In this document: positions 1-64,000 of the stretch, one piece after another
Layout of the letters: each line of letters opens with the position of its first letter
How positions within the stretch are numbered: position 1 is the first letter of the stretch
Assembly (NCBI GenBank): GCA_904419075.1
Contig: CAJFQM010000002.1
Span: forward strand, 1-64,000
Source of the DNA: an uncultured Clostridia bacterium
GTDB taxonomy: Bacteria; Bacillota; Clostridia; Christensenellales; Borkfalkiaceae
Length of the DNA stretch: 64,000 nucleotides
Direction: 5' to 3'
The notes under the pieces: model-generated
The model's input: the letters and a program-made list of their open reading frames with translations, nothing else
What the model was told of the DNA's origin: nothing
Database searches by the model: none
Translations under genes and position numbers: made by a program

Positions 1-3000
1 TATTGCAGTATGGATTCGTATGCTTCGGGAGTTATCGAAGCACTGACGGAAGCGGGATTTGACGCAAGCAATATGCCGCTTATAACGGGTTTCGGCGGTT
101 CAGAAAAAGCGTTGGAGAATATTGCGAACGGATTGCAAAGCATGACGATTATAGTAGATTTTACGGAAGCTGCCCAAAGAGCAGTGATTGTTGCAGATAA
201 AATTTTGAACGGGGAAGATATTGATGAACTAACGGATGAATATTTAAATAATGGAAATTCGGATATTCCATCAGGTTTTGCAAATGTAACTGTTTTTGAT
301 TCCGATAGTGCACTTAATCCTGTTGTTTTAGAAAAAATAGAAGTAGTTAAACAGCCAAACAAATTGACTTACTTACGCAACGAACGATTTGATAAAACAG
401 GTATGATCGTAAGAGCTTATTATAGTAACGGAGCAACTATGGAAGTTACCGATTCCGTGAATATAAGTCCGCTTATAATCAAATCAAAAGATACTGATGT
501 GGTTATCTCTTATGAGGAGGATGGAGTAAAGAAGGAGACAAGTGTAAATATTACTGTGGTAGAAATAGGCATAGATAACAGTAAAATAAATCAGACACAG
601 CTGGATTATGGCTGTGGGGCGGGAAAAGCGTCGATTAACTTATTTACGCAAAGATTATTATTCGAACATCAAGATTTAAGTGTGGGAGTTAACAATTATC
701 AAATCGAAGTAAGTCATCTTTATAATTCATATTTTGATGAAGTCGTATCCTTGGGAAATGAAGAAGAACATTTAAATACAAATATGGGAAAAGGCTTCAA
801 ACTGAATGTTCAACAATATTTATTCGAAAAAGAAGGAAAGTATCTTTATGTGGACAGCATGGGCTATCGTCATAGTTTTGTAGAACTCGGTGACGGAGTG
901 AGATATTATGATACAGACGGATTAGGTTTGTTGTTGCAAGTTGAAAACGGAGAAAAAGTTGTCGGTGACGGTTCGGGAAATAAAATGTATTTTGATGCCG
1001 AAGGCAGACTGATAAAAACGATTTCCTGTTATAGTGAGTATTTGGTAAAATATTTTAGTTACAACGACCGAGGCCAACTAATTACGATTTATGACGGACG
1101 TACCCCTAATAATGTTATTTCTTTATCCTATGACGCTTCCACAGGATTGTTAAAAACAATGTGTAGTAAACAGGGTGGGAACATTAAACGCTCGATCGAA
1201 TATTTTTATGAAAAATACAATGATATATATTATCTCGTAAAAATAACAGATGAGAGCGGAGATGATGTTTTTGCCTATAATGAATCCGGAGAATTAGTGT
1301 ATGCAGCATCAAAGCTCGACAAAACAGCTCTGACTTTTCGATATAAAAACTATGGCATAACGGAAGTGACGGAAGGAATACAAGACGAAGACATTTCAAA
1401 AAATACAGGACTTAGTGCATCCGAAAATATATATATTTCGAAAGAATATATCAAAGATATAAATTCGTTTTCCATGAAATCGGATAAATCGGGGGTTCTG
1501 GTTCAAAATTTGAAAGGGCTTACCAAAAACAATGATAAAGATGTCAACGTAATGTATTATTTCAATAAAGGTGGGTATACTACGGCGGTCTTGGAAAGCC
1601 CGAATGGAGAAGAAAACGAACTCAGAGCATTAGAGAAACTTCCCGGGGCTCCGATTGTATTTCCGCAATCCAATCTTGGCGAGGACAAAATCAATAAACA
1701 ATCTGCTTATAAAGTTTGGGATAAACTTGAAACGAATAGCTTATCCGAAGAAGTAATAGATTACAGACAAAAAAAATATATTCAATATAAATATTATAAT
1801 GTCTGTTTTTGGCTGAAACTTTCCGATATGTTGGACTCCGGAAAAATTATTGTGAATGTGCAGACCTCTGAGGGAACAGATACGGGAAGTGTATATGTCG
1901 ATAATACGGCAATAAATGCATGGCAATACGTTACCGTACCGGTCCGAATCGGCGGTGATACGATAAAAAAAATCAGTATCAATTCAGGTGATGCAAACAT
2001 GAGTAACTCATTGATTGCCGATCCGCGTTTGAGCTATTCGACGAAGTCAGGTTATTTTATTTCTTCCGAATCGGGAAGCAGAGAAAATATCGATAGTGCG
2101 GAAAAAATCTCATATAAGCTCGTAGGAGCGGACAAAGAAACAAGCATTTCACTCAATACAGAATGTTATATGTCGGGAAAAGATTTGCACGAAACAATTT
2201 TAAGTATTTATAACGAACGTCCTAAAAAAGAAAAATTTACTGCGAAGAGTAATTTTATCTTATCTTTATGTAACGGTACAAGGAAATTGTGGGTGGAGAA
2301 CGTTGAAGTTCATACAAAAAATAATATTTTTCCGTTGGGAATAAAGTATATATCGCCGGAATCGGGAGAAAATTCGTATGGAGTTGCTTGTTTCGAACAG
2401 GAAACGATTTCGCCGGACGATTCTTCGTCTAATTGTGGACAAATGTATCTGTATCCATTCGTATCGTTGGGTGGTTATGCCGGAGAAGCGATCAGGCAAG
2501 TGACGGTGTGCAAAAAGAAGAACGGTGATAAAACGGTTGAAACAGAGTCTTGCATATATGCGGATTTTAAAGGACGTACTTTGCAGGAAACGGACGAATA
2601 CGGGGTAACGACTACTTATTATTACGATAATTTCGGATCGGTACAGAAAAAAATTGTAAGCCATAGCAATACCACAGAAAAATTTGTTTGTGACATGGAA
2701 GAGACATCCTCTTCCGTTTGCGAAAAAACAGAAAAGTCTTGTGTAAAAGCAGAGTTTGATGAGACTGCGGGGAATATCGTTCGTTCAAGTTATAGCGGAA
2801 AAGATGAAGAAGGAGATACGATTGCGGAATATATTTATGACGAAAAAAATCGTATAAAGGAAATTCAGACTTCTTTTAGGAACCTTGAAAATCCGATCGA
2901 AAACGAAGTGTATGGAAAAAATACATTAAACTATGACGAACGTGGAAGATTATATAGGATATCCGATTCGGAAACGCATATTGAAATAGGATATAACGCA

Positions 3001-5337
3001 TTTAACGAACCAAACAGTTATTCGTTAGGCAAGAGGGAAATGCAAAAGATTTCAAATCGAGAAGAAGGTTCAGTCAGTACCATACTCTATAACTTAAACG
3101 AAAGCTACAAGACAAAGATCTATACGGATAAGTACGGGAGAACAGATAAGATAGAAAACTATAAAAATAGTTCTATGGAACGTAGCATCTATTTTGCACG
3201 TCAGGAACTGAACGAAAGCGACGGCGCTGCGGAAGTGACGGAAATGTTTGATGGCTATGAACAAAAAACGTATAAATATACCTATGATGAATTTAATAAC
3301 CCGACCGGTTACAGAAGAGAGAAGAATAATAATGATTTTTTTGAGTTGAAAAAGATCGGTCCCACAAAGATAGAATATACGAATCTTAATAGCCGAATAT
3401 ATCAATTGGTAACAGAAGTCAAATACGATGAAGAAGTGAATTTATTTCCTCGCGTGAGTAGGACAATGTGTACATTTACGGAACATTATAATACTCAACA
3501 ATTTTGGTATTATGCGGATTATAAGTATGACAGTTTGGGCCGAATAAAAGAAGTGATGAATTCTGTTGAACATCATCCCCAAGACAGTATATATCTGAAA
3601 GTCGAAAACAGTTATGTCAACGGAACGGGATTAAAAGAACAAATCCGAATGGTTTCTAAAAATACATATGGAGAAACCGACGATGAGTACGTTTTAACAT
3701 ACGGCTACGATAAACGAGGACGGATAAAGACACAGAAACTCGATAAAATCGGCGCGGACAGTTATCGGGAAGAACGAGAATACATTTATGACGGCCTTGA
3801 TCGAGTGCGTTACGAAAAAATCGGGAATGAAACCCGTGAATATAGTTACGGTCCCGGCGGAAGAGTGCAGGCCGAATATGTTGGGGATAAAGTAAAAATT
3901 TATCATTATAACTTCGTGACAGGATGTCTGGAAAAAATCACGGAGGACGGAGAAGAACGCGAATTTAATTATGACCGATTGGGAAATTGCACGTATTACA
4001 GCGGAGAAAACTATAATTCGGAGGTGGAATGGGAAAGAGGCTTTTTATTGAAAAGTATAAACGGGGCAAAATATAGTTATAATACGCAAGGACAAAGATT
4101 CCGAAAGGAATTGGACGGAAAAACAATCAATTATACATATGACGGAGGGAAATTAATAGCGGAAGACGATTTTGCCTATTTTTATGACGGGGAAGGAATC
4201 GCAGGATTTGCGAAAAGCAGTACATTAAATGCGGTGAAATTTCTGTATGTGAAAGACGGAACCGGAAACGTAATAGCAATATTAAATGAATTGGGAGGAA
4301 CAGAAGTAGCAAGATATAGTTATGACGCATACGGAAAATGTAAGGTAATGAATCCGGACGGAACGGAAAACAAAAACGAAAACTTTATCGGGAACATTAA
4401 TCCGATACGTTGGAAAAGCCAATACTATGACAAAGAGAGCGGATTGTATTATATAGACGGAAGATACTATTCGCCGGAAATTCGGCAGTATCTGTCGGCA
4501 GAGTCATTGGAGGAAACAGTCGAAAAGGGACTGGTGACGGACGGATTCGGATGCTACCAAATAACAGTTGCAAATCCGGTAAATATGGTGTATAATGGAT
4601 ATACGATAGAACCGAATACAGAACTAAGTTATGACCCGGAACCTTTGAGTGAGTGGGAATATTTTTGGAATGTGGCTTGGTCAGGGTTTGGGAGAAGTTC
4701 TACGGATAAAGCGTTGGCGATAGGATTATTCGCGTTTGTAACAGCGTTGACGGCAGTAGTGTCTATATTTGAACCGGGAGTATGGGTACTATATGGAAAG
4801 GCGATGGCTTCAGGAGCGGCATTCTTCCTGGCTGGAGCGGCAGTATCTGGATTGTTGAGCGCGATAGGTGGCGGAGACTTCTTGGAAGGTGCGTGGAATT
4901 ACATACGTACGAATTGGTCGCAGGCACTTGCGATAGAGTCGCTGATATATACGGTGGCTTTAAGCGTAAAAGTCGTAGCGTTTGTCAATGCCAGTCGACA
5001 TGCAAAAATAGCTGGTACAGGAAATGATACGAAGAATATTTCTGAGATAAAATATTCGGATTTGCCCGATGAAGTAAAATCTTCTTATGACGCTTATTCT
5101 CAACATGGTTGGCAGGGAACGGTAAAAGGGCAAAGTTCTAGTGCGGGAGGAAAATGGGCAAACAAGCAAAGACAGTTGCCCACTAACGATAAAGCCGGAA
5201 ATTTGTTAACATATCGGGAATTTGACGTAAGAATGGCAAAACCGAGAGACGGTCAAAGATTTGTGGTAAGTAATCAAATGACGGTTTATTATACACCGGA
5301 TCATTATACAACATTTTTCAAAATCATAGGAGGATAA
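1..5337 (+). CDS. RHS-repeat polymorphic toxin with barnase-type RNase tip (5' end outside window)
   Basis: The frame is open from base 1, so the N-terminus is missing; residues are counted here from the Met at base 10. Residues 1-75 look like the end of a sugar-binding periplasmic-type domain (ITGFGGSEKALENI, then QSMTI). Residues 110-186 resemble a bacterial Ig-like domain. About 1,250 residues of YD/RHS repeats follow, closing with the RHS core NPIRWKSQYYDKESGLYYID near 1463-1482. Hydrophobic helices lie at about 1570-1650. The tip from about 1690 resembles barnase: YREFDV, GQRFVV and DHYTTF supply Glu1737, Arg1750 and His1765, matching barnase Glu73, Arg87 and His102. The inferred role is contact-dependent delivery of an RNase into competitors. 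A barstar-like gene starts 2 nt after the stop. The DNA is AT-rich relative to the rest of the window. Confidence 0.9.
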   Translation, partial: YCSMDSYASGVIEALTEAGFDASNMPLITGFGGSEKALENIANGLQSMTIIVDFTEAAQRAVIVADKILNGEDIDELTDEYLNNGNSDIPSGFANVTVFDSDSALNPVVLEKIEVVKQPNKLTYLRNERFDKTGMIVRAYYSNGATMEVTDSVNISPLIIKSKDTDVVISYEEDGVKKETSVNITVVEIGIDNSKINQTQLDYGCGAGKASINLFTQRLLFEHQDLSVGVNNYQIEVSHLYNSYFDEVVSLGNEEEHLNTNMGKGFKLNVQQYLFEKEGKYLYVDSMGYRHSFVELGDGVRYYDTDGLGLLLQVENGEKVVGDGSGNKMYFDAEGRLIKTISCYSEYLVKYFSYNDRGQLITIYDGRTPNNVISLSYDASTGLLKTMCSKQGGNIKRSIEYFYEKYNDIYYLVKITDESGDDVFAYNESGELVYAASKLDKTALTFRYKNYGITEVTEGIQDEDISKNTGLSASENIYISKEYIKDINSFSMKSDKSGVLVQNLKGLTKNNDKDVNVMYYFNKGGYTTAVLESPNGEENELRALEKLPGAPIVFPQSNLGEDKINKQSAYKVWDKLETNSLSEEVIDYRQKKYIQYKYYNVCFWLKLSDMLDSGKIIVNVQTSEGTDTGSVYVDNTAINAWQYVTVPVRIGGDTIKKISINSGDANMSNSLIADPRLSYSTKSGYFISSESGSRENIDSAEKISYKLVGADKETSISLNTECYMSGKDLHETILSIYNERPKKEKFTAKSNFILSLCNGTRKLWVENVEVHTKNNIFPLGIKYISPESGENSYGVACFEQETISPDDSSSNCGQMYLYPFVSLGGYAGEAIRQVTVCKKKNGDKTVETESCIYADFKGRTLQETDEYGVTTTYYYDNFGSVQKKIVSHSNTTEKFVCDMEETSSSVCEKTEKSCVKAEFDETAGNIVRSSYSGKDEEGDTIAEYIYDEKNRIKEIQTSFRNLENPIENEVYGKNTLNYDERGRLYRISDSETHIEIGYNAFNEPNSYSLGKREMQKISNREEGSVSTILYNLNESYKTKIYTDKYGRTDKIENYKNSSMERSIYFARQELNESDGAAEVTEMFDGYEQKTYKYTYDEFNNPTGYRREKNNNDFFELKKIGPTKIEYTNLNSRIYQLVTEVKYDEEVNLFPRVSRTMCTFTEHYNTQQFWYYADYKYDSLGRIKEVMNSVEHHPQDSIYLKVENSYVNGTGLKEQIRMVSKNTYGETDDEYVLTYGYDKRGRIKTQKLDKIGADSYREEREYIYDGLDRVRYEKIGNETREYSYGPGGRVQAEYVGDKVKIYHYNFVTGCLEKITEDGEEREFNYDRLGNCTYYSGENYNSEVEWERGFLLKSINGAKYSYNTQGQRFRKELDGKTINYTYDGGKLIAEDDFAYFYDGEGIAGFAKSSTLNAVKFLYVKDGTGNVIAILNELGGTEVARYSYDAYGKCKVMNPDGTENKNENFIGNINPIRWKSQYYDKESGLYYIDGRYYSPEIRQYLSAESLEETVEKGLVTDGFGCYQITVANPVNMVYNGYTIEPNTELSYDPEPLSEWEYFWNVAWSGFGRSSTDKALAIGLFAFVTALTAVVSIFEPGVWVLYGKAMASGAAFFLAGAAVSGLLSAIGGGDFLEGAWNYIRTNWSQALAIESLIYTVALSVKVVAFVNASRHAKIAGTGNDTKNISEIKYSDLPDEVKSSYDAYSQHGWQGTVKGQSSSAGGKWANKQRQLPTNDKAGNLLTYREFDVRMAKPRDGQRFVVSNQMTVYYTPDHYTTFFKIIGG

Positions 5338-5338
5338 G

Positions 5339-5743
5339 ATGAAAGAGATTAAGAAAATGAGGAAAGAAGAATTTAAGAAGCTGAATGACGGGACAGCTTT
5401 TTGGAAAACAGGATATCATGTAATAATAAGCTGTAATTACATACAGACGTGGGAACAATTGGCGGAAGCATTGGGAAATGCGTTTCAGTTCCCCATGAGA
5501 AATGAAGGATTTGACGGTACGTGGGATTGGCTGACGGATTTGTCATGGTTGGGCAAACAACCCCGAATAAGCATTTATTTTTATGAGTCGGAGAAATTAT
5601 TAAAAGGAGATAGAAAATTAAAAGAAGAAGTATTAAATTTCTTTGAAGAACTTATTGAATTTTGGAGAGACGAGGAAAATATAGGATTTATAGACGGAGA
5701 GAAAGGAAAACCCAAGGATTTCAGAGTATATTTGGTAGATTAA
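5339..5743 (+). CDS. Barstar-family immunity protein for the RHS RNase tip
   Basis: This 134-residue protein has a barstar-like centre: IQTWEQLAEALGNAFQFP, then NEGFDGTWDWLTDLSWL, equivalent to the barstar segment that plugs the barnase active site. It is larger than barstar itself (about 90 residues) because of extra N- and C-terminal parts. It begins 2 nt after the toxin stop, so the two genes are almost certainly translated together. A strong terminator follows directly. The inferred role is cytoplasmic neutralisation of the toxin tip. It is homologous to the second barstar-like gene at 6775-7167, which shares the WEQxAEALGNAFQ core and the C-terminal VYLV end. Confidence 0.85.
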   Translation: MKEIKKMRKEEFKKLNDGTAFWKTGYHVIISCNYIQTWEQLAEALGNAFQFPMRNEGFDGTWDWLTDLSWLGKQPRISIYFYESEKLLKGDRKLKEEVLNFFEELIEFWRDEENIGFIDGEKGKPKDFRVYLVD

Positions 5744-5758
5744 AGAGTGAATAAAAAT

Positions 5759-5793
5759 ACCCCTGAGGCAATTTCAAATTGTCTCAGGGGTGT
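5759..5793 (+). terminator. Terminator after toxin-immunity pair
   Basis: ACCCCTGAGGCAAT and ATTGTCTCAGGGGT form a 14-bp stem with one G-U pair around a TTCAA loop. It has no long U-tract, but its position directly after the barstar gene supports a terminator. It separates the intact toxin-immunity pair from the silent cassette array. Confidence 0.7.
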
Positions 5794-5827
5794 TATGAAT
5801 AAATAAGTTGTTACGGGAAAAGTGCAT

Positions 5828-5979
5828 AGGTACTTGCAATAGAGTCGCTGATGTATACGGTGGGTTTGGGAATAAGCTGTATAGCAGTGGCGAGGAGCGC
5901 AAGTACACAAACATTTATCCCAATCATAAAACGTACGGATACCTTAAACCTGAAAATTGGCCAAATTTATGGGGATAGA
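5828..5979 (+). pseudogene. Displaced RHS tip remnant, cassette 2
   Basis: The stretch begins with a copy of the RHS pre-toxin DNA (CTTGCAATAGAGTCGCTGAT, compare 4927 onward in the intact gene). In the RHS frame it reads LAIESLMYTVGLGISCIAVA. About 25 codons in another frame then end in HKTGYLKPENWPNLWG-like sequence (read: YPNHKTYGYLKPENWPNLW) and a stop 23 nt before the next gene. So only a hydrophobic leader and the last residues of a lost tip remain, out of frame with each other. There is no start codon with a ribosome binding site. A near-identical copy lies at 7311-7457. The toxin class cannot be told from this tail. Confidence 0.6.
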
Positions 5980-6002
5980 AAAATTATTGGAGGTATAAAG
6001 AT

Positions 6003-6272
6003 ATGGAATATGTGACGGTATTAGAGCACGACAAATATATAAATAGACTTTCAAAGAAATATGATATGACTTTTGACGATGTGCAATTTCAAATAAGTTT
6101 CAGACGGTGTAAAGACGTATGGAACGTATTGAATATGCCGCATAAAAAATTTTGGAGCTTTTGTGAGGAAATAGATAAAATACCGACTAAAAATACAGAG
6201 AAATTTCTTGTCGAGTATGATAAACTATTAAGAGAAACAGCCAAAGAATATGGATTAATTGTACCGGATTAA
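6003..6272 (+). CDS. Orphan immunity-like protein (intact copy)
   Basis: An 89-residue protein with a good ribosome binding site (TTGGAGG, 9 nt before the ATG). It has no recognised domain: mixed alpha/beta, charged, with FRRCKDVWNVLNMPHKKFW in the middle and the C-terminus LRETAKEYGLIVPD. Its place right after a toxin-tip remnant and before a terminator is that of an immunity gene, so that role is inferred from position only. A second copy at 7482-7716 is broken by a 35-nt deletion. With its cognate toxin domain lost, it may now protect against relatives that still carry it. Confidence 0.6.
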   Translation: MEYVTVLEHDKYINRLSKKYDMTFDDVQFQISFRRCKDVWNVLNMPHKKFWSFCEEIDKIPTKNTEKFLVEYDKLLRETAKEYGLIVPD

Positions 6273-6286
6273 AGTATAATTGAAAA

Positions 6287-6318
6287 GAAGTCTTGATGAA
6301 TCACTCAAGGCTTCTTTT
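6287..6318 (+). terminator. Terminator after orphan immunity gene (repeat copy 1)
   Basis: GAAGTCTTGA and TCAAGGCTTC make a 10-bp stem with one G-U pair and an 8-nt loop, followed by TTTT. The same sequence recurs at 7731-7762, in both cases after the same immunity-gene ending, so it belongs to the duplicated cassette. Confidence 0.8.
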
Positions 6319-6494
6319 GCAATGGAGGAGAGTTTTTAGACGGGCGTGGAATTACATACGCTTGCAATAGAGTCTCTGATGTATATGGTGGCTTTAAGCG
6401 TAAAAGTCGTAGCGTTTGTCAATGCCAGTCGACATAAAAAATAGCCGGTACAGGAAATAGTACGAAGAATATTTCTGAGATAAAATATTCGGAT
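6319..6494 (+). repeat. RHS pre-toxin repeat leading cassette 3
   Basis: This DNA matches the RHS gene from about 4865 to 5060, including TTTAAGCGTAAAAGTCGTAG and the codons for SDLPDEVKSSYDAYSQHGWQ that continue into the next frame. Relative to the intact gene it lacks the short segment between ATTACATACG and CTTGCAATAG, and it has a 1-nt net loss at CGACATAAAAAATAG that creates a stop. The frame into the following RNase tip is therefore broken here. The remaining homology is long enough to be a substrate for recombination with the expressed gene. Confidence 0.8.
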
Positions 6495-6764
6495 TTGCCC
6501 GATGAAGTAAAATCTTCTTATGACGCTTATTCTCAACATGGTTGGCAGGGAACCTATCCGGGACAAGCAAAAGGGATGAGAGCAGGAGGTAATTATTCAA
6601 ATATTGATGGGAAATTGCCGGTAGGAGTATATAGGGAATTTGATATAAATCCGCCAATTCCGGGAATAGGTAGAGATGCTTCAAGATTTGTTGTTGATAT
6701 TAATAATAAAATTGTGTATTTAACGAGAAATCACTATTCGACGTTTTTTAGAATAATTCAATAA
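6495..6764 (+). CDS. Silent second barnase-type RNase tip
   Basis: Given from a TTG codon only because the homology is open there; no ribosome binding site marks a real start, so this is probably an unexpressed tip. The first 19 residues (PDEVKSSYDAYSQHGWQGT) equal those of the expressed toxin; after them the sequence diverges. The barnase-type active-site residues are kept: Glu48 in VYREFDI, Arg64 in ASRFVV and His80 in RNHYSTF. The fold is thus the same as the tip of the intact gene but the sequence differs. It ends 10 nt before its own barstar-like gene. In-frame recombination within the shared segment would place this tip on the RHS protein. Confidence 0.75.
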   Translation: MPDEVKSSYDAYSQHGWQGTYPGQAKGMRAGGNYSNIDGKLPVGVYREFDINPPIPGIGRDASRFVVDINNKIVYLTRNHYSTFFRIIQ

Positions 6765-6774
6765 GGAACAAAAA

Positions 6775-7167
6775 ATGATAAAAAATAAAATAAAACAAAT
6801 AACAAAAAAAAGAGCCATTGATTTGACAAATAGTAGTGTTAAGGACAGAGGAGTATATTTTGTGACATTGCATATGAAATATATTCATACGTGGGAACAA
6901 TTTGCCGAAGCATTAGGAAACGCCTTTCAACTCCCTATAAGAAATGAAGGGTTTGATGGGACTAAAGATTGGATGGAAGATTTGGAATGGCTTAACAAGT
7001 ATGCCTATAAACTTGTATTGTTTGATTTTTTCAAATTAGAGAATAGCGAGTTTAAAGCTTTACTTATTAAATTTTTAACTTGTATAGTCGAATGGTGGGA
7101 AAAAGATATTGTTCAATATTGTGTAAACGGAGAATCGAAATCCTTTGAAGTATATTTAGTTGAATAA
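6775..7167 (+). CDS. Second barstar-family immunity protein
   Basis: A 130-residue barstar-like protein with the core TWEQFAEALGNAFQLP, then NEGFDGTKDWMEDLEWL, clearly related to the product at 5339-5743 but with different N-terminal and C-terminal thirds. This fits partner-specific recognition of the different RNase tip just upstream. AAGGAAC lies before the ATG and the gap to the tip is 10 nt. Whether it is transcribed is uncertain: terminators lie upstream at 6287-6318 and downstream at 7203-7239, and no consensus promoter is evident between them. Confidence 0.8.
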   Translation: MIKNKIKQITKKRAIDLTNSSVKDRGVYFVTLHMKYIHTWEQFAEALGNAFQLPIRNEGFDGTKDWMEDLEWLNKYAYKLVLFDFFKLENSEFKALLIKFLTCIVEWWEKDIVQYCVNGESKSFEVYLVE

Positions 7168-7202
7168 TTATTATTCGAGATAATTCTAATGATATGAGAA
7201 TG

Positions 7203-7239
7203 GTGCTTTGCGGGGAATCTTGCAGGGCACTGTTTTTTT
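7203..7239 (+). terminator. Terminator after second barstar gene
   Basis: GTGCTTTGC and GCAGGGCAC pair over 9 bp (three G-U pairs) and are followed by TGTTTTTTT. Confidence 0.65.
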
Positions 7240-7243
7240 AGTC

Positions 7244-7271
7244 TTGACAAATTTTGCAAATCGAGTATAAT
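7244..7271 (+). promoter_or_regulatory. Consensus sigma-A promoter inside the cassette array
   Basis: TTGACA (7244-7249), a 16-nt spacer and TATAAT (7266-7271), both hexamers perfect. It sits right behind a terminator and in front of the cassette 4 remnant and the broken immunity gene. The same block recurs at 8704-8731 with TTAACA as -35. It could drive immunity genes of silent cassettes independently of the RHS gene. Confidence 0.7.
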
Positions 7272-7310
7272 AAATATAAATTAGAACTCACGTACGAACT
7301 GGTCGCAGGC

Positions 7311-7457
7311 ACTTGCAATAGAGTCGCTGATGTATACGGTAGGTTTGGAAATAAGCTGTATAGCGGCGGGGAGGAGCGCAAGTACACAAACATTTATCCT
7401 AATCATAAAACGTACGGATACCTTAAACCTGAAAATTGGCCAAATTTATGGGGATAG
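7311..7457 (+). pseudogene. Displaced RHS tip remnant, cassette 4
   Basis: Near-identical to 5828-5979: pre-toxin copy (ACTTGCAATAGAGTCGCTGA) followed in another frame by the tail YPNHKTYGYLKPENWPNLW and a stop. Upstream DNA differs, being joined to GAACTCACGTACGAACTGGT, which matches the RHS gene near 4905-4925. Not expected to encode a working protein. Confidence 0.6.
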
Positions 7458-7481
7458 AAAAATTATTGGAGGTATAAAGAT

Positions 7482-7716
7482 ATGGAATATGTGACGGTAG
7501 AAATATGATATGCCTTTTGAGGATGTTGACTTTCAGTATAGTTTTAGACGCCGCAAAGATGTATGGAACGTATTGAACATGCCACATAAAAAGTTTTTAG
7601 CTTTTGGTGAAGAAATAAAAAAAATACGAACTAAAAATATAGAAAAATTTCTTGTCGAGTATGATAAACTATTAAGAGAAACAGCAAAAGAATATGGACT
7701 GATCGTACCGGATTAA
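7482..7716 (+). pseudogene. Broken duplicate of the orphan immunity gene
   Basis: The copy keeps the ribosome binding site and start of the 6003-6272 gene (ATGGAATATGTGACGGTA) but has lost 35 nt corresponding to 6021-6055. The shift brings in a stop two codons later. From 7510 the original frame resumes with PFEDVDFQYSFRRRKDVWNV and runs to the same LRETAKEYGLIVPD end. Point differences across the remainder show that the duplication is not very recent. A product from the ATG at 7510 is possible but would lack about 20 N-terminal residues and has no evident ribosome binding site. Confidence 0.7.
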
Positions 7717-7730
7717 AGTATAATTGAAAA

Positions 7731-7762
7731 GAAGTCTTGATGAATCACTCAAGGCTTCTTTT
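7731..7762 (+). terminator. Terminator, repeat copy 2
   Basis: Same hairpin as 6287-6318 (GAAGTCTTGA / TCAAGGCTTC, then TTTT), after the broken immunity gene. Confidence 0.8.
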
Positions 7763-8208
7763 GCAATGGAGGAGAGTTTTTAGACGGGCGTGGAATTACA
7801 TACTCACAAGTGCTTGCAAAAGAGTCTCTGATGTATACGGTGGGGTTGGGAATAAGCTGTATAGCAGTGGCGAGGAGCGTAAGTGCTAATAAACAACCCG
7901 CTAACGCTGTGAATCAATCTGCTGATAACGTGCAATTTAATCTTGCAAATAGGAGAAAAAGTGCTACAGGTAGACGAAAACCATATAATTTGAAAGAAAA
8001 ATTGGCTATGGAGCAGACTATGTCTGAGCCGTTAGCAGGAAAACGATTACCTGTGAATATGACTGATTCACGATGGATGGGAACGGAAGGCTGGATAAAA
8101 ATGCAACGGACATTTAATTTTTATGACGGTAGTAATACGACAATTCATTATGTTTTAAACCAAGAGAGGCATTTAATAGATGATTTCAATTTTGTATTTC
8201 CATTATAA
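7763..8208 (+). CDS. Third displaced RHS tip (unidentified polymorphic toxin domain)
   Basis: The stretch opens with the pre-toxin copy (GGAGGAGAGTTTTTAGACGG, then ACTCACAAGTGCTTGC). From GTG 7810 the frame runs unbroken for 132 codons: a hydrophobic LMYTVGLGISCIAVARS segment in the RHS frame, a polar linker, and the domain KEKLAMEQTMSEPLAGKRLP, MTDSRWMGTEGWIKM, IHYVLNQERHLIDDFNF. Endings of this kind (GW-KM, then HYV, then DDF-F) occur at the C-termini of other polymorphic toxins, but I cannot assign an activity. Unlike the other silent tips, leader and tip are in frame, so one crossover would attach it to the RHS protein. An immunity candidate follows 11 nt later. Confidence 0.6.
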
Positions 8209-8219
8209 GGAGAATGATT

Positions 8220-8597
8220 ATGAAAAAAGAAAATTACGAATTATATATCAATAAAACTATAGAATTTCGGGCTGATTTAGATAAAACATGCGGAAAAATG
8301 ATTTATTTTACCGTTAAATCTAATGGCTATATAGGACATGGTCCTATCTATCTAGATGAAATAACATTAAAATCAGCAATTAAAATTTTATCTAAAATGG
8401 TGGAAACACTAGATGGAGAATTTATTTTACAAGATGTGGAATCGCTTGAATATTACATAAAAATAAATGTTTCTGATAACGGAGTGAGGGTTGAAGGACG
8501 TATAGGAGATTATAACCAAAACCAATTACAGTTTGGTTTTTTGGCTGATCAAACTTTATTAAGTCTATTACTAAAAGTATTAGAACAATTAAAATAA
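8220..8597 (+). CDS. Immunity-like protein for the third tip
   Basis: A 125-residue protein. The ATG at 8220 is preferred over an in-frame ATG at 8214 because AAGGAG lies 7 nt before it. No domain is recognised with confidence; it looks all-beta in the middle (VESLEYYIKINVSDNGVRVE) with a C-terminal helix (ADQTLLSLLLKVLEQLK), loosely like WapI-type immunity proteins. That likeness is weak. The immunity role is inferred from its position after a toxin tip and before a strong terminator. Confidence 0.6.
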   Translation: MKKENYELYINKTIEFRADLDKTCGKMIYFTVKSNGYIGHGPIYLDEITLKSAIKILSKMVETLDGEFILQDVESLEYYIKINVSDNGVRVEGRIGDYNQNQLQFGFLADQTLLSLLLKVLEQLK

Positions 8598-8654
8598 TAT
8601 AAGAGTTGAATTAAAATTATTGTAAAATTTATATAAATTTGTTTATTTAGGAAA

Positions 8655-8698
8655 AGCAGAGATTTTCAAGTTTTCCCTGTAAATCTCTGCTTTCTTTT
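8655..8698 (+). terminator. Terminator closing cassette 5
   Basis: AGCAGAGATTT and AAATCTCTGCT form a perfect 11-bp stem with a 15-nt loop, followed by TTCTTTT. Confidence 0.85.
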
Positions 8699-8703
8699 AT
8701 ATC

Positions 8704-8773
8704 TTAACAAATTTTGCAAATCGAGTATAATAAATATAAATTAGAACTCACGTACGAATTGGTCGTAGGCACT
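8704..8773 (+). repeat. Truncated sixth cassette leader with promoter copy
   Basis: Repeats 7244-7313: TTAACA, 16 nt, TATAAT, then AATATAAATTAGAACTCACG and the pre-toxin DNA CGTACGAATTGGTCGTAGGC. The match stops at CACT (8773), where unrelated sequence begins. This marks the downstream edge of the array. Confidence 0.75.
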
Positions 8774-8817
8774 TTAATGTATGTTGTCTATTTATTTCAA
8801 AACCATCAGGTTTGGAT

Positions 8818-9102
8818 TTATGTGTAAATGTGTGGTGGAGCTCTAGAAAGATAATTAGAACACAAACCGATAATGGCCGCAAGCGTAACTTTTGTATCAT
8901 TATAGAAAGCGTTAAGAGCTTGGTTAACCCAATATTCTTCGTTGTCAATTTGTGGTACATAATCTTTGCTGTCGTACACTTTCCGATTTTGCGGATTGTC
9001 ATAATTGGATTTGTCGTTTGGATATTTTGTTGAAACTCTATAATCATTTTCAATTTTTATTTGTGCATCAAATGATTTATAATGTGCTTGATCTGAGCAA
9101 TC
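8818..9102 (-). pseudogene. Unidentified 94-codon open fragment on the minus strand
   Basis: The minus strand is open from just inside a stop at 9103-9105 to a stop at 8818-8820, without an ATG near its start. The translation looks protein-like and hydrophilic, with SFDAQIKIENDYRVSTKYP, KVYDSKDYVPQIDNEEYW and ALNAFYNDTKVTLAAIIG, unlike the low-complexity output of the other frames here. It is probably the remnant of a gene cut by the rearrangement that joined the array to the GH32 remnant. I do not recognise the family. Confidence 0.35.
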
Positions 9103-9808
9103 TTAGAGTAGGGCAAGCCAATGTGAAAACGCCGGCAGATATCCAAGTCGTGTCTTCCCCCGAAGGAAAAATCATTTTGTCGGCCTGGATGAATCTTTGG
9201 AATCGCACGAGGGTAACGGATTGTCTCGGTCACGGCTGGCAGGGAATGCTGACGCTTCCGCGGGAGCTTGCCGTAAAAGACGGAAGGCTGTTGCAAAAAA
9301 CCGTCTCCGCTCTTGCAAAATGTCTAAAAAATTCCGTTTCGGTCAATGATACTTTGACGGGGGAGAAAAGCTATGCAGGAATAGAGGGAAGGACGCTCTG
9401 CCTCCGCGTCAAAGCGGATATTTCCTCTTGTCGTCGTTTCGGCGTCAAGGTGTTGTCTGATGGCGCGCATTTTTTATCTGCCGTTTACGACAGAGAGAAA
9501 CAGCAATTTATTCTTGACCGTAGAAAAAGCCTTCACCGCATTAAAGGTCATGAACGGGAGCAAGGGGCGAAGAAATACGGGTTTTGCCGTACGATTGCGG
9601 TGGCAGGTTTTTTGAAATGGAAATCCGGCTGGATAAATGCGAGGCGGAAGTCTTTTTGGGCGACGGAGAGGGGGTATTGAGTATGTTGACCTATAACGGG
9701 AACGGTGAAAAGGTTTTCTTTTTTGCAGAGGGCAAAGCCGAGCTGCATATAGAAAAGAGAGAGGCGTGCCTACGCCTTTGCTGTAGAGAAAAGACTTGCA
9801 AAAAATAG
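9094..9808 (+). pseudogene. GH32 sucrase/fructosidase C-terminal remnant
   Basis: Residues such as SAWMNLWNR and GHGWQGMLTLPRELAVKDGR match the end of the five-bladed propeller of GH32 enzymes (sucrose-6-phosphate hydrolase or beta-fructosidase), and LDKCEAEVFLGDGEGVLSM matches the C-terminal beta-sandwich. The N-terminal half, including the catalytic NDPNG region, is absent. A frameshift near the TTTTTT at 9610-9615 separates TIAVAGFLK from MEIRLDKCEAEVFL. It is therefore inactive. It points to a former sucrose/fructan utilisation locus truncated where the RHS island begins. Confidence 0.8.
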
Positions 9809-9823
9809 ATAAAAAAAGAATAT

Positions 9824-10352
9824 ATGGATAAAATTCTCAGTTTTAATATTTCCGACGATAAAAAGTTAAATTTTGGCGTTATGGCGCTCAGTTCGTCTTT
9901 GCGGACGGATATTTTGAAAATACTTTCCGTTCAGAGCCGAAGCGTCAACGAAATTGCCTTTCAGCTGAATATTTCTAAATCCACGGTTTCTGTAAATTTG
10001 AAGATACTCGAAGAAGCGGGATTGGTGATGTCGGAATACCAAGCGGGCAGACACGGCTCCATGAAACTCTGTTCGATTGTCAATGAACGGCTGACGGTAA
10101 ATCTAATGAACAACCGAGGTCAGGCAGATACGCAACTTTATACGGTGGAGTTGCCGATCGGCGGCTATACGGATTTTTATATCAGTTCTCCGCCCTGAGG
10201 ACTCTCGTTACGGAGGAGAAATATATCGGCCGCGACGATTACGTCGTTCCTTTCTATAATGTGGAACGTTTTCGGACACAGCTTTTGTGGTTCCGCAGTG
10301 ATTCATAGAATATAAATTTCCGAAAGAAATTTCCGGCCGAAAGAGAAAATAA
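9824..10352 (+). pseudogene. ArsR-like winged-helix regulator, frameshifted
   Basis: The first 124 codons carry a winged helix: ALSSSLRTDILKILSVQSRS, NEIAFQLNISKSTVSVNLKI and LEEAGLVMSEYQAGRHGSMK. The frame then stops at TGA (10196-10198), while the family's expected continuation appears in other frames: VTEEKYIGRDDYVVPFYN and FRTQLLWF, then FIEYKFPKEISGRK. At least two frameshifts thus break the gene; a truncated DNA-binding fragment could still be made. It sits between the GH32 remnant and the DUF4965 gene and may once have controlled a sugar locus. Confidence 0.7.
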
Positions 10353-10416
10353 AAATTTCGGATACGCGGATACGGAAAAAATTTATCAAACAGGTAAAAA
10401 ATTTTCACTTTTTTGA

Positions 10417-10448
10417 TTGACTATTTCGGAAAAATGTTTTAATATAAT
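10417..10448 (+). promoter_or_regulatory. Promoter of the DUF4965 gene
   Basis: TTGACT (10417-10422) with TAATAT after 17 nt or TATAAT after 20 nt, then a short leader with AAGGAAGGAAA before the ATG at 10496. Confidence 0.5.
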
Positions 10449-10495
10449 AGAAACAAAATAAAAATTTGTAAAAATCAATAAGGAAGGAAATTGAG

Positions 10496-12514
10496 ATGAA
10501 CAGAATTTTGCCGGCGTATCCTCTCTTCGTCAAAGACCCGAACTTTTCTCTTTGGGCGGTAACGGAAGAACTTTGCGGCGCAAATCTCCAAAGTTGGTGG
10601 GGCGCGGAAAAGAAAATTTACGGATTTTTGAAAACGGGCGGAAAAACCTATTGTTTTATGGGAAATGCCGAAGATTTTTCCTGCTTCGGAGCGGAAAAAG
10701 CGAAACAGCTTTCCCTTTCCGTTACGGCTTTTTCCACCGATTACGAATTTTCGGCGGGGGAAGCGAAGCTGAAACTTAAATTCGTCTCTCCCCTGCCCCC
10801 GGATGATCTCGATTTGTTCTCCATGCCCGTCTGTTATATGGAATACGAAATTTCGGGGGTAGAGGATGCCGAACTTTCCGTATTCGTCAACCGCCGTATC
10901 TCCTATAACGACGTCGCAGAAAATGCAAACCGCGGCGTCCGCGGCGGAGTAATCGCGCTGAACGGTTTTGAAAGCGCATTTATGGGGCTTAAACGGCAAA
11001 TGCCGCTTTCGAATAACGACGATGCCGTCGGCGCGGATTGGGGATATTTCTACCTTTCGGGTGAAAACGCGTATATTTTGGACGAAAAGGACCTTTCCGC
11101 TTATCTTTCCCGCGGTTTCAAGGATTTTTCGGGAGACAGCGAAGAAAAATATATGGGCTCTCTGAACGTCGGGACAAAGGGCGCGGTGATGCTCGGATAT
11201 GACGACGTTGTATCCATAGACTATTTCGGGGATTTTCTGAAAGGATATTATCTCGGAAAACATACGATTACAGAGGCTTTGGAATACATCTTCAAAAATT
11301 ATCCTTCCGTCGACGGCGATTTGACGGCGTTCGACGAAGATCTGAAAAAACGTGCGGAAAAGTACGGCGGGGAATATCTCGACGTTTTGTACGCTTCTCT
11401 GCGTCAGAGTATGGCTGCGCATAAATTGGTGCAGGACAAGGAGGGAAACCTTCTTTTCCTGTCCAAGGAATGTTGTTCCAACGGCTGTATTGCAACGGTG
11501 GACGTCAGTTATCCTTCCATACCGCTCTTTCTTTTATATAATCCCGAACTGATTAAGGGAATGATGCGTCCGATTCTGAAATTTTCAAAAATGCCCGTGT
11601 GGAATTACGATTTCGCTCCGCATGATGCAGGGACGTATCCCGCCTGTTGCGGGCAGGTATACGGTCTCAAAACGGATAAGACGCATTACCACGGGAATTA
11701 TGCGAAAGAGGGTTGGCTGGAAACTCATTCGCCGCTTTATTTGCTGCCCGCATCTTTCGACGCCTATGATTTCAATATGCAGATGCCGGTGGAGGAATGC
11801 GCCAATATGCTGATAATGTTCCTCGCCTGTTATCGTTTTGACGGCGATATCAACTTTTTCAGGCAGGACTATGCCCTTGCGGAGCTTTGGGTGGAATATC
11901 TCGTCCGCTACGGATTGAAACCGGAAAACCAGCTCTGTACGGACGACTTTGCGGGGCATCTCAAAAATAATGTCAATTTGGCGATCAAGGCCACGGTGGG
12001 GATCGCTGCCTATGCAGAACTCACCGTCGCCTGCGGAAAGGCGGAGGTCGGAGCAAAATACCGCAAGATCGCGGAGGATTTCGCGGCGGAAATTTCTGCT
12101 TTCGGCACGAAGTTTTCTCACCTGCCCCTTACTTGGGATACGGGAGAAGAAACTTTCAGTCTGAAATATAATTTTGCTTTCGATAAACTTTTTAATCTCG
12201 GACTTTTCTCTCAATCGATTTTGGAAAGGGAAGTGGATTATTATCTCGAAAAATGCGGACGTTTCGGCACTCCGCTGGATACCCGCAACGGATATATCAA
12301 GAGCGATTGGCTGATGTGGACGGCTTCTCTGACGGATGATCTTTCCAAAAAGAAGAAGCTCATTTCCGCGTTGGACGTATATCTGAAACAGTCCCCCGAC
12401 AGAGTTCCTTTTTCCGATTGGTATGAGGCGAAGGACGGTTCGCATTATTATTTCCGCGCCCGTTCCGTGCAGGGCGGCTGCTTTATCCTTCTTCTCGAAG
12501 ATAAAAACAGATAA
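10496..12514 (+). CDS. DUF4965/DUF5127 glutaminase-family protein
   Basis: A 672-residue protein of the family that includes fungal glutaminase GtaA. The C-terminal half has the family's alpha/alpha-barrel motifs: VDVSYPSIPLFLLYNPELIK, MPVWNYDFAPHDAGTYP, MPVEECANMLIM and ENQLCTDDFAGHL, then NNVNLAIKATVGI. The N-terminal third is a beta-rich DUF5127-like region. No signal peptide is visible, so it should be cytoplasmic. Biochemical function in bacteria is not settled; glycosidase-like activities have been suggested for the fold. Next to sugar-related remnants, a role in carbohydrate use is plausible but unproven. It has its own promoter and a strong terminator. Confidence 0.8.
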   Translation: MNRILPAYPLFVKDPNFSLWAVTEELCGANLQSWWGAEKKIYGFLKTGGKTYCFMGNAEDFSCFGAEKAKQLSLSVTAFSTDYEFSAGEAKLKLKFVSPLPPDDLDLFSMPVCYMEYEISGVEDAELSVFVNRRISYNDVAENANRGVRGGVIALNGFESAFMGLKRQMPLSNNDDAVGADWGYFYLSGENAYILDEKDLSAYLSRGFKDFSGDSEEKYMGSLNVGTKGAVMLGYDDVVSIDYFGDFLKGYYLGKHTITEALEYIFKNYPSVDGDLTAFDEDLKKRAEKYGGEYLDVLYASLRQSMAAHKLVQDKEGNLLFLSKECCSNGCIATVDVSYPSIPLFLLYNPELIKGMMRPILKFSKMPVWNYDFAPHDAGTYPACCGQVYGLKTDKTHYHGNYAKEGWLETHSPLYLLPASFDAYDFNMQMPVEECANMLIMFLACYRFDGDINFFRQDYALAELWVEYLVRYGLKPENQLCTDDFAGHLKNNVNLAIKATVGIAAYAELTVACGKAEVGAKYRKIAEDFAAEISAFGTKFSHLPLTWDTGEETFSLKYNFAFDKLFNLGLFSQSILEREVDYYLEKCGRFGTPLDTRNGYIKSDWLMWTASLTDDLSKKKKLISALDVYLKQSPDRVPFSDWYEAKDGSHYYFRARSVQGGCFILLLEDKNR

Positions 12515-12580
12515 AGACTGCTGAAAACGAAAAAGGTAAAAGGTCTGGTTTTCGAAGCAAACAGATTTAGCTTATATGAG

Positions 12581-12623
12581 CAAACGCCGAGCGAAAATTT
12601 TTTAAATTTTCGCTCGGCGTTTG
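12581..12623. terminator. Bidirectional terminator between convergent genes
   Basis: CAAACGCCGAGCGAAAATTT and AAATTTTCGCTCGGCGTTTG form a long near-perfect stem between the DUF4965 gene and the CAT-like gene on the other strand. Confidence 0.85.
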
Positions 12624-12643
12624 GTTATCCGATAAATAATAAT

Positions 12644-13300
12644 TTAGTCCTCGAACCATTCTTTATAATTTGTCAACATTTTTTGAAGCTCGTTTATAAA
12701 GCTGCTTGTATGAAATCCGTCGCAGACAGAATGATTGACTTGTATGGATAAAGGTAACAATATTCTCTTACGATCTTCAAAAAATTCCCCGACGGTAAAT
12801 ATCGGCAATAAATATTTTTCGCTTTTTGATATGTTCAGATGAAAGCCTGTAAATGATACCCAAGGGATCGAGGATATATTTATAAAATTACTTTCCGTGC
12901 GTGGTTTTGTGATAAAGCCTTTTGCGTTGCCGTATTCTTGAATATCATTTTTATAGTTACTATAAAATCTTTTAAAGTTACCGTCATACTCGGTCCATAT
13001 GTTTGAAAAAGTATTATCGTCTTTATGAAAAATCGTATATGTAGGATTGACAAAACTATAATATCCCAATCTGCCTTTTTCGTCCAATGCCATTCTAAAT
13101 TCGATGTGCGTATTTGCCGTTTTCGTAATCGCAAACAAAATGACGGGATAAAATTTATATCCCCTTTTTTTTAATTCGTTCAATATCCCCGTTATATCTA
13201 TATTGGCGGTTATGCTGTATGAACAGGGTACTTCGTTCAGGTAATGCAGAAAATGTTCTTTTCGCTCATATTTTTCCAAATCTATTATTTTGAAACTCAT
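12644..13300 (-). CDS. Chloramphenicol acetyltransferase-type (CatA family) enzyme
   Basis: A 218-residue protein, the usual CatA length. The catalytic block is QVNHSVCDGFHTSSFINELQ: the general-base His and the structural Asp of HxxxDG are present, but the preceding His of the common HH pair is Asn. The N-terminal VPCSYSITANIDIT and the middle FSNIWTEYDGNF match the family. Many chromosomal CatA-like proteins acetylate other hydroxyls or confer little resistance, so antibiotic resistance should not be assumed. It is transcribed alone, convergent to the DUF4965 gene. Confidence 0.8.
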   Translation of the reverse strand: MSFKIIDLEKYERKEHFLHYLNEVPCSYSITANIDITGILNELKKRGYKFYPVILFAITKTANTHIEFRMALDEKGRLGYYSFVNPTYTIFHKDDNTFSNIWTEYDGNFKRFYSNYKNDIQEYGNAKGFITKPRTESNFINISSIPWVSFTGFHLNISKSEKYLLPIFTVGEFFEDRKRILLPLSIQVNHSVCDGFHTSSFINELQKMLTNYKEWFED

Positions 13301-13464
13301 GGTTCTTGTTTTTCCGTTATTGAGCTTATTTGCCGTTTGTCTTACCGATATAACTTTTTTCTTTCTCCATCCACGGGTCCGTACTTATTTCACCGAAATA
13401 GCTTTCTCTCGGAAATTGCGGTGGACGGAAAAGAGTAAAAATCCTTAAAAGTCATAAATCGGAT

Positions 13465-14310
13465 TTATGCCGCCAACTGAGGAATGACGAGGGAGAGAAT
13501 GACGACGGCTCCCAACGCGATACGATACCAGCCGAAGGGCTTGAAGTTATGTTTCTTGACAAAGTTCATCAAAAACTTGATCGCGAGCAACGAGACGATA
13601 AACGCGACGGCGGATCCGAGCAGGAGAACGAGAACTTCCGTTCCGCCCAAGACGCCTCCGCCGATAAAAAATTTCAGTATTTTGAAACCGCTTGCGCCGA
13701 TCATTACGGGGACGGCGAGGAAGAAGGTAAATTCCGCGGCTGCGGGGCGGGCCACTCCGACGAGCAGAGCGCCCAAAATCGTCGCGCCCGAACGGGAGGT
13801 TCCCGGAATGAGGGAGAGTACCTGAAACGCTCCGATGATAATGGCGGTCTTGTAGTCGATATCCTGTGTGGTCTGAATCCGAAATTCCCGTTTTTTGTTG
13901 CGGTTTTCTACGACGATAAAGGCGATACCGTAGATAATCAGCATGAGCGAGATGACGAGCGGAGTATGCAGATATTCTTCGAGAACGTCGTCCAAGGGAA
14001 TCCCGATGATTGCGGCGGGAAGACAGGCGACGAGGACTTTGCCCCAGAGGGAGAAAATATCCTTTTGCACGACGGGTTTTTCCCTGAAACGGAAAGGAAA
14101 CAGTTTTTTCCAAAACAGCACTACGACGGCTAAAATTGCGCCCAACTGAATGACGACGAAGAACATGGATTTGAATTCTTCGGTCACGTTTTTGAGTGGC
14201 CAGAAGCTGTCGAACAGAAGCATGTGTCCGGTGCTGGAAATAGGGAGCCATTCTGTGATTCCCTCTATAATGCCGAGAAGGATAACTTGTAGGATAACAA
14301 TAAAGCCCAT
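13465..14310 (-). CDS. uppP: Undecaprenyl-diphosphatase UppP (BacA)
   Basis: A 281-residue integral membrane protein with about eight helices. It dephosphorylates undecaprenyl pyrophosphate so the lipid carrier of cell-wall synthesis can be reused. The two active-site motifs are present: EGITEWLPISSTGHM near the N-terminus and PGTSRSGATILGA in the middle. Extra copies of such genes give bacitracin tolerance. It stands alone, with intergenic DNA on both sides. Confidence 0.95.
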   Translation of the reverse strand: MGFIVILQVILLGIIEGITEWLPISSTGHMLLFDSFWPLKNVTEEFKSMFFVVIQLGAILAVVVLFWKKLFPFRFREKPVVQKDIFSLWGKVLVACLPAAIIGIPLDDVLEEYLHTPLVISLMLIIYGIAFIVVENRNKKREFRIQTTQDIDYKTAIIIGAFQVLSLIPGTSRSGATILGALLVGVARPAAAEFTFFLAVPVMIGASGFKILKFFIGGGVLGGTEVLVLLLGSAVAFIVSLLAIKFLMNFVKKHNFKPFGWYRIALGAVVILSLVIPQLAA

Positions 14311-14438
14311 GAAAATTCTCCCGTTTCGTTATACATACAATATGCAAGAATGACAAAATTATAACATGGATTTTGCGATATGTCAACAATATTCACGAGA
14401 ATTTCGTAAAAATAAACAAAAAATTTTCGTTAAAACTA

Positions 14439-14467
14439 TTGCAATTGCCTTTAAGATGTGTTATAAT
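14439..14467 (+). promoter_or_regulatory. Promoter of the cold-shock gene
   Basis: TTGCAA, 17 nt, TATAAT (14462-14467). Transcription would start near 14474 and leave a leader of about 120 nt before the ATG, the long 5' UTR typical of cold-inducible csp mRNAs. Confidence 0.65.
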
Positions 14468-14595
14468 GATAACGTATTCAAGATAGAAACTGTAAACGAC
14501 TACGGTTTTGCTTTTGCCTTATGCAACACGAGATCGACGTTTGAACGTTCTTATTCAGGGTACAAAAATTTTTATTTCTTATGGAGGTACCCGAG

Positions 14596-14808
14596 ATGAG
14601 TCAAGGTACGGTTAAGTGGTTTAATTCTGAAAAAGGCTATGGCTTTATTGCAAACGATGAGGGCGGCGACGACGTTTTCGTACATTATTCTGCCATTCAG
14701 GCGGAAGGCTATAAGAGTCTGAAAGAGGGGCAGAAAGTTTCTTTCGAGACGGAAACCGATCCCAAGAACCCCAATAAGTTGCGGGCGGTCAACGTTACGG
14801 CTCTGTAA
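14596..14808 (+). CDS. Cold-shock protein (CspA family)
   Basis: A 70-residue single-domain RNA chaperone. Both RNA-binding motifs are present, [15 protein letters not shown] (RNP1) and DVFVHYSAI (RNP2). The ATG at 14596 follows GGAGG by 8 nt; the in-frame region upstream is leader, not protein. A monocistronic unit, with a G-rich terminator-like element downstream. Confidence 0.95.
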
Positions 14809-14898
14809 TTTTTTTGAGCGAAAGAAAGGCGAAAGTGTTTTTGTGGCGGCCGCGTTATCGGCAAGATTTGTGCTGCACGGCGAAAATCTGTATTTTCA

Positions 14899-14945
14899 AC
14901 CCCACTCGTCTTGACATTTAGACGGGGGGGGGGTCTTTTTATTTG
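14899..14945 (+). terminator. Probable csp terminator containing a G10 tract
   Basis: CCCCACTCGTCT and AGACG plus a run of ten G (14924-14933) can pair around TGACATTT, followed by TCTTTTTATTT. The outer part pairs only through C4 with the G-run, so the exact fold is uncertain. Confidence 0.5.
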
Positions 14946-14959
14946 AAGGAATTGATTGC

Positions 14960-16000
14960 ATGCAAGATAATGAAAAATTTCCCGCGGAAGACGAGGCGAG
15001 GTCCGTTTCGTCTTCGCCTTCGTCTGTCTCCCCGCAACCGCACCCGTCGGAAGCGGAGCGGGAAAAGACAAAGTCTCGTTCTGTTTCGGGCGAGGAACAA
15101 TTAAATATTTGTTCTGATGACGGGGAGAAATCAAATTCTTGTTCCGCTGTGGAGGAAGGGCAATCGAATTCCCGTCGTGTTACAGGAGAGGAGCCTCCGC
15201 ATAAGCCTTCTTTTTGGGCTCGCTGCAAAGAGCGGTTAAAGGTATGGAAAAATGCGCTCGTTCAGGCTTTGGGCGAGCGGTCTGCGGAAGTCAAGCATGC
15301 GAAAGCGAAGCGCATCGCGGTCGGGGTAGGGCTTGCTTTAATTGTATTGTTTTTCATTGTATTTTATTTTACCGTCGGTTGGAAAATTGCCCAGTTCGTC
15401 AAAGAACCGGAAAAGTTCAAGGCCTGGCTGAAAAGTTTCGACGAAGGGAATCAGGTCGGAAGTATTCTTATTTTTATCTTTCTCCGTATCGTGCAGACGG
15501 TATTAAAGCTCATTCCCGGCGAGGCTCTGGAAATTGCCGCGGGTTGTGCGTTCGGCACTTGGGAAGGGCTGCTCTGGTGTTCGGTGGGAAGTCTTATCGG
15601 CTCGTTGATTATCGTTTTGCTGGGCAAAAAATACGGCATGAAGCTGGTAGGGCTATTCGTATCTCCCGAAAAGATGCAGTCGATTGCGTTTTTGCGGAAT
15701 AGGAAAAGGTTAAACGTCACCTTTTTCCTGCTGTATTTCATTCCGGGAACGCCTAAGGATATGTTCACTTGGCTGGTTTGCCTTACGGACGAGAATATCT
15801 TTATGTTCCTTTTGATTACGGCCGTCGCGCGAATTCCTTCCATCGTTACGTCTACTTGGTGCGGACAGGAGTTGGTCAACCAGAATTATTGGCTGTCGGC
15901 GGGGATTTTAGGCGGAACGATCCTTTTGGGGATTATCGGAGGATTAATCTATAAATTTATCTTGAATAAGCGTAAAAAGATGCAGGAAACGGAAGAATAA
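14960..16000 (+). CDS. TVP38/TMEM64-family membrane protein
   Basis: A 346-residue protein. The first ~115 residues are polar, Ser/Glu-rich and low-complexity. They are followed by hydrophobic helices from about residue 117 and the VTT/DedA-like core: LKLIPGEALEIAAGCAFGTW and LLYFIPGTPKDMFTW are the conserved re-entrant segments. Family members are lipid scramblase-like membrane proteins, and bacterial roles are poorly known. The long acidic N-terminal extension is unusual for the family, and the start could lie further in. A perfect hairpin terminator follows. Confidence 0.85.
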   Translation: MQDNEKFPAEDEARSVSSSPSSVSPQPHPSEAEREKTKSRSVSGEEQLNICSDDGEKSNSCSAVEEGQSNSRRVTGEEPPHKPSFWARCKERLKVWKNALVQALGERSAEVKHAKAKRIAVGVGLALIVLFFIVFYFTVGWKIAQFVKEPEKFKAWLKSFDEGNQVGSILIFIFLRIVQTVLKLIPGEALEIAAGCAFGTWEGLLWCSVGSLIGSLIIVLLGKKYGMKLVGLFVSPEKMQSIAFLRNRKRLNVTFFLLYFIPGTPKDMFTWLVCLTDENIFMFLLITAVARIPSIVTSTWCGQELVNQNYWLSAGILGGTILLGIIGGLIYKFILNKRKKMQETEE

Positions 16001-16003
16001 GGG

Positions 16004-16034
16004 AAAAGCGCGGCTTAAAAGCCGCGCTTTTTTT
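16004..16034 (+). terminator. Terminator
   Basis: AAAAGCGCGGCTT / AAGCCGCGCTTTTTTT perfect hairpin after the TVP38-family gene. Confidence 0.9.
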
Positions 16035-16170
16035 GTCGAACAAATCGGGAAAGTCCGAAAAATCGATGGCAAATAAGCGAAAAAGTGCGAAAAAATAAAA
16101 AATTTTTTATGTTTTTGACAATCCTCCCTATTCTTCGACGTTTTTCGACAAACAAAGACAATTTTCTCTA

Positions 16171-16199
16171 TTGATATTTTGCGTACATCATGTTATAAT
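16171..16199 (+). promoter_or_regulatory. Promoter of the 58-residue protein gene
   Basis: TTGATA, 17 nt, TATAAT (16194-16199), 32 nt before the ATG at 16232. Confidence 0.7.
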
Positions 16200-16231
16200 T
16201 AAATCACAAATTTACTTGGGAGGATAAATCT

Positions 16232-16408
16232 ATGTTATTAAATTATTGCGACAAGGAAGAAAACAAGGTGTCTCTGGAACAAATGCGCGAAGAGGTACTG
16301 GCTATGCTGAAAGTGTGCTTTGAAGGCGAAGCCGCGGAAGAGGGTGAAAAAATTCGCCTGATTCTGCCTGACGGAAAAGCCTTTTCCGTGTATGTCAGTG
16401 AAAACTGA
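16232..16408 (+). CDS. Small acidic protein, 58 residues, unknown
   Basis: MLLNYCDKEENKVSLEQMRE begins a compact acidic protein that ends with IRLILPDGKAFSVYVSEN. It has a near-consensus promoter, the ribosome binding site GGGAGG 10 nt before the ATG and its own hairpin terminator, so it is a real monocistronic gene although short. No domain or membrane segment is recognised. It lies between the TVP38-family gene and lgt. Confidence 0.7.
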   Translation: MLLNYCDKEENKVSLEQMREEVLAMLKVCFEGEAAEEGEKIRLILPDGKAFSVYVSEN

Positions 16409-16459
16409 ACGTTTTTTGTTCGGACGGGGGATTTTGTCGGAACTTATCGCAGCAAAGAC

Positions 16460-16499
16460 AAAACGCGCTATTGACAAATAGCGCGTTTTGTTGTATAAT
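16460..16499 (+). promoter_or_regulatory. Terminator hairpin overlapping the lgt promoter
   Basis: AAAACGCGCTATT (16460-16472) and AATAGCGCGTTTT (16477-16489) form a 13-bp stem with a GACA loop, terminating the 58-residue gene. The loop and flanks contain TTGACA (16471-16476), and 17 nt later comes TATAAT (16494-16499). So the 3' arm of the terminator is also the spacer of a perfect consensus promoter for lgt. Confidence 0.75.
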
Positions 16500-16548
16500 T
16501 TTAAGGCAAGCGCGTTGCGCAATACTATCGAAAAAGGACGGAAACACA

Positions 16549-17346
16549 ATGTATCCCGATTCTCTCTTTTTGGGGCTGACGCTCTACGATATTTTTATTC
16601 TCGTCGGCGTCGTAGCTGCCTTTCTGCTCGCCGACCGCATGACGGTCAAGAGCGGTTTCTCTGTCACCCTGCAAAAAATCGTCATTGTCTGCGCGTTGTC
16701 CTGCGTCATTGTCGGCTACGGTTCCGCGGTGCTCTTTCAGGCCTTTTATAACATAAAAGAAGAGGGAAAATTCGTCATCGATTCCGGTACGGGGGCGACG
16801 TTTTACGGCGGCCTGATCGGCGGTGCGGCGGCGTTTCTTCTCATCTATTTCCTTGCCGGCAGGCGCTTTTGCAAAGATAACGAAGCGGTAAAACGCTTTC
16901 CCGATATGCTCGATATCGGCGCCTGCTGCGTGCCCTTGGCGCACGCTTTCGGTCGTATCGGCTGTTTGATGGCGGGCTGCTGCCACGGCGCAGAGACGGA
17001 TGCATGGTACGGAATTCCCATGAAAATCGGCGGGGTCTATAAAAAAATGGTTCCCGTCCAGTTGTTTGAAAGTATCTTCCTCTTTATTCTCGCGGCCGTT
17101 CTCATCGTTCTTTTCTTTAAGAACAAAGGCAAGCATAAATTCCCCTTAATGCCCGTATATTGCGTCGGGTACGGAATTTGGCGCTTCTTTATTGAATTTG
17201 CCCGCACGGACGACAGAGGAAATACGTTTATTCCCTTTTTGACGCCTTCCCAGCTCATAGCTTTGCTTTTGATTGTCGTCGGCGTCGTCTATTTCCTGCT
17301 TTGGTTTTTTAAGCTGAGAAAAAAGGTCGAAAACGAGACGAAATAA
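16549..17346 (+). CDS. lgt: Prolipoprotein diacylglyceryl transferase
   Basis: A 265-residue membrane enzyme that transfers diacylglycerol to the lipobox cysteine of prelipoproteins. It has about seven hydrophobic helices and the signature HAFGRIGCLMAGCCHG, with TFYGGLIGG upstream and GIWRFFIEFARTDDRG downstream, where the conserved Arg/Glu residues lie. The ATG at 16549 follows AAAGGACGG. The Cys-rich GCCHG form is a common Clostridia variant. A substrate, an Ig-like lipoprotein, is encoded at 54779. Confidence 0.9.
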   Translation: MYPDSLFLGLTLYDIFILVGVVAAFLLADRMTVKSGFSVTLQKIVIVCALSCVIVGYGSAVLFQAFYNIKEEGKFVIDSGTGATFYGGLIGGAAAFLLIYFLAGRRFCKDNEAVKRFPDMLDIGACCVPLAHAFGRIGCLMAGCCHGAETDAWYGIPMKIGGVYKKMVPVQLFESIFLFILAAVLIVLFFKNKGKHKFPLMPVYCVGYGIWRFFIEFARTDDRGNTFIPFLTPSQLIALLLIVVGVVYFLLWFFKLRKKVENETK

Positions 17347-17385
17347 AAAAGAATAAAAAATAGGGAAAAAGTTGGCGGCTTGCTG

Positions 17386-17414
17386 TTGACTTTTTCCCTG
17401 TTTCATGTTATAAT
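17386..17414 (+). promoter_or_regulatory. Promoter of the gal operon
   Basis: TTGACT, 17 nt, TATAAT (17409-17414). The leader to galK is about 90 nt and contains a LacI-type dyad. Confidence 0.7.
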
Positions 17415-17448
17415 CGACTCGGAAAAAAGGAAATCGGATATTTTTTCT

Positions 17449-17467
17449 TTGAACTTTAACGTTCAAG
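17449..17467 (+). promoter_or_regulatory. Candidate LacI-family operator in the galK leader
   Basis: CTTTAACGTTCAAG (17454-17467) is a 14-bp CG-centred palindrome with one mismatch, the form bound by LacI/GalR proteins. It lies within TTGAACTTTAACGTTCAA, 35 nt after the -10 box, where a bound repressor could act as a roadblock. The likely binder is the LacI-family regulator at 20333. Confidence 0.5.
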
Positions 17468-17509
17468 TAACGGTTTCCGAAAAGGCGATAGAAAGGGAGG
17501 ACCAAAAGC

Positions 17510-18667
17510 ATGGAGCAGCAGGAAGCGCAGAAGCTGTTTGCGGAGCTTTTCAAAGCGGAAGCGACGGATTTATTTACGGCGGCGGGAAGAATCAACGTTA
17601 TCGGCGAGCACGTGGATTATTGCGGAGGGAAGGTGTTTCCCGCCGCGCTCAATCTGAGGTGTAACGTTTACGGCCGAAAGAACGGGGAGAACGTGATCCG
17701 CGTGGCGGCGAGCGATTTCAAAGAAGTCATTACGCTGGAAATCGACAAACTTGACTCATATAAGAATTTGAAATGGGGCAACTATCAGGCGGGAGTGGCC
17801 TATTATTTGCAGGAGAGCGGAACGCCGATTGTCGGTTGTGACCTTCTTTATGACTGCACGGTGCCGTTCGGGAGCGGTCTTTCCTCGTCGGCGTCCATAG
17901 AGGTTTCCACGGCGGTTGCGCTTTCGGAGTACGCGGGAGTGGAATACGACAAAGTAAAGCTGGCGCTTCTTTCGCAGAAAGCCGAGAATAAGTATGCGGG
18001 AGTAAACTGCGGAATCATGGATCAATTTGCTTCGGCTATGGGCAAAAAGGACCATGCGATTTTGCTCGATTGCAGCACGCTGGAATATGAATATGTACCC
18101 TTGCGGCTCGGGGATTATTGTATCGTCGTGGCGAACTGCAATAAGCCGCATAATCTCGTGGAGAGTAAATATAACGTACGCCGCCACGAGGTGGAGACGG
18201 CGTTGAAGGCGATCAACGAAATCAAGCCCGTTCCCTGTCTTGCGGCGCTTTCGCCGAAGGAATTCAACGAAGTGAAATACGTCCTTTCGGGCGTGGTATC
18301 CAAGCGTGCGGAGCACGTCGTCATGGAGTGTCAGCGGGTGCAGGATGCCGTGAAGGCGCTGAAAGCGGGCGATTTGGTGGAACTCGGCAGACTGCTGAAC
18401 GAGAGTCATTACAGTTTGCGCGATTTGTACGAGGTAACGGGCAAGGAGCTGGATACTCTGAGCGCGCTGGCGCGGAAGGAAACGGGGTGTCTGGGTTCGC
18501 GCATGATCGGCGCGGGATTCGGCGGCTGTACGATTTCCATCGTCAAAAAGAACGCGGTGGAAGGTTTTGTCCGTCGGGTAGGGAAGGCCTATTTTGACGC
18601 GATAGGCTATCGGGCCAGCTTTTATGAAACTTCTATTGAAGACGGGATCACGGTACAGAAATTATAA
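17510..18667 (+). CDS. galK: Galactokinase
   Basis: A 385-residue GHMP kinase that phosphorylates galactose to galactose-1-phosphate, the first committed Leloir step. The galactokinase signature GRINVIGEHVDYCGG, the phosphate loop FGSGLSSSASIEV and the C-terminal GSRMIGAGFGGCTISIV are all present. Start ATG follows AAAGGGAGG. It is followed 14 nt later by galT, so the two form an operon. Confidence 0.95.
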   Translation: MEQQEAQKLFAELFKAEATDLFTAAGRINVIGEHVDYCGGKVFPAALNLRCNVYGRKNGENVIRVAASDFKEVITLEIDKLDSYKNLKWGNYQAGVAYYLQESGTPIVGCDLLYDCTVPFGSGLSSSASIEVSTAVALSEYAGVEYDKVKLALLSQKAENKYAGVNCGIMDQFASAMGKKDHAILLDCSTLEYEYVPLRLGDYCIVVANCNKPHNLVESKYNVRRHEVETALKAINEIKPVPCLAALSPKEFNEVKYVLSGVVSKRAEHVVMECQRVQDAVKALKAGDLVELGRLLNESHYSLRDLYEVTGKELDTLSALARKETGCLGSRMIGAGFGGCTISIVKKNAVEGFVRRVGKAYFDAIGYRASFYETSIEDGITVQKL

Positions 18668-18681
18668 CGGCGGGGCAGAGT

Positions 18682-20178
18682 ATGATTAACGAATATATTT
18701 CCGATTTATTGACGTATGCGAAAATTCACCTCGGCATGAAGGAAGAGGACGGGGTATATCTTTCCAATCGGATTTTGGAAAAGCTGGGCGTGTCCGAGTT
18801 TGAACCCTGCAAGACGGACGAAAGGAGAATCGCGGCGCTGAAATGTCCCGACGAGGTGGTTGCGCCGCTTCTCGCGTACGCGAAGGAACAGGGGCTCGTA
18901 GAGGAGGGCGAAGAGGAATTTTTCACCTCCGACCTTTTGGATATCCTTTCCCCGCGCCCGTCGGAAGTGACGGAAAAATTTGCGGCGGAATATCGCCGAA
19001 ACCCCGAAAAGGCGTTCGACGGGCTGTATGATTTGGGCGTCAAAAACGATTACGTGAAACTGTCCGCGATCGAAAAAAATAAATGCTGGATTGCGGAGAC
19101 GACGAAAAATAAAATCGAAATCACGATCAATTTAAGCAAGCCCGAAAAGAACAATAAACAGACGGCTAAACTCAGAAACGTCTCGGCGGGTTATCCCAAG
19201 TGCATGCTCTGCCGCGAAAACGTCGGGTATGTCGGGCAGGGCCGTACCCGCCGCAATATGCGTACAGTACCCCTGACGCTGGCGGGGGAGGAATGGTTTT
19301 GGCAGTATTCTCCCTATGCGTATTTTTATCAGCACGGAATCGCCATCAACGCGAAACATACTCCCATGGTGCTGGACGGAAAGACGTTTTTGAAACTTCT
19401 CGATTTCGTGGACTATGCGCCGCAGTACTTTATCGGCTCCAACGCGCCCCTTCCCATCGTCGGCGGCAGTATTTTGGCGCACGAGCATTTTCAGGGCGGA
19501 AAACACTCCTTCCCGATGTTCAAGGCTCCGACGGCGCTCGAACTCGTCTCTCCCGACGCGGGCGTGAAGGCGAGTCTTCCCGATTGGTACAACAGCGTCG
19601 TTTTGCTGCAAGGAAAGGATAAAGGGGCAATCGTCGCCCTCGCGGAAAAGGTGCTCGGGAAATGGCTGGACTATTCGGACGAGAGCGTAGGTATCATCGC
19701 GAAGACGGACGCGCCGCACAACACGCTGGCACCCATCGCGAGAAAGGAAGGCGGGGAATATTTCCTCTATCTTCTGCTCCGCAATAACCGCTGCGACGAA
19801 GAAAATCCCGACGGAATTTTCCATGCGCATAAGGAATACCATAATATCAAGAGCGAATCCATCGGACTCATCGAGGCCATGGGGCGGTTTATTCTTCCGG
19901 GACGTCTGGATTATCAACTGAAAGAGGTGGAAAAATTCCTGACGGGCGAAAACAAGGAAATCGCGGAAAATATGACGATTCATAAGGATATGATTTCCTC
20001 GCTGCTCAAAGAATACGGAGACAAACTTTCCGAAGAACAGGCGCACGAAGCGGTATTCGGACGGGTAGAAAAGGTCTGCGAATCCATTCTCGACAACACC
20101 GCGGTATTCAAGCGCGACGAGCGCGGCAGGGCGGCGTTCCTGCGCTTCTTGTCGGAGTGCGGTTTTTCGGCAAAATAA
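18682..20178 (+). CDS. galT: UDP-glucose--hexose-1-phosphate uridylyltransferase, class II
   Basis: A 498-residue protein of the Firmicute-type (GalT class 2) family, longer than the E. coli type. It exchanges galactose-1-phosphate with UDP-glucose. Seen are PKCMLCRENVGYVG, the region around QYSPYAYFYQHGIAINAKHT, GSILAHEHFQGGKHSFPM with the His residues expected at the nucleotidylation site, and DAPHNTLAPIARK. It is co-transcribed with galK. No epimerase (galE) lies next to it. Confidence 0.95.
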   Translation: MINEYISDLLTYAKIHLGMKEEDGVYLSNRILEKLGVSEFEPCKTDERRIAALKCPDEVVAPLLAYAKEQGLVEEGEEEFFTSDLLDILSPRPSEVTEKFAAEYRRNPEKAFDGLYDLGVKNDYVKLSAIEKNKCWIAETTKNKIEITINLSKPEKNNKQTAKLRNVSAGYPKCMLCRENVGYVGQGRTRRNMRTVPLTLAGEEWFWQYSPYAYFYQHGIAINAKHTPMVLDGKTFLKLLDFVDYAPQYFIGSNAPLPIVGGSILAHEHFQGGKHSFPMFKAPTALELVSPDAGVKASLPDWYNSVVLLQGKDKGAIVALAEKVLGKWLDYSDESVGIIAKTDAPHNTLAPIARKEGGEYFLYLLLRNNRCDEENPDGIFHAHKEYHNIKSESIGLIEAMGRFILPGRLDYQLKEVEKFLTGENKEIAENMTIHKDMISSLLKEYGDKLSEEQAHEAVFGRVEKVCESILDNTAVFKRDERGRAAFLRFLSECGFSAK

Positions 20179-20236
20179 ATGCGGCCGAATCGTTCGAGGA
20201 AGCGGCGCTGACTTTTGATTTATTTTCGTATTAAGC

Positions 20237-20299
20237 TCCCGTATCCTGTTTTCGGATACAGGGAAGATAAAGCGGCTCCGCGGGTTCGGGGCCGCTTTG
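20237..20299 (+). terminator. Double hairpin after galT
   Basis: CCCGTATCC/GGATACAGGG and AAAGCGGC/GCCGCTTT form two successive hairpins in the 154-nt gap between galT and the LacI gene; the second ends in CTTTG only. Confidence 0.55.
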
Positions 20300-20332
20300 A
20301 CGTAACGAGAGGCGATAAACGGGACTGAAAAA

Positions 20333-21313
20333 ATGGCAAAACGGATTACGATAAAGGATATCGCACGGGCGGCGGGGGTGAGTCCGCAGGCGGTTTCGCA
20401 CGCTTTAAGCGGTGCGGACGACGTTTCGGAAGCGACCCGAAGGAGAGTAAAAGAGATTGCGGAGAAGCTCAATTACGTGAAAAATTCGGCCGCGAGTTCC
20501 CTTCGCTCGGGTGGGACGAAAATGATAGCGGTCGTTTACGATAACCCGCTGAACGTCTACTTTTCTTTCATGACGGCATATCTGCACGAATGTCTGAAAG
20601 CGGAGGGGTATTCCATAATCATGATGGTGGAGCCCGTCCGACGCTTTTCTTCCGAATTATATCTGTCCGTCGTCTCCCGTAACGTGGACGGCGTTCTGAG
20701 CTTTATCGAGCCTTCCGAAGATTTGGGCGATACGATAGAAACATACGGAGTACCCGTTGTTTTGGTGGGGAGGCGCTCGGAGGTGAAAAATGTGGACTGT
20801 ATTTATACGGACGACGAGAACGGGGGCAGGGCTGCGGCGAGATGTTTGGCTGACGGCGGAGCGAAGAAAATAGCCTGCCTGTTTGAAGATCTCGATTTTA
20901 CTTGCGCGCGGGACAGATACGAAGGTTTTAAGTCGGAACTTCTCTCCCGCGGACTTTTTTCCGAAAAGAGAGTTCTGTTTCTCGGCGGGCGGACGGCGAA
21001 GGAATGCTGGGAAAGCCTCATGCGGCGCGGGGAAGTTTTTGACGGAGTATTTTGTTTCAGCGATTTTCTGGCCTTGGAGACGGTGTGTTATTTCAAGGAA
21101 CGGGAAATATCCGTTCCCGTCGTGGGTTATGACGACGTGCGGGAGCGGATCGCCATTCCTTATTCTTTTCCGTCGATAGGGTCGGATAAGAGGAGTATCG
21201 CCGAGACTTCGGCGGCATTTCTGCTGGATCGGATACGCGGTTTCGGCGGAAAAAAGCGGGAACGGAAGTTCGACGTGTATCTCATGAAGAGACGTGCGGG
21301 AAAAGACGGATAA
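20333..21313 (+). CDS. LacI-family transcriptional regulator, probable galactose repressor
   Basis: A 326-residue protein. The N-terminal helix-turn-helix and hinge are typical (ITIKDIARAAGVSPQAVSHA, then YVKNSAASSLRSG), followed by a periplasmic-binding-protein-like effector domain (IAVVYDNPLNVYFSFMTAYL to VVGYDDVRERIAIP). It is encoded right after galK-galT in the same direction, and a LacI-type dyad lies in the galK leader, so control of the gal genes is the simplest inference. The effector is not predictable from sequence alone. Confidence 0.85.
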   Translation: MAKRITIKDIARAAGVSPQAVSHALSGADDVSEATRRRVKEIAEKLNYVKNSAASSLRSGGTKMIAVVYDNPLNVYFSFMTAYLHECLKAEGYSIIMMVEPVRRFSSELYLSVVSRNVDGVLSFIEPSEDLGDTIETYGVPVVLVGRRSEVKNVDCIYTDDENGGRAAARCLADGGAKKIACLFEDLDFTCARDRYEGFKSELLSRGLFSEKRVLFLGGRTAKECWESLMRRGEVFDGVFCFSDFLALETVCYFKEREISVPVVGYDDVRERIAIPYSFPSIGSDKRSIAETSAAFLLDRIRGFGGKKRERKFDVYLMKRRAGKDG

Positions 21314-21349
21314 AAAGGTGTTTTTTGCGGATTTTTTTCGGTTGTTCGC

Positions 21350-21420
21350 TTGACATTTCCGTGCGTCGGTGGTAAGATAAAAACGCGGAGATCCCGAGGG
21401 GGATTTCCGCGCGGTTTTTT
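21350..21420 (+). promoter_or_regulatory. Promoter-like element followed at once by an intrinsic terminator, upstream of MATE gene
   Basis: TTGACA (21350-21355), 17 nt, TAAGAT, then CGCGGAGATCCC (21384-21395) and GGGATTTCCGCG (21400-21411) as a 12-bp stem, CGG and TTTTTT. The MATE gene starts 50 nt later. The hairpin may simply end the LacI-gene transcript, or it may sit in the MATE leader. Confidence 0.5.
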
Positions 21421-21469
21421 GTTCGGACAAAAGACAAGGGGGCAAAAATTTGGGAGAAAGGAGTTTATT

Positions 21470-22879
21470 ATGCAGGCAGAAGCGGCGAAGCGCGCTTTGA
21501 CGGAAGGGCCTATCAGGCGAAGTCTGATTTTTTTTGCGTTGCCCATATTTTTAAGCAATCTTTTTCAACAGCTCTATAATTCCGCCGATTCTATCATCGT
21601 CGGCGCTTTTCTCGGGAAAGAGGCTTTGGCGGCGGTTTCGTCGTCGGGCAATCTCATCTTTTTGCTGGTGGGATTTTTCAACGGCACGGCGGTGGGTGCC
21701 GGCGTCGTCATCGCAAAATATTTCGGCGCGAAGCAGTACGACGACATGCGCAAAGCCATACATACCGATTTGGCCTTCGGAGTCACGGCCGGAATTATTC
21801 TCACCGTGCTCGGCGTCGCGATGACGCCCGTCATTTTAAGGTGGATGGGTACGCCCGAAAACGTATTGCCGAACTCGATAGAATATTTCCGCGTTTATTT
21901 TTACGGCGCTTCCGCGGTCGTCTTGTATAACATCTCCGTCGGTATTCTGCAAGCGGTGGGCGACAGCAGGCATCCGCTGTATTATCTGATTTTTTCCGCG
22001 CTCCTCAACGTCGTTCTCGACCTCTTGTTTATCGGCGTATTCAAGATGGGCGTAGGTTCTGCGGCGGCGGCAACGGCAATTTCTCAGGCCGTAAGCGCGA
22101 TTTTGTGCATCGCGCAGCTTCTTCGGACGAAGGAAGTGTATAAGGTCTCTGTCCGGCAGATTCGTTTTCATAAGGGAATGCTCGGCAAAATTTTGCGCTT
22201 CGGGCTTCCTTCGGGCGTGCAGAATTCCGTCATAGCGATTGCAAACGTAGTCGTGCAGTCGAACATCAACGCTTTCGGAGATAACGCCATGGCCGCCTGC
22301 GGAAGCTATTCCCGCATAGAGGGCTTTGCCTTCCTGCCGATTACCTGCTTTTCCATGGCGCTCACGACTTTCATCGGACAAAATCTGGGAGCGAAAAAAT
22401 TCGACCGCGCCAAAGCGGGGGCGAAATTCGGAATTTTTTGTTCGGTAATCATGGCGGAAATTATCGGTGTCCTCATTTGGATTCTGGCCCCGTATTGCAT
22501 CGACTTGTTCATCGAAGGAGACGGGGCGGAAGAAGTCATTGCCTTGGGAACGCGACAATGCCGAACGGAAGCTCTGTTTTATTGCCTGCTTGCGTTTTCT
22601 CACTGTATCGCGGGGATTTGCCGAGGGGCGGGCAAAGCGAATATTCCCATGTTCATCATGCTGGCATGCTGGTGCCTCGTACGTATCATCTATATTTCCA
22701 TAACGGTTCGCTTTATTCCGAGCATCGGGGTAATCTTTTGGGCATATCCGATTACCTGGGGACTCAGTTCCGTCATTTTCCTGTTCTATTATCTGCGTTC
22801 CGACTGGGTTCATGCTTTCGAGCGGAAGGCGTCAAAAGAGCAAAACGAATCTGAGGCTGAGGACGCCGTTTCGGAATAA
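21470..22879 (+). CDS. MATE-family efflux transporter (first copy)
   Basis: A 469-residue multidrug/toxin-extrusion transporter with twelve predicted helices. Typical MATE segments are FFALPIFLSNLFQQLYNSAD near the N-terminus, its echo FGLPSGVQNSVIAIANVVVQ at mid-protein, and GDSRHPLYYLIFSALLNVVL. These proteins export organic cations in exchange for Na+ or H+. The ATG at 21470 has GAAAGGAG 7 nt upstream; an earlier in-frame ATG at 21350 overlaps the promoter and hairpin and is rejected. The C-terminal tail is charged. Confidence 0.9.
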   Translation: MQAEAAKRALTEGPIRRSLIFFALPIFLSNLFQQLYNSADSIIVGAFLGKEALAAVSSSGNLIFLLVGFFNGTAVGAGVVIAKYFGAKQYDDMRKAIHTDLAFGVTAGIILTVLGVAMTPVILRWMGTPENVLPNSIEYFRVYFYGASAVVLYNISVGILQAVGDSRHPLYYLIFSALLNVVLDLLFIGVFKMGVGSAAAATAISQAVSAILCIAQLLRTKEVYKVSVRQIRFHKGMLGKILRFGLPSGVQNSVIAIANVVVQSNINAFGDNAMAACGSYSRIEGFAFLPITCFSMALTTFIGQNLGAKKFDRAKAGAKFGIFCSVIMAEIIGVLIWILAPYCIDLFIEGDGAEEVIALGTRQCRTEALFYCLLAFSHCIAGICRGAGKANIPMFIMLACWCLVRIIYISITVRFIPSIGVIFWAYPITWGLSSVIFLFYYLRSDWVHAFERKASKEQNESEAEDAVSE

Positions 22880-22933
22880 TTTTTGCCTTTTCGGCATCTT
22901 TTCCGAAAAAGCCCGAATTTTGTCGTTTGTCAT

Positions 22934-22986
22934 ATGCCCGCCCGTGCATTTGTCGCGAAAAAGAGGACATATGCGCGGGCGGGCAT
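22934..22986. repeat. Long GC-rich inverted repeat upstream of glpK
   Basis: ATGCCCGCCCGTGCAT and ATGCGCGGGCGGGCAT pair over 16 positions with one mismatch around a 21-nt loop. No U-tract follows on either strand. It may be a terminator-like or mRNA 3'-end structure for the MATE gene. Confidence 0.5.
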
Positions 22987-23128
22987 GGATTAAACGAAAG
23001 AAAAAAGTCGGAATTTGCCGAAAACTTTTTCCGACAAAATCCGACAAGAAAAGAGGTCGGGACGCTTTATGCGATTCAGAAAAAATATTTAAGTATATTC
23101 GTTATACGGCGTATAGAGGAGGAAAATT

Positions 23129-24616
23129 ATGAAATATGTATTGGCGCTCGATCAGGGTACGACTTCGTCCCGCGCGGCTTTGGTGGACGAAAACCAGTGT
23201 ATCGTATCTATTTTGAGCCGCGAATTTCCGCAAATTTATCCCGAGGAAGGCTGGGTGGAACACGACCCGATGGACATTTGGTCGAGTCAATACGGTGTGA
23301 TGATGGAAGTGGTGGCAAAGAGCGGAGTGGCTCCCGAAGACATTGCCGCCATAGGGATCACCAACCAGCGCGAAACGACCATCGTCTGGGATAGGGAGAC
23401 GGGCCGTCCCGTGTATAATGCCATCGTGTGGCAATGCCGCCGTACCGCGCCGATCATTGCGGACTTGGAAAAGAGGGGATATAAAAGGAAAATCATCGAA
23501 AAGACGGGACTTATCCCCGATGCCTACTTTTCGGGCAGTAAAATCAAATGGATTTTAGACCATACGGAAGGCGCGAGGGAACGCGCCCGCCGCGGCGAGC
23601 TGTTGTTCGGTACGGTGGATTCGTGGCTCGTATGGAAGCTGACGGGCGGGAAAGTACACGTCACCGACCGCACGAACGCTTCTCGGACGATGCTGTTCAA
23701 CATCGATACGATGGAATGGGACGACGAGCTTTTGAAAATTTTGGATATTCCGCGCGAAATGCTGCCCGAAGTAAGGAGTTCGGGAGAGGTTTACGGAACG
23801 GCGAACGTAGGCGGCATGGCTGTACCTATCGCGGGAATAGCGGGCGATCAGCAGGCGGCGCTGTTCGGACAGGGCTGCTTTGAAAAGGGGGAAGCGAAAA
23901 ATACGTACGGAACGGGCTGCTTTCTCCTGATGAATACGGGATATGAGCGGCCTGTCAGTAAAAACGGACTTTTGACGACGGTTGCCGCGACGCTCAGAGG
24001 CGAGCGTCCGAAATACGCGCTGGAAGGCAGCGTCTTTATCGGCGGAGCCGTGATCCAATGGCTGAGGGACGAACTCCGCTTTTTCACGGAAAGCCGCGAT
24101 GCGGAATATTATGCAAGGAAGGTTCCCGATACGGGCGGAGTGTATATCGTGCCCGCCTTTACGGGCATGGGTGCGCCGTATTGGGACATGTACGCCCGCG
24201 GGACGATCGTCGGCATTACCCGAGGCACGAAACGCGAACATCTCATTCGTGCCGCGCAGGAATCCATCGCCTATCAGTCTGCGGATCTCGTGGCCGCAAT
24301 GGAAAAGGATACGGGGGTGGAGCTCAAAGCCCTGAAAGCGGACGGCGGCGCTTCCCGCGACGGATTTTTAATGCAGTTTCAATCGGATATTCTCGGAAAG
24401 GAGGTTTTGCGCCCCGCGGTGCACGAGACGACGGCCTTGGGCGCGGCTTCTCTCGCCGGTCTTTCGGTAGGGGTTTGGAAAGACGAACGGGAAATAGAAA
24501 AGCTGAGAAAGACGGAGTCCTCCTATTTTCCCGCTATGGAAAAAAGGGAACGGGAAGAGAAGCTCAAACGTTGGCATCGCGCCGTCGAACGCAGTCTCGG
24601 CTGGGATCTTCCTTGA
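23129..24616 (+). CDS. glpK: Glycerol kinase
   Basis: A 495-residue FGGY kinase making glycerol-3-phosphate from glycerol and ATP. Family marks are [37 protein letters not shown], the FGGY-type [11 protein letters not shown] region, [29 protein letters not shown] and [20 protein letters not shown]. The Shine-Dalgarno sequence AGAGGAGGAAA precedes the ATG. No glpF or glpD is adjacent; gpsA elsewhere in the window makes the same product from dihydroxyacetone phosphate. Confidence 0.95.
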
Positions 24617-24680
24617 AATTCGTAAATCGGATCATCCGTGACGCTTGGGCGCTTCATGAAAAAAATTTTATGTATAAGTA

Positions 24681-24709
24681 TTGACAAAGTTTGTTTTGCA
24701 TGATATAAT
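24681..24709 (+). promoter_or_regulatory. Consensus promoter abutting the DUF2752 start
   Basis: TTGACA, 17 nt, TATAAT (24704-24709), both hexamers perfect. Transcription should begin near 24716, only about 4 nt before the ATG at 24720, which would make a nearly leaderless mRNA. Confidence 0.7.
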
Positions 24710-24719
24710 GGAAGAGGAA

Positions 24720-25073
24720 ATGTTAAACAGGCTTAAAATCTCCAAAACGGAACAGATTCTTTTCAAGGGTGCCGTAACGGCGGCAGTCTTGCTGGCGGGG
24801 ATTTTTGCGCTTTTTTACGGTATTCCCTGTCCTTTTGCGAAAATGGGGGTTCCGTGTTTCGGATGCGGCATGACGCATGCTTTTCGCGCGGCGCTTTCGC
24901 TGGATTTTTCGGCGGCCTTCCGCGCAAACGGAATGTTTTGGTCGGTTCCGCTGCTTTGGGCGTATTGGGTAGCCGATTTCCGATTGTTTTCGAAAAAAGC
25001 CGTCAACGACGGATTTTTTGCGGCGATCGTCGTCGGGTATGTCGTCGATTATTGCCTGCGGATTATTTTATAA
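24720..25073 (+). CDS. DUF2752-family small membrane protein
   Basis: A 117-residue protein with about three helices. The DUF2752 motif is clear: IPCPFAKMGVPCFGCGMTHA, with CPF and C-x-GCGMT. Function is unknown; such genes often accompany TM2-domain proteins, as here 20 nt downstream. The start at 24720 is chosen because the in-frame ATG at 24708 overlaps the -10 box. Confidence 0.75.
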   Translation: MLNRLKISKTEQILFKGAVTAAVLLAGIFALFYGIPCPFAKMGVPCFGCGMTHAFRAALSLDFSAAFRANGMFWSVPLLWAYWVADFRLFSKKAVNDGFFAAIVVGYVVDYCLRIIL

Positions 25074-25093
25074 ATCAAGGGGAGGGATAGAGT

Positions 25094-25629
25094 ATGTTTT
25101 GTTCTCATTGCGGAAAGGAAATCCGCGACGATGCGTCTTTTTGCCCGGAGTGCGGGGCTCCCGTCTATCGGAAAGAGGACGAGCAAAAAGCGGCAGAGGA
25201 TTTGGAGAAAAGCTCGGCTGTTTCCGAAGAAAACGGAAAATCCGCTGCATTCGGACCGGACGGAACGATTTCCGATTCGGAGCAGACTTCCGCTTCGGAT
25301 TCCAAACAAAGTTCGGCGGGGGGGGGTACTTTTATTCGCCTCAGCCGAATCCTTACGGCGGAGCTTATAACGGCGGGTCGCGGCAAAATGCATACGGAGA
25401 GCAACAGAGAAAAAGCTCGAAGAGCAAGATAGCCGCGGGGCTTTTGGGAATTTTTTTAGGCTCCATCGGCGTGCATAATTTCTATCTCGGCCGAACGGGT
25501 CGGGGAATCGCGCAGATCGTGGCTACGATTTGTACCTGCGGAATCGCGGGAATATGGGGATTTATCGAAGGAATACTCTGTCTCTGCGGCAACTATACCG
25601 ACGCGGACGGACTTCCCTTATCAGACTGA
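25094..25629 (+). CDS. Zinc-ribbon/TM2-domain membrane protein, split at a G9 tract
   Basis: Residues 1-25 form a zinc ribbon (MFCSHCGKEIRDDASFCPEC), followed by a Ser/Glu-rich linker. At a run of nine G (25318-25326) the frame leaves the expected path and would stop at 25430. The other frame carries the sequence that belongs there: YFYSPQPNPYGG, then KIAAGLLGIFLGSIGVHNFY and AGIWGFIEGILCLCG, the TM2 domain. One added G, or a -1 slip, restores a protein of about 178 residues. Possible explanations are phase variation, programmed slippage or an assembly error. Confidence 0.75.
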
Positions 25630-25642
25630 AAGTAAATGAAAT

Positions 25643-25670
25643 GTGCCCTCCCGCATATGCGGGAGGGCAC
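25643..25670. terminator. Bidirectional terminator
   Basis: A perfect 28-nt palindrome, arms GTGCCCTCCCGCAT and ATGCGGGAGGGCAC, flanked by AAAT and AAATTTT, between convergent genes. Confidence 0.85.
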
Positions 25671-25684
25671 AAATTTTATAAAAT

Positions 25685-26233
25685 TCAGTCGGTAAAGACG
25701 GGAATGGTATTCAGATAAATGACGTCGGGGCGTTTTGCCGCGTCGCCTTCCGCGAGGACGAACGCTTTTTTCGTCACGATTCCGCCCGCTTTTTCGACGA
25801 GGGCCACAAGACCCGCAAGGGACGCGCCCGTGGACACCACGTCGTCCACGATTCCCACTTTTTTCCCTCGGATCAGCTCGACGTCGTGACGGGAGAGATA
25901 CAATTTCTGTTCCTTTCCCGTGGTGATGGAGGATTCTATCTCGACCTCTATGCCGTCCTGCATATATAATTTTTTGCTTTTTCTCGCCACGGCATAGAAT
26001 CTCTGTCCGAGATTTCGGGCAATGCAATGCGTAAGCTGTAACCCTTTGGATTCGGCCGTAATGAGTACTTCGCAATCCCTGAGCTTTTCGGTAAGCAATT
26101 TTGCGCAGTGCTCGGTCAACGCGCTGTCGCCGTGCAGATTAAAAAATGCGATCGATACGCCGCTCGGCAGAGGCAGAACGGGCAGTTTCGCCTCGAAACC
26201 CTGAAAATCCACCGTATAAAATTCCCGTTTCAT
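25685..26233 (-). CDS. Purine (adenine-type) phosphoribosyltransferase
   Basis: A 182-residue type I phosphoribosyltransferase. The PRPP-binding loop is VGIVDDVVSTGASLAGLVAL, and ITAESKGLQLTHCIARNLG matches the conserved region of Apt-like enzymes. The length and the form of the PRPP loop fit adenine or xanthine phosphoribosyltransferase; the specificity cannot be fixed from sequence. The RBS AAGGAG lies before the ATG. It is transcribed away from recX, with intergenic promoters between the two. Confidence 0.75.
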   Translation of the reverse strand: MKREFYTVDFQGFEAKLPVLPLPSGVSIAFFNLHGDSALTEHCAKLLTEKLRDCEVLITAESKGLQLTHCIARNLGQRFYAVARKSKKLYMQDGIEVEIESSITTGKEQKLYLSRHDVELIRGKKVGIVDDVVSTGASLAGLVALVEKAGGIVTKKAFVLAEGDAAKRPDVIYLNTIPVFTD

Positions 26234-26538
26234 GGAACAGACTCCTTAAAAGTAATCGTTTTCAAACCCAATCTATTGTAGCACAATTTTTGTCGAAAGT
26301 AAACTTTTTTTGAGCTTTTCCTCATTTACTTTTTTACCGTCCGCCGTTTTGTTTTTCTGTTTTCCGTATTGTCTGTAAAGAGATTTTTACCAATTTCTTA
26401 TAAATGAATTTTTCTCCGAAAGTCAACGGATATGCAATTTTTTTGCGCATAACGAGGGTTGACTTTTACTTATAATAATGATACAATATTTTTATATCCC
26501 GCGGGAACATTTTTTGTTCGGGGAAAGGAGGCGCTTTT
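26234..26538. other. 305-nt divergent intergenic region (apt-like gene / recX)
   Basis: AT-rich. For the minus strand, TACAAT (26274-26279 as ATTGTA) lies 16 nt after TTACTT. For the plus strand, TTGACT (26459-26464), 17 nt and TACAAT (26482-26487) serve recX. An AAAGTAAA / TTTACTTT inverted repeat lies at about 26298-26335. No further gene is seen. Confidence 0.55.
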
Positions 26539-27156
26539 TTGAGCGAGATTACGGCCATCACGCCGCAGGTGAAGGATAAAACGAGGTGTAATGTTTTTGT
26601 GGACGGTCGTTTTTATTGCGGCCTGACGTTGGAAGCGGCCGTGAAAAACCGGCTCAAAGCGGGACAGATCGTGGATTTGGAAAAACTCTCCGCCATTCAG
26701 TTGGAGAGCGAAAAATCTACGGCGCTCGATAAGGCGCTCACGCACATTTCCGCGGCGCAAAAGACGGAAAAGCAGGTGAAGGAATACCTCGAAGGCAAGG
26801 GGTATCTCCCCGCCGTGGTGGAATATGTGCTCGGAAAGATGCGGGAATACGGCTTTCTCGACGACGGTTCCTATGCGGAAAATTACGCGCACGCCGCCGT
26901 AAAGAGGAAGGGCGTGAGGCTCATTCGTCTGGAACTGAAAAGCAAGGGCGTAGCCGAAGAACACATATCGGCGGCCACGGAAGGATTGGAAGGAGAGGAA
27001 GAGACGGCGGGGCGCCTTCTCGAAAAATATATGCGCGGAAAGCCCTGCGACAGAGCTACGCTTTACAAGGCGTTTCGGTATCTGCTCGGGAAAGGGTTTG
27101 AATACGAGACGGCCCGCGCGGCATTGTCCGCCTTCGGAGATACGGAAGAGGAATAA
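26539..27156 (+). CDS. recX: Recombination regulator RecX
   Basis: A 205-residue, helix-rich protein with repeated three-helix modules: LDKALTHISAAQKTEKQVKE, YVLGKMREYGFLDDGSYAEN and RLIRLELKSKGVAEEHI. RecX binds and modulates RecA filaments. It uses a TTG start, supported by GAAAGGAGG 8 nt upstream and by the family N-terminus (ITAITPQVKDKTRCNVFVDG). It is followed 4 nt later by birA. Confidence 0.9.
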   Translation: MSEITAITPQVKDKTRCNVFVDGRFYCGLTLEAAVKNRLKAGQIVDLEKLSAIQLESEKSTALDKALTHISAAQKTEKQVKEYLEGKGYLPAVVEYVLGKMREYGFLDDGSYAENYAHAAVKRKGVRLIRLELKSKGVAEEHISAATEGLEGEEETAGRLLEKYMRGKPCDRATLYKAFRYLLGKGFEYETARAALSAFGDTEEE

Positions 27157-27160
27157 CGGC

Positions 27161-27847
27161 ATGAAAAGAATCGACTTGAAAGAGACGACTTCGACGAACG
27201 AAGTCGCGAAATCTCTCCGCGAACGAGGTGAGAATTTAGTCGTGACGGCGCTTCGCCAGACGGGGGGGAAGGGCACGAAGGGCAGGAGTTTTTCTTCCGC
27301 GGCGGGCGGCGTGTATCTTACGAGATTGACGTTCTATGAAAATTTTCCTGCCGCAGACGCGTTTTTGATCATGGCGAGCGCCTCCGTCGCCGTATGCAGG
27401 ACGCTGGAAAAGTACGGCTTTGAGGCGGAAATCAAATGGCCGAACGACGTTTACGTGCACGGGAAAAAGATTTGCGGAATCCTCATCGAAAATACATTTT
27501 CGGGGAATAAAATTTCTTGTTCCGTCGTGGGAATCGGATTGAACGTCAATAACGAGCTTCCCCCCGAACTTTCGGAAACGGCGATTTCCATGCGTTCGGC
27601 GGCGGGAAAAGTTTTTGATCGGGAAGAAACGGAAAACGTTCTGATAGAGGAGTCGGGCAAAATTTCCCCCATGGAGGAATACCGAAAACGGATAGGTTTT
27701 CTCGGCCGTCCCGTCCTGCTCCTTTCGGGCGAGCGGAAAATTCCCGCCCGCGCGGTCGATGTGGATGAACGGGGCGGATTACTGGCGGAAGTCGGCGGGG
27801 AAATCAAGCGGTTTGCGGCCGCGGAAGTATCTCTCCGTTTTGAATAA
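27161..27847 (+). CDS. birA: Biotin--[acetyl-CoA carboxylase] ligase
   Basis: A 228-residue monofunctional biotin protein ligase without the N-terminal DNA-binding domain of E. coli BirA, so it cannot repress biotin genes. The motifs are TTSTNEVAKSL, LRQTGGKGTKGRSFSSAAGG in place of the usual GRGRxGR biotinyl-AMP loop, and IKWPNDVYVHGKKICGILIE. The GKGTKGR form of the loop is typical of some Clostridia. It lies between recX and nnrD in a tightly packed run. Confidence 0.9.
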   Translation: MKRIDLKETTSTNEVAKSLRERGENLVVTALRQTGGKGTKGRSFSSAAGGVYLTRLTFYENFPAADAFLIMASASVAVCRTLEKYGFEAEIKWPNDVYVHGKKICGILIENTFSGNKISCSVVGIGLNVNNELPPELSETAISMRSAAGKVFDREETENVLIEESGKISPMEEYRKRIGFLGRPVLLLSGERKIPARAVDVDERGGLLAEVGGEIKRFAAAEVSLRFE

Positions 27848-27857
27848 AGGAGGAAAA

Positions 27858-29381
27858 ATGCGTTACGTACTTACAAACGCGCAGATGCGCGCGGCGGACG
27901 GATTCACGATAAACGAATTGAAGGTACCGTCTTTGACCTTAATGGAACGGGCGGGAGCGGCGCTCGCGGCGGAAGCGGAAAGAATGTGTCCCGCGGGCGG
28001 GGACGTGCTCTGCGTCTGCGGCGGCGGAAATAACGGCGGGGACGGATTTGTTTGCGCTCGGCTGCTTTTGCGAAAGGGAATATCGGTCGCGGTTCTTTGT
28101 ACGGCGGAAAAATTTTCCGCCGAATGTAAAAGGAATAAAGAGGAATTTGAAAAATCGGGCGGGGAGGTGTATTCGGTCTTTCCGCGCCGCCGCTTTTCTC
28201 TCGTCGTGGACTGCCTGTTCGGAACGGGCTTTTCGGGCGAGCTTCGCGGCAAAGACGCCGTCTCGGCCGATTATATCAATGCTTCGGGCGCGAAAGTGCT
28301 GTCCGCGGATATTCCTTCGGGCGTATCGGGAAACAGCGGTATCGCCGCGGAAAAGGCCGTAAGAGCGGACAAGACGCTCTGTATCGGGGAATATAAGGCG
28401 GGGGTATTCTTGGGCGACGGAATAGACCTTTCGGGCGAGTGCGGGAGGGCGGATATCGGCATTTCTCTGCCCGAACTTTCGGACGGGCAAAACTATGCCT
28501 TTCTCGTCGGACGGGAGGAGGTCGCCGCACTTCTTCCGAAGCGCAGTCGGAATACTCATAAGGGAACTTACGGCCGCGTCGCCGTCGTCGCGGGCAGCGA
28601 AGCCTATACGGGGGCGGCGTATCTTTCCGCCGCCGCGGCGCTGCGGAGCGGGGCGGGATATACTTTCCTGTTCCTGCCCGAAAAAATTCTGCCTTCGTTC
28701 GTTCTCAGACTTCCCGAAGTATTGCTTTCTCCGTTCGGAAAAGGGGGCAGGGTTTCGTTCAGCGAAACGGAGTTTGAAAAACTGCTTCCGTTTTCCGCGG
28801 TGGCGTTCGGAATGGGAACGGGCGTGTCCGAGGACGTGTTTCAAGGCGTGTGTTATCTTTTGAAGGAATATACGGGGCGCCTGATTCTCGATGCCGACGC
28901 GCTCAACAGTCTCGCGAAATACGGCAGAGATCGCCTTTCGGAAATTTTTGAGAATAAAAAATGCGACGTTCTCCTCACGCCGCACATAAAGGAATTTTCC
29001 CGTCTGACGGGAAAGGAGATTTCGGAAATCTCGGCCGCAGGGCTGGACGCTCCGAAGGAATTTGCCGAAAAATACGGCGTTACGGTATTGTTGAAGGGCG
29101 CGGCGACCGTCATTTCCGACGGCCAAAGGACGGCGGTCAACGTTTCGGGCACCCCCGCTCAGGCCAAGGGCGGAAGCGGCGATGTGCTTTCGGGACTCGT
29201 CGCAGGCCTTTGCGCGGGCGGCTTGTCCGCGTTCGACGGCGCCGTTGCGGGCGCGTATCTCGCCGGAAAAGCCGCGGAATTCGCGGCGGAAACGACGGGG
29301 GAATATTCCCTCACGGCCTCCGACGAAATCGAGTTTTTGGGCAGAGCGTTTTTGAGTCTCGAAAAATCCGACGCGCTTTGA
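27858..29381 (+). CDS. nnrD: Bifunctional NAD(P)HX epimerase/dehydratase
   Basis: A 507-residue two-domain repair enzyme. The N-terminal YjeF-type epimerase domain (about 1-215) shows LTNAQMRAADGFTINELKVP, VCGGGNNGGDGFVCARLL and LSADIPSGVSGNSG. The C-terminal ribokinase-like dehydratase (about 235-500) has HKGTYGRVAVVAGSEAYTGA, LILDADALNSLA, LLTPHIKEFSRLTG and GTPAQAKGGSGDVLSGLVAG. It converts damaged hydrated NAD(P)H back. AAAGGAGG precedes the ATG at 27858. Confidence 0.95.
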   Translation: MRYVLTNAQMRAADGFTINELKVPSLTLMERAGAALAAEAERMCPAGGDVLCVCGGGNNGGDGFVCARLLLRKGISVAVLCTAEKFSAECKRNKEEFEKSGGEVYSVFPRRRFSLVVDCLFGTGFSGELRGKDAVSADYINASGAKVLSADIPSGVSGNSGIAAEKAVRADKTLCIGEYKAGVFLGDGIDLSGECGRADIGISLPELSDGQNYAFLVGREEVAALLPKRSRNTHKGTYGRVAVVAGSEAYTGAAYLSAAAALRSGAGYTFLFLPEKILPSFVLRLPEVLLSPFGKGGRVSFSETEFEKLLPFSAVAFGMGTGVSEDVFQGVCYLLKEYTGRLILDADALNSLAKYGRDRLSEIFENKKCDVLLTPHIKEFSRLTGKEISEISAAGLDAPKEFAEKYGVTVLLKGAATVISDGQRTAVNVSGTPAQAKGGSGDVLSGLVAGLCAGGLSAFDGAVAGAYLAGKAAEFAAETTGEYSLTASDEIEFLGRAFLSLEKSDAL

Positions 29382-29491
29382 GAAATGTAAGTCAACCTCG
29401 TAAGAGAACCGAATAAGCCGTAAAAAATTTTAATATAGGTTTCAGATACGGCGGACGGGCTGTTTTCGTTGGAAGATTTTTCGGCTTTTTG

Positions 29492-30259
29492 TCAGCGGTA
29501 TCCGAAAATGCGTACAAATACGGAAGAGAGGATCAGCGCGCTTCCGAAAATGAGATAGTAGAGGGGGAAGGGAGTAATGAGCGAGGTCAAAAGAATGAGG
29601 ATTCCGCCGAGGAGAAAATGCCGGCTGTTGCTTTTTGCAAAATACAGTTTGAGGCGTTTTTTCTTTTTCTTGGCAAATGCTTCCTCGCAGAGGTAATGTT
29701 CGGGCAAAGCGTTTCCCTCTTTGAGCATGGCGTATACGTCCTTTGCGACTTTTGTTTGGATATTCAATCGGGCGCAGAGTTTTTCCGCTTCGGGGGAAAG
29801 CTGTCCGCAGAGGATACATTTTTGTTTTTGGGTTTTCGCCCGAACGACGGCCGCTGCCTCGTCTCCGTCCGCGGGGCGTACGGTAAAGAGGGGAAAATAG
29901 AAAGTTTCCGCCGTTTCCACGGCGTAGAGTCCCGCTGCCGTGCGCGTTTTCGTCTCCCCGTTTTCCTCTTTTGCCGCAAAAAAGCGGCGGAAAAATTCGG
30001 CGTTTTGCCGCGGGGTGGACAGAGCGAGATGCAGCATGAGCTTTTCCATCGTCTCTTCGTCCTGTTTTTTCAAAAAGAGGTTTTCGCGCTTTCTGTCGAG
30101 AAAGAACCAGACGGGCAGAGCGACGAGGATTCCCGCGGCGGCCGCGAACAACAGCGAGGCGGACAGCGGGATACGTAAGTAGCGGAACAGGCATAGCGCG
30201 GGGATAAAGGTCACCGCGAAGGCGAATAATATATCTGAAATAAAAGCAGATTTTTTCAT
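29492..30259 (-). CDS. Membrane protein, four predicted helices, unknown
   Basis: A 255-residue protein with two helices near the N-terminus (ILFAFAVTFIPALCLFRYL and LLFAAAAGILVALPVWFFL), a soluble middle of about 150 residues and two helices near the C-terminus (FLLGGILILLTSLITPFPLY). The soluble part contains KCILCGQLSPEAEKLCARLN, faintly like the restriction-endonuclease-like insert of some membrane proteins, but I cannot assign a family. It is opposite in strand to its neighbours nnrD and nadD. Confidence 0.6.
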   Translation of the reverse strand: MKKSAFISDILFAFAVTFIPALCLFRYLRIPLSASLLFAAAAGILVALPVWFFLDRKRENLFLKKQDEETMEKLMLHLALSTPRQNAEFFRRFFAAKEENGETKTRTAAGLYAVETAETFYFPLFTVRPADGDEAAAVVRAKTQKQKCILCGQLSPEAEKLCARLNIQTKVAKDVYAMLKEGNALPEHYLCEEAFAKKKKKRLKLYFAKSNSRHFLLGGILILLTSLITPFPLYYLIFGSALILSSVFVRIFGYR

Positions 30260-30329
30260 GTTTTTATTTTTGACGGAAATTTCGGCTTCTAAACTTGAAA
30301 AATCCTTAAATATATAGTATAATGGAAAT

Positions 30330-31466
30330 ATGAATATCGGAATTTTCGGCGGGTCGTTCGATCCGCCTCACCTCGAACACGTGCGGCTTGCCGCGGCGGC
30401 GGTGGAGAGCTTGAATTTAGATAAGCTGTTTGTCGTCCCCGCGCATACGCCGCCGCATAAAAAGGATAAGGTTCTTTCTTCCGACGAGGATCGGCTTGAA
30501 ATGTGCCGTATCGCTTTTAACGATTGTCCGCGGACGGAGGTCAGCGATTGCGAGATCCGACAAGGCGGGACCAGCTACACTTATCTCACCTGTCGTCGTT
30601 TTCGGGAGTTATATCCTTCCGCAAAGCTCTTTTGGCTGGTGGGAACGGATATGCTCCGCGACTTTCCCAGTTGGCGGAATCCGGAGGAAATTTTGTCTCT
30701 CGCCGCTTTGGCTGTCTGCGCGCGTGCGGAAAAACCGGGTTGGACGGAAAAGGAACTGAAAGATTTTACCGCGCGTTTCAAAACGGATTTTGCGATTATC
30801 CGTTACGACGGAAAAGACGTTTCCTCGACGGAGGTTCGGGTATTGGCCGCGGCGGGAGAGGACGTGATTTCCCTCGTCGGCGCAAAAACGGCCGAATATA
30901 TCCGCAAAAACAGATTATACGAAATTCCGCATGCGCGGGAAGCTCTCCTTCTCGAAAAGCCGTCAAGGCGGGCGCACAGTATCCGCGTCGCGCTGTTCGC
31001 GGCGGAATATGCCGCGAAGTTCGGAATTTCCGAAAAACAGGCGGTGACGGCGGCGCTCTTTCACGACTGCGCGAAAAATCTTCCGCCCGATTCGCCGTAT
31101 CTTCGCGGCTTTCGCCCGCCGAAGGGAGTGCCCGAACCCGTCCTGCATCAGTATTCGGGCGCATACGTCGCGGAAAAATTTTTTGAGGTGACGGACGGAG
31201 AAGTGCTCGATGCCATTCGCTATCATACCAGCGGACGGGCGGACATGACTTCCCTCGGAAAATTGGTGTTTCTCTCCGATATGCTGGAAAGCGGGCGGCA
31301 ATTCGACGGGGTGGAAAAACTTCGCAAAATTTTCCGCGAAGAGGGCTTGGATCCGTGTATGCGGCAGGCGCTCAAAGATACGCTTTCCTATCTCGAAAAA
31401 TCGGGCGGAGAAATCTATCCGCTTACGCGTGAAGCCTATGAGTTTTTGAAGCGGGAACAAGCATAA
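30330..31466 (+). CDS. nadD: Fused nicotinate-nucleotide adenylyltransferase and YqeK-type HD phosphatase
   Basis: A 378-residue fusion. Residues 1-190 are NadD, which makes deamido-NAD from nicotinate mononucleotide: GIFGGSFDPPHLEHVRLA holds the nucleotidyl-transfer motif, then VPAHTPPHKKD and the C-terminal DVSSTEVR block. Residues 205-378 are a YqeK-like HD domain (RRAHSIRVALFAAEYAAKF, FHDCAKNLP), which in homologues splits Ap4A symmetrically. In Bacillus nadD, yqeK and rsfS are separate adjacent genes; here the first two are joined and rsfS still follows. Confidence 0.9.
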   Translation: MNIGIFGGSFDPPHLEHVRLAAAAVESLNLDKLFVVPAHTPPHKKDKVLSSDEDRLEMCRIAFNDCPRTEVSDCEIRQGGTSYTYLTCRRFRELYPSAKLFWLVGTDMLRDFPSWRNPEEILSLAALAVCARAEKPGWTEKELKDFTARFKTDFAIIRYDGKDVSSTEVRVLAAAGEDVISLVGAKTAEYIRKNRLYEIPHAREALLLEKPSRRAHSIRVALFAAEYAAKFGISEKQAVTAALFHDCAKNLPPDSPYLRGFRPPKGVPEPVLHQYSGAYVAEKFFEVTDGEVLDAIRYHTSGRADMTSLGKLVFLSDMLESGRQFDGVEKLRKIFREEGLDPCMRQALKDTLSYLEKSGGEIYPLTREAYEFLKREQA

Positions 31467-31548
31467 ATTTTGACGGATAAGTTTCGGAAAAAAGGAAGAG
31501 TCGAACCAAAAAACAACGAAGAAAATAAAACGGACAAGGAGAATAATT

Positions 31549-31920
31549 ATGTCGGAAATCAGCAGTAAAGAACTTGCAAAAGCGGCCTGTAAAGCACTTG
31601 CGGATCGACGGGGGAGAGATATCGTGACGATTTACGTGCGCGATAAAACGGTATTGTGCGACTATTTCGTGCTCGCCAGCGGCAGCAGCTCCACGCAAAT
31701 ACGCGCGCTCGGCGAACACGTCGAAGAGAAAATCGAATCTCTTTATAATCTTCAACCCACCCGCACCGAAGGCGTTCACGACGGACGTTGGGCAGTCATC
31801 GACTACGGCGATGTCATCGTGCATATTTTCAACGACGAAACGCGGCTGTTTTATCACCTCGAACGGCTGTGGGAGGACGGCGGAAATCTCGAAAAATACG
31901 TAGAGGAAGAAGAAAAATAA
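31549..31920 (+). CDS. rsfS: Ribosome silencing factor RsfS
   Basis: A 123-residue protein that binds ribosomal protein L14 and blocks subunit joining when nutrients are scarce. The family motifs are DIVTIYVRDKTVLCDYFVLA, SSTQIRALGEHVEE and WAVIDYGDVIVHIFNDETR. The RBS GACAAGGAG precedes the ATG. It follows nadD-yqeK as in other Firmicutes. Confidence 0.95.
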   Translation: MSEISSKELAKAACKALADRRGRDIVTIYVRDKTVLCDYFVLASGSSSTQIRALGEHVEEKIESLYNLQPTRTEGVHDGRWAVIDYGDVIVHIFNDETRLFYHLERLWEDGGNLEKYVEEEEK

Positions 31921-31929
31921 CGCTAATAA

Positions 31930-31968
31930 ACGGGGAAGGGCATTCGCCCTTCCCCGTTTTAATTTTTT
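31930..31968. terminator. Terminator after rsfS
   Basis: CGGGGAAGGGC / GCCCTTCCCCG stem, then TTTTAATTTTTT; perfect 11-bp pairing. Confidence 0.9.
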
Positions 31969-31992
31969 CGGGAATTCAAAAACAATTTTTCG

Positions 31993-32193
31993 TTAGGTGA
32001 GAATATCGTCGAACGATTCGTCAAAAATTTCACAAATTTTCGCCAACAGCAAAAAATCGGGCTCGCGTGTACCTTTTTCCCAAACACTTACCGTGCTTTG
32101 TTTTACTCCCAATATTCCTGCTAATTGTCTCTGCGTCATTTTTGCGCTCAATCGAAGATTTTTCAGATTTTCGGAAAATTTTATCTGCTTCAT
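31993..32193 (-). CDS. Small XRE-family regulator
   Basis: A 66-residue protein that is only a Cro/C1-type helix-turn-helix: NLKNLRLSAKMTQRQLAGIL, GVKQSTVSVWEKGTREPD. It is transcribed divergently from a PH-domain membrane gene. The space between them holds a 12-bp inverted repeat covering both -10 boxes, so autoregulation together with control of the neighbour is likely. Confidence 0.85.
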   Translation of the reverse strand: MKQIKFSENLKNLRLSAKMTQRQLAGILGVKQSTVSVWEKGTREPDFLLLAKICEIFDESFDDILT

Positions 32194-32224
32194 ATTTGAT
32201 ATTTTACCAAAAAGGTCTTCGATT

Positions 32225-32259
32225 TGTATTATATACCCAAATTTTTAGTATATAATACA
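32225..32259. promoter_or_regulatory. 12-bp inverted repeat overlapping divergent promoters
   Basis: TGTATTATATAC (32225-32236) and GTATATAATACA (32248-32259) are perfect inverted repeats 11 nt apart. Each arm contains a -10-like TATAAT, on opposite strands (plus strand 32251-32256, minus strand 32228-32233), so a protein bound here would block both genes. The XRE product at 31993 is the obvious candidate. Confidence 0.7.
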
Positions 32260-32289
32260 GACAATAAAAAAGTTAAAGGAGAAATCTTT

Positions 32290-32695
32290 ATGAAAGCGGA
32301 ATGTGAGTATGAGGCAAAAAAGAGCGCTTGGAGCGCAATAACGGTTTGGCAGATTTTATTTTTTTGGTTAATAATTCCCTTGATCGTAATGGCGGTCAAA
32401 ATCGTAAAGATAAAATCCGTTCGGATTTCTTTTTATGAAGACAGGGTAATCGAACGGAGCGGAATCCTTTCCAAACAAACGGGAGCGGCAGAGTCTTTTT
32501 CAAGGGGTTTTGTCCGTATCCGTAGAGCAGAGTCTTTCAGTGCGGTTGTTTGGTTACGGAAATGTAAAGATCGATGTTTTCGGAAAGTGGGATATAGATA
32601 CTCACGGAATTGTCCGTCCCGAAGAACTGAAACGGTACCTTGAAACGCGGATGATCAGGAAAGGCGAAATCGGCGGGACGATTTTAGACGCTTAG
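32290..32695 (+). pseudogene. Bacterial PH-domain (YdbT/bPH2-like) membrane protein, frameshifted
   Basis: The first frame gives a single helix (WQILFFWLIIPLIVMAVKIV) and RISFYEDRVIERSGILSKQT. It then leaves the family pattern after about residue 65. The second frame continues it: SVSVEQSLSVRLFGYGNVKI, then FGKWDIDTHG and the end PEELKRYLETR. Removing one base near 32498-32512 joins them into about 135 residues. Ribosome binding site AAAGGAG is good. Either a recent pseudogene or a sequence error. Confidence 0.7.
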
Positions 32696-32706
32696 AGAAA
32701 AAAGAA

Positions 32707-32734
32707 ACAGAGCCGTTTTTCATAGCGGCTCTGT
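32707..32734 (-). terminator. Terminator of the 107-residue membrane protein gene
   Basis: ACAGAGCCG / CGGCTCTGT, 9-bp stem with a 10-nt loop; on the minus strand it is followed by TTCTTTTTT. Confidence 0.75.
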
Positions 32735-33057
32735 CATTTGAATTTAATTTCTTTGGGCGGGGAATAGGTTTCTCTGGGGCGTTTGCGCTTGCGTTCCACG
32801 ATATAGTAGACGGGTTCGGGCGGAGCGTTTGGAGTCGGCTGCGCATTTTGCGGAGCGGCGGGTTTTTCTTCGCGGGGCTGCGAATCGGGCGCCTCGCGCT
32901 TTTGAGAATTTGTCGGAGCGGGTTCTTCGTGGCGTTTTTGGTACTTCCAGCCTATTTTTGCGAGGCGTACGACGTGAACGCCGAAAAAGCAGAGTATGAA
33001 TAAAAATATGAGCCAGAATGCGCCGCTCAAAGGGACGCTGAGTAGACAATTTTTCAT
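32734..33057 (-). CDS. Small single-pass membrane protein, Pro-rich, unknown
   Basis: A 107-residue protein with one N-terminal helix (SGAFWLIFLFILCFFGVHVV) followed by a basic region and a Pro/Gln-rich stretch, ending in VYYIVERKRKRPRETYSPP. The start is set by the ATG at 33057; a TATAAT lies 6 nt before it on the minus strand, so the mRNA may be leaderless. A matching terminator follows. Longer upstream extension of the frame overlaps the deoC-like gene and is rejected. No family is recognised. Confidence 0.55.
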   Translation of the reverse strand: MKNCLLSVPLSGAFWLIFLFILCFFGVHVVRLAKIGWKYQKRHEEPAPTNSQKREAPDSQPREEKPAAPQNAQPTPNAPPEPVYYIVERKRKRPRETYSPPKEIKFK

Positions 33058-33138
33058 GCTTTCATTATACAGGTTGTGTATTGTCATAAAATGCCTTTTT
33101 TTGGAATATATTTCCGTTTTTTGCCGCATACTTATGGC

Positions 33139-34083
33139 ATGAACAGCGAAAACAGACAAGCGAAGCCTTCGGGCATCGTTCTTTCTCCCACGGAAGCGGA
33201 GGAATATTGCGAATTCAAACGTCAGAAGCGGATAGCCGAAGTCGCGGCGGCCCTTTCCAAGGCGAATATTTACGCGGCGCAGCGCGACGCGGTTTCTGGG
33301 GAACAGCGAAAGGCGGCGGAGAGCGCAAAGCGCGTCAAAGCCGCGTCCGTTCAGGTGAATCCCGTATACGTCTCGTCGATGAAGAGCCTTTTGGGCGTTT
33401 CGGGGCCCGAAGTGGATTGCGTAGTCGGGGGGACGGGGGAGACTCTGCCGAAGGCGAAGGCATACGAAGCGAAGCTCGCCGTAAAGAGCGGCGCGAAGGA
33501 AATCACGTTGATTTTGTGCGGTTCCCTCTTGAGGAGCGGCCGCACGGGCGACATAAAGCGGGAGATCAAGCGCGTATGCCGAGCGGCTCGAAAGGCGGTG
33601 GTGAAAGTGGCGGCGGACAGTTCTTTTACGTACGCGGACTTTCTCCGCGCGGGGCGTCTTGCGGCGGATTGCGGAGCGAAGTTCCTTTCGGTCCGGTTTT
33701 TCCCCGACTGCGGGAGATTGAAAAGGGATCTGCATGACGTCTGCATGCTGGAAGTGACGGAGGTGGAGACGGCTTCGGATTATAAGGCTCTGATCGCCGC
33801 GGGCGTGGAGCGAATCGGCACTTCTCACGCCGAGGAGATTTATTCCGAGCTGATGAAGGAGGCGGAGAATCTTTCGTTTGCGGTAGATTTTACGGATTCG
33901 GTCACCGTATCCGTCCCGCCGAAGGCGGCTGCGGCGCCTTCCGTTTCCGAAAACTCGGAGAAATCCGAAACGGCCGTCGCGGCGGAGAGTAGTGAACCTT
34001 CCAAACAAGGCGAAAAGCCGAAAGCGGAACAGATGTCTGTTTTGAACGATAAAAAAATGTTGGACGGAGCGCTTTTGAAATAA
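33139..34083 (+). CDS. DeoC-fold protein lacking the Schiff-base lysines
   Basis: A 314-residue protein whose middle aligns with deoxyribose-phosphate aldolase: AKAYEAKLAVKSGAKEITLI, then AVVKVAADSSFTYADFLRAG and GVERIGTSHAEEIYSEL. At the place of the catalytic FVKTSTG strand it has FLSVRFFPD, and at the GVKAAGG strand it has MLEVTEVETA, so both lysines are lost. It is therefore unlikely to be a working aldolase. A charged N-terminal part of about 60 residues and an Ala/Ser/Glu-rich C-terminal tail of about 60 are additional. The ATG at 33139 is chosen since the upstream part is not family-like. Confidence 0.65.
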   Translation: MNSENRQAKPSGIVLSPTEAEEYCEFKRQKRIAEVAAALSKANIYAAQRDAVSGEQRKAAESAKRVKAASVQVNPVYVSSMKSLLGVSGPEVDCVVGGTGETLPKAKAYEAKLAVKSGAKEITLILCGSLLRSGRTGDIKREIKRVCRAARKAVVKVAADSSFTYADFLRAGRLAADCGAKFLSVRFFPDCGRLKRDLHDVCMLEVTEVETASDYKALIAAGVERIGTSHAEEIYSELMKEAENLSFAVDFTDSVTVSVPPKAAAAPSVSENSEKSETAVAAESSEPSKQGEKPKAEQMSVLNDKKMLDGALLK

Positions 34084-34085
34084 TA

Positions 34086-34115
34086 AAACCCCGGCGGAGC
34101 AAAGCCGGGGTTTTT
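34086..34115 (+). terminator. Terminator
   Basis: AACCCCGGC / GCCGGGGTT stem with loop GGAGCAAA, then TTTTT. Confidence 0.9.
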
Positions 34116-34159
34116 CATATGTCCTCATAGAAAGAGGAAAAAAGTCATATAATAAACGT

Positions 34160-34861
34160 ATGAAAAAATTGCGAATATTTTTATGTATCGCCGTCGCGTG
34201 CATGTTTGTGGCGGCGTGGACATTGTGCGTAAACGCGCTTTCCGTGCCCGTCTTTGCGGTGACGCGGCCGATGTGCATCGTTTTGGATGCGGGGCACGGC
34301 GGAATCGACGGCGGCGTCGTGGGGCGCGAAACGGGAATCAAGGAAAGCGATCTGAATCTTTCCGTCACGGTGAAATTGAAAACGATTTTGCAGCAGGCGG
34401 GCTTTGACGTCGTGCTCACGCGCAAGACGGAGGCAGGGCTTTACGGCGCCGCGACCAAGGGCTTCAAAAAGCGGGATATGCAGCGCAGAAAGGAAATTAT
34501 AGAGGAATCAAAGCCCATCGCGATGATTTCCATTCATCAGAATTATTTTCCTATTCGCGCTTCCCGCGGCGGCAGAGTTTTCTATCGCAAAGGGAGCGAG
34601 AGCGGCCGTCAGCTCGCGGAAGAAATTCAGCGCGCCTTTAATAATCTCTATTTAGAGGAAAATGTAAAGGAACGTTCGGCAGCCACGGGGAATTATTATA
34701 TGCTGCAATGTACGGAATATACTTCCGTGATCGCCGAATGCGGATTTTTGTCCAATAAGGCGGACGAAGCGCTGTTGGTGACGGAAGAATTTCAGGAAAA
34801 ACTCGCCCAATCCATCTATGAGGGGCTGGCGGCCTATCTCGCCGCGGTTTCGGGCGCGTAA
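34160..34861 (+). CDS. cwlD: N-acetylmuramoyl-L-alanine amidase, CwlD-type
   Basis: A 233-residue amidase_3 protein with an N-terminal hydrophobic signal/anchor (IFLCIAVACMFVAAWTLCV). The zinc ligands appear as His in VLDAGHGG, Glu in GRETG and His in SIHQNYF; the catalytic Glu is in VIAECGFLSN. Length and layout fit CwlD, the sporulation amidase that with PdaA makes muramic-delta-lactam in spore cortex. Another membrane-anchored amidase role cannot be excluded. Confidence 0.85.
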   Translation: MKKLRIFLCIAVACMFVAAWTLCVNALSVPVFAVTRPMCIVLDAGHGGIDGGVVGRETGIKESDLNLSVTVKLKTILQQAGFDVVLTRKTEAGLYGAATKGFKKRDMQRRKEIIEESKPIAMISIHQNYFPIRASRGGRVFYRKGSESGRQLAEEIQRAFNNLYLEENVKERSAATGNYYMLQCTEYTSVIAECGFLSNKADEALLVTEEFQEKLAQSIYEGLAAYLAAVSGA

Positions 34862-34920
34862 ACGGGCGCTTGGCGGCATTTCCGCGTTTTTCGGAAATAC
34901 CGCCCGTTCCTTTTTATTTT
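34862..34920 (+). terminator. Terminator after cwlD
   Basis: GGCGGCATTTCCG / CGGAAATACCGCC with flanking AACGGGC/GCCCGTT pairing, then TTCCTTTTTATTTT. Confidence 0.8.
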
Positions 34921-35023
34921 CAAAGTCGGTTTTTACGGGCGCGGAAAATTTTTCTGCCCCGACGTTTCGTTGCCGCAAAACTTTTCGGCTCATTCTTTTA
35001 CGCTTAAAAACGCCCGCAATCGC

Positions 35024-35052
35024 TTGTATTTTGCAAGGGATTATGGTATAAT
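35024..35052 (+). promoter_or_regulatory. Promoter of the mrnC operon
   Basis: TTGTAT, 17 nt, TATAAT (35047-35052), upstream of the mrnC-rlmB-sigH run. Confidence 0.65.
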
Positions 35053-35115
35053 AGAAAGAAAAAAGAAGGCGTGCGCTTTTGAGTCGGGCGTGCGGCCGTC
35101 GCGGGGAGGAAGAAC

Positions 35116-35553
35116 GTGCTGAAAACGGGCGGCGCTCTGACGAAGGAAGAGGTCAGACTGATAAATCCGGTGACGCTGGCGTTTGTGGGCGATGCGGTGT
35201 ATTCGCTGTACGTGAGGGAAAGGCTCGTGCTGGCGGGAGGCGGAAAAGCGTCGGATTTTCAGCGCGCCGCTTCCAAAGTCGTATCCGCGCACGGGCAGAG
35301 CGATTTTTTGGAAAAATTGCTTCCCGAATTTACCGAGGAGGAAACGGAGATTTTCCGCCGCGGCCGGAACGCGAAAAAGGCGACGAAGAGCAAAAACGCC
35401 ACGACTTCGGAGTATAATCGTTCCACGGGCTTCGAAGCGGTACTCGGCTTTCTGTATCTGTCGGGGAACTTGGAGAGGCTGGAACAGCTTTTCAGCATGG
35501 ACGATAAAGACTCATATAAAATCGACGCCGTGAGCGAAGGATATAAGCCGTAA
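35116..35553 (+). CDS. mrnC: Mini-ribonuclease III
   Basis: A 145-residue RNase III-like protein without the double-stranded-RNA-binding domain; it matures 23S rRNA ends in Firmicutes. The RNase III core shows NPVTLAFVGDAVYSLYVRER with the catalytic Asp, and TGFEAVLGFLYLSGNLERL with the second acidic site. GTG start, with GGGGAGGAAG 5-10 nt upstream. The stop is directly followed by the rlmB start, the Bacillus order. Confidence 0.93.
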   Translation: MLKTGGALTKEEVRLINPVTLAFVGDAVYSLYVRERLVLAGGGKASDFQRAASKVVSAHGQSDFLEKLLPEFTEEETEIFRRGRNAKKATKSKNATTSEYNRSTGFEAVLGFLYLSGNLERLEQLFSMDDKDSYKIDAVSEGYKP

Positions 35554-36276
35554 ATGAAAACAGAAGGAAGAAACGCCGTCGCGGAACTGTTAAAGACGGA
35601 CAAAAACATCGACAAAATTCTCATGGAAAAGGGAGCGCAGGGTTCCCTTTCGGTCATCTTCGCGGAGGCGAGGAAACGGAATATCCGCGTGCAGTTTGTG
35701 GACAGGCAGGTGCTCGACAAGGAGAGCGAAAGCCGCCGTCATCAGGGGGTTATCGCCTACACGACGGACTACGAATATTTCGACCTCGAAGACATCATAG
35801 CGGAGAAACGGAGCGAAAAAGGCGGATTCATCGTACTTTGCGACGGAATAGAGGACGTGCACAATCTCGGCAGTATTCTGCGCGTGGCGGAATGTGCGGG
35901 TGCGGACGGAGTCGTGATTCCGAAAGCGGGCGGAACGGTGGTGACGGAGAGCGTCATACGCATTTCCGCGGGCGCGGCGGAGCATATCAAGGTTGCGAAA
36001 GTTCCCAACCTCGGCAACGCGGTGGAGACGTTGAAGCGCAATAACTATTGGGTATACGCCTTGGAAGCGGGCGGAGAGGATATTTATGCGGAGGACTTTT
36101 CGGGCAACGTCGCCCTCGTGGTGGGCGGAGAGGATTCGGGCGTGAGGCGCCTGACGAAGGAGAAGTGCGACAAAATCGTATCCATTCCTTTGAGCGGCAA
36201 GGTCAATTCCCTGAACGCTTCGGTGGCATTGGGGATAGCGGCCTACGAAGTGGTGAGAAAAAGGCTCGGGAAATAA
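35554..36276 (+). CDS. rlmB: 23S rRNA (guanosine-2'-O-)-methyltransferase RlmB
   Basis: A 240-residue SPOUT (trefoil-knot) methyltransferase of the TrmH family. The N-terminal substrate-binding part begins with EGRNAVAELLK. The three knot motifs are present: DGIEDVHNLGSILRVAECAG, LVVGGEDSGVRRL and IPLSGKVNSLNASVALGIAAYE. It methylates a guanosine in 23S rRNA (G2251 in E. coli numbering). It is co-transcribed with mrnC and sigH with no gap. Confidence 0.92.
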   Translation: MKTEGRNAVAELLKTDKNIDKILMEKGAQGSLSVIFAEARKRNIRVQFVDRQVLDKESESRRHQGVIAYTTDYEYFDLEDIIAEKRSEKGGFIVLCDGIEDVHNLGSILRVAECAGADGVVIPKAGGTVVTESVIRISAGAAEHIKVAKVPNLGNAVETLKRNNYWVYALEAGGEDIYAEDFSGNVALVVGGEDSGVRRLTKEKCDKIVSIPLSGKVNSLNASVALGIAAYEVVRKRLGK

Positions 36277-36852
36277 ATGAAAGAGGACGAAAAAAAGAGC
36301 GGAGAACGCGACGAAGAATTGGTGCGGCGCGCGCAGAGCGGGGACAAGCAGGCGACGGAAGCGCTGCTCGTCCGTTTTGCGGGCGTGGTGCGCGGGCGTG
36401 CGCGGGGCTTTTTTTTGATAGGCGGGGAGACGGAGGATCTCATTCAGGAAGGAATGATCGGCCTGTACGGCGCGATCAGCGACTATCGGGAAGAAGGGGG
36501 CATGAGTTTCAAAAATTTTGCGTATCTTTGCATTTCCCGTCGGATAATCGACGCGGTGAAGGCCTCGGCGAGAAAGAAAAACGTGCCTTTGAATAATTAT
36601 GTTTCGCTGTTTCAATCGGAGTGGGAACTGCCGATCGCGAGTCCCGAAGAGGAAGTCATACGCGGGGAAGACGGTCGGGAATTTTTTCAGAAGATGAGCA
36701 AGGTATTGTCCGACTTTGAATTCCGCGTCACGGTGATGTATATGGACGGACTGAGCTGTGCGGAAATCTGCGAAGCGACGGGCAAGGACGGCAAGAGCGT
36801 GGATAACGCGATTCAAAGGAGTAAAAAGAAACTGCAAAAGATACTGAAATAG
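36277..36852 (+). CDS. sigH: Sigma-70 family factor, SigH-type
   Basis: A 191-residue sigma factor with region 2 (LVRRAQSGDKQATEALLVRF, then EDLIQEGMIGLYGAISDYRE and FKNFAYLCISRRIIDAVKAS) and region 4 (YMDGLSCAEICEATGKDGKS). The immediate rlmB-sigH order is that of Bacillus sigH, the factor that starts sporulation and stationary-phase transcription. It is somewhat shorter than B. subtilis SigH and could differ in function. It starts directly after the rlmB stop codon. Confidence 0.85.
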   Translation: MKEDEKKSGERDEELVRRAQSGDKQATEALLVRFAGVVRGRARGFFLIGGETEDLIQEGMIGLYGAISDYREEGGMSFKNFAYLCISRRIIDAVKASARKKNVPLNNYVSLFQSEWELPIASPEEEVIRGEDGREFFQKMSKVLSDFEFRVTVMYMDGLSCAEICEATGKDGKSVDNAIQRSKKKLQKILK

Positions 36853-36876
36853 ACGAAAATTTCAGGGGAGAAAACC

Positions 36877-38772
36877 ATGGCATATCTTGCACTTTATCGC
36901 ATGTTCCGTCCCTCGACGCTGGACGAAGTGGCGCGGCAGGAACATATCGTGACGATTTTGAGAAATCAGATAGAGACGGGCCGGATCGGCCACGCCTATC
37001 TTTTTTGCGGCCCGCGCGGCACGGGAAAGACGAGCGTGGCGAAAATTTTCGCCGCGGCAATCAACTGCGAACACCCCGTAAACGGTTCTCCCTGCGGCAA
37101 GTGCGCGACCTGCCGCGCGCTCGCCGACCCTTCCAATCTGGACATTTCCGAAATCGACGCCGCGTCGAACAACGGCGTGGACGAAATGCGGGACTTGCGG
37201 GAGAAGGTGCAGTATCCGCCCGTCGCGGGAAAATATAAAGTCTATATCGTGGACGAAGTCCACATGCTTTCGACGGGCGCGTTCAACGCGCTCTTAAAGA
37301 CGCTGGAAGAGCCTCCCGCGCATGCCGTGTTCATTCTGGCCACCACGGAGGCCCAAAAAATCCCCGCGACCATTCTCTCCCGCTGCATGCGCTTCGATTT
37401 CAAGTTGTTTCCGCAGTCCGAGCTCGAAAAACTGCTCAAAAAAATTCTCGTTAAAATCGGCAAGCCCTATGACGACGACGCGGTGGCGGCGATTGCCCGC
37501 GCGGGCGCGGGGAGCGCGCGGGACATGCTCTCCGTGGCGGACACCTGCGTTTCTTACGCATCGGGGAAACTTACTTTGGAGGCGGTCACGGCCGTCCTCG
37601 GCAGCGCCGATTTTTCGGAAGTGGGCGCGCTTTGTATCGCGGTTTTGGAAGGGGACAGCGGCAAGGCGCTCGAAAAGACGGAGGAGATTTTGTCGGAGGG
37701 CAAGAGCGTGGGAATGCTCTTGAAGGACGTCATGAACTTTCTCAACGCCTGCGCGGTGGCCAAGACCTGTCGGGACGCGGAAAAAATTCTCGCATTGCCC
37801 AAGGATATGTTTGAAAAGGTCAAATCGGCGGCAAACGCCGCGGACGGGCACAGGCTCCTTCGCGTGACGGAGATTTTCGCGAACACGGAAAACGACCTTC
37901 GGTATTCCGTCTCTCCCCGCATCGTGTTCGAGACGGCGGCGATGAAAGCGAGCCTGCCCGAGGCCGACTACAACATCGATTCCCTCATATCGCGCGTCGC
38001 GGAACTCGAACGGCTCGTCAAGGAGGGGGCTTTGGCTCCCCGAAAGGATACTTCCGTTTCGGACGCTTCCGCAAACGGCGGCGGCCTTTCTGCGACGATT
38101 TCGGAACCTTCCGCGAGAGCCGCGGGCGCTTCCAAGGAAGCATCCTATCCCTCCGCTGCGGCCGAGAACACACAAAAAACCGCGGAGACGTATGATGATT
38201 ACGGGGCGATCGGCTATGAGGAGGTCCCGCCTCCCGACGAGGAGATAACGGGCGGAAACGTATATTTCGATCCTGGATTCCTGCCCTCGCGTCCGAAGTC
38301 GGAGCCTTCTTTGGCTCCGCGCCGTTCGGCTTCCGCCGCGGATTCGGCGAAATCGGCCGCGCCGTCGAGAGAAGCCGCGCCCACACCCGCACCCGCGCCG
38401 AGTGCGCCTTCGCGTTCCCCGCGTCCCGTTTCGGGAACGCGTGCGATGGCGGTTCCGGGCGATGCGAAGGCCACGTTCGGAAGTTTCCTGCGCGCGCTTC
38501 GTAAAACGGGCAGAAACGGGGTTCTGTTCACGATTTGCATGGACCTCGACAGTGCATACGAGGAGGGGGCATTCGTGCTGTATACCGAAAGCGAGACGAT
38601 TTATCGTTCGCTCACGAAGGAGGAGCATTACGCGCTCATCAGGCAGGCTTTGGAGACGATCGGGATTTCGGAATTTTTCATTCGTCTCAGAGGCAAGAAG
38701 GGAGACGAGTTCAATAAAAGTCTGAACGAACTCAAAGAAAAATTCCCGGACGTAAAGATAGACGTCAAATGA
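36877..38772 (+). CDS. dnaX: DNA polymerase III subunits gamma and tau
   Basis: A 631-residue clamp-loader ATPase. AYLFCGPRGTGKTSVAKIFA is Walker A, four cysteines of the zinc module follow (INCEHPVNGSPCGKCATC), VYIVDEVHMLSTGAFNALLK is Walker B and ILSRCMRF holds the SRC motif. Residues 390-525 are a Ser/Ala/Pro-rich linker and the last ~110 form the tau C-terminal domain. It heads the dnaX-ybaB-recR set. I saw no obvious A-rich slippery site for making a short gamma form, but did not search exhaustively. Confidence 0.95.
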   Translation: MAYLALYRMFRPSTLDEVARQEHIVTILRNQIETGRIGHAYLFCGPRGTGKTSVAKIFAAAINCEHPVNGSPCGKCATCRALADPSNLDISEIDAASNNGVDEMRDLREKVQYPPVAGKYKVYIVDEVHMLSTGAFNALLKTLEEPPAHAVFILATTEAQKIPATILSRCMRFDFKLFPQSELEKLLKKILVKIGKPYDDDAVAAIARAGAGSARDMLSVADTCVSYASGKLTLEAVTAVLGSADFSEVGALCIAVLEGDSGKALEKTEEILSEGKSVGMLLKDVMNFLNACAVAKTCRDAEKILALPKDMFEKVKSAANAADGHRLLRVTEIFANTENDLRYSVSPRIVFETAAMKASLPEADYNIDSLISRVAELERLVKEGALAPRKDTSVSDASANGGGLSATISEPSARAAGASKEASYPSAAAENTQKTAETYDDYGAIGYEEVPPPDEEITGGNVYFDPGFLPSRPKSEPSLAPRRSASAADSAKSAAPSREAAPTPAPAPSAPSRSPRPVSGTRAMAVPGDAKATFGSFLRALRKTGRNGVLFTICMDLDSAYEEGAFVLYTESETIYRSLTKEEHYALIRQALETIGISEFFIRLRGKKGDEFNKSLNELKEKFPDVKIDVK

Positions 38773-38799
38773 GAAAATAAAGACGGAGGACGAAAAGAG

Positions 38800-39132
38800 A
38801 TGTCAGGATTCAAAGGCGGCAACGGAAATATGCAGAATTTGATGCGTCAGGCGCAGAAGATGCAGGAGGAGATGGAAAAGACGGCGGAGCTTTTGGACGA
38901 TTGGGAAATCGTGGGCACGTCGGCGGGAGAAGCGGTCGTGGTATACATGAACGCGAAGAAAATCATCAACGGCATCGAGCTGGACGAGAGCATAGTAGAT
39001 CCCACGGACGTAGAGATGCTGGAAGATCTGATCATGGCGGCGATCAACGACGGATATTCCAAAGCGGATAAGGTGTATGAGGAGAAGATGGGGAAATACG
39101 GCAACATGGGCTCGCTGGGGGGAATGATTTAA
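38800..39132 (+). CDS. YbaB/EbfC nucleoid-associated protein
   Basis: A 110-residue protein typical of the family that binds DNA as a dimer: NMQNLMRQAQKMQEEMEK, then AVVVYMNAKKIINGIELDE and VEMLEDLIMAAINDGYSKA. It lies between dnaX and recR, the almost universal arrangement, and ends 3 nt before recR. The function is not fully known; roles in nucleoid structure and recombination repair are proposed. Confidence 0.93.
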   Translation: MSGFKGGNGNMQNLMRQAQKMQEEMEKTAELLDDWEIVGTSAGEAVVVYMNAKKIINGIELDESIVDPTDVEMLEDLIMAAINDGYSKADKVYEEKMGKYGNMGSLGGMI

Positions 39133-39135
39133 CCA

Positions 39136-39729
39136 ATGGAGATTTTTATCGAACCCATCGGCCGTCTCATCAACGAGTTTTCCAAATTGCCTGGCGTCGG
39201 GAAGAAGACGGCGCAGCGCTATGCCTACCGAATCATCAACATGAGCGAATCGGACGCGCGTGCGTTTGCGGACGCCATTCTGAACGTGAAGAGAAAGGTA
39301 AAATACTGTAAAGTATGCGGCAATTTTACGGAGAACGACGTCTGCGAGGTATGCCGTACCCGAGACAAGAGCGTCATTTGCGTCGTCAAGGAACCGAAAG
39401 ACGTGGCGGCGATCGAAAAGCTGCACGAATTCAAGGGAGTGTATCACGTCCTGCACGGGGTTATAGACCCGATGGAGGGCGTAGGGCCGAACGATATCCG
39501 AATCAAGGAACTGTTGGCCCGTATTCAGGAAGGCGGAGTAAAGGAAGTGATCGTGGCGACGAATCCCGACGTTTCGGGCGACGCGACGGCGATGTATCTC
39601 GCCCGTCTCATCAAGCCTTTGGGGGTTGCGGTCACGCGGCTCGCGCACGGAATTCCCGTGGGTTCGGAAATAGAGTATACGGACGATATAACGCTCACGA
39701 GAGCGTTTGTCGAGCGCAACGCGCTCTGA
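39136..39729 (+). CDS. recR: Recombination mediator RecR
   Basis: A 197-residue protein with the helix-hairpin-helix LPGVGKKTAQRYAYRIINM, the four-Cys zinc finger CKVCGNFTENDVCEVC, and the Toprim domain ICVVKEPKDVAAIEKL, HVLHGVIDPMEGVGPNDIRI. With RecF/RecO it helps load RecA at gaps. It is translationally close to ybaB and followed 25 nt later by gpsA. Confidence 0.95.
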   Translation: MEIFIEPIGRLINEFSKLPGVGKKTAQRYAYRIINMSESDARAFADAILNVKRKVKYCKVCGNFTENDVCEVCRTRDKSVICVVKEPKDVAAIEKLHEFKGVYHVLHGVIDPMEGVGPNDIRIKELLARIQEGGVKEVIVATNPDVSGDATAMYLARLIKPLGVAVTRLAHGIPVGSEIEYTDDITLTRAFVERNAL

Positions 39730-39754
39730 AAATCACGCCTTGGGGGTGGAGTTT

Positions 39755-40738
39755 ATGAAAATATCGGTTTTGGGCTGCGGCAGATGGGGTTCGTTTATCG
39801 CGTGGTATCTGTGTAATAAGGGCTACGACGTATATTCTTGGGGACCGGAAGGGGATTATTCCTACGAGGTACTCAAAACGACGGGAAAGAACGAATACGT
39901 GACGTTGGACAAGCGGATTCATCTGACGTGCGATCTCGAAGAGGCGGTAAAGCATGCGGAAGTGATCATCATTTCCATTTCCTCGCAGGGACTTCGCGGA
40001 TTTGTAAAAAGAATCCTCGCCTATGACGTTTCGGAAAAGGATTTCGTGCTCTGTATGAAGGGGATAGAGGTTTCGACGGGTTCGAGGCTGTCCGAGGTGC
40101 TGACGGAGAGCGGCATTTCCCCCGAGCATATCGCCGTATGGGTGGGCCCCGGTCACATTCAGGCGTTTACGCAGGGAATCCCGAACTGCATGGTCATCGA
40201 TTCCGCGTCGGATGCTCTGAAACGCCGTCTCGCGGACAATTTTAAGAGCGATCTCATTCGGTTTTATTACGGTTCCGACCTCATTGGTACGGAGATCGGC
40301 GCGGCGGCGAAAAACGTCATGGGCATCGTGGCGGGCGTCTTGGACGGCTGCGGCTACGTGTCTTTGAAGGGCTCTTTAATGTCCCGCGGAGCGCGGGAAG
40401 TGGCACGGCTCATCAAGGCCATGGGCGGCAACGAACTGTCCGCTTACGGTCTCGCGCATCTCGGCGATTATGAAGCGACGCTGTTCAGCGAATATTCTCA
40501 TAACCGCATGTACGGAGAAATGCTCGTGAAGGATAAAAAATTTGAGAAGCTGGCAGAGGGAGTCCCCACCGCGGCGGCGATGAAGAAGCTCGGCGAAAAA
40601 TACGGCGTGGATCTGCCGATCACCTGCGCTGTCTATGACCTTTGTTACGGCGAATCGGAAGAAGATTGCCGCGGCAGGTGCTTGAAGCTCCTTGCAAAAT
40701 TATTCGCGCGCGATACAAAGTCGGAATTTTATTCTTAA
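39755..40738 (+). CDS. gpsA: NAD(P)H-dependent glycerol-3-phosphate dehydrogenase
   Basis: A 327-residue enzyme that reduces dihydroxyacetone phosphate to sn-glycerol-3-phosphate for lipid synthesis. The Rossmann motif ISVLGCGRWGSFIAWYLCNK opens it; GTEIGAAAKNVMGIVAGVLD includes the catalytic Lys region, and GDYEATLFSEYSHNRMYGE is a GpsA substrate block. The ATG at 39755 follows GGGGGTGGAG. An upstream in-frame extension overlaps recR and is rejected. Confidence 0.9.
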   Translation: MKISVLGCGRWGSFIAWYLCNKGYDVYSWGPEGDYSYEVLKTTGKNEYVTLDKRIHLTCDLEEAVKHAEVIIISISSQGLRGFVKRILAYDVSEKDFVLCMKGIEVSTGSRLSEVLTESGISPEHIAVWVGPGHIQAFTQGIPNCMVIDSASDALKRRLADNFKSDLIRFYYGSDLIGTEIGAAAKNVMGIVAGVLDGCGYVSLKGSLMSRGAREVARLIKAMGGNELSAYGLAHLGDYEATLFSEYSHNRMYGEMLVKDKKFEKLAEGVPTAAAMKKLGEKYGVDLPITCAVYDLCYGESEEDCRGRCLKLLAKLFARDTKSEFYS

Positions 40739-40805
40739 CCGCCGACAAGATAAATCCTCTTTTCGTCCGAAAAAACCGCAATCGGCCTGCCGACGCGCGT
40801 TTTCT

Positions 40806-41012
40806 GAAAAAACGCGGATTTTTTGAAAGGTATATATTTCCTGAAAATAAGAATTTCCTTGAAAAACGCAGATTTCCTGAAAAGTACGTGTTTTCTCAAA
40901 AAGCATATATTTATTGAAAGTACATGGTTTTCAAAAAAGCGTATATTTCCAAAAGTATATGGTTTTTCAAAAAGTATATATTCCCAAAAGTACATAGTTT
41001 CTCAAAAACGCA
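40806..41012. repeat. Degenerate AT-rich tandem repeats, ~35-nt unit
   Basis: Between gpsA and the next terminator the sequence cycles through blocks such as AAAAAGCATATATTTATTGA / AAGTACATGGTTTTC, AAAAAAGCGTATATTTCCAA / AAGTATATGGTTTTTC and AAAAAGTATATATTCCCAAA / AGTACATAGTTTCTC. The full unit is 34-36 nt and is itself two similar ~17-nt halves. About five to six copies are seen, more diverged at the left. Several frames stay open by chance because of the periodicity. This is not a CRISPR array: there are no conserved repeats with unrelated spacers. Confidence 0.7.
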
Positions 41013-41027
41013 TGGCGGAAAAAAGAT

Positions 41028-41057
41028 CCCCCTCTCCATCGGAGAGGGGGTGTTTTT
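41028..41057. terminator. Terminator between convergent genes
   Basis: CCCCCTCTCC / GGAGAGGGGG, 10-bp stem with a 3-nt ATC loop, then TGTTTTT. Confidence 0.85.
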
Positions 41058-42390
41058 AATCTTCTTCGTCGTCTAAGTCTTCTCGTTTCGCTCTTTTAAG
41101 CCTGCGGCGGAAAATTCCGTAAGGAATGGAAAGGATAATGAGCGCCACGGCGGCGGCAAAGGCCACCCAGGCGGCGGAGGAGAAGGACAGGCTCGCGGAA
41201 GAGAAAAACGTACTCAGAGACTCCATCATTTCCGCACCGAGCAAATTGACGAGGAAAGAGGGCTGCGCCTTGAGGAGCAGCATCGCGCCCATAGGGAGAA
41301 GCACCAATGCGAGGAAGGGGAGCCAACCCAACCAAATGGGCAGTTTGAGTTTTATGGCAGGATTTCTCGAAAACGCCTTAAAGAGCATTTTGACAATCAG
41401 CCAAGCCCACGTAAAGGCGGTGAAGCAAAGCACCCCGAAGACGATTCGCAGGGCGAGAACAATGGTGTCGAGCGTCTCGTCCGTTAATTTTTCCATAATC
41501 ATCTGTTTGACTTCCGCTTTAAGTTGTTCCGTGGCGTCCTCCTCAGCGGAGCCCGAATCGGTTTCCTGCGTGGTGAAGTCCATGGCGGCGACGGCGGGTT
41601 CAGATTCGTCCTCGGACGAGCGGAGCATTTCCAAAATCAGATTTGCGGCGAGGTCGTCCGCGTCGATATTTCCGTTTTCGTCGGCGATGACGGAGAGGGC
41701 TTCGGTGATTGAATTTTTGATTTCTTCCTTGTTTTCTTCCGTTAATGCCGCGCCTTGAAATTCTGCAACGCCGCTTTTGTCGAGCTTTTCAAATACTTCC
41801 TCGACGGTTTCCACGGCTTTTTGGCTCACGCCGTCCACGGTTGCATTTTCGGCGTAAATGGCGTCTAAAAGCGCGTCAGTCTTTTGATTTATGTATTCCT
41901 CGTCCACGCCCGCCTGATTCAGGAGCTCGGAAACTCTTTCGTCCGTCGCCTCGGAGCCGGCATTTTGCAGGAAATTTTTCACCTGTTCGTTGACGGCGTC
42001 GCGGACGGTGCTCTTTGCGGTAGAACGCACGATTTTTTCCGCAATTTCGTTGAAAGTGGGGGCGAGCTCGTCGACGACTTTATCCACGTTATTTTCGATG
42101 AGCTCCGTCACGGACTGTTTGGCGTCCTTGCCGAGGGCGGAACGGATAGTATCCTTGGTTTGCACGGAGACGGTCAGCGAGAGCGGAATCCCGTCTCCCA
42201 CGATTTCGTCGAGGTCGACTTCCTTGGCTTCTTCGGGGAGGATTTTTTCCAAGACCTCCTTTTGCATGACGTATTTGACGTCGATTTTCCAAAGCGGCGC
42301 GAAAAAGAGCGCCGCGACGGCGGCAACCGACAGCAAGGCGATTAAAATATTGAACAGAAAAACCGTAAAACGGCTTCCCGATTTGGACAT
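41056..42390 (-). CDS. Large membrane protein with a helical extracytoplasmic domain, unknown
   Basis: A 444-residue protein with one N-terminal helix (FLFNILIALLSVAAVAALFF), about 280 residues of acidic, helix-prone soluble sequence rich in ELI/VDEL/EEI patterns, then three C-terminal helices (IVLALRIVFGVLCFTAFTWA, WLGWLPFLALVLLPMGAMLL, SAAWVAFAAAVALIILSIPY) and a basic-then-acidic tail. The topology places the middle domain outside the cell. I recognise no family. It is monocistronic, convergent to gpsA and divergent from spoVAC. Confidence 0.75.
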   Translation of the reverse strand: MSKSGSRFTVFLFNILIALLSVAAVAALFFAPLWKIDVKYVMQKEVLEKILPEEAKEVDLDEIVGDGIPLSLTVSVQTKDTIRSALGKDAKQSVTELIENNVDKVVDELAPTFNEIAEKIVRSTAKSTVRDAVNEQVKNFLQNAGSEATDERVSELLNQAGVDEEYINQKTDALLDAIYAENATVDGVSQKAVETVEEVFEKLDKSGVAEFQGAALTEENKEEIKNSITEALSVIADENGNIDADDLAANLILEMLRSSEDESEPAVAAMDFTTQETDSGSAEEDATEQLKAEVKQMIMEKLTDETLDTIVLALRIVFGVLCFTAFTWAWLIVKMLFKAFSRNPAIKLKLPIWLGWLPFLALVLLPMGAMLLLKAQPSFLVNLLGAEMMESLSTFFSSASLSFSSAAWVAFAAAVALIILSIPYGIFRRRLKRAKREDLDDEED

Positions 42391-42649
42391 GGCAAAACCT
42401 CCTGTATTTTTTGGGGGATATATTGTATAATCAGTTTAACTGATTTTCGGGAAAAAGTCAACAATTTTTTTATTTTTTCTTAAAGGCACGGGGTATAAAG
42501 ATTTGACGTTTTTCCCAAATTATAGATATGAAAAGAGTGAGGACATTTGACGAAACGAGGACGCGCGACGAGCGCGAAAGCTGTTTTCCCGCGATGAGCG
42601 GTAAAGACGGCAGGAATTTTTGCACGGTCGGAGAAAGGAGCGGGAAGAA
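42391..42649. other. 259-nt intergenic region before spoVAC
   Basis: AT-rich to 42530, then a G/A-rich stretch leading to the ribosome binding site GAAAGGAG. A minus-strand TATAATCAG-like box near 42424 may serve the membrane protein gene. I did not find a convincing sigma-G or sigma-F site by eye. Confidence 0.4.
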
Positions 42650-43105
42650 ATGACGGGAAAGAACAGAGAGAATTATAATAAGAATTATATCGCTTACGTC
42701 AATTCGTTTGCGCCCGCGACCCACCATTTCAAAAACTGCCTGCGCGCTTTCGGAGTGGGCGGGCTGATTTGTTGTATCGGCCAGTTTTTCCGCTATATGC
42801 TGGAATATCTTTTCGGTCTCAGCGGGGATGAATTGGCGGGCACGGTCAGCGTGCTTTTAATTTTTATCGGAACACTTCTGACGGGACTCGGAGTATACGA
42901 CCGAATCGGCCGCAACGCGGGCGCGGGGTCTATCGTGCCGATCACGGGTTTTGCGAACAGCGTCGCCTCTCCCGCGATAGAGTTCAAAACGGAGGGCTGG
43001 ATTTACGGGCTTGCCGCAAAGATGTTCATTGTCGCAGGGCCGATTATCGTCTACGGCGTTTTGTCGGGGACGCTGGTGGGAATAATTTATTGGTTTTTGA
43101 GGTGA
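42650..43105 (+). CDS. spoVAC: Stage V sporulation protein AC
   Basis: A 151-residue membrane protein of the SpoVA channel that moves calcium-dipicolinate into the forespore and out at germination. The motif run CLRAFGVGGLICCIGQFFRY, then GVYDRIGRNAGAGSIVPITG and FANSVASPAIEFKTEGWIYG is diagnostic. It is first of three linked spoVA genes (C, D, E) with gaps of 3 and 13 nt. spoVAA/AB/AF are not adjacent, as in many Clostridia. Confidence 0.95.
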   Translation: MTGKNRENYNKNYIAYVNSFAPATHHFKNCLRAFGVGGLICCIGQFFRYMLEYLFGLSGDELAGTVSVLLIFIGTLLTGLGVYDRIGRNAGAGSIVPITGFANSVASPAIEFKTEGWIYGLAAKMFIVAGPIIVYGVLSGTLVGIIYWFLR

Positions 43106-43108
43106 CGC

Positions 43109-44104
43109 ATGAACGGGCACACGATTTTTTTCGATAAAAAGCCGCGGATCATTTCTACGGGCACTGTCGCGGGGCCGAAGGAATGTGCGGGCGTCGTGGG
43201 GAAATATGTGGATATGGCGCTTTCGGACGATATGTTCGGGGAAAGCACCTACGAAAAGGCGGAATGTAAAATGCTGACGTTCGCCATTCAGAAAGCGATT
43301 GAAAATGCCGCGCTGGGGGAAGAAAAGATCGATATGCTGATTTCGGGCGATTTGCTCAATCAGATTATATCCGCCTCGTTTGCCGCGCGCGATTTCGACT
43401 TTCCCTTTTTGGGCGTTTACGGTGCCTGTTCCACCATGTCCGAGAGCATCGCTCTCGCGGCGGCGCTGATCAATGCGGGATATTTCCGAAAGATCGTAGC
43501 GGCGACGGGCAGTCACTTTTCCTCAGCGGAGCGGCAGTACCGTTATCCGCTGGAACTGGGCACCACGCGCCCGCCGCAGTCTCAATGGACGGTGACGGGC
43601 GCAGGCGGAGCCGTCCTTGCCGAGTGCGGCAGTCATATCGCGGTGACGGGCGCGACGTTCGGGAAGGTAGTGGATTTCGGAATCACGGACGTGAATAACA
43701 TGGGCGCGGCGATGGCGCCCGCGGCGTGCGATACGATTCTGACGCATCTGAAAGACACGGGCAGGGAGCCCGATTATTACGATTTGATCGTAACGGGAGA
43801 CCTCGGCGCATTAGGGAGCCGCATCGTGAAAGATCTGACGTGGGAAAAGGGAGTGGATATTCAGCCCAACCATGTGGATTGCGGAGAAATCGTCTATAAG
43901 GTGATAGAGGACGAATTTCAGGGCGGCAGCGGAGCGGGTTGCAGCGCGGTGGTGCTGAATTCGTACATTTACGATAAATTGAAACGCCGTGAAATCAATC
44001 GGGTATTGTTTGCGGCGACGGGCGCGCTGTTGTCCACGGTTTCCTCGGGGCAGGGGGAGAGTATTCCCTGTATTTGTCACGCGGTGAGTATAGAGAACGT
44101 ATAA
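43109..44104 (+). CDS. spoVAD: Stage V sporulation protein AD
   Basis: A 331-residue thiolase-like soluble protein that binds dipicolinic acid in the SpoVA complex. Family sequence is clear: PRIISTGTVAGPKECAG, LGVYGACSTMSESIALAAAL, and TGDLGALGSRIVKDL, with GCSAVVLNSYIYDKL near the end. It retains a thiolase-type Cys (GACSTM) although the family is not known to act as a thiolase. Second gene of the spoVA operon. Confidence 0.95.
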   Translation: MNGHTIFFDKKPRIISTGTVAGPKECAGVVGKYVDMALSDDMFGESTYEKAECKMLTFAIQKAIENAALGEEKIDMLISGDLLNQIISASFAARDFDFPFLGVYGACSTMSESIALAAALINAGYFRKIVAATGSHFSSAERQYRYPLELGTTRPPQSQWTVTGAGGAVLAECGSHIAVTGATFGKVVDFGITDVNNMGAAMAPAACDTILTHLKDTGREPDYYDLIVTGDLGALGSRIVKDLTWEKGVDIQPNHVDCGEIVYKVIEDEFQGGSGAGCSAVVLNSYIYDKLKRREINRVLFAATGALLSTVSSGQGESIPCICHAVSIENV

Positions 44105-44117
44105 AGGAGCGGGGAAT

Positions 44118-44501
44118 ATGTTTGCGGAATATATGGAAATTCTGTTGATGTTCGTCAAGGCGTTTTTGGTGGGCGGGTTGATATGTATGATTGCGCAGAT
44201 CGTCATCAATTTTACGGACCTTACGGCGGGCAAAATTTTGGTTTATTTTATGTTGTCGGGCGTAGTGCTCCAAGGCTTGGGACTGTATCAGTATCTCGTG
44301 GATTTCGCGGGAGCGGGCGCGACGGTTCCCATTTCGGGCTTTGGCTATCTGTTGGCCAACGGAGCAATCCGCGGCGCGGAAAAGGGGCTTTTCGGGGCCT
44401 TTACGGGTGCGCTGACCGCGGCCAGCGCAGGCATAAGCGCGGCGGTGATTTTCTCGTTTATCATGGCGCTGATATTCAAATCGAAGAGCAAAAAGAATTG
44501 A
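44118..44501 (+). CDS. spoVAE: Stage V sporulation protein AE (AEb type)
   Basis: A 127-residue membrane protein, paralogous to SpoVAC: FVKAFLVGGLICMIAQIVIN, then DFAGAGATVPISGFGYLLAN. Conserved GAGA-VPI-GFG blocks align with the SpoVAC ones. It closes the operon before a perfect terminator. Confidence 0.93.
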   Translation: MFAEYMEILLMFVKAFLVGGLICMIAQIVINFTDLTAGKILVYFMLSGVVLQGLGLYQYLVDFAGAGATVPISGFGYLLANGAIRGAEKGLFGAFTGALTAASAGISAAVIFSFIMALIFKSKSKKN

Positions 44502-44509
44502 GGAAAATA

Positions 44510-44543
44510 AACAGGCAGGGCGCCGTCCCTGCCTGTTATTTTT
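44510..44543 (+). terminator. Terminator of the spoVA operon
   Basis: AACAGGCAGGG / CCCTGCCTGTT with a CGCCGT loop, then ATTTTTG. Confidence 0.9.
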
Positions 44544-45123
44544 GTCTTTTTTGATTTTCTTGAATTTCTTTTTTTACTTTTTCCACAATATGGGAAGTTT
44601 TTTTAAAAAACTCATCATCTTCTTTCTTATCTTCCTGCGTCATGGAAGAATATCTCATATCGATTATTTTTTCTAACAGGGTCCCATTGATTGTATTCAA
44701 AACTTCTAATTCCTGAGAAATATCTTTCAATACGTCAACTGCCGTTCCCGAAAAAGTCGTTAAGCGTTTTTGGCGGTCAAAAAATTTTTTAATAAGGGAA
44801 CCGAAATAAAAACCCGCTGTTATGCCATAAAGGCTCCAAAGGACGGCAGAAATTATTATATTGCTTATAAAAAGTTGCGCCGTAAAGAGGATAAAAAGTA
44901 ACGCGATAATAATTCCCCCCAGATAGGCAAATCGACAATCTTTTTTATGAAGTTTACTCAGCTTCGGATAAGACTCCATTAGAAAAAAACAGTTCCGAAC
45001 AATCGAATCGTAATATTTTCTTGTCAAAAAAGCGTCTTCAATATCTTCGCTGTCATCGATGTCGTCAAATTCATTTTTTAAATTTGTTTTTTCTTTGTCG
45101 GTCTCCCAATATTTTTTCCCCAT
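44536..45123 (-). CDS. Two-helix membrane protein, SLATT-like layout, unknown
   Basis: A 195-residue protein: a charged N-terminal part of about 65 residues (DDIDDSEDIEDAFL), two adjacent helices (FAYLGGIIIALLFILFTAQL and IIISAVLWSLYGITAGFYFG), then a coiled-coil-like C-terminal half. This layout recalls SLATT-type membrane effectors linked to defence systems, but the likeness is one of architecture only. It is divergent from a small XRE regulator with shared operators between them. RBS AAGGAG precedes the ATG. The DNA is AT-rich compared with spoVA. Confidence 0.6.
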   Translation of the reverse strand: MGKKYWETDKEKTNLKNEFDDIDDSEDIEDAFLTRKYYDSIVRNCFFLMESYPKLSKLHKKDCRFAYLGGIIIALLFILFTAQLFISNIIISAVLWSLYGITAGFYFGSLIKKFFDRQKRLTTFSGTAVDVLKDISQELEVLNTINGTLLEKIIDMRYSSMTQEDKKEDDEFFKKTSHIVEKVKKEIQENQKRQK

Positions 45124-45204
45124 GGAAATGCTCCTTATTTTATGTTATTCAAAAATAATATAGCATATTTATTATATCAAAAGGAAAATTTTTTAATAAA
45201 AAGT

Positions 45205-45259
45205 TAGAAAATTCTAATAAATATAGTAGAAAATTCTATATTTATAATAGAAATTTCTA
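45205..45259. promoter_or_regulatory. Three 12-bp palindromic operators, two helical turns apart
   Basis: TAGAAAATTCTA (45205-45216), TAGAAAATTCTA (45227-45238) and TAGAAATTTCTA (45248-45259). The centres are 22 and 21 nt apart, placing them on one face of DNA. They lie just upstream of the -35 box of the XRE gene and close to the promoter of the divergent two-helix protein gene. Confidence 0.7.
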
Positions 45260-45263
45260 CTTT

Positions 45264-45294
45264 TTGACAATAAAGGAAAAAATTCCCTTATAAT
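45264..45294 (+). promoter_or_regulatory. Promoter of the XRE gene, no leader
   Basis: TTGACA (45264-45269), 19 nt, TATAAT (45289-45294). The expected start point falls at or next to the ATG at 45302, so the mRNA would be leaderless. No Shine-Dalgarno sequence lies between the -10 box and the ATG. Confidence 0.6.
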
Positions 45295-45301
45295 TTATGA
45301 T

Positions 45302-45514
45302 ATGGGAGAGAACTTTAAGGAAATTTTATATCAATTTTTAACCGAAAATAATTTAAGTCAAAGTTGTTTTGCCAAAACAATCGGGGTAAAACCAAGTCAA
45401 GTAAGCGAATGGTTAAAAGGAAAGGCAAGTCCGGGTTACGAGATGTTAAAGAGAATTTCTTTGGCTTATAATATTCCCGCCGATTATTTTTTAGGAATTA
45501 CCGATGAATATTAA
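45302..45514 (+). CDS. Small XRE-family regulator
   Basis: A 70-residue Cro/C1-type protein: FLTENNLSQSCFAKTIGVKP, SQVSEWLKGKASPGYEMLKR, ending PADYFLGITDEY. It is transcribed divergently from the two-helix membrane protein and likely binds the three palindromes between them. A hairpin terminator overlaps its 3' end. Confidence 0.85.
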   Translation: MGENFKEILYQFLTENNLSQSCFAKTIGVKPSQVSEWLKGKASPGYEMLKRISLAYNIPADYFLGITDEY

Positions 45515-45549
45515 AACGCCCCTGTTTTCAGGGGCGTTTCTATTTTTTA
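45513..45549. terminator. Terminator between XRE gene and yunB
   Basis: AAAACGCCCCTG / CAGGGGCGTTT, loop TTTT, then CTATTTTTT. Serves convergent genes. Confidence 0.85.
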
Positions 45550-46269
45550 AGGCACCAGCCCCGAATGATTTCCGAAAATATCCCCTTGCAGATAGACGTC
45601 GGGGACTTCTCCGACGAGGACGCATTCGCATACGAGAATATCGGTCGTAACGGCGAATTTTTCCGTGCGGGAGGGCATGACGATGCTGATGTCGGCGACG
45701 ACGTTGAGATAAATGGAATGTTTCGTCTGATTGATGCCGACGCTTTCAAATTCAGAGGAAAACGCGCAGGTGACGCTGCTGACGGGAATAATGCGGATAT
45801 GTATTCTCGGCCCGAAGCCCGCCAAAGCCTCTATTCCCGTGAGGGCTCCGAGGGGAATGGGGATTCCGTTCAGGCTCAGATTTTTGAGATTTGCCTGAGA
45901 GATAGAGGCCGCATCGCGGGCGATTTTGTTGATTTTCAAAGCATTTGCGGAGACGGCGGTAATGTCGCCCGCGGCGTCTCTTTCTATGCTTACGAGGTCC
46001 TCATAGCGAACGCCGTCGCTCATGGTATAGTAAACGGCGTCGTTGATGGCGACGGTAGTAAACGCGCGCATGGTGGCTTCGCTTATGGAGATGAGGACTT
46101 TTGTGACGTTGCGCTGAAAGTAAATTGCCGCGGCGATGACCACGAGGCAGACGGAGAGCAGAACGGCGACGATTGTTTTCCGTCTTCGTTTTTTTCTCTG
46201 CCGCGGCGTGCGGGGACTTTTTAGGACGTATTGTCCGCCGTCCTCGGTGACGAAAACCCGTTTGCTCAT
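45547..46269 (-). CDS. yunB: Sporulation protein YunB
   Basis: A 240-residue membrane-anchored protein: a basic N-terminus (RQRKKRRRKT), one helix (IVAVLLSVCLVVIAAAIYF), then the YunB domain with AFTTVAINDAVYYTM, VSANALKINKIARDAA and the end CEVLVGEVPDVYLQG-type segment (here CECVLVGEVPDVYLQ). In Bacillus it is under sporulation control and its exact role is unknown. It lies 3 nt after murG on the same strand, so the two may be co-transcribed. Confidence 0.88.
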   Translation of the reverse strand: MSKRVFVTEDGGQYVLKSPRTPRQRKKRRRKTIVAVLLSVCLVVIAAAIYFQRNVTKVLISISEATMRAFTTVAINDAVYYTMSDGVRYEDLVSIERDAAGDITAVSANALKINKIARDAASISQANLKNLSLNGIPIPLGALTGIEALAGFGPRIHIRIIPVSSVTCAFSSEFESVGINQTKHSIYLNVVADISIVMPSRTEKFAVTTDILVCECVLVGEVPDVYLQGDIFGNHSGLVP

Positions 46270-46272
46270 ACG

Positions 46273-47304
46273 CTAAACCAAAAAGCGGTGCAGCTCGTGC
46301 AGAATGTTAGAGTTGCCGCCCGCGAAATCGGACACGGCCAAAGCCGAAAGCAATTCCTCGTCTGCCAAAGCGTCCTCTATGGCTTCGGGGAGGAAATCCA
46401 TATCCGCCTGTTTGAGCACGCGGCATAAATGGCGTTTTTGGAAATACGCCGCGTTTTCGGCCTGGTCGCCGCGCGACTGTCCTTCGAGGGGAATGAGGAG
46501 AGAGGGCTTTTTCAAAGCGAGGATTTCAAAAATCGCGTTGCTGCCCGCGCGGGAAACGACGAGGTCGGCGGCCGCATAAGCGGCGCCCATATCCGGTTCG
46601 AATTCTTTTTGAACGTAGCAGGGAATGTTGCTTTCGACGACGTTTCCCTTGCCGCATAAATGCAGAACGTTGTATTTTCTCGACAGAGCGGAGACATATT
46701 TGCGAAGTCCGTCGTTGATGGCGCGGCTGCCGCTTCCGCCGCCGAACACCAAAACGGTCTTTTTTCCCGCCGCCAGCCCGTATTTTTTAATCGCTTCCGT
46801 TCGCCGTCCGTTAAAAAGTTCTTTCCGAAGAGGGGAACCGCAATATTTCCCGTTTTTGAAGCGTTCCGCGGTTTCGGGAAAGGAGGTCAAAACGTAGCGG
46901 CATTTTCTCGCCATCAGTCGGTTTGCAAGTCCGGGCGAGAGGTCGCTTTCGTGCGTGAGGCAGGGGATTTTCAATTTTTTAGCCGCGAATACGACGGGCA
47001 GAGCCACATATCCGCCCTTGGAAAATACAATATCGGGGCGGAAGGCTTTCAGGCCTTCCGCGGCCTTTTTTTCCGCGCGGAGGAACTCCGCGGGGATTTT
47101 GAAGTTTTTTAAGGAAAACGAGCGGACGAGCTTCGGACAGGAAATTTCCCAATAGGGAATTTTGAGGGGCGCGACGAGATTTTTTTCCAGACCGTCCGTC
47201 CCCATGTAACAAATATCCGCTTCGTTTTTCACTTCCTCGATAATCGCGAGGTTAGGCACGACGTGCCCCGCGCTTCCGCCGCCCGTAAACAGGATTTTTT
47301 TCAT
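46273..47304 (-). CDS. murG: MurG-type N-acetylglucosaminyltransferase
   Basis: A 343-residue GT28 enzyme that adds GlcNAc to lipid I, giving lipid II. It shows FTGGGSAGHVVPNLAIIEEV, HESDLSPGLANRLMARKCRY, VFGGGSGSRAINDGLRKYV and PLEGQSRGDQAENAAYFQKR. The start is at 47304, with GGAGGC 5-10 nt upstream; an extension of 14 residues is possible but lacks support. Linkage to yunB instead of to the dcw cluster suggests either the sole murG in an unusual place or a second, sporulation-related copy. Confidence 0.88.
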   Translation of the reverse strand: MKKILFTGGGSAGHVVPNLAIIEEVKNEADICYMGTDGLEKNLVAPLKIPYWEISCPKLVRSFSLKNFKIPAEFLRAEKKAAEGLKAFRPDIVFSKGGYVALPVVFAAKKLKIPCLTHESDLSPGLANRLMARKCRYVLTSFPETAERFKNGKYCGSPLRKELFNGRRTEAIKKYGLAAGKKTVLVFGGGSGSRAINDGLRKYVSALSRKYNVLHLCGKGNVVESNIPCYVQKEFEPDMGAAYAAADLVVSRAGSNAIFEILALKKPSLLIPLEGQSRGDQAENAAYFQKRHLCRVLKQADMDFLPEAIEDALADEELLSALAVSDFAGGNSNILHELHRFLV

Positions 47305-47382
47305 GATATGCCTCCGTCGCCCCGTTCTGTTTGCGGAACGGTACATATTATTATAGACGCCGAAAAGCGCGGTTATGCGCGA

Positions 47383-48312
47383 TTATCTGTATAATTCCGC
47401 TATTTTTTCCGCCATATCCTTCACGCGAAGCCGAATATTGTCGGGAGAAACCACCTTGACGGAATTTCCCAGCCCCACGATTTTCCGAATGAGCACTTCG
47501 TCGTCGGGCAGACGGACGTCCGCATACCATTTTCCGCCCGCAGGACGCAGATTTTCCCCGCCCAGCCAATCCTGAACGTCAGCAAAGGCCTCTTCGCCGA
47601 CTTCCAGACACACATCTGCGGAAGCGGTTTCGTCCGTCCAGTAATTGAGGGGAATATCCTCCCTGCGGAAAGGGCGGCGGATAAATTTTTCGCCCGTCAG
47701 GACGGCGGTCTCCACTCGTCCGAGGCGGAACAGCCGAAAGTCCCGCGCTTTTCGGCAAAAGGCATAGACGTACCAGATTCCCTGCTTAAAGACGAGTACA
47801 TGCGGCTCGATTTTTCTGTGCGAGCGTTCTCCGACGCGGGAGTTGTAATCGATTTCCAGCACCGCGCAGTCGCGGATGCAGGACTCGAAAAGCCTGAGCT
47901 TTTCCGAAAACATTCTCGTATCGCCCCAAGTTCCGCCGTCCACGAGGATCGTTCCCACCGTTCCCGAAAGCGTCAGATCCCGCGCTTCCGATTTCGCCTG
48001 CGCGGAAAGTTTGCGTTTCGCGTCGAGGAATCGTTCTTCGGGCAGTTGAGAATACATGGCTCCGAGCGCTTCGATCGCGGCTTCGTATTCCTCCTTTGTC
48101 ATGAAATTGACAGGGAGTTTATAGGTATCGGAGATAAAAATTCCTCCGTTTCTGCCCCGTTGCACCTGTACGGGGACGGCGAGGGATAATTCGTCCAAAT
48201 ATCGGTATATCGTCCTTTCCGAAAGCCCGTAACGCTCGGCGATATATTTTGCCGTCAGCTTGCGTTTTGCTAAAAGCTCGAATAAAATGTCCGTCAGTAT
48301 TTCAAATTTCAT
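47383..48312 (-). CDS. WYL-domain helix-turn-helix regulator
   Basis: A 309-residue YafY/DeoR-like protein. The N-terminal winged helix (AKYIAERYGLSERTIYRYLD) is followed by the WYL domain: VLEIDYNSRVGERSHRKIEP, VFKQGIWYVYAFCRKARDFR, RLGRV, and the C-terminal extension domain. WYL domains are ligand-sensing and often control DNA-damage or phage-defence genes. A 20-bp palindrome sits over its own promoter and faces a divergent 61-residue gene. Confidence 0.85.
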   Translation of the reverse strand: MKFEILTDILFELLAKRKLTAKYIAERYGLSERTIYRYLDELSLAVPVQVQRGRNGGIFISDTYKLPVNFMTKEEYEAAIEALGAMYSQLPEERFLDAKRKLSAQAKSEARDLTLSGTVGTILVDGGTWGDTRMFSEKLRLFESCIRDCAVLEIDYNSRVGERSHRKIEPHVLVFKQGIWYVYAFCRKARDFRLFRLGRVETAVLTGEKFIRRPFRREDIPLNYWTDETASADVCLEVGEEAFADVQDWLGGENLRPAGGKWYADVRLPDDEVLIRKIVGLGNSVKVVSPDNIRLRVKDMAEKIAELYR

Positions 48313-48355
48313 TTTTGTCCTCCCGAAAAAATTTTTTCGGATTTTCCGTAATTAT

Positions 48356-48400
48356 TTTATAATACTTGACACACGTGTGTCAAGTTATTTATGGTATAAT
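48356..48400. promoter_or_regulatory. Divergent promoter region with a 20-bp palindrome
   Basis: CTTGACACACGTGTGTCAAG (48365-48384) is a perfect palindrome. On the minus strand its TTGACA (48378-48383) is 16 nt from TATAAA (48356-48361), a promoter for the WYL gene. On the plus strand TATAAT (48395-48400) precedes the 61-residue gene, but the TTGACA in the palindrome is 23 nt away, so activation or another -35 is needed. The palindrome is the likely site of the WYL protein. Confidence 0.65.
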
Positions 48401-48436
48401 ATCGGCATAGAATAAAGGAAGAAGGAGAAAACAGAG

Positions 48437-48622
48437 ATGACTGCGGAAAATTTTTCGATGAGGGAATATGAAAAGCGGCTCATACGAGAGCGCAACGAGT
48501 CTGTGAATATGGAGCTGGTGCGTCGTCTTCGGAATCGGACGGAGGAGGAAGCGATGGCGGCGCTGTTGTCTTTGACGTTGTTTCCCGAAAGGGCGGCGGA
48601 AAAGTCGGCGGCATTTGCTTAA
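48437..48622 (+). CDS. Small protein, 61 residues, unknown
   Basis: MTAENFSMREYEKRLIRERN begins a highly charged, helix-forming protein ending in a hydrophobic LLSLTLFPERAAEKSAAFA. Ribosome binding site GAAGGAGAAAA precedes the ATG, and a TATAAT plus the palindrome at 48365 lie upstream. It is divergent from the WYL regulator and probably its target. No family is recognised, and no further gene of the same unit follows before the tyrS promoter. Confidence 0.55.
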   Translation: MTAENFSMREYEKRLIRERNESVNMELVRRLRNRTEEEAMAALLSLTLFPERAAEKSAAFA

Positions 48623-48686
48623 AAGTGCGAAAAGGCGGGTAATTTGAATTTCATTTATCCGAAACGGCAAAATCCCGTCAAAACGC

Positions 48687-48715
48687 TTGACAAAAGGCGG
48701 GAAAGGGAGTAAACT
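48687..48715 (+). promoter_or_regulatory. Promoter of tyrS
   Basis: TTGACA (48687-48692), 17 nt, TAAACT (48710-48715). Expected start near 48722, giving a leader of about 200 nt before tyrS. Confidence 0.65.
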
Positions 48716-48724
48716 GAAAATACC

Positions 48725-48808
48725 ATGAGACATTTTTTAAGCGAAAACGGACGTTATAACATTTATGCGTACGCCTATTGCGGCGGTGCGTTTGTTTGTC
48801 GTGCGTAA
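48725..48808 (+). CDS. Candidate Tyr-rich leader peptide of tyrS
   Basis: A 27-codon open frame from ATG 48725 to TAA 48806-48808. Codons 10-18 read RYNIYAYAY: Tyr at positions 11, 14, 16 and 18, four Tyr in eight codons (TAT, TAT, TAC, TAT). The ATG is within a few nucleotides of the predicted transcript start, and no Shine-Dalgarno sequence lies inside the transcript, so translation would be leaderless (a GGGAG 15 nt upstream would count only for longer transcripts). An intrinsic terminator follows 35 nt after the stop and tyrS 111 nt after it. This is the layout of a trp/his-type attenuation leader. The role is inferred. Confidence 0.6.
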   Translation: MRHFLSENGRYNIYAYAYCGGAFVCRA

Positions 48809-48842
48809 AATCGCGGAAAGTCTTTCGGAAGGGACGAAATCG

Positions 48843-48876
48843 ACGGTTTGCGTGCGCGCAGACCGTTTTGTTTTTT
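48843..48876 (+). terminator. Attenuator terminator in the tyrS leader
   Basis: ACGGTTTGCG (48843-48852) and CGCAGACCGT (48857-48866), 10-bp stem with one G-U pair and a TGCG loop, followed by TTTGTTTTTT. It lies between the tyrS promoter and the tyrS ATG. GTGCGTA (48801-48807, the end of the leader frame) can pair with TGCGCGC (48853-48859), which would break this stem. Confidence 0.75.
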
Positions 48877-48919
48877 CACTAAGAAAAATTCAGACGAAAA
48901 AGGATAAAGGAGTAAATTT

Positions 48920-50113
48920 ATGGCAAACGTAATGGACACTCTCCGCGCGCGGGGATTTATCAAACAGACGGTATTCGAGGACGAACTTTACGAGAAACTC
49001 GGCAAAGAGAGCGTATCTTTCTATATCGGTTTTGACCCGACGGCGGACTCTCTGCACGTAGGGCATTTTATGCAGCTGATCGCCATGCACCACATGCAGC
49101 AGGCAGGGCATCGTCCGATTGTTCTCGTGGGGGGCGGCACGGGCATGATCGGAGACCCTTCGGGGCGCACGGACATGCGCAGCATGATGACGCGGGACAC
49201 GGTAAAGCACAATGTGGAGTGTTTCAAAAAGCAGATGTCCCGTTTCATCGATTTTGAAGGGGAAAACGCGGCGATCGTCGTGGATAACGCGGATTGGCTC
49301 CTGAATCTCAACTATGTGGATTTTCTTCGGGAAATCGGAGCGCATTTTTCGGTCAATAAGATGTTGACGGCGGAGTGTTTCAAACAGCGTCTCGAACGGG
49401 GGCTTTCCTTCCTCGAATTTAACTATATGCTCATGCAGGCTTACGATTTCCTTGTCCTGTATCGGAAATACGGCTGTGCGTTGGAGCTGGGCGGCGACGA
49501 TCAATGGAGCAATATTCTCGCGGGCGCGAATCTGATTCGGATCAAGGAGCAGAAGCCCGCCTATGCGATGACGTTCACGCTTTTGACGACGTCGGACGGC
49601 AAAAAGATGGGCAAGACGGCGAAGGGCGCGGTTTGGCTGGACGAGAATAAGACGTCCCCTTACGAATTTTATCAGTATTGGCGCAACACGGCGGACGAGG
49701 ACGTGGAAAAGTGCATGAAGCTGCTCACGTTCCTGCCGATTTCGGAAATCGAGGAACTCTGCCGTTATAAGGACGAGCGCATCAATGCGGCGAAAGAAGT
49801 TCTCGCCTACGAATTGACGAAAGAGGTTCACGGCGAGGAGAAGGCGAACACGGCAAGGAGTCAGGCCCGTGCGGCGTTCGGCGGCTCGGACGCGGAGCTC
49901 CTCACCAAGGAAGCAAAGGGCGCGGCGACGGTAGTGGACGCGATGGTTTCGGCGGGAATCGCGAAATCCAAAGGCGAAGCGAGACGGCTCATCGAGCAGG
50001 GCGGCGTCAGCGTGGACGAAACGAAGGTGACGGACGTGAATATGCCCGTTCCCGCAAATGAATTTGTTTTGCATAAAGGGAAGAAAGTGCACGTCAAAAT
50101 CGTAGTGAAATAA
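48920..50113 (+). CDS. tyrS: Tyrosyl-tRNA synthetase
   Basis: A 397-residue class I synthetase. [20 protein letters not shown] holds the HIGH-type motif, [12 protein letters not shown] the tyrosine-site block, and [20 protein letters not shown] the KMSKS-type loop (KMGKT). The C-terminal S4-like RNA-binding domain is present ([20 protein letters not shown]). This is the TyrZ/TyrS2-like longer group by appearance. RBS AAAGGAG lies 8 nt before the ATG. Followed by yigZ 13 nt later. Confidence 0.95.
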
Positions 50114-50126
50114 GGACGGCGGGAAA

Positions 50127-50759
50127 ATGGAAAAAGCCGTTCTGACCGTATTCGGACGTCACGAGAGCGAAAAAGTCATCGAAAAATCCCGCTTTATCGC
50201 CTGTTCGGCGCACGTAGAAAGCGAGGAGGAAGCGAAAAATTTCTTGTCGGAGATTCGTTCGAAGCACACTCTTGCCACGCATTGTTGTTATGCGTTTATC
50301 GCGGATAAAACGGGCAACCTCATGCGCTTTTCCGACGACGGAGAGCCGCAGGGTACGGCGGGTATGCCCATTCTGGACGTTTTGAAGAATAGGAAACTGA
50401 CGGAAACGGCGGTCGCCGTCGTCCGCTATTTCGGCGGTATAAAGCTGGGCGCGGGCGGGCTCGTGCGCGCGTATTCCTCCGCGGCGTCCGAGAACCTTGC
50501 GGGGGCGGATATTCGCACGGTGGAAATGTGCAGAGAATACGAAATCCGTGTGGATTACTCGGAAGCGGATTCCGCACGGAAATTCATTTCGTCGGGGAGA
50601 TGCCTACCGCTTTCTGAAAACTATGCGGAAAAGGTATTTTTCACCGTCGCCGTAAAAAAGTCGGACGCGGAGAACTTTCAGTCGGAATTTATCGATTATA
50701 TGCAGGGCAGGGGCGAGATAAAACCGGGGAGGGAATACTATCGCGCTTTCGGACTCTGA
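50127..50759 (+). CDS. YigZ/IMPACT family protein
   Basis: A 210-residue protein with the UPF0029/IMPACT N-terminal domain: EKSRFIACSAHVESEEEAKN, HCCYAFIADKTGNLMRFSDD, GEPQGTAGMPILDVLKN, and VAVVRYFGGIKLGAGGLVRA, then the smaller C-terminal ferredoxin-like domain. Function in bacteria is not settled; eukaryotic IMPACT touches translation control. It is likely co-transcribed with tyrS. Confidence 0.9.
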   Translation: MEKAVLTVFGRHESEKVIEKSRFIACSAHVESEEEAKNFLSEIRSKHTLATHCCYAFIADKTGNLMRFSDDGEPQGTAGMPILDVLKNRKLTETAVAVVRYFGGIKLGAGGLVRAYSSAASENLAGADIRTVEMCREYEIRVDYSEADSARKFISSGRCLPLSENYAEKVFFTVAVKKSDAENFQSEFIDYMQGRGEIKPGREYYRAFGL

Positions 50760-50790
50760 CGGAAGCGGAACGGAGAAAAGGGGGACAATT

Positions 50791-51083
50791 ATGAAATATC
50801 TCAGTTTATCGTGGGACGAAAAGAATCGTCCGGGAACGTACGCAAACGGCTATCTGATTGTGGATAAAGCCGCTTATGCCGCCGCGGAAAAAGTTTTCAA
50901 GAAAATTAAACGATTGAAGTTTCCCAAACGAATAAAAACACGGACGATAGTCTTTTTGACTTTATGGCGTGGGATGTTTGGTTTCTGCCGGGGATCCGCG
51001 CTTGGAAAGCCCTGAAAAAATTTGAAGCGGAAACGGAAAAAATTTCGGCTTTGGATATTGACAAAACGGAAAAATCGTGGTAA
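50791..51083 (+). pseudogene. Small unknown protein, frameshifted
   Basis: The first frame starts at ATG 50791 (AAAGGGGGAC upstream) with YLSLSWDEKNRPGTYANGYL and VFKKIKRLKFPKR, then turns to non-native sequence. Another frame carries NTDDSLFDFMAWDVWFLPGI and RAWKALKKFEAETEKISALD up to TAA 51081-51083. A single missing base near the AAAAAC at 50935-50940 would join them into about 97 residues. No family is recognised. It may be a pseudogene or reflect a base error. Confidence 0.55.
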
Positions 51084-51132
51084 TATAAAAACGGGAATGA
51101 TTTCCGAGGGTATATTGCCTTCGGGAACGGCG

Positions 51133-51162
51133 AGGGACCTCATTTATGGGGCCCCTGTTTTT
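51133..51162 (+). terminator. Terminator before the Abi gene
   Basis: AGGGACCTCAT / ATGGGGCCCCT with two G-U pairs, then GTTTTT. Confidence 0.7.
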
Positions 51163-51187
51163 CTGAAAAAAGGTATCGGGAGGCGCC

Positions 51188-52156
51188 GTGCGAAAGTCGA
51201 TGGGCGATAAGGTTTATCTCACCTATGAACAGCAGATAGAGAAACTTAAAAGGGACGGTCTGATCGTCGACGACGAGCGGGAGGCGATCGCCCGCCTCAA
51301 ATGGGAAGGATATTATAATTTCGCCGTCGGATATAATCGGCTGTTCAAGGACGAAAAGAAGCGTTATATCCGCGGAACCCGCTTTCGGCATATCGAGGCT
51401 TTGTATAATTTCGATAAACATCTTCGCGGAATCGTATACGAATATACGCAGGGCGTGGAATGCAACATAAAAGCGCTGATCGCCGACACGTTCAGTAAGC
51501 GTTACGGCGTCAACGAGCGTTCCTATCTTTCCGAGGAAAATTTCACATCGAGGGAGGAGGAACGGGGCAACGTCCGCTGGCTCATATCGACGTGTAAAGA
51601 AATTTTGAAAGACAGTCTGGACGAGGATTCCAAGAGCTACCGCGACTATATCGCGCATAATGCGGAGCGCTACGGTCACGTACCGCTTTGGGCGCTCATA
51701 CGGGCGCTGAGCTTCGGAAATACTTCCAAATTTCTCAAACTGATGAAAGCGGAGGACCGAGCGGAAATCGCGTCGGAATACGGTCTCGCGGGCAATATTT
51801 TATGCAATATGACGGAAATGCTGGTGGGGTATCGGAATATCGCCGCTCACGGCGAGCGCGTATTTTGCGCGCACCTTCCCGCCGTGCGATTGAGCGATAA
51901 CCTTCCTGTTTGGAATTCGCTGCAAGTGCCGCGCTTTCCCGACGGCCGCCGAAAATACGGCAAATGCGATTTTCTCGCGCTGGTCGTGATTTTCAAATAT
52001 ATGCTTCCCAAGGAAGAATTTTCCGTATTTCTCCGCCGCACCGCCGCGGAAACGGAAGAACTGAAAAAAGTCCTGCCGCCGTTCGCCATGCGCCGCGTGT
52101 ATGAGGAGACGGGATTGAGCGGAGCCTGGCGGAAGCTGGACGCGATGAAAAAGTAA
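51188..52156 (+). CDS. Abi-family (AbiD/AbiF-like) HEPN protein
   Basis: A 322-residue Abi_2-type protein: LTYEQQIEKLKRDGLIVDD, RLKWEGYYNFAVGYNRLF, IEALYNFDKHLRGIVYEYTQ and LIRALSFGNTSKFLKLM are family segments. VGYRNIAAHGERVF supplies the R-x4-H motif of HEPN ribonucleases, so it may act as an RNase. Plasmid and phage homologues abort phage infection. GTG 51188 (4 nt after GGGAGG) is used; ATG 51200 is an alternative. It sits alone behind a terminator, with no recognised antitoxin. Confidence 0.82.
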   Translation: MRKSMGDKVYLTYEQQIEKLKRDGLIVDDEREAIARLKWEGYYNFAVGYNRLFKDEKKRYIRGTRFRHIEALYNFDKHLRGIVYEYTQGVECNIKALIADTFSKRYGVNERSYLSEENFTSREEERGNVRWLISTCKEILKDSLDEDSKSYRDYIAHNAERYGHVPLWALIRALSFGNTSKFLKLMKAEDRAEIASEYGLAGNILCNMTEMLVGYRNIAAHGERVFCAHLPAVRLSDNLPVWNSLQVPRFPDGRRKYGKCDFLALVVIFKYMLPKEEFSVFLRRTAAETEELKKVLPPFAMRRVYEETGLSGAWRKLDAMKK

Positions 52157-52172
52157 AGGAGGCTGAAAAGCT

Positions 52173-53087
52173 ATGAAATATATTCGATTGGGAAAAGAGG
52201 GGAGAGAGGTTTCCCGCATTGTCCTCGGCTGCATGCGGATTGCGGACAAACCGTTATCCCGCGTGGAGGAACTTTTGAAAACGGCGCTGGATTCGGGCGT
52301 GGATATGTTCGATCATGCGGACATTTACGGCGGCGGAGAGAGCGAGACCCGTTTCAAAGAAGCGGCGAAAAAGTTGGGGATTTCCCGCGAAAAGATCGTT
52401 TTGCAGTCCAAGTGCGGGATTCGCAAGGGCATGTACGACTTTTCCAAAGAGCATATTCTTTCCTCCGTCGAAGGCAGTCTCAAACGGTTGGGCACGGACT
52501 ATCTCGACGTCCTTCTCCTGCACCGCCCCGATGCGCTGGCAGATCCCGAGGAAGTGGACGGCGCATTCGACGAATTATATCGTTCGGGAAAGGTAAAGGC
52601 CTTCGGCGTAAGCAACTTTTCCGCACGGCAGACGGAGCTCTTCAATCGTGGCAGGTATCCGATCGTCGCCAATCAGCTGCAATTCTCGCTCATGCATTCG
52701 GGAATGGTGGACGAGGGACTCAACGTCAATATGGCAAAGGCGGAATCGGTGGAGCGCGGCGGCGAGATTCTCGACTACTGCCGCCTGAAAAATATCACGG
52801 TACAGGCGTGGTCGCCGCTCAATTACGGCATGTTTGAAGGGATTTTTGTCGGGAACGATAAATTCCCCGAACTCAACAAAGAGCTTTCCCGCTTGGCCGA
52901 AAAATACGGCTGTGCGCCGTCCGCCATCGCATTCGCGTGGATTTTGCGCCATCCCGCGGGCATGCAGGTCATCGCGGGTACTACCGATCCCGCGCGTCTT
53001 AAACAACTGTGCGCCTCGGCGGACATTTCCCTTACGAGAGAGGAATGGTATTCCCTTTATCTTTCCACGGGCAAAACGCTTCCCTGA
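52173..53087 (+). CDS. Aldo/keto reductase (YdhF-like)
   Basis: A 304-residue NADPH-dependent oxidoreductase with the (beta/alpha)8 AKR fold. Seen are DHADIYGGGESETRFKEA with the catalytic Asp/Tyr, KIVLQSKCGIR with the Lys, and YLDVLLLHRPDAL with the His, then AFGVSNFSARQ and the cofactor end VIAGTTDPARLKQL. The substrate is not predictable. It starts 16 nt after the Abi gene with AAAGGAGG before the ATG, and ends at a strong hairpin. Confidence 0.93.
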   Translation: MKYIRLGKEGREVSRIVLGCMRIADKPLSRVEELLKTALDSGVDMFDHADIYGGGESETRFKEAAKKLGISREKIVLQSKCGIRKGMYDFSKEHILSSVEGSLKRLGTDYLDVLLLHRPDALADPEEVDGAFDELYRSGKVKAFGVSNFSARQTELFNRGRYPIVANQLQFSLMHSGMVDEGLNVNMAKAESVERGGEILDYCRLKNITVQAWSPLNYGMFEGIFVGNDKFPELNKELSRLAEKYGCAPSAIAFAWILRHPAGMQVIAGTTDPARLKQLCASADISLTREEWYSLYLSTGKTLP

Positions 53088-53117
53088 AACAAAAAATAAA
53101 TTATCGGATGAAAAGTG

Positions 53118-53160
53118 CCAAAAAACAGCCGCGGAGGAATGCTCCGCGGCTGTTTTTTGG
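53118..53160. terminator. Terminator after aldo/keto reductase
   Basis: CCAAAAAACAGCCGCGGAG / CTCCGCGGCTGTTTTTTGG, perfect 19-bp arms, GAATG loop. Confidence 0.92.
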
Positions 53161-53371
53161 GCGCTTTGACGGTTTATATATGGTTTTCTATCGGATAGGG
53201 GCGCCTGCCGTTACCTGCCGTTTTATTTTCTCTTTATGGCATTATGGCATTGCTTTTGACTTTGTTTTTCTGCTTTTGCCGTTCCCTGCCCGTTTTCCCT
53301 TCGCGGTCGTTAACTGCCCGTTCTGTTTTCCCGCCTCTCCGCCTTTTTATCCGATAATATTACGCTTGCCG
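53161..53371. other. 211-nt pyrimidine-rich spacer downstream of pepT
   Basis: The plus strand is C/T-rich with recurring TGCCGTT or TGCCCGTT words (at least five). No convincing gene, promoter or terminator is seen. The open plus-strand frame running through it continues antisense to pepT and is not credible. Confidence 0.5.
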
Positions 53372-54598
53372 TTACGGTTTTTCCTTCATTCCCGTTCCGT
53401 AAATTTCTGCGAGATTTATAATAACTTTTACCATTTTTTCCATGGCGGGAACGGGGATAAATTCCAAAACGGAATGAGCGTTGAGCCCTCCCGTCGAAAG
53501 GTTGGGGCAGGGGAGCCCCATAAAGGAGAGGGTGCAGCCGTCCGTTCCGCCTCTCACGGGCGCTTCTATCGGAGATATTCCCTCTTTTCGGAACGCGGTC
53601 CGCGCATTTTCGATGAGGTGAAAATGGGGCTGAATTTTTTCGATACAGTTGAAATACTGGTCGCGGATTTTCGCCTCGGCGCTTCCCGCGCCGTATTTAT
53701 GGTTGAGATTTTCTCCTATGGAGAGGATATGCGCCTTTTTTGCCTGAAATTTTTTCATGTCGTGGTCGCGGATGATCAGTTTGATTTCTCCCGATTCCAC
53801 TTCGGCGCGCACGCTTTCGACGTGATAAAACCCTTCCCGTCCCTCCGTGGTCGCGGGCGTTTCGTCCGACGGAAGCGCCGCGAGCGCTTCACCCGCGAGC
53901 AGGGCGCAGTTGACCATTTTTCCCTTGGCGGCTCCCGGATGAATATTTTTTCCCTTTAAGGTTATGACGGCTTCCGCGGCGTTGAACGTCTCGTATCCGA
54001 GCTCGCCCAACTCTTCTCCGTCCACGGTATAGGCGAAATCGCAGCCGAAGCCTTTCACGTCGAAGAGGGAAGCGCCTTCTCCGATTTCTTCGTCGGGGGT
54101 AAAGGCGATTCCGATTTTTCCGTGTCTGAGGGAGGGATTCGCCAGAATTTGTTCGACGGCCTCCATGATTTCCGCCACGCCCGCTTTGTCGTCGGCGCCG
54201 AGCAGGGTCGTCCCGTCCGTAACGATGAGTTCCTGTCCGATGTAATTTTTCAAAACGGGAAATTCGTTTTCGGAAATGACCTTTCCGTTGGCGAGGGCGA
54301 TGTCGCCGCCCTGATAGAGCACGGACGTAGGTTTGACGTTTTTGCCCGAACATACGGGTTCGGTGTCCATGTGGGCGATAAAGCCGAGAGAAGGAAGCCC
54401 TTCGGCATTTGCGGGGATTTCCGCATATACGTAGCAATGTTTATCGCAGCACACGGACGCGGCCCCCAGGGCTTTGAGCTCCGCTTCTAACTTTCGCGCG
54501 AGGTCGAATTGTTTCGCGGTGCTGGGGTGAGTCCCCGTCTCGGGATCGGATTGCGTGTCGATTTGCACATAGGAGATAAATCTTTCTTTTACGGACAT
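53372..54598 (-). CDS. pepT: Peptidase T
   Basis: A 408-residue zinc tripeptidase of family M20B, releasing the N-terminal residue of tripeptides. Seen are GFIAHMDTEPVCSGKN (metal His and catalytic Asp), LLGADDKAGVAEIMEAVEQI (bridging Asp), AFTPDEEIGEGASLF (catalytic Glu pair), and RGGTDGCTLSFMGLPCPNL with STGGLNAHSVLEF (metal His). Start ATG has GGAGGC upstream on the minus strand. Confidence 0.95.
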   Translation of the reverse strand: MSVKERFISYVQIDTQSDPETGTHPSTAKQFDLARKLEAELKALGAASVCCDKHCYVYAEIPANAEGLPSLGFIAHMDTEPVCSGKNVKPTSVLYQGGDIALANGKVISENEFPVLKNYIGQELIVTDGTTLLGADDKAGVAEIMEAVEQILANPSLRHGKIGIAFTPDEEIGEGASLFDVKGFGCDFAYTVDGEELGELGYETFNAAEAVITLKGKNIHPGAAKGKMVNCALLAGEALAALPSDETPATTEGREGFYHVESVRAEVESGEIKLIIRDHDMKKFQAKKAHILSIGENLNHKYGAGSAEAKIRDQYFNCIEKIQPHFHLIENARTAFRKEGISPIEAPVRGGTDGCTLSFMGLPCPNLSTGGLNAHSVLEFIPVPAMEKMVKVIINLAEIYGTGMKEKP

Positions 54599-54778
54599 GG
54601 ATAAGCCTCCTCAATATTTTAGATTTCAAGATAATTGTAACATGATTTTATAATATATTAATATATAGTATAGCGCTTTTTTCGCGTTTTTGCAAGTTTT
54701 GCGTGCCGTTTTCGGAAAATGCGGGTATAAAGAGTTTTTGCGACGCTCACAATAGAGATATGGGGGGGAGACGGGACG

Positions 54779-55177
54779 ATGACGAAGAATAAAACTTTTT
54801 GGACGAAAATTCTGGCGGCAGTGATTCTCGCCGCCGCGTTTTTTTCGGTTTCCTGCAATGCGGAAAAAAAGCTGTATAGCGAGATAGAGCTGACGCTCAG
54901 CAGTACGGAGGTAGAACTTTCTGAAGGGGAAAACATTCTTTTGAAGGTGACGGTAACGCCGGTTTCTGCGGAGAAAAAACCCGTGGAATGGCGGGTTTCC
55001 GATCCATCCGTCGCGGCGGTGGAGGGAGGACTGATCACGGGACTCAAATCGGGGGAGACCATCGTCACGGCCTACACGGGCGAAAAGACCGCCTGCTGCA
55101 AAGTGAAGGTAAAGGGAGCCGATTCTTCCGAGGACGGCTCGGAAAAGAACGGGGAGAAGGGGGAAAGCTCCCGATAA
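54779..55177 (+). CDS. Ig-like (BIG2) lipoprotein
   Basis: A 132-residue protein with a lipoprotein signal: basic start, ILAAVILAAAFFSVSCN, with the lipobox Cys at about residue 26. One BIG2-type domain follows (LTLSSTEVELSEGENILLKV, VEWRVSDPSVAAVEGGLITG, IVTAYTGEKTACCKVKVKG), then a Ser/Glu/Lys-rich tail. It would be attached to the outer face of the membrane by Lgt. Function unknown; single-domain Ig lipoproteins of this kind are common in Clostridia. Confidence 0.8.
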   Translation: MTKNKTFWTKILAAVILAAAFFSVSCNAEKKLYSEIELTLSSTEVELSEGENILLKVTVTPVSAEKKPVEWRVSDPSVAAVEGGLITGLKSGETIVTAYTGEKTACCKVKVKGADSSEDGSEKNGEKGESSR

Positions 55178-55210
55178 AAGAAAGCCGGGGGAAGCCCCCG
55201 GCTTTCTTGT
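55178..55210 (+). terminator. Terminator
   Basis: AAGAAAGCCGGGGG / CCCCCGGCTTTCTT around AAG; perfect arms. Confidence 0.9.
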
Positions 55211-55325
55211 GCAAAGTATACAATCCCGCGGGATAAGTTTGGTTAATTTGTCTATTGTAATTTTTGGAGAAATATAGTAAAATAAAAGCATAAAAATTAT
55301 TATCCGTAATGGAGGAAAAAAACAC

Positions 55326-56723
55326 ATGTCAGGACTTTTGCTGAAAGGCATCAACAAGGTATACCCTTCGGGCGTGCAGGCCGTGTTCAATTTCTGTCTC
55401 GATATCCGCGACAAGGAATTCATCGTTTTGGTCGGCCCTTCCGGCTGCGGTAAATCCACCACGCTCCGTATGATAGCGGGGCTCGAAGAAATCTCTTCGG
55501 GTGAATTGTATATCGACGGAAAGCTCGTCAACGACGTCGTACCCAAGGACAGAGACATCGCAATGGTTTTCCAGAACTATGCTCTGTATCCCCATATGTC
55601 CGTTTACGATAATATGGCGTTCGGTCTGAAACTCCGCAAGGTACCCAAGGAAATCATCGACCAGAAGGTAAAGGCCGCGGCGGAAATCCTCGGCATTACC
55701 GATTATCTTTCGAGAAAACCCAAGGCTCTTTCCGGCGGTCAGCGCCAGCGTGTCGCTTTGGGACGTACCATCGTCCGCGAGCCGAAGGTATTCCTGCTCG
55801 ACGAACCTTTGTCCAACCTCGACGCGAAACTCCGCGCTTCGATGAGAACGGAAATTTCCAAGCTCCACGCGAGACTTGCCACGACCTTCATTTACGTCAC
55901 GCACGATCAGATCGAGGCCATGACGATGGGTACGAGAATCGTAGTCATGAAGGACGGCTTCATGCAGCAGGTAGATACTCCGCAGAACCTTTACGATTAT
56001 CCCATCAACCTGTTCGTTGCGGGCTTCATCGGAACCCCTCAGATGAACTTCTTCAAGAACGCGCATCTCGTGTCCGAGGGCGATAAGGTCTATGTCAGCT
56101 TTGTCGGCGGAAATAAAATTCTTCTTCCCAAGACGGTCGTCGCGAGAATCAAGAATCTGAACGAGTACCTCAATACGGATAAAGACGTAACGCTCGGCGT
56201 CCGTCCCGAAGATATTCATCAGGATCAGATGTTCCTGTCGGCTTCTCCCGATACGATTGTCAAAGCCCGTATCGAAGTTATCGAAAAGCTCGGTGCCGAA
56301 ACGCAGATTTACTGCGAACTCGACCACGAATCCAAAGAGAGCTCGGTCATCGACAATTCCACGCAGATGATTGCGAAGATTTCCAGCCGTGCGGTCGTTT
56401 CGTTGAAAGACGTCATCGATTTGGCGTTCGACGCGCACCATATCCACCTGTTTGACGGATATACGGAGGCCACGATGCTCGAAAGAGACGAAGGCTACGA
56501 AGTAATTCCCGAAAACGCGGAAGGTTCCGCATTCGTGCCTCCCACACCTCAGGAAATGCGTTCCCAGATCGACGCTGCCCGCATCGTGACGAAAGAGATG
56601 AAGGCGCAGATGAAGAAGGACGCAAGAATGGCGAAGAGAGCCGGAAAGAAGGAAGAGAAGAAGGAAGCCGAGGCTGCGGAAGAAAAGAAAGAAGACGAAA
56701 ACAGCGATATCCAAAACAACTAA
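55326..56723 (+). CDS. Sugar ABC transporter ATP-binding protein (MsmX/UgpC type) with a long charged tail
   Basis: A 465-residue ATPase. Residues 1-370 match the CUT1-type subunit: VLVGPSGCGKSTTLRMIAG (Walker A), MVFQNYALYPHMSV (Q-loop), ALSGGQRQRVALGRTIVREP (signature), VFLLDEPLSNLDAKLRASMR (Walker B), the H-loop THDQIEAMTM and the TOBE-like GVRPEDIHQ. Such ATPases are shared by several sugar importers, and no permease or binding protein lies nearby. Beyond the family end are some 90 extra residues, Ala/Lys/Glu-rich at the end (KRAGKKEEKKEAEAAEEKKE). Confidence 0.9.
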   Translation: MSGLLLKGINKVYPSGVQAVFNFCLDIRDKEFIVLVGPSGCGKSTTLRMIAGLEEISSGELYIDGKLVNDVVPKDRDIAMVFQNYALYPHMSVYDNMAFGLKLRKVPKEIIDQKVKAAAEILGITDYLSRKPKALSGGQRQRVALGRTIVREPKVFLLDEPLSNLDAKLRASMRTEISKLHARLATTFIYVTHDQIEAMTMGTRIVVMKDGFMQQVDTPQNLYDYPINLFVAGFIGTPQMNFFKNAHLVSEGDKVYVSFVGGNKILLPKTVVARIKNLNEYLNTDKDVTLGVRPEDIHQDQMFLSASPDTIVKARIEVIEKLGAETQIYCELDHESKESSVIDNSTQMIAKISSRAVVSLKDVIDLAFDAHHIHLFDGYTEATMLERDEGYEVIPENAEGSAFVPPTPQEMRSQIDAARIVTKEMKAQMKKDARMAKRAGKKEEKKEAEAAEEKKEDENSDIQNN

Positions 56724-56749
56724 GTTCATTTCCTCCTAATTTAGATATA

Positions 56750-56787
56750 AAAGTGCGTTCCCCGATAAAACGGGGGACGTACTTTTT
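56750..56787 (+). terminator. Terminator
   Basis: AAAGTGCGTTCCCCG / CGGGGGACGTACTTT with G-U pairs, loop ATAAAA, then TTA. Confidence 0.8.
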
Positions 56788-56798
56788 ATATGTGATAA

Positions 56799-56833
56799 TG
56801 TTTAATTGATAATATTTATTGTTTAATCGATAA
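56799..56833 (+). promoter_or_regulatory. Direct repeats upstream of the Fe-ADH promoter
   Basis: TGTTTAATTGATAA (56799-56812) and TGTTTAATCGATAA (56820-56833), 21 nt apart, just upstream of the -35 box. Candidate activator sites; the regulator is unknown. Confidence 0.5.
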
Positions 56834-56849
56834 AAATTTCACGGTAATC

Positions 56850-56878
56850 TTGACGAAGTCGGGAATTTGCGGTATAAT
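56850..56878 (+). promoter_or_regulatory. Promoter of the Fe-ADH gene
   Basis: TTGACG, 17 nt, TATAAT (56873-56878). The leader holds a small hairpin, AGGGG-ACAA-CCCCT, at 56891-56904. Confidence 0.7.
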
Positions 56879-56948
56879 ATAAAACGGTATAGGGGACAAC
56901 CCCTCAAACCGGAAGAATAAAAAATCTATGATTGGAGGATATGGACGA

Positions 56949-58166
56949 ATGGCAAGATTTACTTTACCCAGGGACTTATATCACGGCAAGGGTTCGCTGG
57001 AAGCGTTAAAGACGTTTGAAGGCAAGAAAGCGATGGTGTGCGTCGGCGGCGGCTCGATGAAGAAGTTCGGCTTCTTGGACAGAGCGGTTTCCTATTTGAA
57101 GGAAGCGGGCATGGAAGTGAAGCTGTTTGAAGGTATCGAACCGGATCCCTCGGTCGAAACGGTCATGAAGGGCGCGCAGGCGATGCTGGAATTCGAGCCC
57201 GATTGGATTGTTGCGATCGGCGGCGGTTCTCCCATCGATGCGGCGAAAGCGATGTGGATTAAATATGAATATCCCGACATTACCTTTGAAGAGATGTGTA
57301 AAGTGTTCGGAATTCCCCACCTGAGGAAGAAGGCTCGTTTCTGTGCGATTTCTTCCACGTCGGGAACGGCGACGGAAGTCACGGCTTTCTCGATTATCAC
57401 GGACTATGCGAAGGGAATCAAATATCCCATCGCGGACTTTGAAATTACGCCCGACGTAGCGATCGTAGATCCCGAACTTGCGGAGACGATGCCCAAGAAG
57501 TTGGTGGCGCATACGGGTATGGACGCGATTACGCACGCGATTGAAGCGTATGTTTCCACGGCGAATTGCGATTATACCGATCCTTTGGCGCTGCATGCGA
57601 TCGAAATGATTAAGAGAGACCTCGTCGGTTCGTATAACGGGGATATGGAAAAGAGAGACAGCATGCATAATGCGCAGTGTCTTGCGGGTATGGCGTTCTC
57701 GAACGCTCTTTTGGGAATCGTACATTCCATGGCGCATAAGACGGGTGCGGCGTTTGCGGACTACGGCGCGCATATCATTCACGGCGCTGCCAATGCGATG
57801 TACCTTCCCAAGGTTATCAAGTTCAACTCGAAAGATCCCACGGCGAAGAAACGCTATGGCCAGATCGCGGATTTCATTCATCTCGGCGGCAAGAACGACG
57901 ACGAGAAGGTAGACCTGCTCATCGCGATGCTGAGAAAGATGAACGACGATTTGAACATTCCTCATTGTATCAAGAATTACGGTGCGGACAGCTATCCTTG
58001 CGAACAGGGCTTTGTTCCCGAAAAAGTATTCCTCGAAAGATTGCCCGAAATCGCGGTCAATGCGATCGGCGATGCCTGCACGGGTTCCAACCCTCGTCAG
58101 CCTTCGCCCGCGGAAATGGAAAAGCTGCTGAAATGCTGCTACTATGACACCGAAGTCGATTTCTGA
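56949..58166 (+). CDS. Iron-containing alcohol dehydrogenase
   Basis: A 405-residue group III (Fe) alcohol dehydrogenase. The NAD-binding GGGS-type segments VCVGGGSMKKFGFLDRAV and AIGGGSPIDAAKAMW are present, STSGTATEVTAFSII follows, and the metal ligands appear as Asp and His in GMDAITHAIEAYVS, His in GIVHSMAHKTGAA and His in HIIHGAANAMYLP. It probably interconverts an aldehyde or ketone and an alcohol during fermentation. ATG 56949 has GGAGG 10 nt upstream and is preferred over ATG 56928. Confidence 0.93.
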   Translation: MARFTLPRDLYHGKGSLEALKTFEGKKAMVCVGGGSMKKFGFLDRAVSYLKEAGMEVKLFEGIEPDPSVETVMKGAQAMLEFEPDWIVAIGGGSPIDAAKAMWIKYEYPDITFEEMCKVFGIPHLRKKARFCAISSTSGTATEVTAFSIITDYAKGIKYPIADFEITPDVAIVDPELAETMPKKLVAHTGMDAITHAIEAYVSTANCDYTDPLALHAIEMIKRDLVGSYNGDMEKRDSMHNAQCLAGMAFSNALLGIVHSMAHKTGAAFADYGAHIIHGAANAMYLPKVIKFNSKDPTAKKRYGQIADFIHLGGKNDDEKVDLLIAMLRKMNDDLNIPHCIKNYGADSYPCEQGFVPEKVFLERLPEIAVNAIGDACTGSNPRQPSPAEMEKLLKCCYYDTEVDF

Positions 58167-58179
58167 TAAAAACAGTTCA

Positions 58180-58214
58180 AAAAAAGAGCCGTTGCTTTTG
58201 CAACGGCTCTTTTC
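58180..58214. terminator. Terminator
   Basis: AAAAGAGCCGTTGC / GCAACGGCTCTTTT around TTTT; perfect arms. Confidence 0.9.
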
Positions 58215-58433
58215 TTCCGAAAATTTTTAAGGCATACGGAACATTTCCTCTGAACGTTAAAATTGCCTTGATAAAATGAAAGTGGTATCTGCGTTATCGG
58301 CAAAACGTGTTTTTCAGCGTGAAAGCAGTAGTCGGCGTATATATGGCTTGACCGAAATAAATTTGAAATGTAATCGGCAGGGCAGAGTTTACCGTAGTTC
58401 CGAAGAAATGGTTGTAAGATATTGTTTGAAACG
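58215..58433. other. 219-nt spacer between convergent genes
   Basis: No credible gene or regulatory element is seen. A minus-strand frame through it overlaps the terminator and the Fe-ADH end and is not supported. Confidence 0.5.
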
Positions 58434-59852
58434 TCAGGCCGTTTTCTTTTTATATACGACGACAATAAAGATTGCGGCATAGACGAGCGCTACGGTTTCG
58501 GCGACCAAAGCTCCCCACCAAAGCCCGTCGATGCCGAAGAATTTTCCGAAGAGCCAGCAGGCAGGCATGAGAACGACGAGCAATCGGAGCAACGCCACCA
58601 TCATGGAATGAACCCCGCTTCCGAGCGCCTGGAATGCGCAAGCGAGAACGATATTGAATAAAGCGAAGAGGAAGCTGGGTGCGGTGAGTCGTATGATGCG
58701 GACGCCGACGGACATTTCGCTGAATCCCGCCGCCGTCGTTTCGGAAGAGGCGTTGAAACAGCCGAGCAATACTTCGGGGATACATTCAAACAAAATGGTT
58801 CCGAAGACCGCGACGGCCGCCGCGATGCCGAGGGCGGAAAGAATGGCTTTTTTGACACGTTCTCTGTTTCTGCGGCCGTAATTGAAGGCGATAATGGGAA
58901 GCACGGCATTGGTGAGGCCGTAGCCGAGCATGAGGATAAAATATTGTAATTTGTAATAGATGCCGTAAATGCCGACGAGTAAATCCTTTGTCTCTCCGGT
59001 CCAAAGGAACCCGAAGACGAGCTGCATGACGAGCGTCGTGAGGGATTGGAGACATTGAAGGACGATGGCGGGCAGGCCGACCTTGAAAATCGCTTTGAGA
59101 ATATCGCCGCGCGGTTTCATTTCCTTGAAACTCGTGCGGATTTCCCTGTTGAATTTAAGATTCAGCCAAAGTCCTATGCCCATGGATACGCATTGTCCGA
59201 GGACTGTTGCGACGGCGGCGCCGGCGACGCCCATATCGAAAACGAAAATGAAAACGGGGTCGAGTACGATATTCGTGAGTGCGCCGCTCAGCTGCATCGC
59301 CATAGCCAGTCCGGTTTTACCCGTAGCGCAGAGACAGCGTTCTTCTATGAGGAGGAAGAATTGACCGAAGGAAACGACGAGGCAGATTCCGAGGTATACT
59401 TTTCCCATTTCGCGGATTTGTTCGTTCTGGGTGCAGGAATTGAAGTAAAGTCCCGTGGTTAATACGAGAATTCCGAACACGAGGAAGACGACATAGCCGC
59501 AGAGCATGAGAAAATAGCCGTTTCCCGCGGCGGCGGAGGCCTTTTCGGGATCCCCTTTGCCGAGCGCGCGGGAAAGGACGGCGTTGACGCCGATTCCCAC
59601 GCCGACGCCGAGGGCGACGAGCAGCATCTGAATGGGGTAAGCGTAACCGAGGGCCTGTAACGCGGCGTCGCGTTCGGGGAGCATGCCGATAAAGACGCTG
59701 TCGACGATGTTGTAGAGTGCTTGTACCATCATGGAGAGCATCATAGGCAAAGCCATGGTAAGGACCAATCGAAAGACGGGGAGATCCGCCATTTTGTTTT
59801 TTTCTTCCGTGCCGACGCGGGCAGCGGCAGGTAACGGTTGCATATCGTTCAC
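58434..59852 (-). CDS. MATE-family efflux transporter (second copy)
   Basis: A 472-residue, twelve-helix MATE protein, distinct from the first copy at 21470. VLTMALPMMLSMMVQALYNI and its echo IFKVGLPAIVLQCLQSLTTL show the two-fold repeat, and GALTNIVLDPVFIFVFDMGV is typical. The start at 59852 follows GAGGTGAACGAT. An ATG seven codons in the same frame is not needed. Its promoter and an intrinsic terminator both lie in the leader (see 59894-59988). Confidence 0.92.
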   Translation of the reverse strand: MNDMQPLPAAARVGTEEKNKMADLPVFRLVLTMALPMMLSMMVQALYNIVDSVFIGMLPERDAALQALGYAYPIQMLLVALGVGVGIGVNAVLSRALGKGDPEKASAAAGNGYFLMLCGYVVFLVFGILVLTTGLYFNSCTQNEQIREMGKVYLGICLVVSFGQFFLLIEERCLCATGKTGLAMAMQLSGALTNIVLDPVFIFVFDMGVAGAAVATVLGQCVSMGIGLWLNLKFNREIRTSFKEMKPRGDILKAIFKVGLPAIVLQCLQSLTTLVMQLVFGFLWTGETKDLLVGIYGIYYKLQYFILMLGYGLTNAVLPIIAFNYGRRNRERVKKAILSALGIAAAVAVFGTILFECIPEVLLGCFNASSETTAAGFSEMSVGVRIIRLTAPSFLFALFNIVLACAFQALGSGVHSMMVALLRLLVVLMPACWLFGKFFGIDGLWWGALVAETVALVYAAIFIVVVYKKKTA

Positions 59853-59893
59853 CTCGTAAAAATATTTTGCGATGTTAAGACAAGGGGAGCCGC

Positions 59894-59988
59894 AAAAAAA
59901 CCGCGTATTCCGGGAAAAGTCGGATTTACGCGGATTTGAACTGCTCGGTTTCGTCGTTAATTATATCGGCTTTTTTTGAGAAAGTCAA
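59894..59988 (-). promoter_or_regulatory. Promoter and leader terminator of the second MATE gene
   Basis: On the minus strand TTGACT (59983-59988), 17 nt, TATAAT (59960-59965). About 20 nt after the expected start point, CCGCGTAAATCCG and CGGAATACGCGG (59901-59933) form a hairpin followed by TTTTTTT. The MATE start codon is 41 nt further on. The gene is thus behind an intrinsic terminator in its own leader, as in attenuation or riboswitch control. No known riboswitch consensus was recognised. Confidence 0.6.
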
Positions 59989-60033
59989 ACGATTTCGCGC
60001 AGATTCCCGTTTTTTTCTTTTTTGCGGACAAAG

Positions 60034-60066
60034 GGAAAACCGACGGAGCTTGTCCGTCGGTTTTCC
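60034..60066. terminator. Terminator after hup
   Basis: GGAAAACCGACGGA / TCCGTCGGTTTTCC around GCTTG; perfect arms. Confidence 0.9.
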
Positions 60067-60086
60067 GAAACGAATTTGAAAAGTAG

Positions 60087-60362
60087 TTACGCGTTGAAGA
60101 GGTCCTTGAAGGACTTGCCGAATTTAAGCACGGGCTTTTTGCAGGCCGCGATTTCGACTTTTTCTTTGGTCTGAGGATTGATACCGGTCTTTGCGGGTAC
60201 GTCCTTGACCTCAAAGGAGCCGAAGCCCACCAGCTGTACTTTGTCGCCCGCTTTCAAAGTTTCGGTGACGGTAGCGACAAACGCGTCGTAAGCGATGGCC
60301 GCATCCTTATTGGTGAAGCCCGCCTTTTCTGCCATAGCTTTAATAAATTCGCCTTTGTTCAT
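60087..60362 (-). CDS. hup: HU-type DNA-binding protein
   Basis: A 91-residue histone-like protein: MNKGEFIKAMAEKAGFTNKD, LVGFGSFEVKDVPAKTGINP (the DNA-bending arm, with Pro), and KPVLKFGKSFKDLFNA. It bends and compacts DNA as a dimer. The arm has VKDVPAKTGINPQTKE instead of the common RxRxGRNPQTG, with fewer Arg than usual. Confidence 0.95.
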   Translation of the reverse strand: MNKGEFIKAMAEKAGFTNKDAAIAYDAFVATVTETLKAGDKVQLVGFGSFEVKDVPAKTGINPQTKEKVEIAACKKPVLKFGKSFKDLFNA

Positions 60363-60413
60363 AAGAGTTATCCCCTTTGGTTGAATTCTTAAATTTTCAT
60401 TTAAGTACTTCTA

Positions 60414-60442
60414 ATTATAACGTATTTCGGTGCAAAAGTCAA
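60414..60442 (-). promoter_or_regulatory. Promoter of hup
   Basis: Minus strand TTGACT (60437-60442), 17 nt, TATAAT (60414-60419), about 50 nt before the hup ATG. Confidence 0.75.
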
Positions 60443-60542
60443 GCACAGGAAGGCAAAAGAAGCGTATTAAACCTTTGAAAAGAGAAAAAAATTTAAAATT
60501 AAGGGGTATAAAAAGGGAAAATATGGAAACAGCGGGAAAATT

Positions 60543-61577
60543 TTAATTGTCTCCCGAGAAAAATCCCAGTCCGAGTACTTGTGAGACGTGCGTCATGACG
60601 GCGAAGGAATCGGGGTCCACCTCTTTGAGAATTTTGCGGAAAGTCATGATCTGTCTGCGGTTGACGACGCAGACGAGCATGGCATGGTTTTCGCGGGTAT
60701 ACATGCCCGTGGCGGGGATAGAGGTGACGCCTCTGCCCAATTTGGAGATAATGGCGAGGGCCATTTCATCGGGCTTGTCCGTGACGACGCGGAATTCGAT
60801 GGCGGAGTTGAATCCGTTGGTGATGGCATCGTTGGTTTTGCTTTCGACGTACTGTTCGCACGCGGCCATAATGAGGGGGAGAATTTTGCCGACGGTATCG
60901 TCTGCGAGGTCCTTGTAGACGAAGAAGGACGCGGCGATGACGATGCAGTTGAGCATGAATATCATCCAAGCGATGGAGGGAGCGGGGCGTTTTCTCTGAA
61001 CCATGACGGCGACGATATCCATACCGCCCGTGCTTCCGCCGATTTTGAATGCGAAACCTATGCTGGCGCCGATGCCGATACCGCCGGCCAGAGCGGCGAA
61101 AATTTTCTCGTCAAAGACGAGTTTCGGCATACCGAGCCTCTCCATGAGCGTGAGGAACAGAGCCTGTAACAATACATGCGCCAGGGTGAGTACGGCGAAC
61201 TTTTTTTTCACGAAGAAAAAGGAGAGGACGATCAGGGGAAAATTGATGCAAAAGACGGAAATGCTTTGCAGAATTTTTCCGTGAGAAGCCTTTTCGAGGA
61301 TAATGGCGATACCGGTGACGCCGCCGGTCGCGAAGTCGTTCGGTGCGATGAGGGAATAGGAAGAAATGGCGAGCAGGAAAGCGGAAAGCGCGAGAATAAA
61401 AGCCGTCTTTACGATGTAGATGAGCTTGACCTTCCAATCGCCTTCGGGCAATACGCCCTCTTTTGTGCGCACGCGCTTGGGGGGGAGCGGGACTCCGTAA
61501 TGATTGTTGGATTCGGGCGCGTCCTCGCAGGGAGATGTCTGTTCGGGGGCCTCGGGTTGTTTTTGTTTTTGATCCAT
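60543..61577 (-). CDS. YitT-family membrane protein
   Basis: A 344-residue protein. After a polar N-terminal part of about 45 residues (Pro/Glu-rich) come five to six helices with YitT family marks: YSLIAPNDFATGGVTGIAII, GIGIGASIGFAFKIGGSTGG and MDIVA. The C-terminal DUF2179 domain follows (GRGVTSIPATGMYTRENHAM, then VCVVNRRQIMTFRKILKEVD). Role unknown; the soluble domain may sense a ligand. It stands alone on the minus strand. Confidence 0.88.
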   Translation of the reverse strand: MDQKQKQPEAPEQTSPCEDAPESNNHYGVPLPPKRVRTKEGVLPEGDWKVKLIYIVKTAFILALSAFLLAISSYSLIAPNDFATGGVTGIAIILEKASHGKILQSISVFCINFPLIVLSFFFVKKKFAVLTLAHVLLQALFLTLMERLGMPKLVFDEKIFAALAGGIGIGASIGFAFKIGGSTGGMDIVAVMVQRKRPAPSIAWMIFMLNCIVIAASFFVYKDLADDTVGKILPLIMAACEQYVESKTNDAITNGFNSAIEFRVVTDKPDEMALAIISKLGRGVTSIPATGMYTRENHAMLVCVVNRRQIMTFRKILKEVDPDSFAVMTHVSQVLGLGFFSGDN

Positions 61578-61826
61578 AGTTGAATTCCTCTGCCATCAAC
61601 GGGCTTCGTATTGTTTTTTTGCGAGGTATATTTTAACACATTTCCCGAGCCGAATCAAGCGGTTGGGCGGGGATAGCCGAAAATATTTGTCGGTGCCTTC
61701 CGTTCAGGCTTTTTCGCGCGGAAGGCTTTTTTCATGTATTTTCGTTTTCTCGGTCGGCTTCCGCCCGCTTTGGCCGCGGGAAGCACAAAAAATTCCCTCC
61801 GCAGAACGGGGAGGGAGAAATTCGAT
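61578..61826. other. 249-nt spacer between rplI and the YitT gene
   Basis: Contains the rplI terminator at 61788-61818. The rest is GC-rich without an obvious gene. Confidence 0.5.
61788..61818 (-). terminator. Terminator of rplI
   Basis: Minus strand CTCCCTCC / GGAGGGAA-type stem around CCGTTCTGC, then TTTTTTG. Confidence 0.7.
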
Positions 61827-62267
61827 TCAGATTGCGGCGACGTTGACCTTGATTTTCACGGAAATATTTTCCATCAGCCGGATTTCGGCGTCGAAAGATC
61901 CCAAGGTTTTGACGGTATTCATCTGAATTTTCTTTTTGTCGATGTCGAAGCCCTTTTCCGCGAGCGCGGCGGCGACCTGAGCGGAGGTGACGCTGCCGAA
62001 CATTTTTCCGTTTTCTCCGACTTTGAGGCCGATATCCACGCTTTGGCCTTTCAGTTTTTCGGCGAGCTCTTTGGTCGCCTTGATTTCTTCCGCGCGATGG
62101 AACTGTTCCGCGGCCTTTTTCTGATTGATTTCATTTATACCGCCGGCGGTGGCTGCTTCGGCGAGGCCCTTTTTGAAGAGGAAATTTTTGGCGAAGCCGT
62201 CGGATACTTCGATGATATCGCCTTTTTTGCCGCTGCCCTTTACGTCTGCCTTCAAAATGACTTTCAT
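61827..62267 (-). CDS. rplI: 50S ribosomal protein L9
   Basis: A 146-residue protein with the N-terminal RNA-binding domain signature (GKKGDIIEVSDGFAKNFLFK, then KGLA), the long connecting helix (AEEIKATKELAEKLKGQSVD) and the C-terminal domain (GKMFGSVTSAQVAAALAEKG). It usually neighbours dnaB or rpsF-ssb-rpsR, none of which is present here. It has its own promoter and terminator. Confidence 0.95.
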   Translation of the reverse strand: MKVILKADVKGSGKKGDIIEVSDGFAKNFLFKKGLAEAATAGGINEINQKKAAEQFHRAEEIKATKELAEKLKGQSVDIGLKVGENGKMFGSVTSAQVAAALAEKGFDIDKKKIQMNTVKTLGSFDAEIRLMENISVKIKVNVAAI

Positions 62268-62306
62268 GATTTGTCCTCCTTCTGCACGATAATCTTTTCA
62301 AGATAT

Positions 62307-62335
62307 ATTTTACAGGAAAATTGAGAAAAAGTCAA
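62307..62335 (-). promoter_or_regulatory. Promoter of rplI
   Basis: Minus strand TTGACT (62330-62335), 17 nt, TAAAAT (62307-62312). Confidence 0.7.
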
Positions 62336-62403
62336 TAGGAAAAGGGGAAAATGTACATACTGATTGTGCGTACGTAAAGTTACGCAAGGAGGATTAAGAA
62401 AAT

Positions 62404-62574
62404 ATGATGAACGAAAACAAGATGGACGTCAACACGAGCATCGGCTGCAACGTCACGGAATGTCAGTACAATCGCGCGGGCGATTACTGTACGCTTTCCA
62501 AGATTCACGTGGGTTGCGATTGCAACTGCGATACGGATAAATGCACCTGCTGCGACAGTTTCCGCCGCAAATAA
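62404..62574 (+). CDS. DUF1540 Cys-rich small protein
   Basis: A 56-residue protein with eight to nine Cys: SIGCNVTECQYNRAGDYCTL, then VGCDCNCDTDKCTCCDSF. This is the DUF1540 pattern, likely a small metal-binding module, common in spore-forming Clostridia and of unknown role. RBS GCAAGGAGG lies before the ATG at 62404. GCGTA/TACGC form an inverted repeat at 62368-62387 just upstream. A perfect terminator follows. Confidence 0.85.
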   Translation: MMNENKMDVNTSIGCNVTECQYNRAGDYCTLSKIHVGCDCNCDTDKCTCCDSFRRK

Positions 62575-62576
62575 GA

Positions 62577-62614
62577 AAAAAAGTATCCGCCGAACATTCG
62601 GCGGATACTTTTTT
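62577..62614. terminator. Terminator
   Basis: AAAAAGTATCCGCCGAA / TTCGGCGGATACTTTTTT around CA; serves the DUF1540 gene and the convergent Nudix gene. Confidence 0.9.
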
Positions 62615-63108
62615 CAGATTTTTCTTTTGAGTTCCTTGACGGCATTGATGAGGAAAAATTCGGCGGTGGTGCCTTTTCTGATGAGCTGTAAAGCCTCATC
62701 GGGGGTGCACCATCTGGCTTCGGCGATTTCGTCCTCGTTGATTTTGAGCGGTTTGTCCTCGACGATGACGATGAAGTTGAGCATCAGCACGTCCTTTTTG
62801 GAGTGATATTTCGAAGACATGTATTTGCATTTGACGACATCGAGTCCGAGTTCCTCCTTAATTTCGCGGGGGACTGTTTTTTCGGCGTTTTCTCCCTTTT
62901 TGATGTAGCCGGCAAAGAGTATAAAATCGTCGTCCTCAACGTGTTTTGCAAGCAAGATTTTATCTTGGGCCCGATTGGTGACGACCATGGAGACCGCGAC
63001 GTTAAATTGAGGAAATTTATACGCTTCGCATTTGTCGCAATAGGGAACGAGTCCCTCGTTTTCGCAAAATCTGAGGGTAAGTTTTTCACCGCATTGTTTA
63101 CAATACAT
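62614..63108 (-). CDS. Nudix hydrolase with zinc ribbon
   Basis: A 164-residue protein. Residues 1-27 form a four-Cys zinc ribbon (MYCKQCGEKLT, CDKC), followed by a Nudix domain with the box GYIKKGENAEKTVPREIKEE then LGL, matching G-x5-E-x7-REUxEExGU. The arrangement resembles NudC-like NADH pyrophosphatases but the N-terminal half of NudC is missing, so the substrate is open. Minus strand, with GGAGGAATACCT before the ATG. Confidence 0.88.
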   Translation of the reverse strand: MYCKQCGEKLTLRFCENEGLVPYCDKCEAYKFPQFNVAVSMVVTNRAQDKILLAKHVEDDDFILFAGYIKKGENAEKTVPREIKEELGLDVVKCKYMSSKYHSKKDVLMLNFIVIVEDKPLKINEDEIAEARWCTPDEALQLIRKGTTAEFFLINAVKELKRKI

Positions 63109-63389
63109 AGGTATTCCTCCTTTGGGGGCGATGAGCCCTCTGTTCTTTTCCTTATATAATAGCGCATTTTTTGAAATTTGTCAAGAGGGGCGGAGAAAAA
63201 AATAATTTATGGGGGAAAAAATTTTTCAATGTGCCTATGGCTTGACAGAATACAAAAAATGCAGTATAATAAAGTGTATGATTTATAGGCGGAGAAAGGG
63301 CATTTGACGAAAAGAAGGAGAATGCTCGGTTTTTTGCGTGTTTCATACAACTATAACACACCGATAAAAAGCAAAAAGGAGATAAGGAA
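63109..63389. promoter_or_regulatory. Intergenic region with the purA promoter
   Basis: TTGACA (63242-63247), 17 nt, TATAAT (63265-63270), both perfect; leader of about 113 nt to purA. A nine-codon frame (ATG 63278) begins at the predicted start point but has no notable composition. No guanine/adenine riboswitch consensus was recognised. Confidence 0.7.
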
Positions 63390-64000
63390 ATGCTTACATC
63401 TATCTGCGGCATCAATTGGGGAGACGAAGGGAAGGGCCGGATGGTCGACCTTCTTTCCGAGCGGTTCGACGTGGTGTGCCGTTATCAGGGAGGGAACAAC
63501 GCGGGTCATACGGTTATCAACGAGCGCGGGAAGTTTGTCCTCAATCTTCTTCCTTCGGGAATTCTCCGCGAGAGCGTGGTCAACGTCATGGGCAACGGAA
63601 TGGTGATCGACATCAAGCATCTTTGCGGAGAAATGCAGCGGTTGAGAGAGGCGGGAATTTCGATTACGCCCGCAAACCTCAAAATCAGCGACCGCGCGGT
63701 CATCACGATGCCCTATCACGTATTGCAGGACTGTTTGGAGGAAGACCGTCTGGCGGGGAAGAAATTCGGTTCCACCCGCCGCGGAATAGCGCCCGTGTAT
63801 GCGGATAAATATTTCAAGAAAGCGTTCCGCATGGGCGAGCTTTTGAATAAGGAACTGCTCTATAAGCGGGTGAAGGATATCGTGGAGTGGAAGAATCTGA
63901 CGATTGCGCGCGGTTACGGGGCGGAGCCGATCAAGGCGGAGGACATGATCGCCTATTTCGAGGAGTACGGCGCTCCGCTCAGGGAGTATATTTGCGACAC
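63390..64000 (+). CDS. purA: Adenylosuccinate synthetase (3' end outside window)
   Basis: The first 203 codons of PurA, which joins IMP and aspartate using GTP on the way to AMP. The P-loop-like CGINWGDEGKGRMVDLL, the conserved GGNNAGHTVINERGKFVLNL and LPSGIL, and GSTRRGIAPVYADK are all present. RBS AAAAAGGAGATAAGG precedes the ATG at 63390. It stays open to the window end. Confidence 0.95.
   Translation, partial: MLTSICGINWGDEGKGRMVDLLSERFDVVCRYQGGNNAGHTVINERGKFVLNLLPSGILRESVVNVMGNGMVIDIKHLCGEMQRLREAGISITPANLKISDRAVITMPYHVLQDCLEEDRLAGKKFGSTRRGIAPVYADKYFKKAFRMGELLNKELLYKRVKDIVEWKNLTIARGYGAEPIKAEDMIAYFEEYGAPLREYICD

Follow-up and report, generated by a model that had tools for sequence, protein, structure and literature searches.

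The tyrosyl-tRNA synthetase gene (tyrS) of an uncultured gut bacterium of the class Clostridia (family Borkfalkiaceae) is preceded by a short leader that very probably acts as a ribosome-mediated transcription attenuator, sensing charged tRNA-Tyr and controlling tyrS. The locus lies in the window, that is, the whole stretch of 64,000 nucleotides analyzed here (contig CAJFQM010000002.1 of assembly GCA_904419075.1, positions 1 to 64,000). An original prediction, made from the sequence of this window, had proposed that charged tRNA-Tyr is sensed through translation of the leader, and that proposal is now supported by the clustering of Tyr codons in the leader frame, by the cognate pairing of two alternative helices (1:2 and 2:3), and by the absence of a T-box. 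At the level of sequence, the case consists of a promoter, a short frame, the Tyr clustering within it, a terminator, conservation among relatives, and matched alternative pairings. The features of the locus are as follows.

48687..48715, + strand: sigma-70-type promoter TTGACA-N17-TAAACT of the leader-tyrS transcript (-35 at 48687-48692, -10 at 48710-48715)
48720..48725, + strand: putative transcription start, 0-5 bases 5′ of the leader ATG, placed from the position of the -10 hexamer
48725..48808, + strand: leader peptide MRHFLSENGRYNIYAYAYCGGAFVCRA, 27 codons, Tyr at codons 11, 14, 16, and 18, stop TAA at 48806-48808; homologues in relatives
48741..48753, + strand: segment 1, predicted strand within the leader frame, partner of segment 2 in helix 1:2 (anti-antiterminator); ribosome-free fold and cognate-partner test on 33 leaders
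48800..48817, + strand: segment 2, the stop-codon region CGTGCGTAAAATCGCGGA, predicted strand shared by helix 1:2 and the antiterminator 2:3; folds and cognate-partner test
48842..48856, + strand: segment 3, terminator 5′ arm (48842-48852) and loop (48853-48856), predicted 3′ strand of the antiterminator; folds and cognate-partner test
48857..48876, + strand: segment 4, predicted terminator 3′ arm (48857-48867) and T run to 48876; fold and shuffles
48907..48912, + strand: Shine-Dalgarno sequence AAGGAG of tyrS, by direct reading
48920..50113, + strand: tyrS, tyrosine--tRNA ligase, 397 aa, the regulated gene (TIGR00234, 428.4 bits, cut-off 113.8)
50127..50759, + strand: YigZ/IMPACT family gene directly 3′ of tyrS (TIGR00257, 180.6 bits, cut-off 167.95), possibly co-transcribed with it

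Promoter and leader frame

The promoter proposed upstream of tyrS is present at 48687-48715. Promoter-like and terminator-like sites, taken alone, occur in the region at near-chance frequency (3 versus 2.7 expected for the former; 8 versus 5.5 expected, with a standard deviation of 2.3, for the latter), so that comparison among relatives becomes decisive. The weight of the window promoter thus comes from its conservation before tyrS: a promoter-like pair is kept in all 40 loci of the genus that lack the leader, ending 19-84 bases 5′ of the gene, which argues that the promoter belongs to tyrS.

Farther upstream, a palindrome, ACTTGACACACGTGTGTCAAGT, lies at 48364-48385 between a divergent regulator-like frame (47383-48312, - strand; named by reading) and a 61-codon frame (48437-48622, + strand) for which an NCBIfam search gave no match. 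Similar TGACA...TGTCAAG sequences are also seen 5′ of tyrS in several members of the genus, and the palindrome is possibly an operator.

The frame itself reads as MRHFLSENGRYNIYAYAYCGGAFVCRA, with its extent and its four Tyr codons just as first described, and is what an attenuator calls for: a short leader frame with clustered codons for the amino acid of the downstream gene. A uniform scan for frames 10-40 codons long whose start falls 4-11 bases past a -10 box was applied to 187 distinct tyrS upstream sequences (of 209), loci outside the family included. It returned 48 frames, with 43 rows having at least three Tyr codons and 44 at least two; 20 dinucleotide-shuffled sets gave on average 3.1 frames, 0.1 of them with at least three Tyr codons, and the reverse complements of the same 187 sequences gave no frame of any kind. 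The 43 rows correspond to 40 loci once two double starts (L007 and L147, each counted once) and an AT-rich Clostridium frame taken for chance (L115) are removed; duplicates with the same DNA were likewise removed. Two carriers were added by hand, namely L206, which the scan missed, and L210, whose contig begins at the leader ATG so that its promoter falls outside, and L095 was kept though weak (two Tyr codons, 69% identity). In the 42 leaders with different DNA, Tyr accounts for 183 of 947 residues, encoded by 93 TAT and 90 TAC codons. Since the 43 carriers encode 37 distinct peptides, these 42 leaders are not independent.

Initiation of the leader peptide

Transcription usually begins about 7 bases after the -10 hexamer. 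In the 41 scanned carriers, the leader ATG lies 6, 7, 9, or 10 bases past this hexamer—a spacing that is partly built in, the scan range being only 4-11 bases—and among the genus carriers, for which no range was set, 12 of 13 have the ATG at either 6 or 9 bases. In L030, the frame is longer and opens 5′ of the promoter; the homologous start is the ATG in the same frame that lies at 9 bases. Given the usual start position, this spacing would place the ATG at, or at most a few bases from, the 5′ end of the RNA, with no space for a Shine-Dalgarno sequence in front. Judged from this geometry, which also supplies the start site, the leader peptide is probably leaderless.

Leaderless starting seems to be common in the genome of the window, in which the promoter-plus-ATG pattern occurs 67 times, versus 20 times for the pattern read backwards. 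Among the 50 of these 67 sites that were examined, several open long genes, including one for a LysR-like regulator (names by reading), and many other ATGs open short frames only. An apparently leaderless 49-codon frame beginning MYHYAYYGVLPPEAEKHYG was also seen directly 5′ of an rpoB-like gene (by reading), near 75760 on contig C2 of the same genome (L226). From Clostridioides difficile, extracts of one study report only 15 potentially leaderless genes (PMC7438776).

Terminator and alternative RNA structures

An attenuator also has a terminator between frame and gene, and the candidate here is an 11-bp hairpin at 48842-48867 followed by a T run to 48876. With z = -4.4, this hairpin was matched in stability by 0 of 200 shuffles, and the position first given for it was right to within a base or two.

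For the antiterminator, the original prediction had paired GTGCGTA at 48801-48807 with 48853-48859, thereby taking the loop and the 3′ arm of the terminator. The letters allow this pairing, and a fold with the ribosome on Tyr16 keeps five of its seven pairs (48803-48807 with 48853-48857). When all RNA 5′ of a Tyr18 footprint was removed, 48800-48809 paired with 48847-48856 in ten pairs, three of them G.U, accompanied by pairing of 48811-48813 with 48844-48846 and of 48794-48799 with 48858-48863 (all coordinates of this fold were counted by hand). The modeled antiterminator takes the loop as proposed, together with the 5′ arm, and in one fold it also pairs six bases of the 3′ arm.

In single leaders, the signal of the antiterminator is modest. 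Folded alone, the stretch 48791-48860 is mildly better than its shuffles (z = -1.4, 19 of 200 as good), and so is the leader 48727-48876 (z = -1.9, 7 of 200 as good). Single antiterminators have a mean z of -0.70 against shuffles, with 17 of 41 below -1, and their position profile has only a shallow peak at the stop codon.

The pairings were also evaluated by a swap test, in which the own partner of each leader is compared with the partners of other leaders; the test covered 33 leaders less than 80% identical in segment 2, and its P values were obtained by permutation over related leaders with kinship ignored, with a floor of P = 0.0001 (10000 permutations). For the antiterminator 2:3, the own partner was favored by an excess of -1.46 kcal/mol (P = 0.0004; 33 leaders, kinship ignored), and an excess was found both among the 11 leaders of the genus (P = 0.017) and among the 22 from elsewhere (P = 0.007). 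Shifting the tested stretch upstream by 24 or 36 bases abolished the excess and by 12 bases left a weak one (P = 0.08); a shift of 12 bases downstream gave a stronger excess, though the stretch can then reach the terminator itself. Furthermore, the same test supports the existence of a second alternative helix, 1:2, which was absent from the original prediction: three versions of the test on the 33 leaders gave excesses of -1.65 to -2.48 kcal/mol, each with P = 0.0001. Control pairings of the frame start with the terminator (P = 0.48), of the promoter with the terminator (P = 0.17), and of the promoter with segment 2 (P = 0.70) showed no excess. Covariation of the partners can be read from individual leaders, with CGUACGUAAA facing UUUGCGUAUG in L006, CGUGCGUAAA facing UUUGCGUGCG in the window leader (L004), and GGGUAAA opposite UUUACC in genus g28.

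Hairpins might alternatively act on the initiation of tyrS translation or on its coupling to the leader frame. Such translational control is highly improbable, given that hairpins with a T run are found in 43 of 43 carriers and that the tyrS Shine-Dalgarno sequence lies about 30 bases past the T run, outside the folded stretch.

Ribosome position and the proposed switch

In the transcription attenuator proposed here, RNA polymerase would start at or just 5′ of the leader ATG, and a ribosome would initiate at this ATG without a Shine-Dalgarno sequence. With enough Tyr-tRNA, the ribosome would reach the stop codon and cover segment 2, allowing the terminator 3:4 to form and transcription to stop before tyrS. 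With scarce Tyr-tRNA, the ribosome would stall on the Tyr codons and mask segment 1, segment 2 would then be available for pairing with the 5′ arm of the terminator (2:3, ON), and the polymerase would continue into tyrS. Without translation, helix 1:2 (OFF) would form, making termination the default. Besides encoding the peptide, codons of the Tyr block and those preceding it may also supply the RNA strand by which the antiterminator near the stop codon is sequestered. The start site and leaderless initiation, like stalling of the ribosome and readthrough, are steps that we infer.

These states were modeled for 42 leaders by imposing a 29-base unpaired ribosome footprint on the RNA up to the terminator loop; the average for stalls on Tyr leaves out Tyr codons within the last six codons. 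Mean antiterminator pairing was 0.62 with the ribosome on Tyr, 0.39 without a ribosome, and 0.15 with the ribosome at the stop codon, the last value being low partly by construction because the footprint covers segment 2. A ribosome on Tyr gave more pairing than one at the stop codon in 37 of the 42 leaders, with the reverse in none; it gave more than the ribosome-free state in 27, with the opposite in two (L034 and L158). Two leaders of genus g33 (L155 and L162) formed no 2:3 pairing in this model. The window leader gave modeled 2:3 values of 0.69 ribosome-free, rising to 0.82 for a ribosome on Tyr and falling to 0.01 for one at the stop codon, and in its fold a ribosome on Tyr16 removes helix 1:2, whereas one on Tyr18 leaves it in place. 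With all Tyr codons included, stalls on Tyr outdid those at the remaining codons of a frame in 30 of 42 leaders (P = 0.0007, with a mean difference of 0.07); stalls still further upstream were as good or better, so that the advantage holds mainly over codons near the stop. Modeling thus yields an antiterminator that would be freed by stalling at the control codons, if with a modest signal in single leaders, and a helix 1:2 that would give termination without translation.

At equilibrium, the complete terminator prevails for the most part, a stalled ribosome notwithstanding (mean 0.76), so that the decision has to be made kinetically, as it is in other attenuators.

T-boxes and other synthetase genes

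A T-box is the textbook expectation for a synthetase gene in Clostridia, and the original prediction had remarked that no such element was apparent here. This proved correct: RF00230, the T-box family of Rfam, had no match at the window leader by cmscan at E values up to 1, and no T-box was found in this leader or eight other carriers at E values up to 0.1. The latter settings find three T-boxes elsewhere in the genome of the window, each at an E value of 2.2e-8 or better; these positive controls (L001, L002, and L003) precede thrS, pheST, and cysE-cysS, respectively (gene names by reading). The leader families of Rfam were also without a match, both across the window at gathering scores and in its leader at E values up to 1. 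A significant T-box covariance match in this leader, which the original prediction had named as evidence that would overturn it, has therefore not emerged. A T-box or other tRNA-binding riboswitch that has diverged past recognition draws some support from the T-boxes that the genome does contain, all of which score 51-75 bits, below the Rfam gathering threshold of 93. Even so, such an element is the least probable reading of all, given that the settings that detect three others return nothing at the leader, and that the roughly 120 bases between the putative start and the terminator are largely occupied by the frame.

The premise that synthetase genes in Firmicutes are mostly controlled by T-boxes should be taken with caution. 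Bacillus subtilis tyrS is a founding T-box gene, going by a reference title in PMC1262725, but six outgroup clostridial tyrS loci (four from Clostridium and those of Caldicoprobacter and Pelotomaculum) had no T-box at E values up to 0.1.

The same design was sought at other synthetase genes of the genome, and none of the nine loci covered, named by reading (trpS, valS, ileS, leuS, metG, serS, proS, hisS, and glyS), had a leaderless frame enriched in its own amino acid; upstream of glyS a promoter-ATG match is present, but the frame runs on into glyS. At other genes, the leader was sought with an RNA model built from the 13 genus leaders and run over the 57 genomes of the genus, with 52 candidates scored per genome. 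It returned 13 strong matches, each of them at tyrS and each one a leader that had gone into the model, and beyond these only weak ones, the next best having E = 0.0016; divergent leaders would escape this model.

Distribution and evolution

The genus comprises 57 genomes, 53 of them with a tyrS match, and 53 tyrS upstream sequences from 52 genomes were compared. A homologous Tyr frame (e.g., MKSFFCENGRYYIYAYAYCACASVCRA, MKDFFGENGRYYIYAYVYQGGTRF, and MKTFLCENGMYYIYAYYYCDGERI) precedes tyrS in 13 of these loci, followed by a hairpin usually of the CGGTTTGCGC type and then by tyrS; the other 40 have no leader before the gene. In the family, 398 genomes were searched and 373 had a tyrS match. From six other genera, 60 upstream sequences were taken from the best-scoring tyrS matches rather than at random, four of them shorter than 300 bases (L189, 6; L190, 90; L210, 192; L194, 232). 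Tyr-rich frames were found at 28 of these 60 loci, with carriers in five genera (g33, 4 of 5; g34, 3 of 3; g29, 18 of 39; g27, 1 of 1; g28, 2 of 2; g26, 0 of 10). Frames rich in Tyr directly after the tyrS promoter are thus present in six genera of the family, and the conservation for which the original prediction advised looking among related tyrS leaders does exist, at 13 of 53 loci within the genus and 28 of 60 beyond it.

Between genera, the peptides diverge almost completely (MKHFLRQNGMYAIYAYYYRKCNAPFFHA, MKNISVTLAYVYYFYYRG, MKHEMSLAIYGKYLYRGEASGCFCA, MKHSLAVAIYGYAYYVVA, MKNYFAYVTTAYYAAYYSCDDTLLRRAKAK, and MNIYAIKNGYVYYCAYYRYGMYVL), and the Tyr clusters persist. This divergence disfavors a nascent-peptide arrest, in which the leader peptide, with free tyrosine or tRNA, would stall the ribosome by sequence-specific contacts in the manner of TnaC. 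Conservation of non-Tyr residues within the genus (ENG/ENE before Tyr11, and IYAY) would fit such an arrest; across genera, however, little is common but Tyr, and pairing in helix 1:2 may account for part of the conserved codons, which leaves this explanation very unlikely.

A hairpin with a T run accompanies the frame in all 43 carriers (for L005 and L006, the scan chose another hairpin and the homologous one was set by hand). Retention of the terminator where the frame is not conserved, which the original prediction had regarded as evidence against itself, is accordingly not the rule, but it does occur at four loci. A search for hairpins without a frame flagged 10 of 74 non-carrier upstream sequences; five (L054, L160, L168, L176, and L200) are second copies of carriers and one (L101) was taken as unrelated. 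The remaining four—L020 and L151 in the genus, and L071 and L075 among the g29 relatives—have a promoter and a terminator-like hairpin before tyrS and no frame, L020 and L151 being the two longest of the 40 genus upstream sequences that lack the leader. They are likely relics of the attenuator. The same four loci, together with the many relatives without any leader, could be taken as signs of a constitutive partial terminator, with the short frame unimportant and nothing being sensed. Such a terminator would leave unaccounted for the 43 rows with at least three Tyr codons versus 0.1 expected, the terminator at 43 of 43 frame loci, and the cognate 1:2 and 2:3 pairings, and is judged just as unlikely as peptide arrest.

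On a tyrS tree of 46 rows, which leaves out the carriers known only from upstream stretches (L147 and those among the 60 sequences from other genera), 10 changes are required to account for the 17 carriers, with at least six of them forced by well-supported branches; shuffled carrier labels need 14.0 on average, and as few as 10 in 6 of 500 shuffles. Descent of the leader in a single line is unsupported by this tree. Since the frames are homologous within the genus, repeated loss of an old leader is favored, each loss presumably having left a bare promoter; horizontal transfer of tyrS with its leader may be an alternative. A plasmid search gave no match. The fullest version of the attenuator reading—a Tyr-specific, leaderless synthetase attenuator found family-wide in Clostridia, with a frame that doubles as the strand sequestering the antiterminator, ancestral to the genus and repeatedly lost to a bare promoter—stands at about an even chance.

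Other arrangements were observed before tyrS. L205, L206, and L210 (genera g27 and g28) have a second promoter-like pair between terminator and gene, which could give a basal, unattenuated transcript. L187, L193, and L203 (genus g26) share a similar GC-rich leader of about 130 bases, apparently structured (GCGGGGG ... CCCCCGC), in which neither an Rfam match (E values up to 1) nor a Tyr-rich frame was seen; this leader is possibly a different control RNA for tyrS.

Comparison with known attenuators

Close parallels come from other phyla. In the ilvBNC operon of Corynebacterium glutamicum, the start codon of the leader peptide IlvL (MTIIRLVVVTARRLP) is placed one base away from the start of transcription, three alternative hairpins are described, and mutation of the leader start codon cuts expression by 80% (PMC11857589). 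The tyrS leader resembles it in its predicted alternative hairpins and probably in a leader-peptide start near that of the RNA; ilvBNC differs in responding to branched-chain amino acids and in being a biosynthetic operon of Actinobacteria. The transcript of Sinorhizobium meliloti trpL (rnTrpL) likewise begins with the leader-peptide ATG (PMC7298713), as is proposed for the tyrS leader, but it concerns Trp and biosynthesis genes in Alphaproteobacteria, and both its peptide and its RNA also act in trans. Mycobacteria have leaderless short frames with poly-cysteine that mediate amino-acid-responsive attenuation (Canestrari 2020, via PMC9094748); these are rich in one codon like the tyrS leader, which is probably leaderless as well, and differ in the amino acid (Cys) and in belonging to Actinobacteria. 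At the cys leaders of Mycobacterium, obvious terminators were not seen in an earlier study (PMC1262725).

Leader-peptide control of synthetase genes is itself known, with attenuators at pheST in gamma-proteobacteria and at trpS and leuS in Streptomyces (PMC1262725), these being for Phe, Trp, and Leu rather than Tyr. As extracts of the same source put it in 2005, no synthetase gene of Firmicutes was under classical attenuation (PMC1262725). Within that phylum, leader-peptide attenuators rich in His have been predicted in the Bacillus cereus group, Peptostreptococcaceae, and Erysipelotrichales (PMC9413887, section 8); they belong to histidine metabolism genes and not to a synthetase, and a leaderless start is unmentioned in that section. 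A search of open-licence papers returned no leader-peptide attenuator for tyrosine or for a Firmicute synthetase.

Overall, the mechanism is classical, and its use for tyrS in this uncultured gut family of Clostridia looks new. Such an attenuator would run against the 2005 generalization on Firmicute synthetases (PMC1262725), would make tyrosine one more amino acid sensed through leader peptides, and would take leaderless leader peptides to a group outside the Actinobacteria and Alphaproteobacteria, in which those found have been described. Being short and having no Shine-Dalgarno sequence, leader frames of this kind are easily missed in annotation. If leaderless starting is true, the switch would depend on the state of the 70S ribosome as well as on Tyr-tRNA. 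With T-boxes before thrS, pheST, and cysE-cysS beside a leader-peptide attenuator at tyrS, the two strategies would be comparable in one organism.
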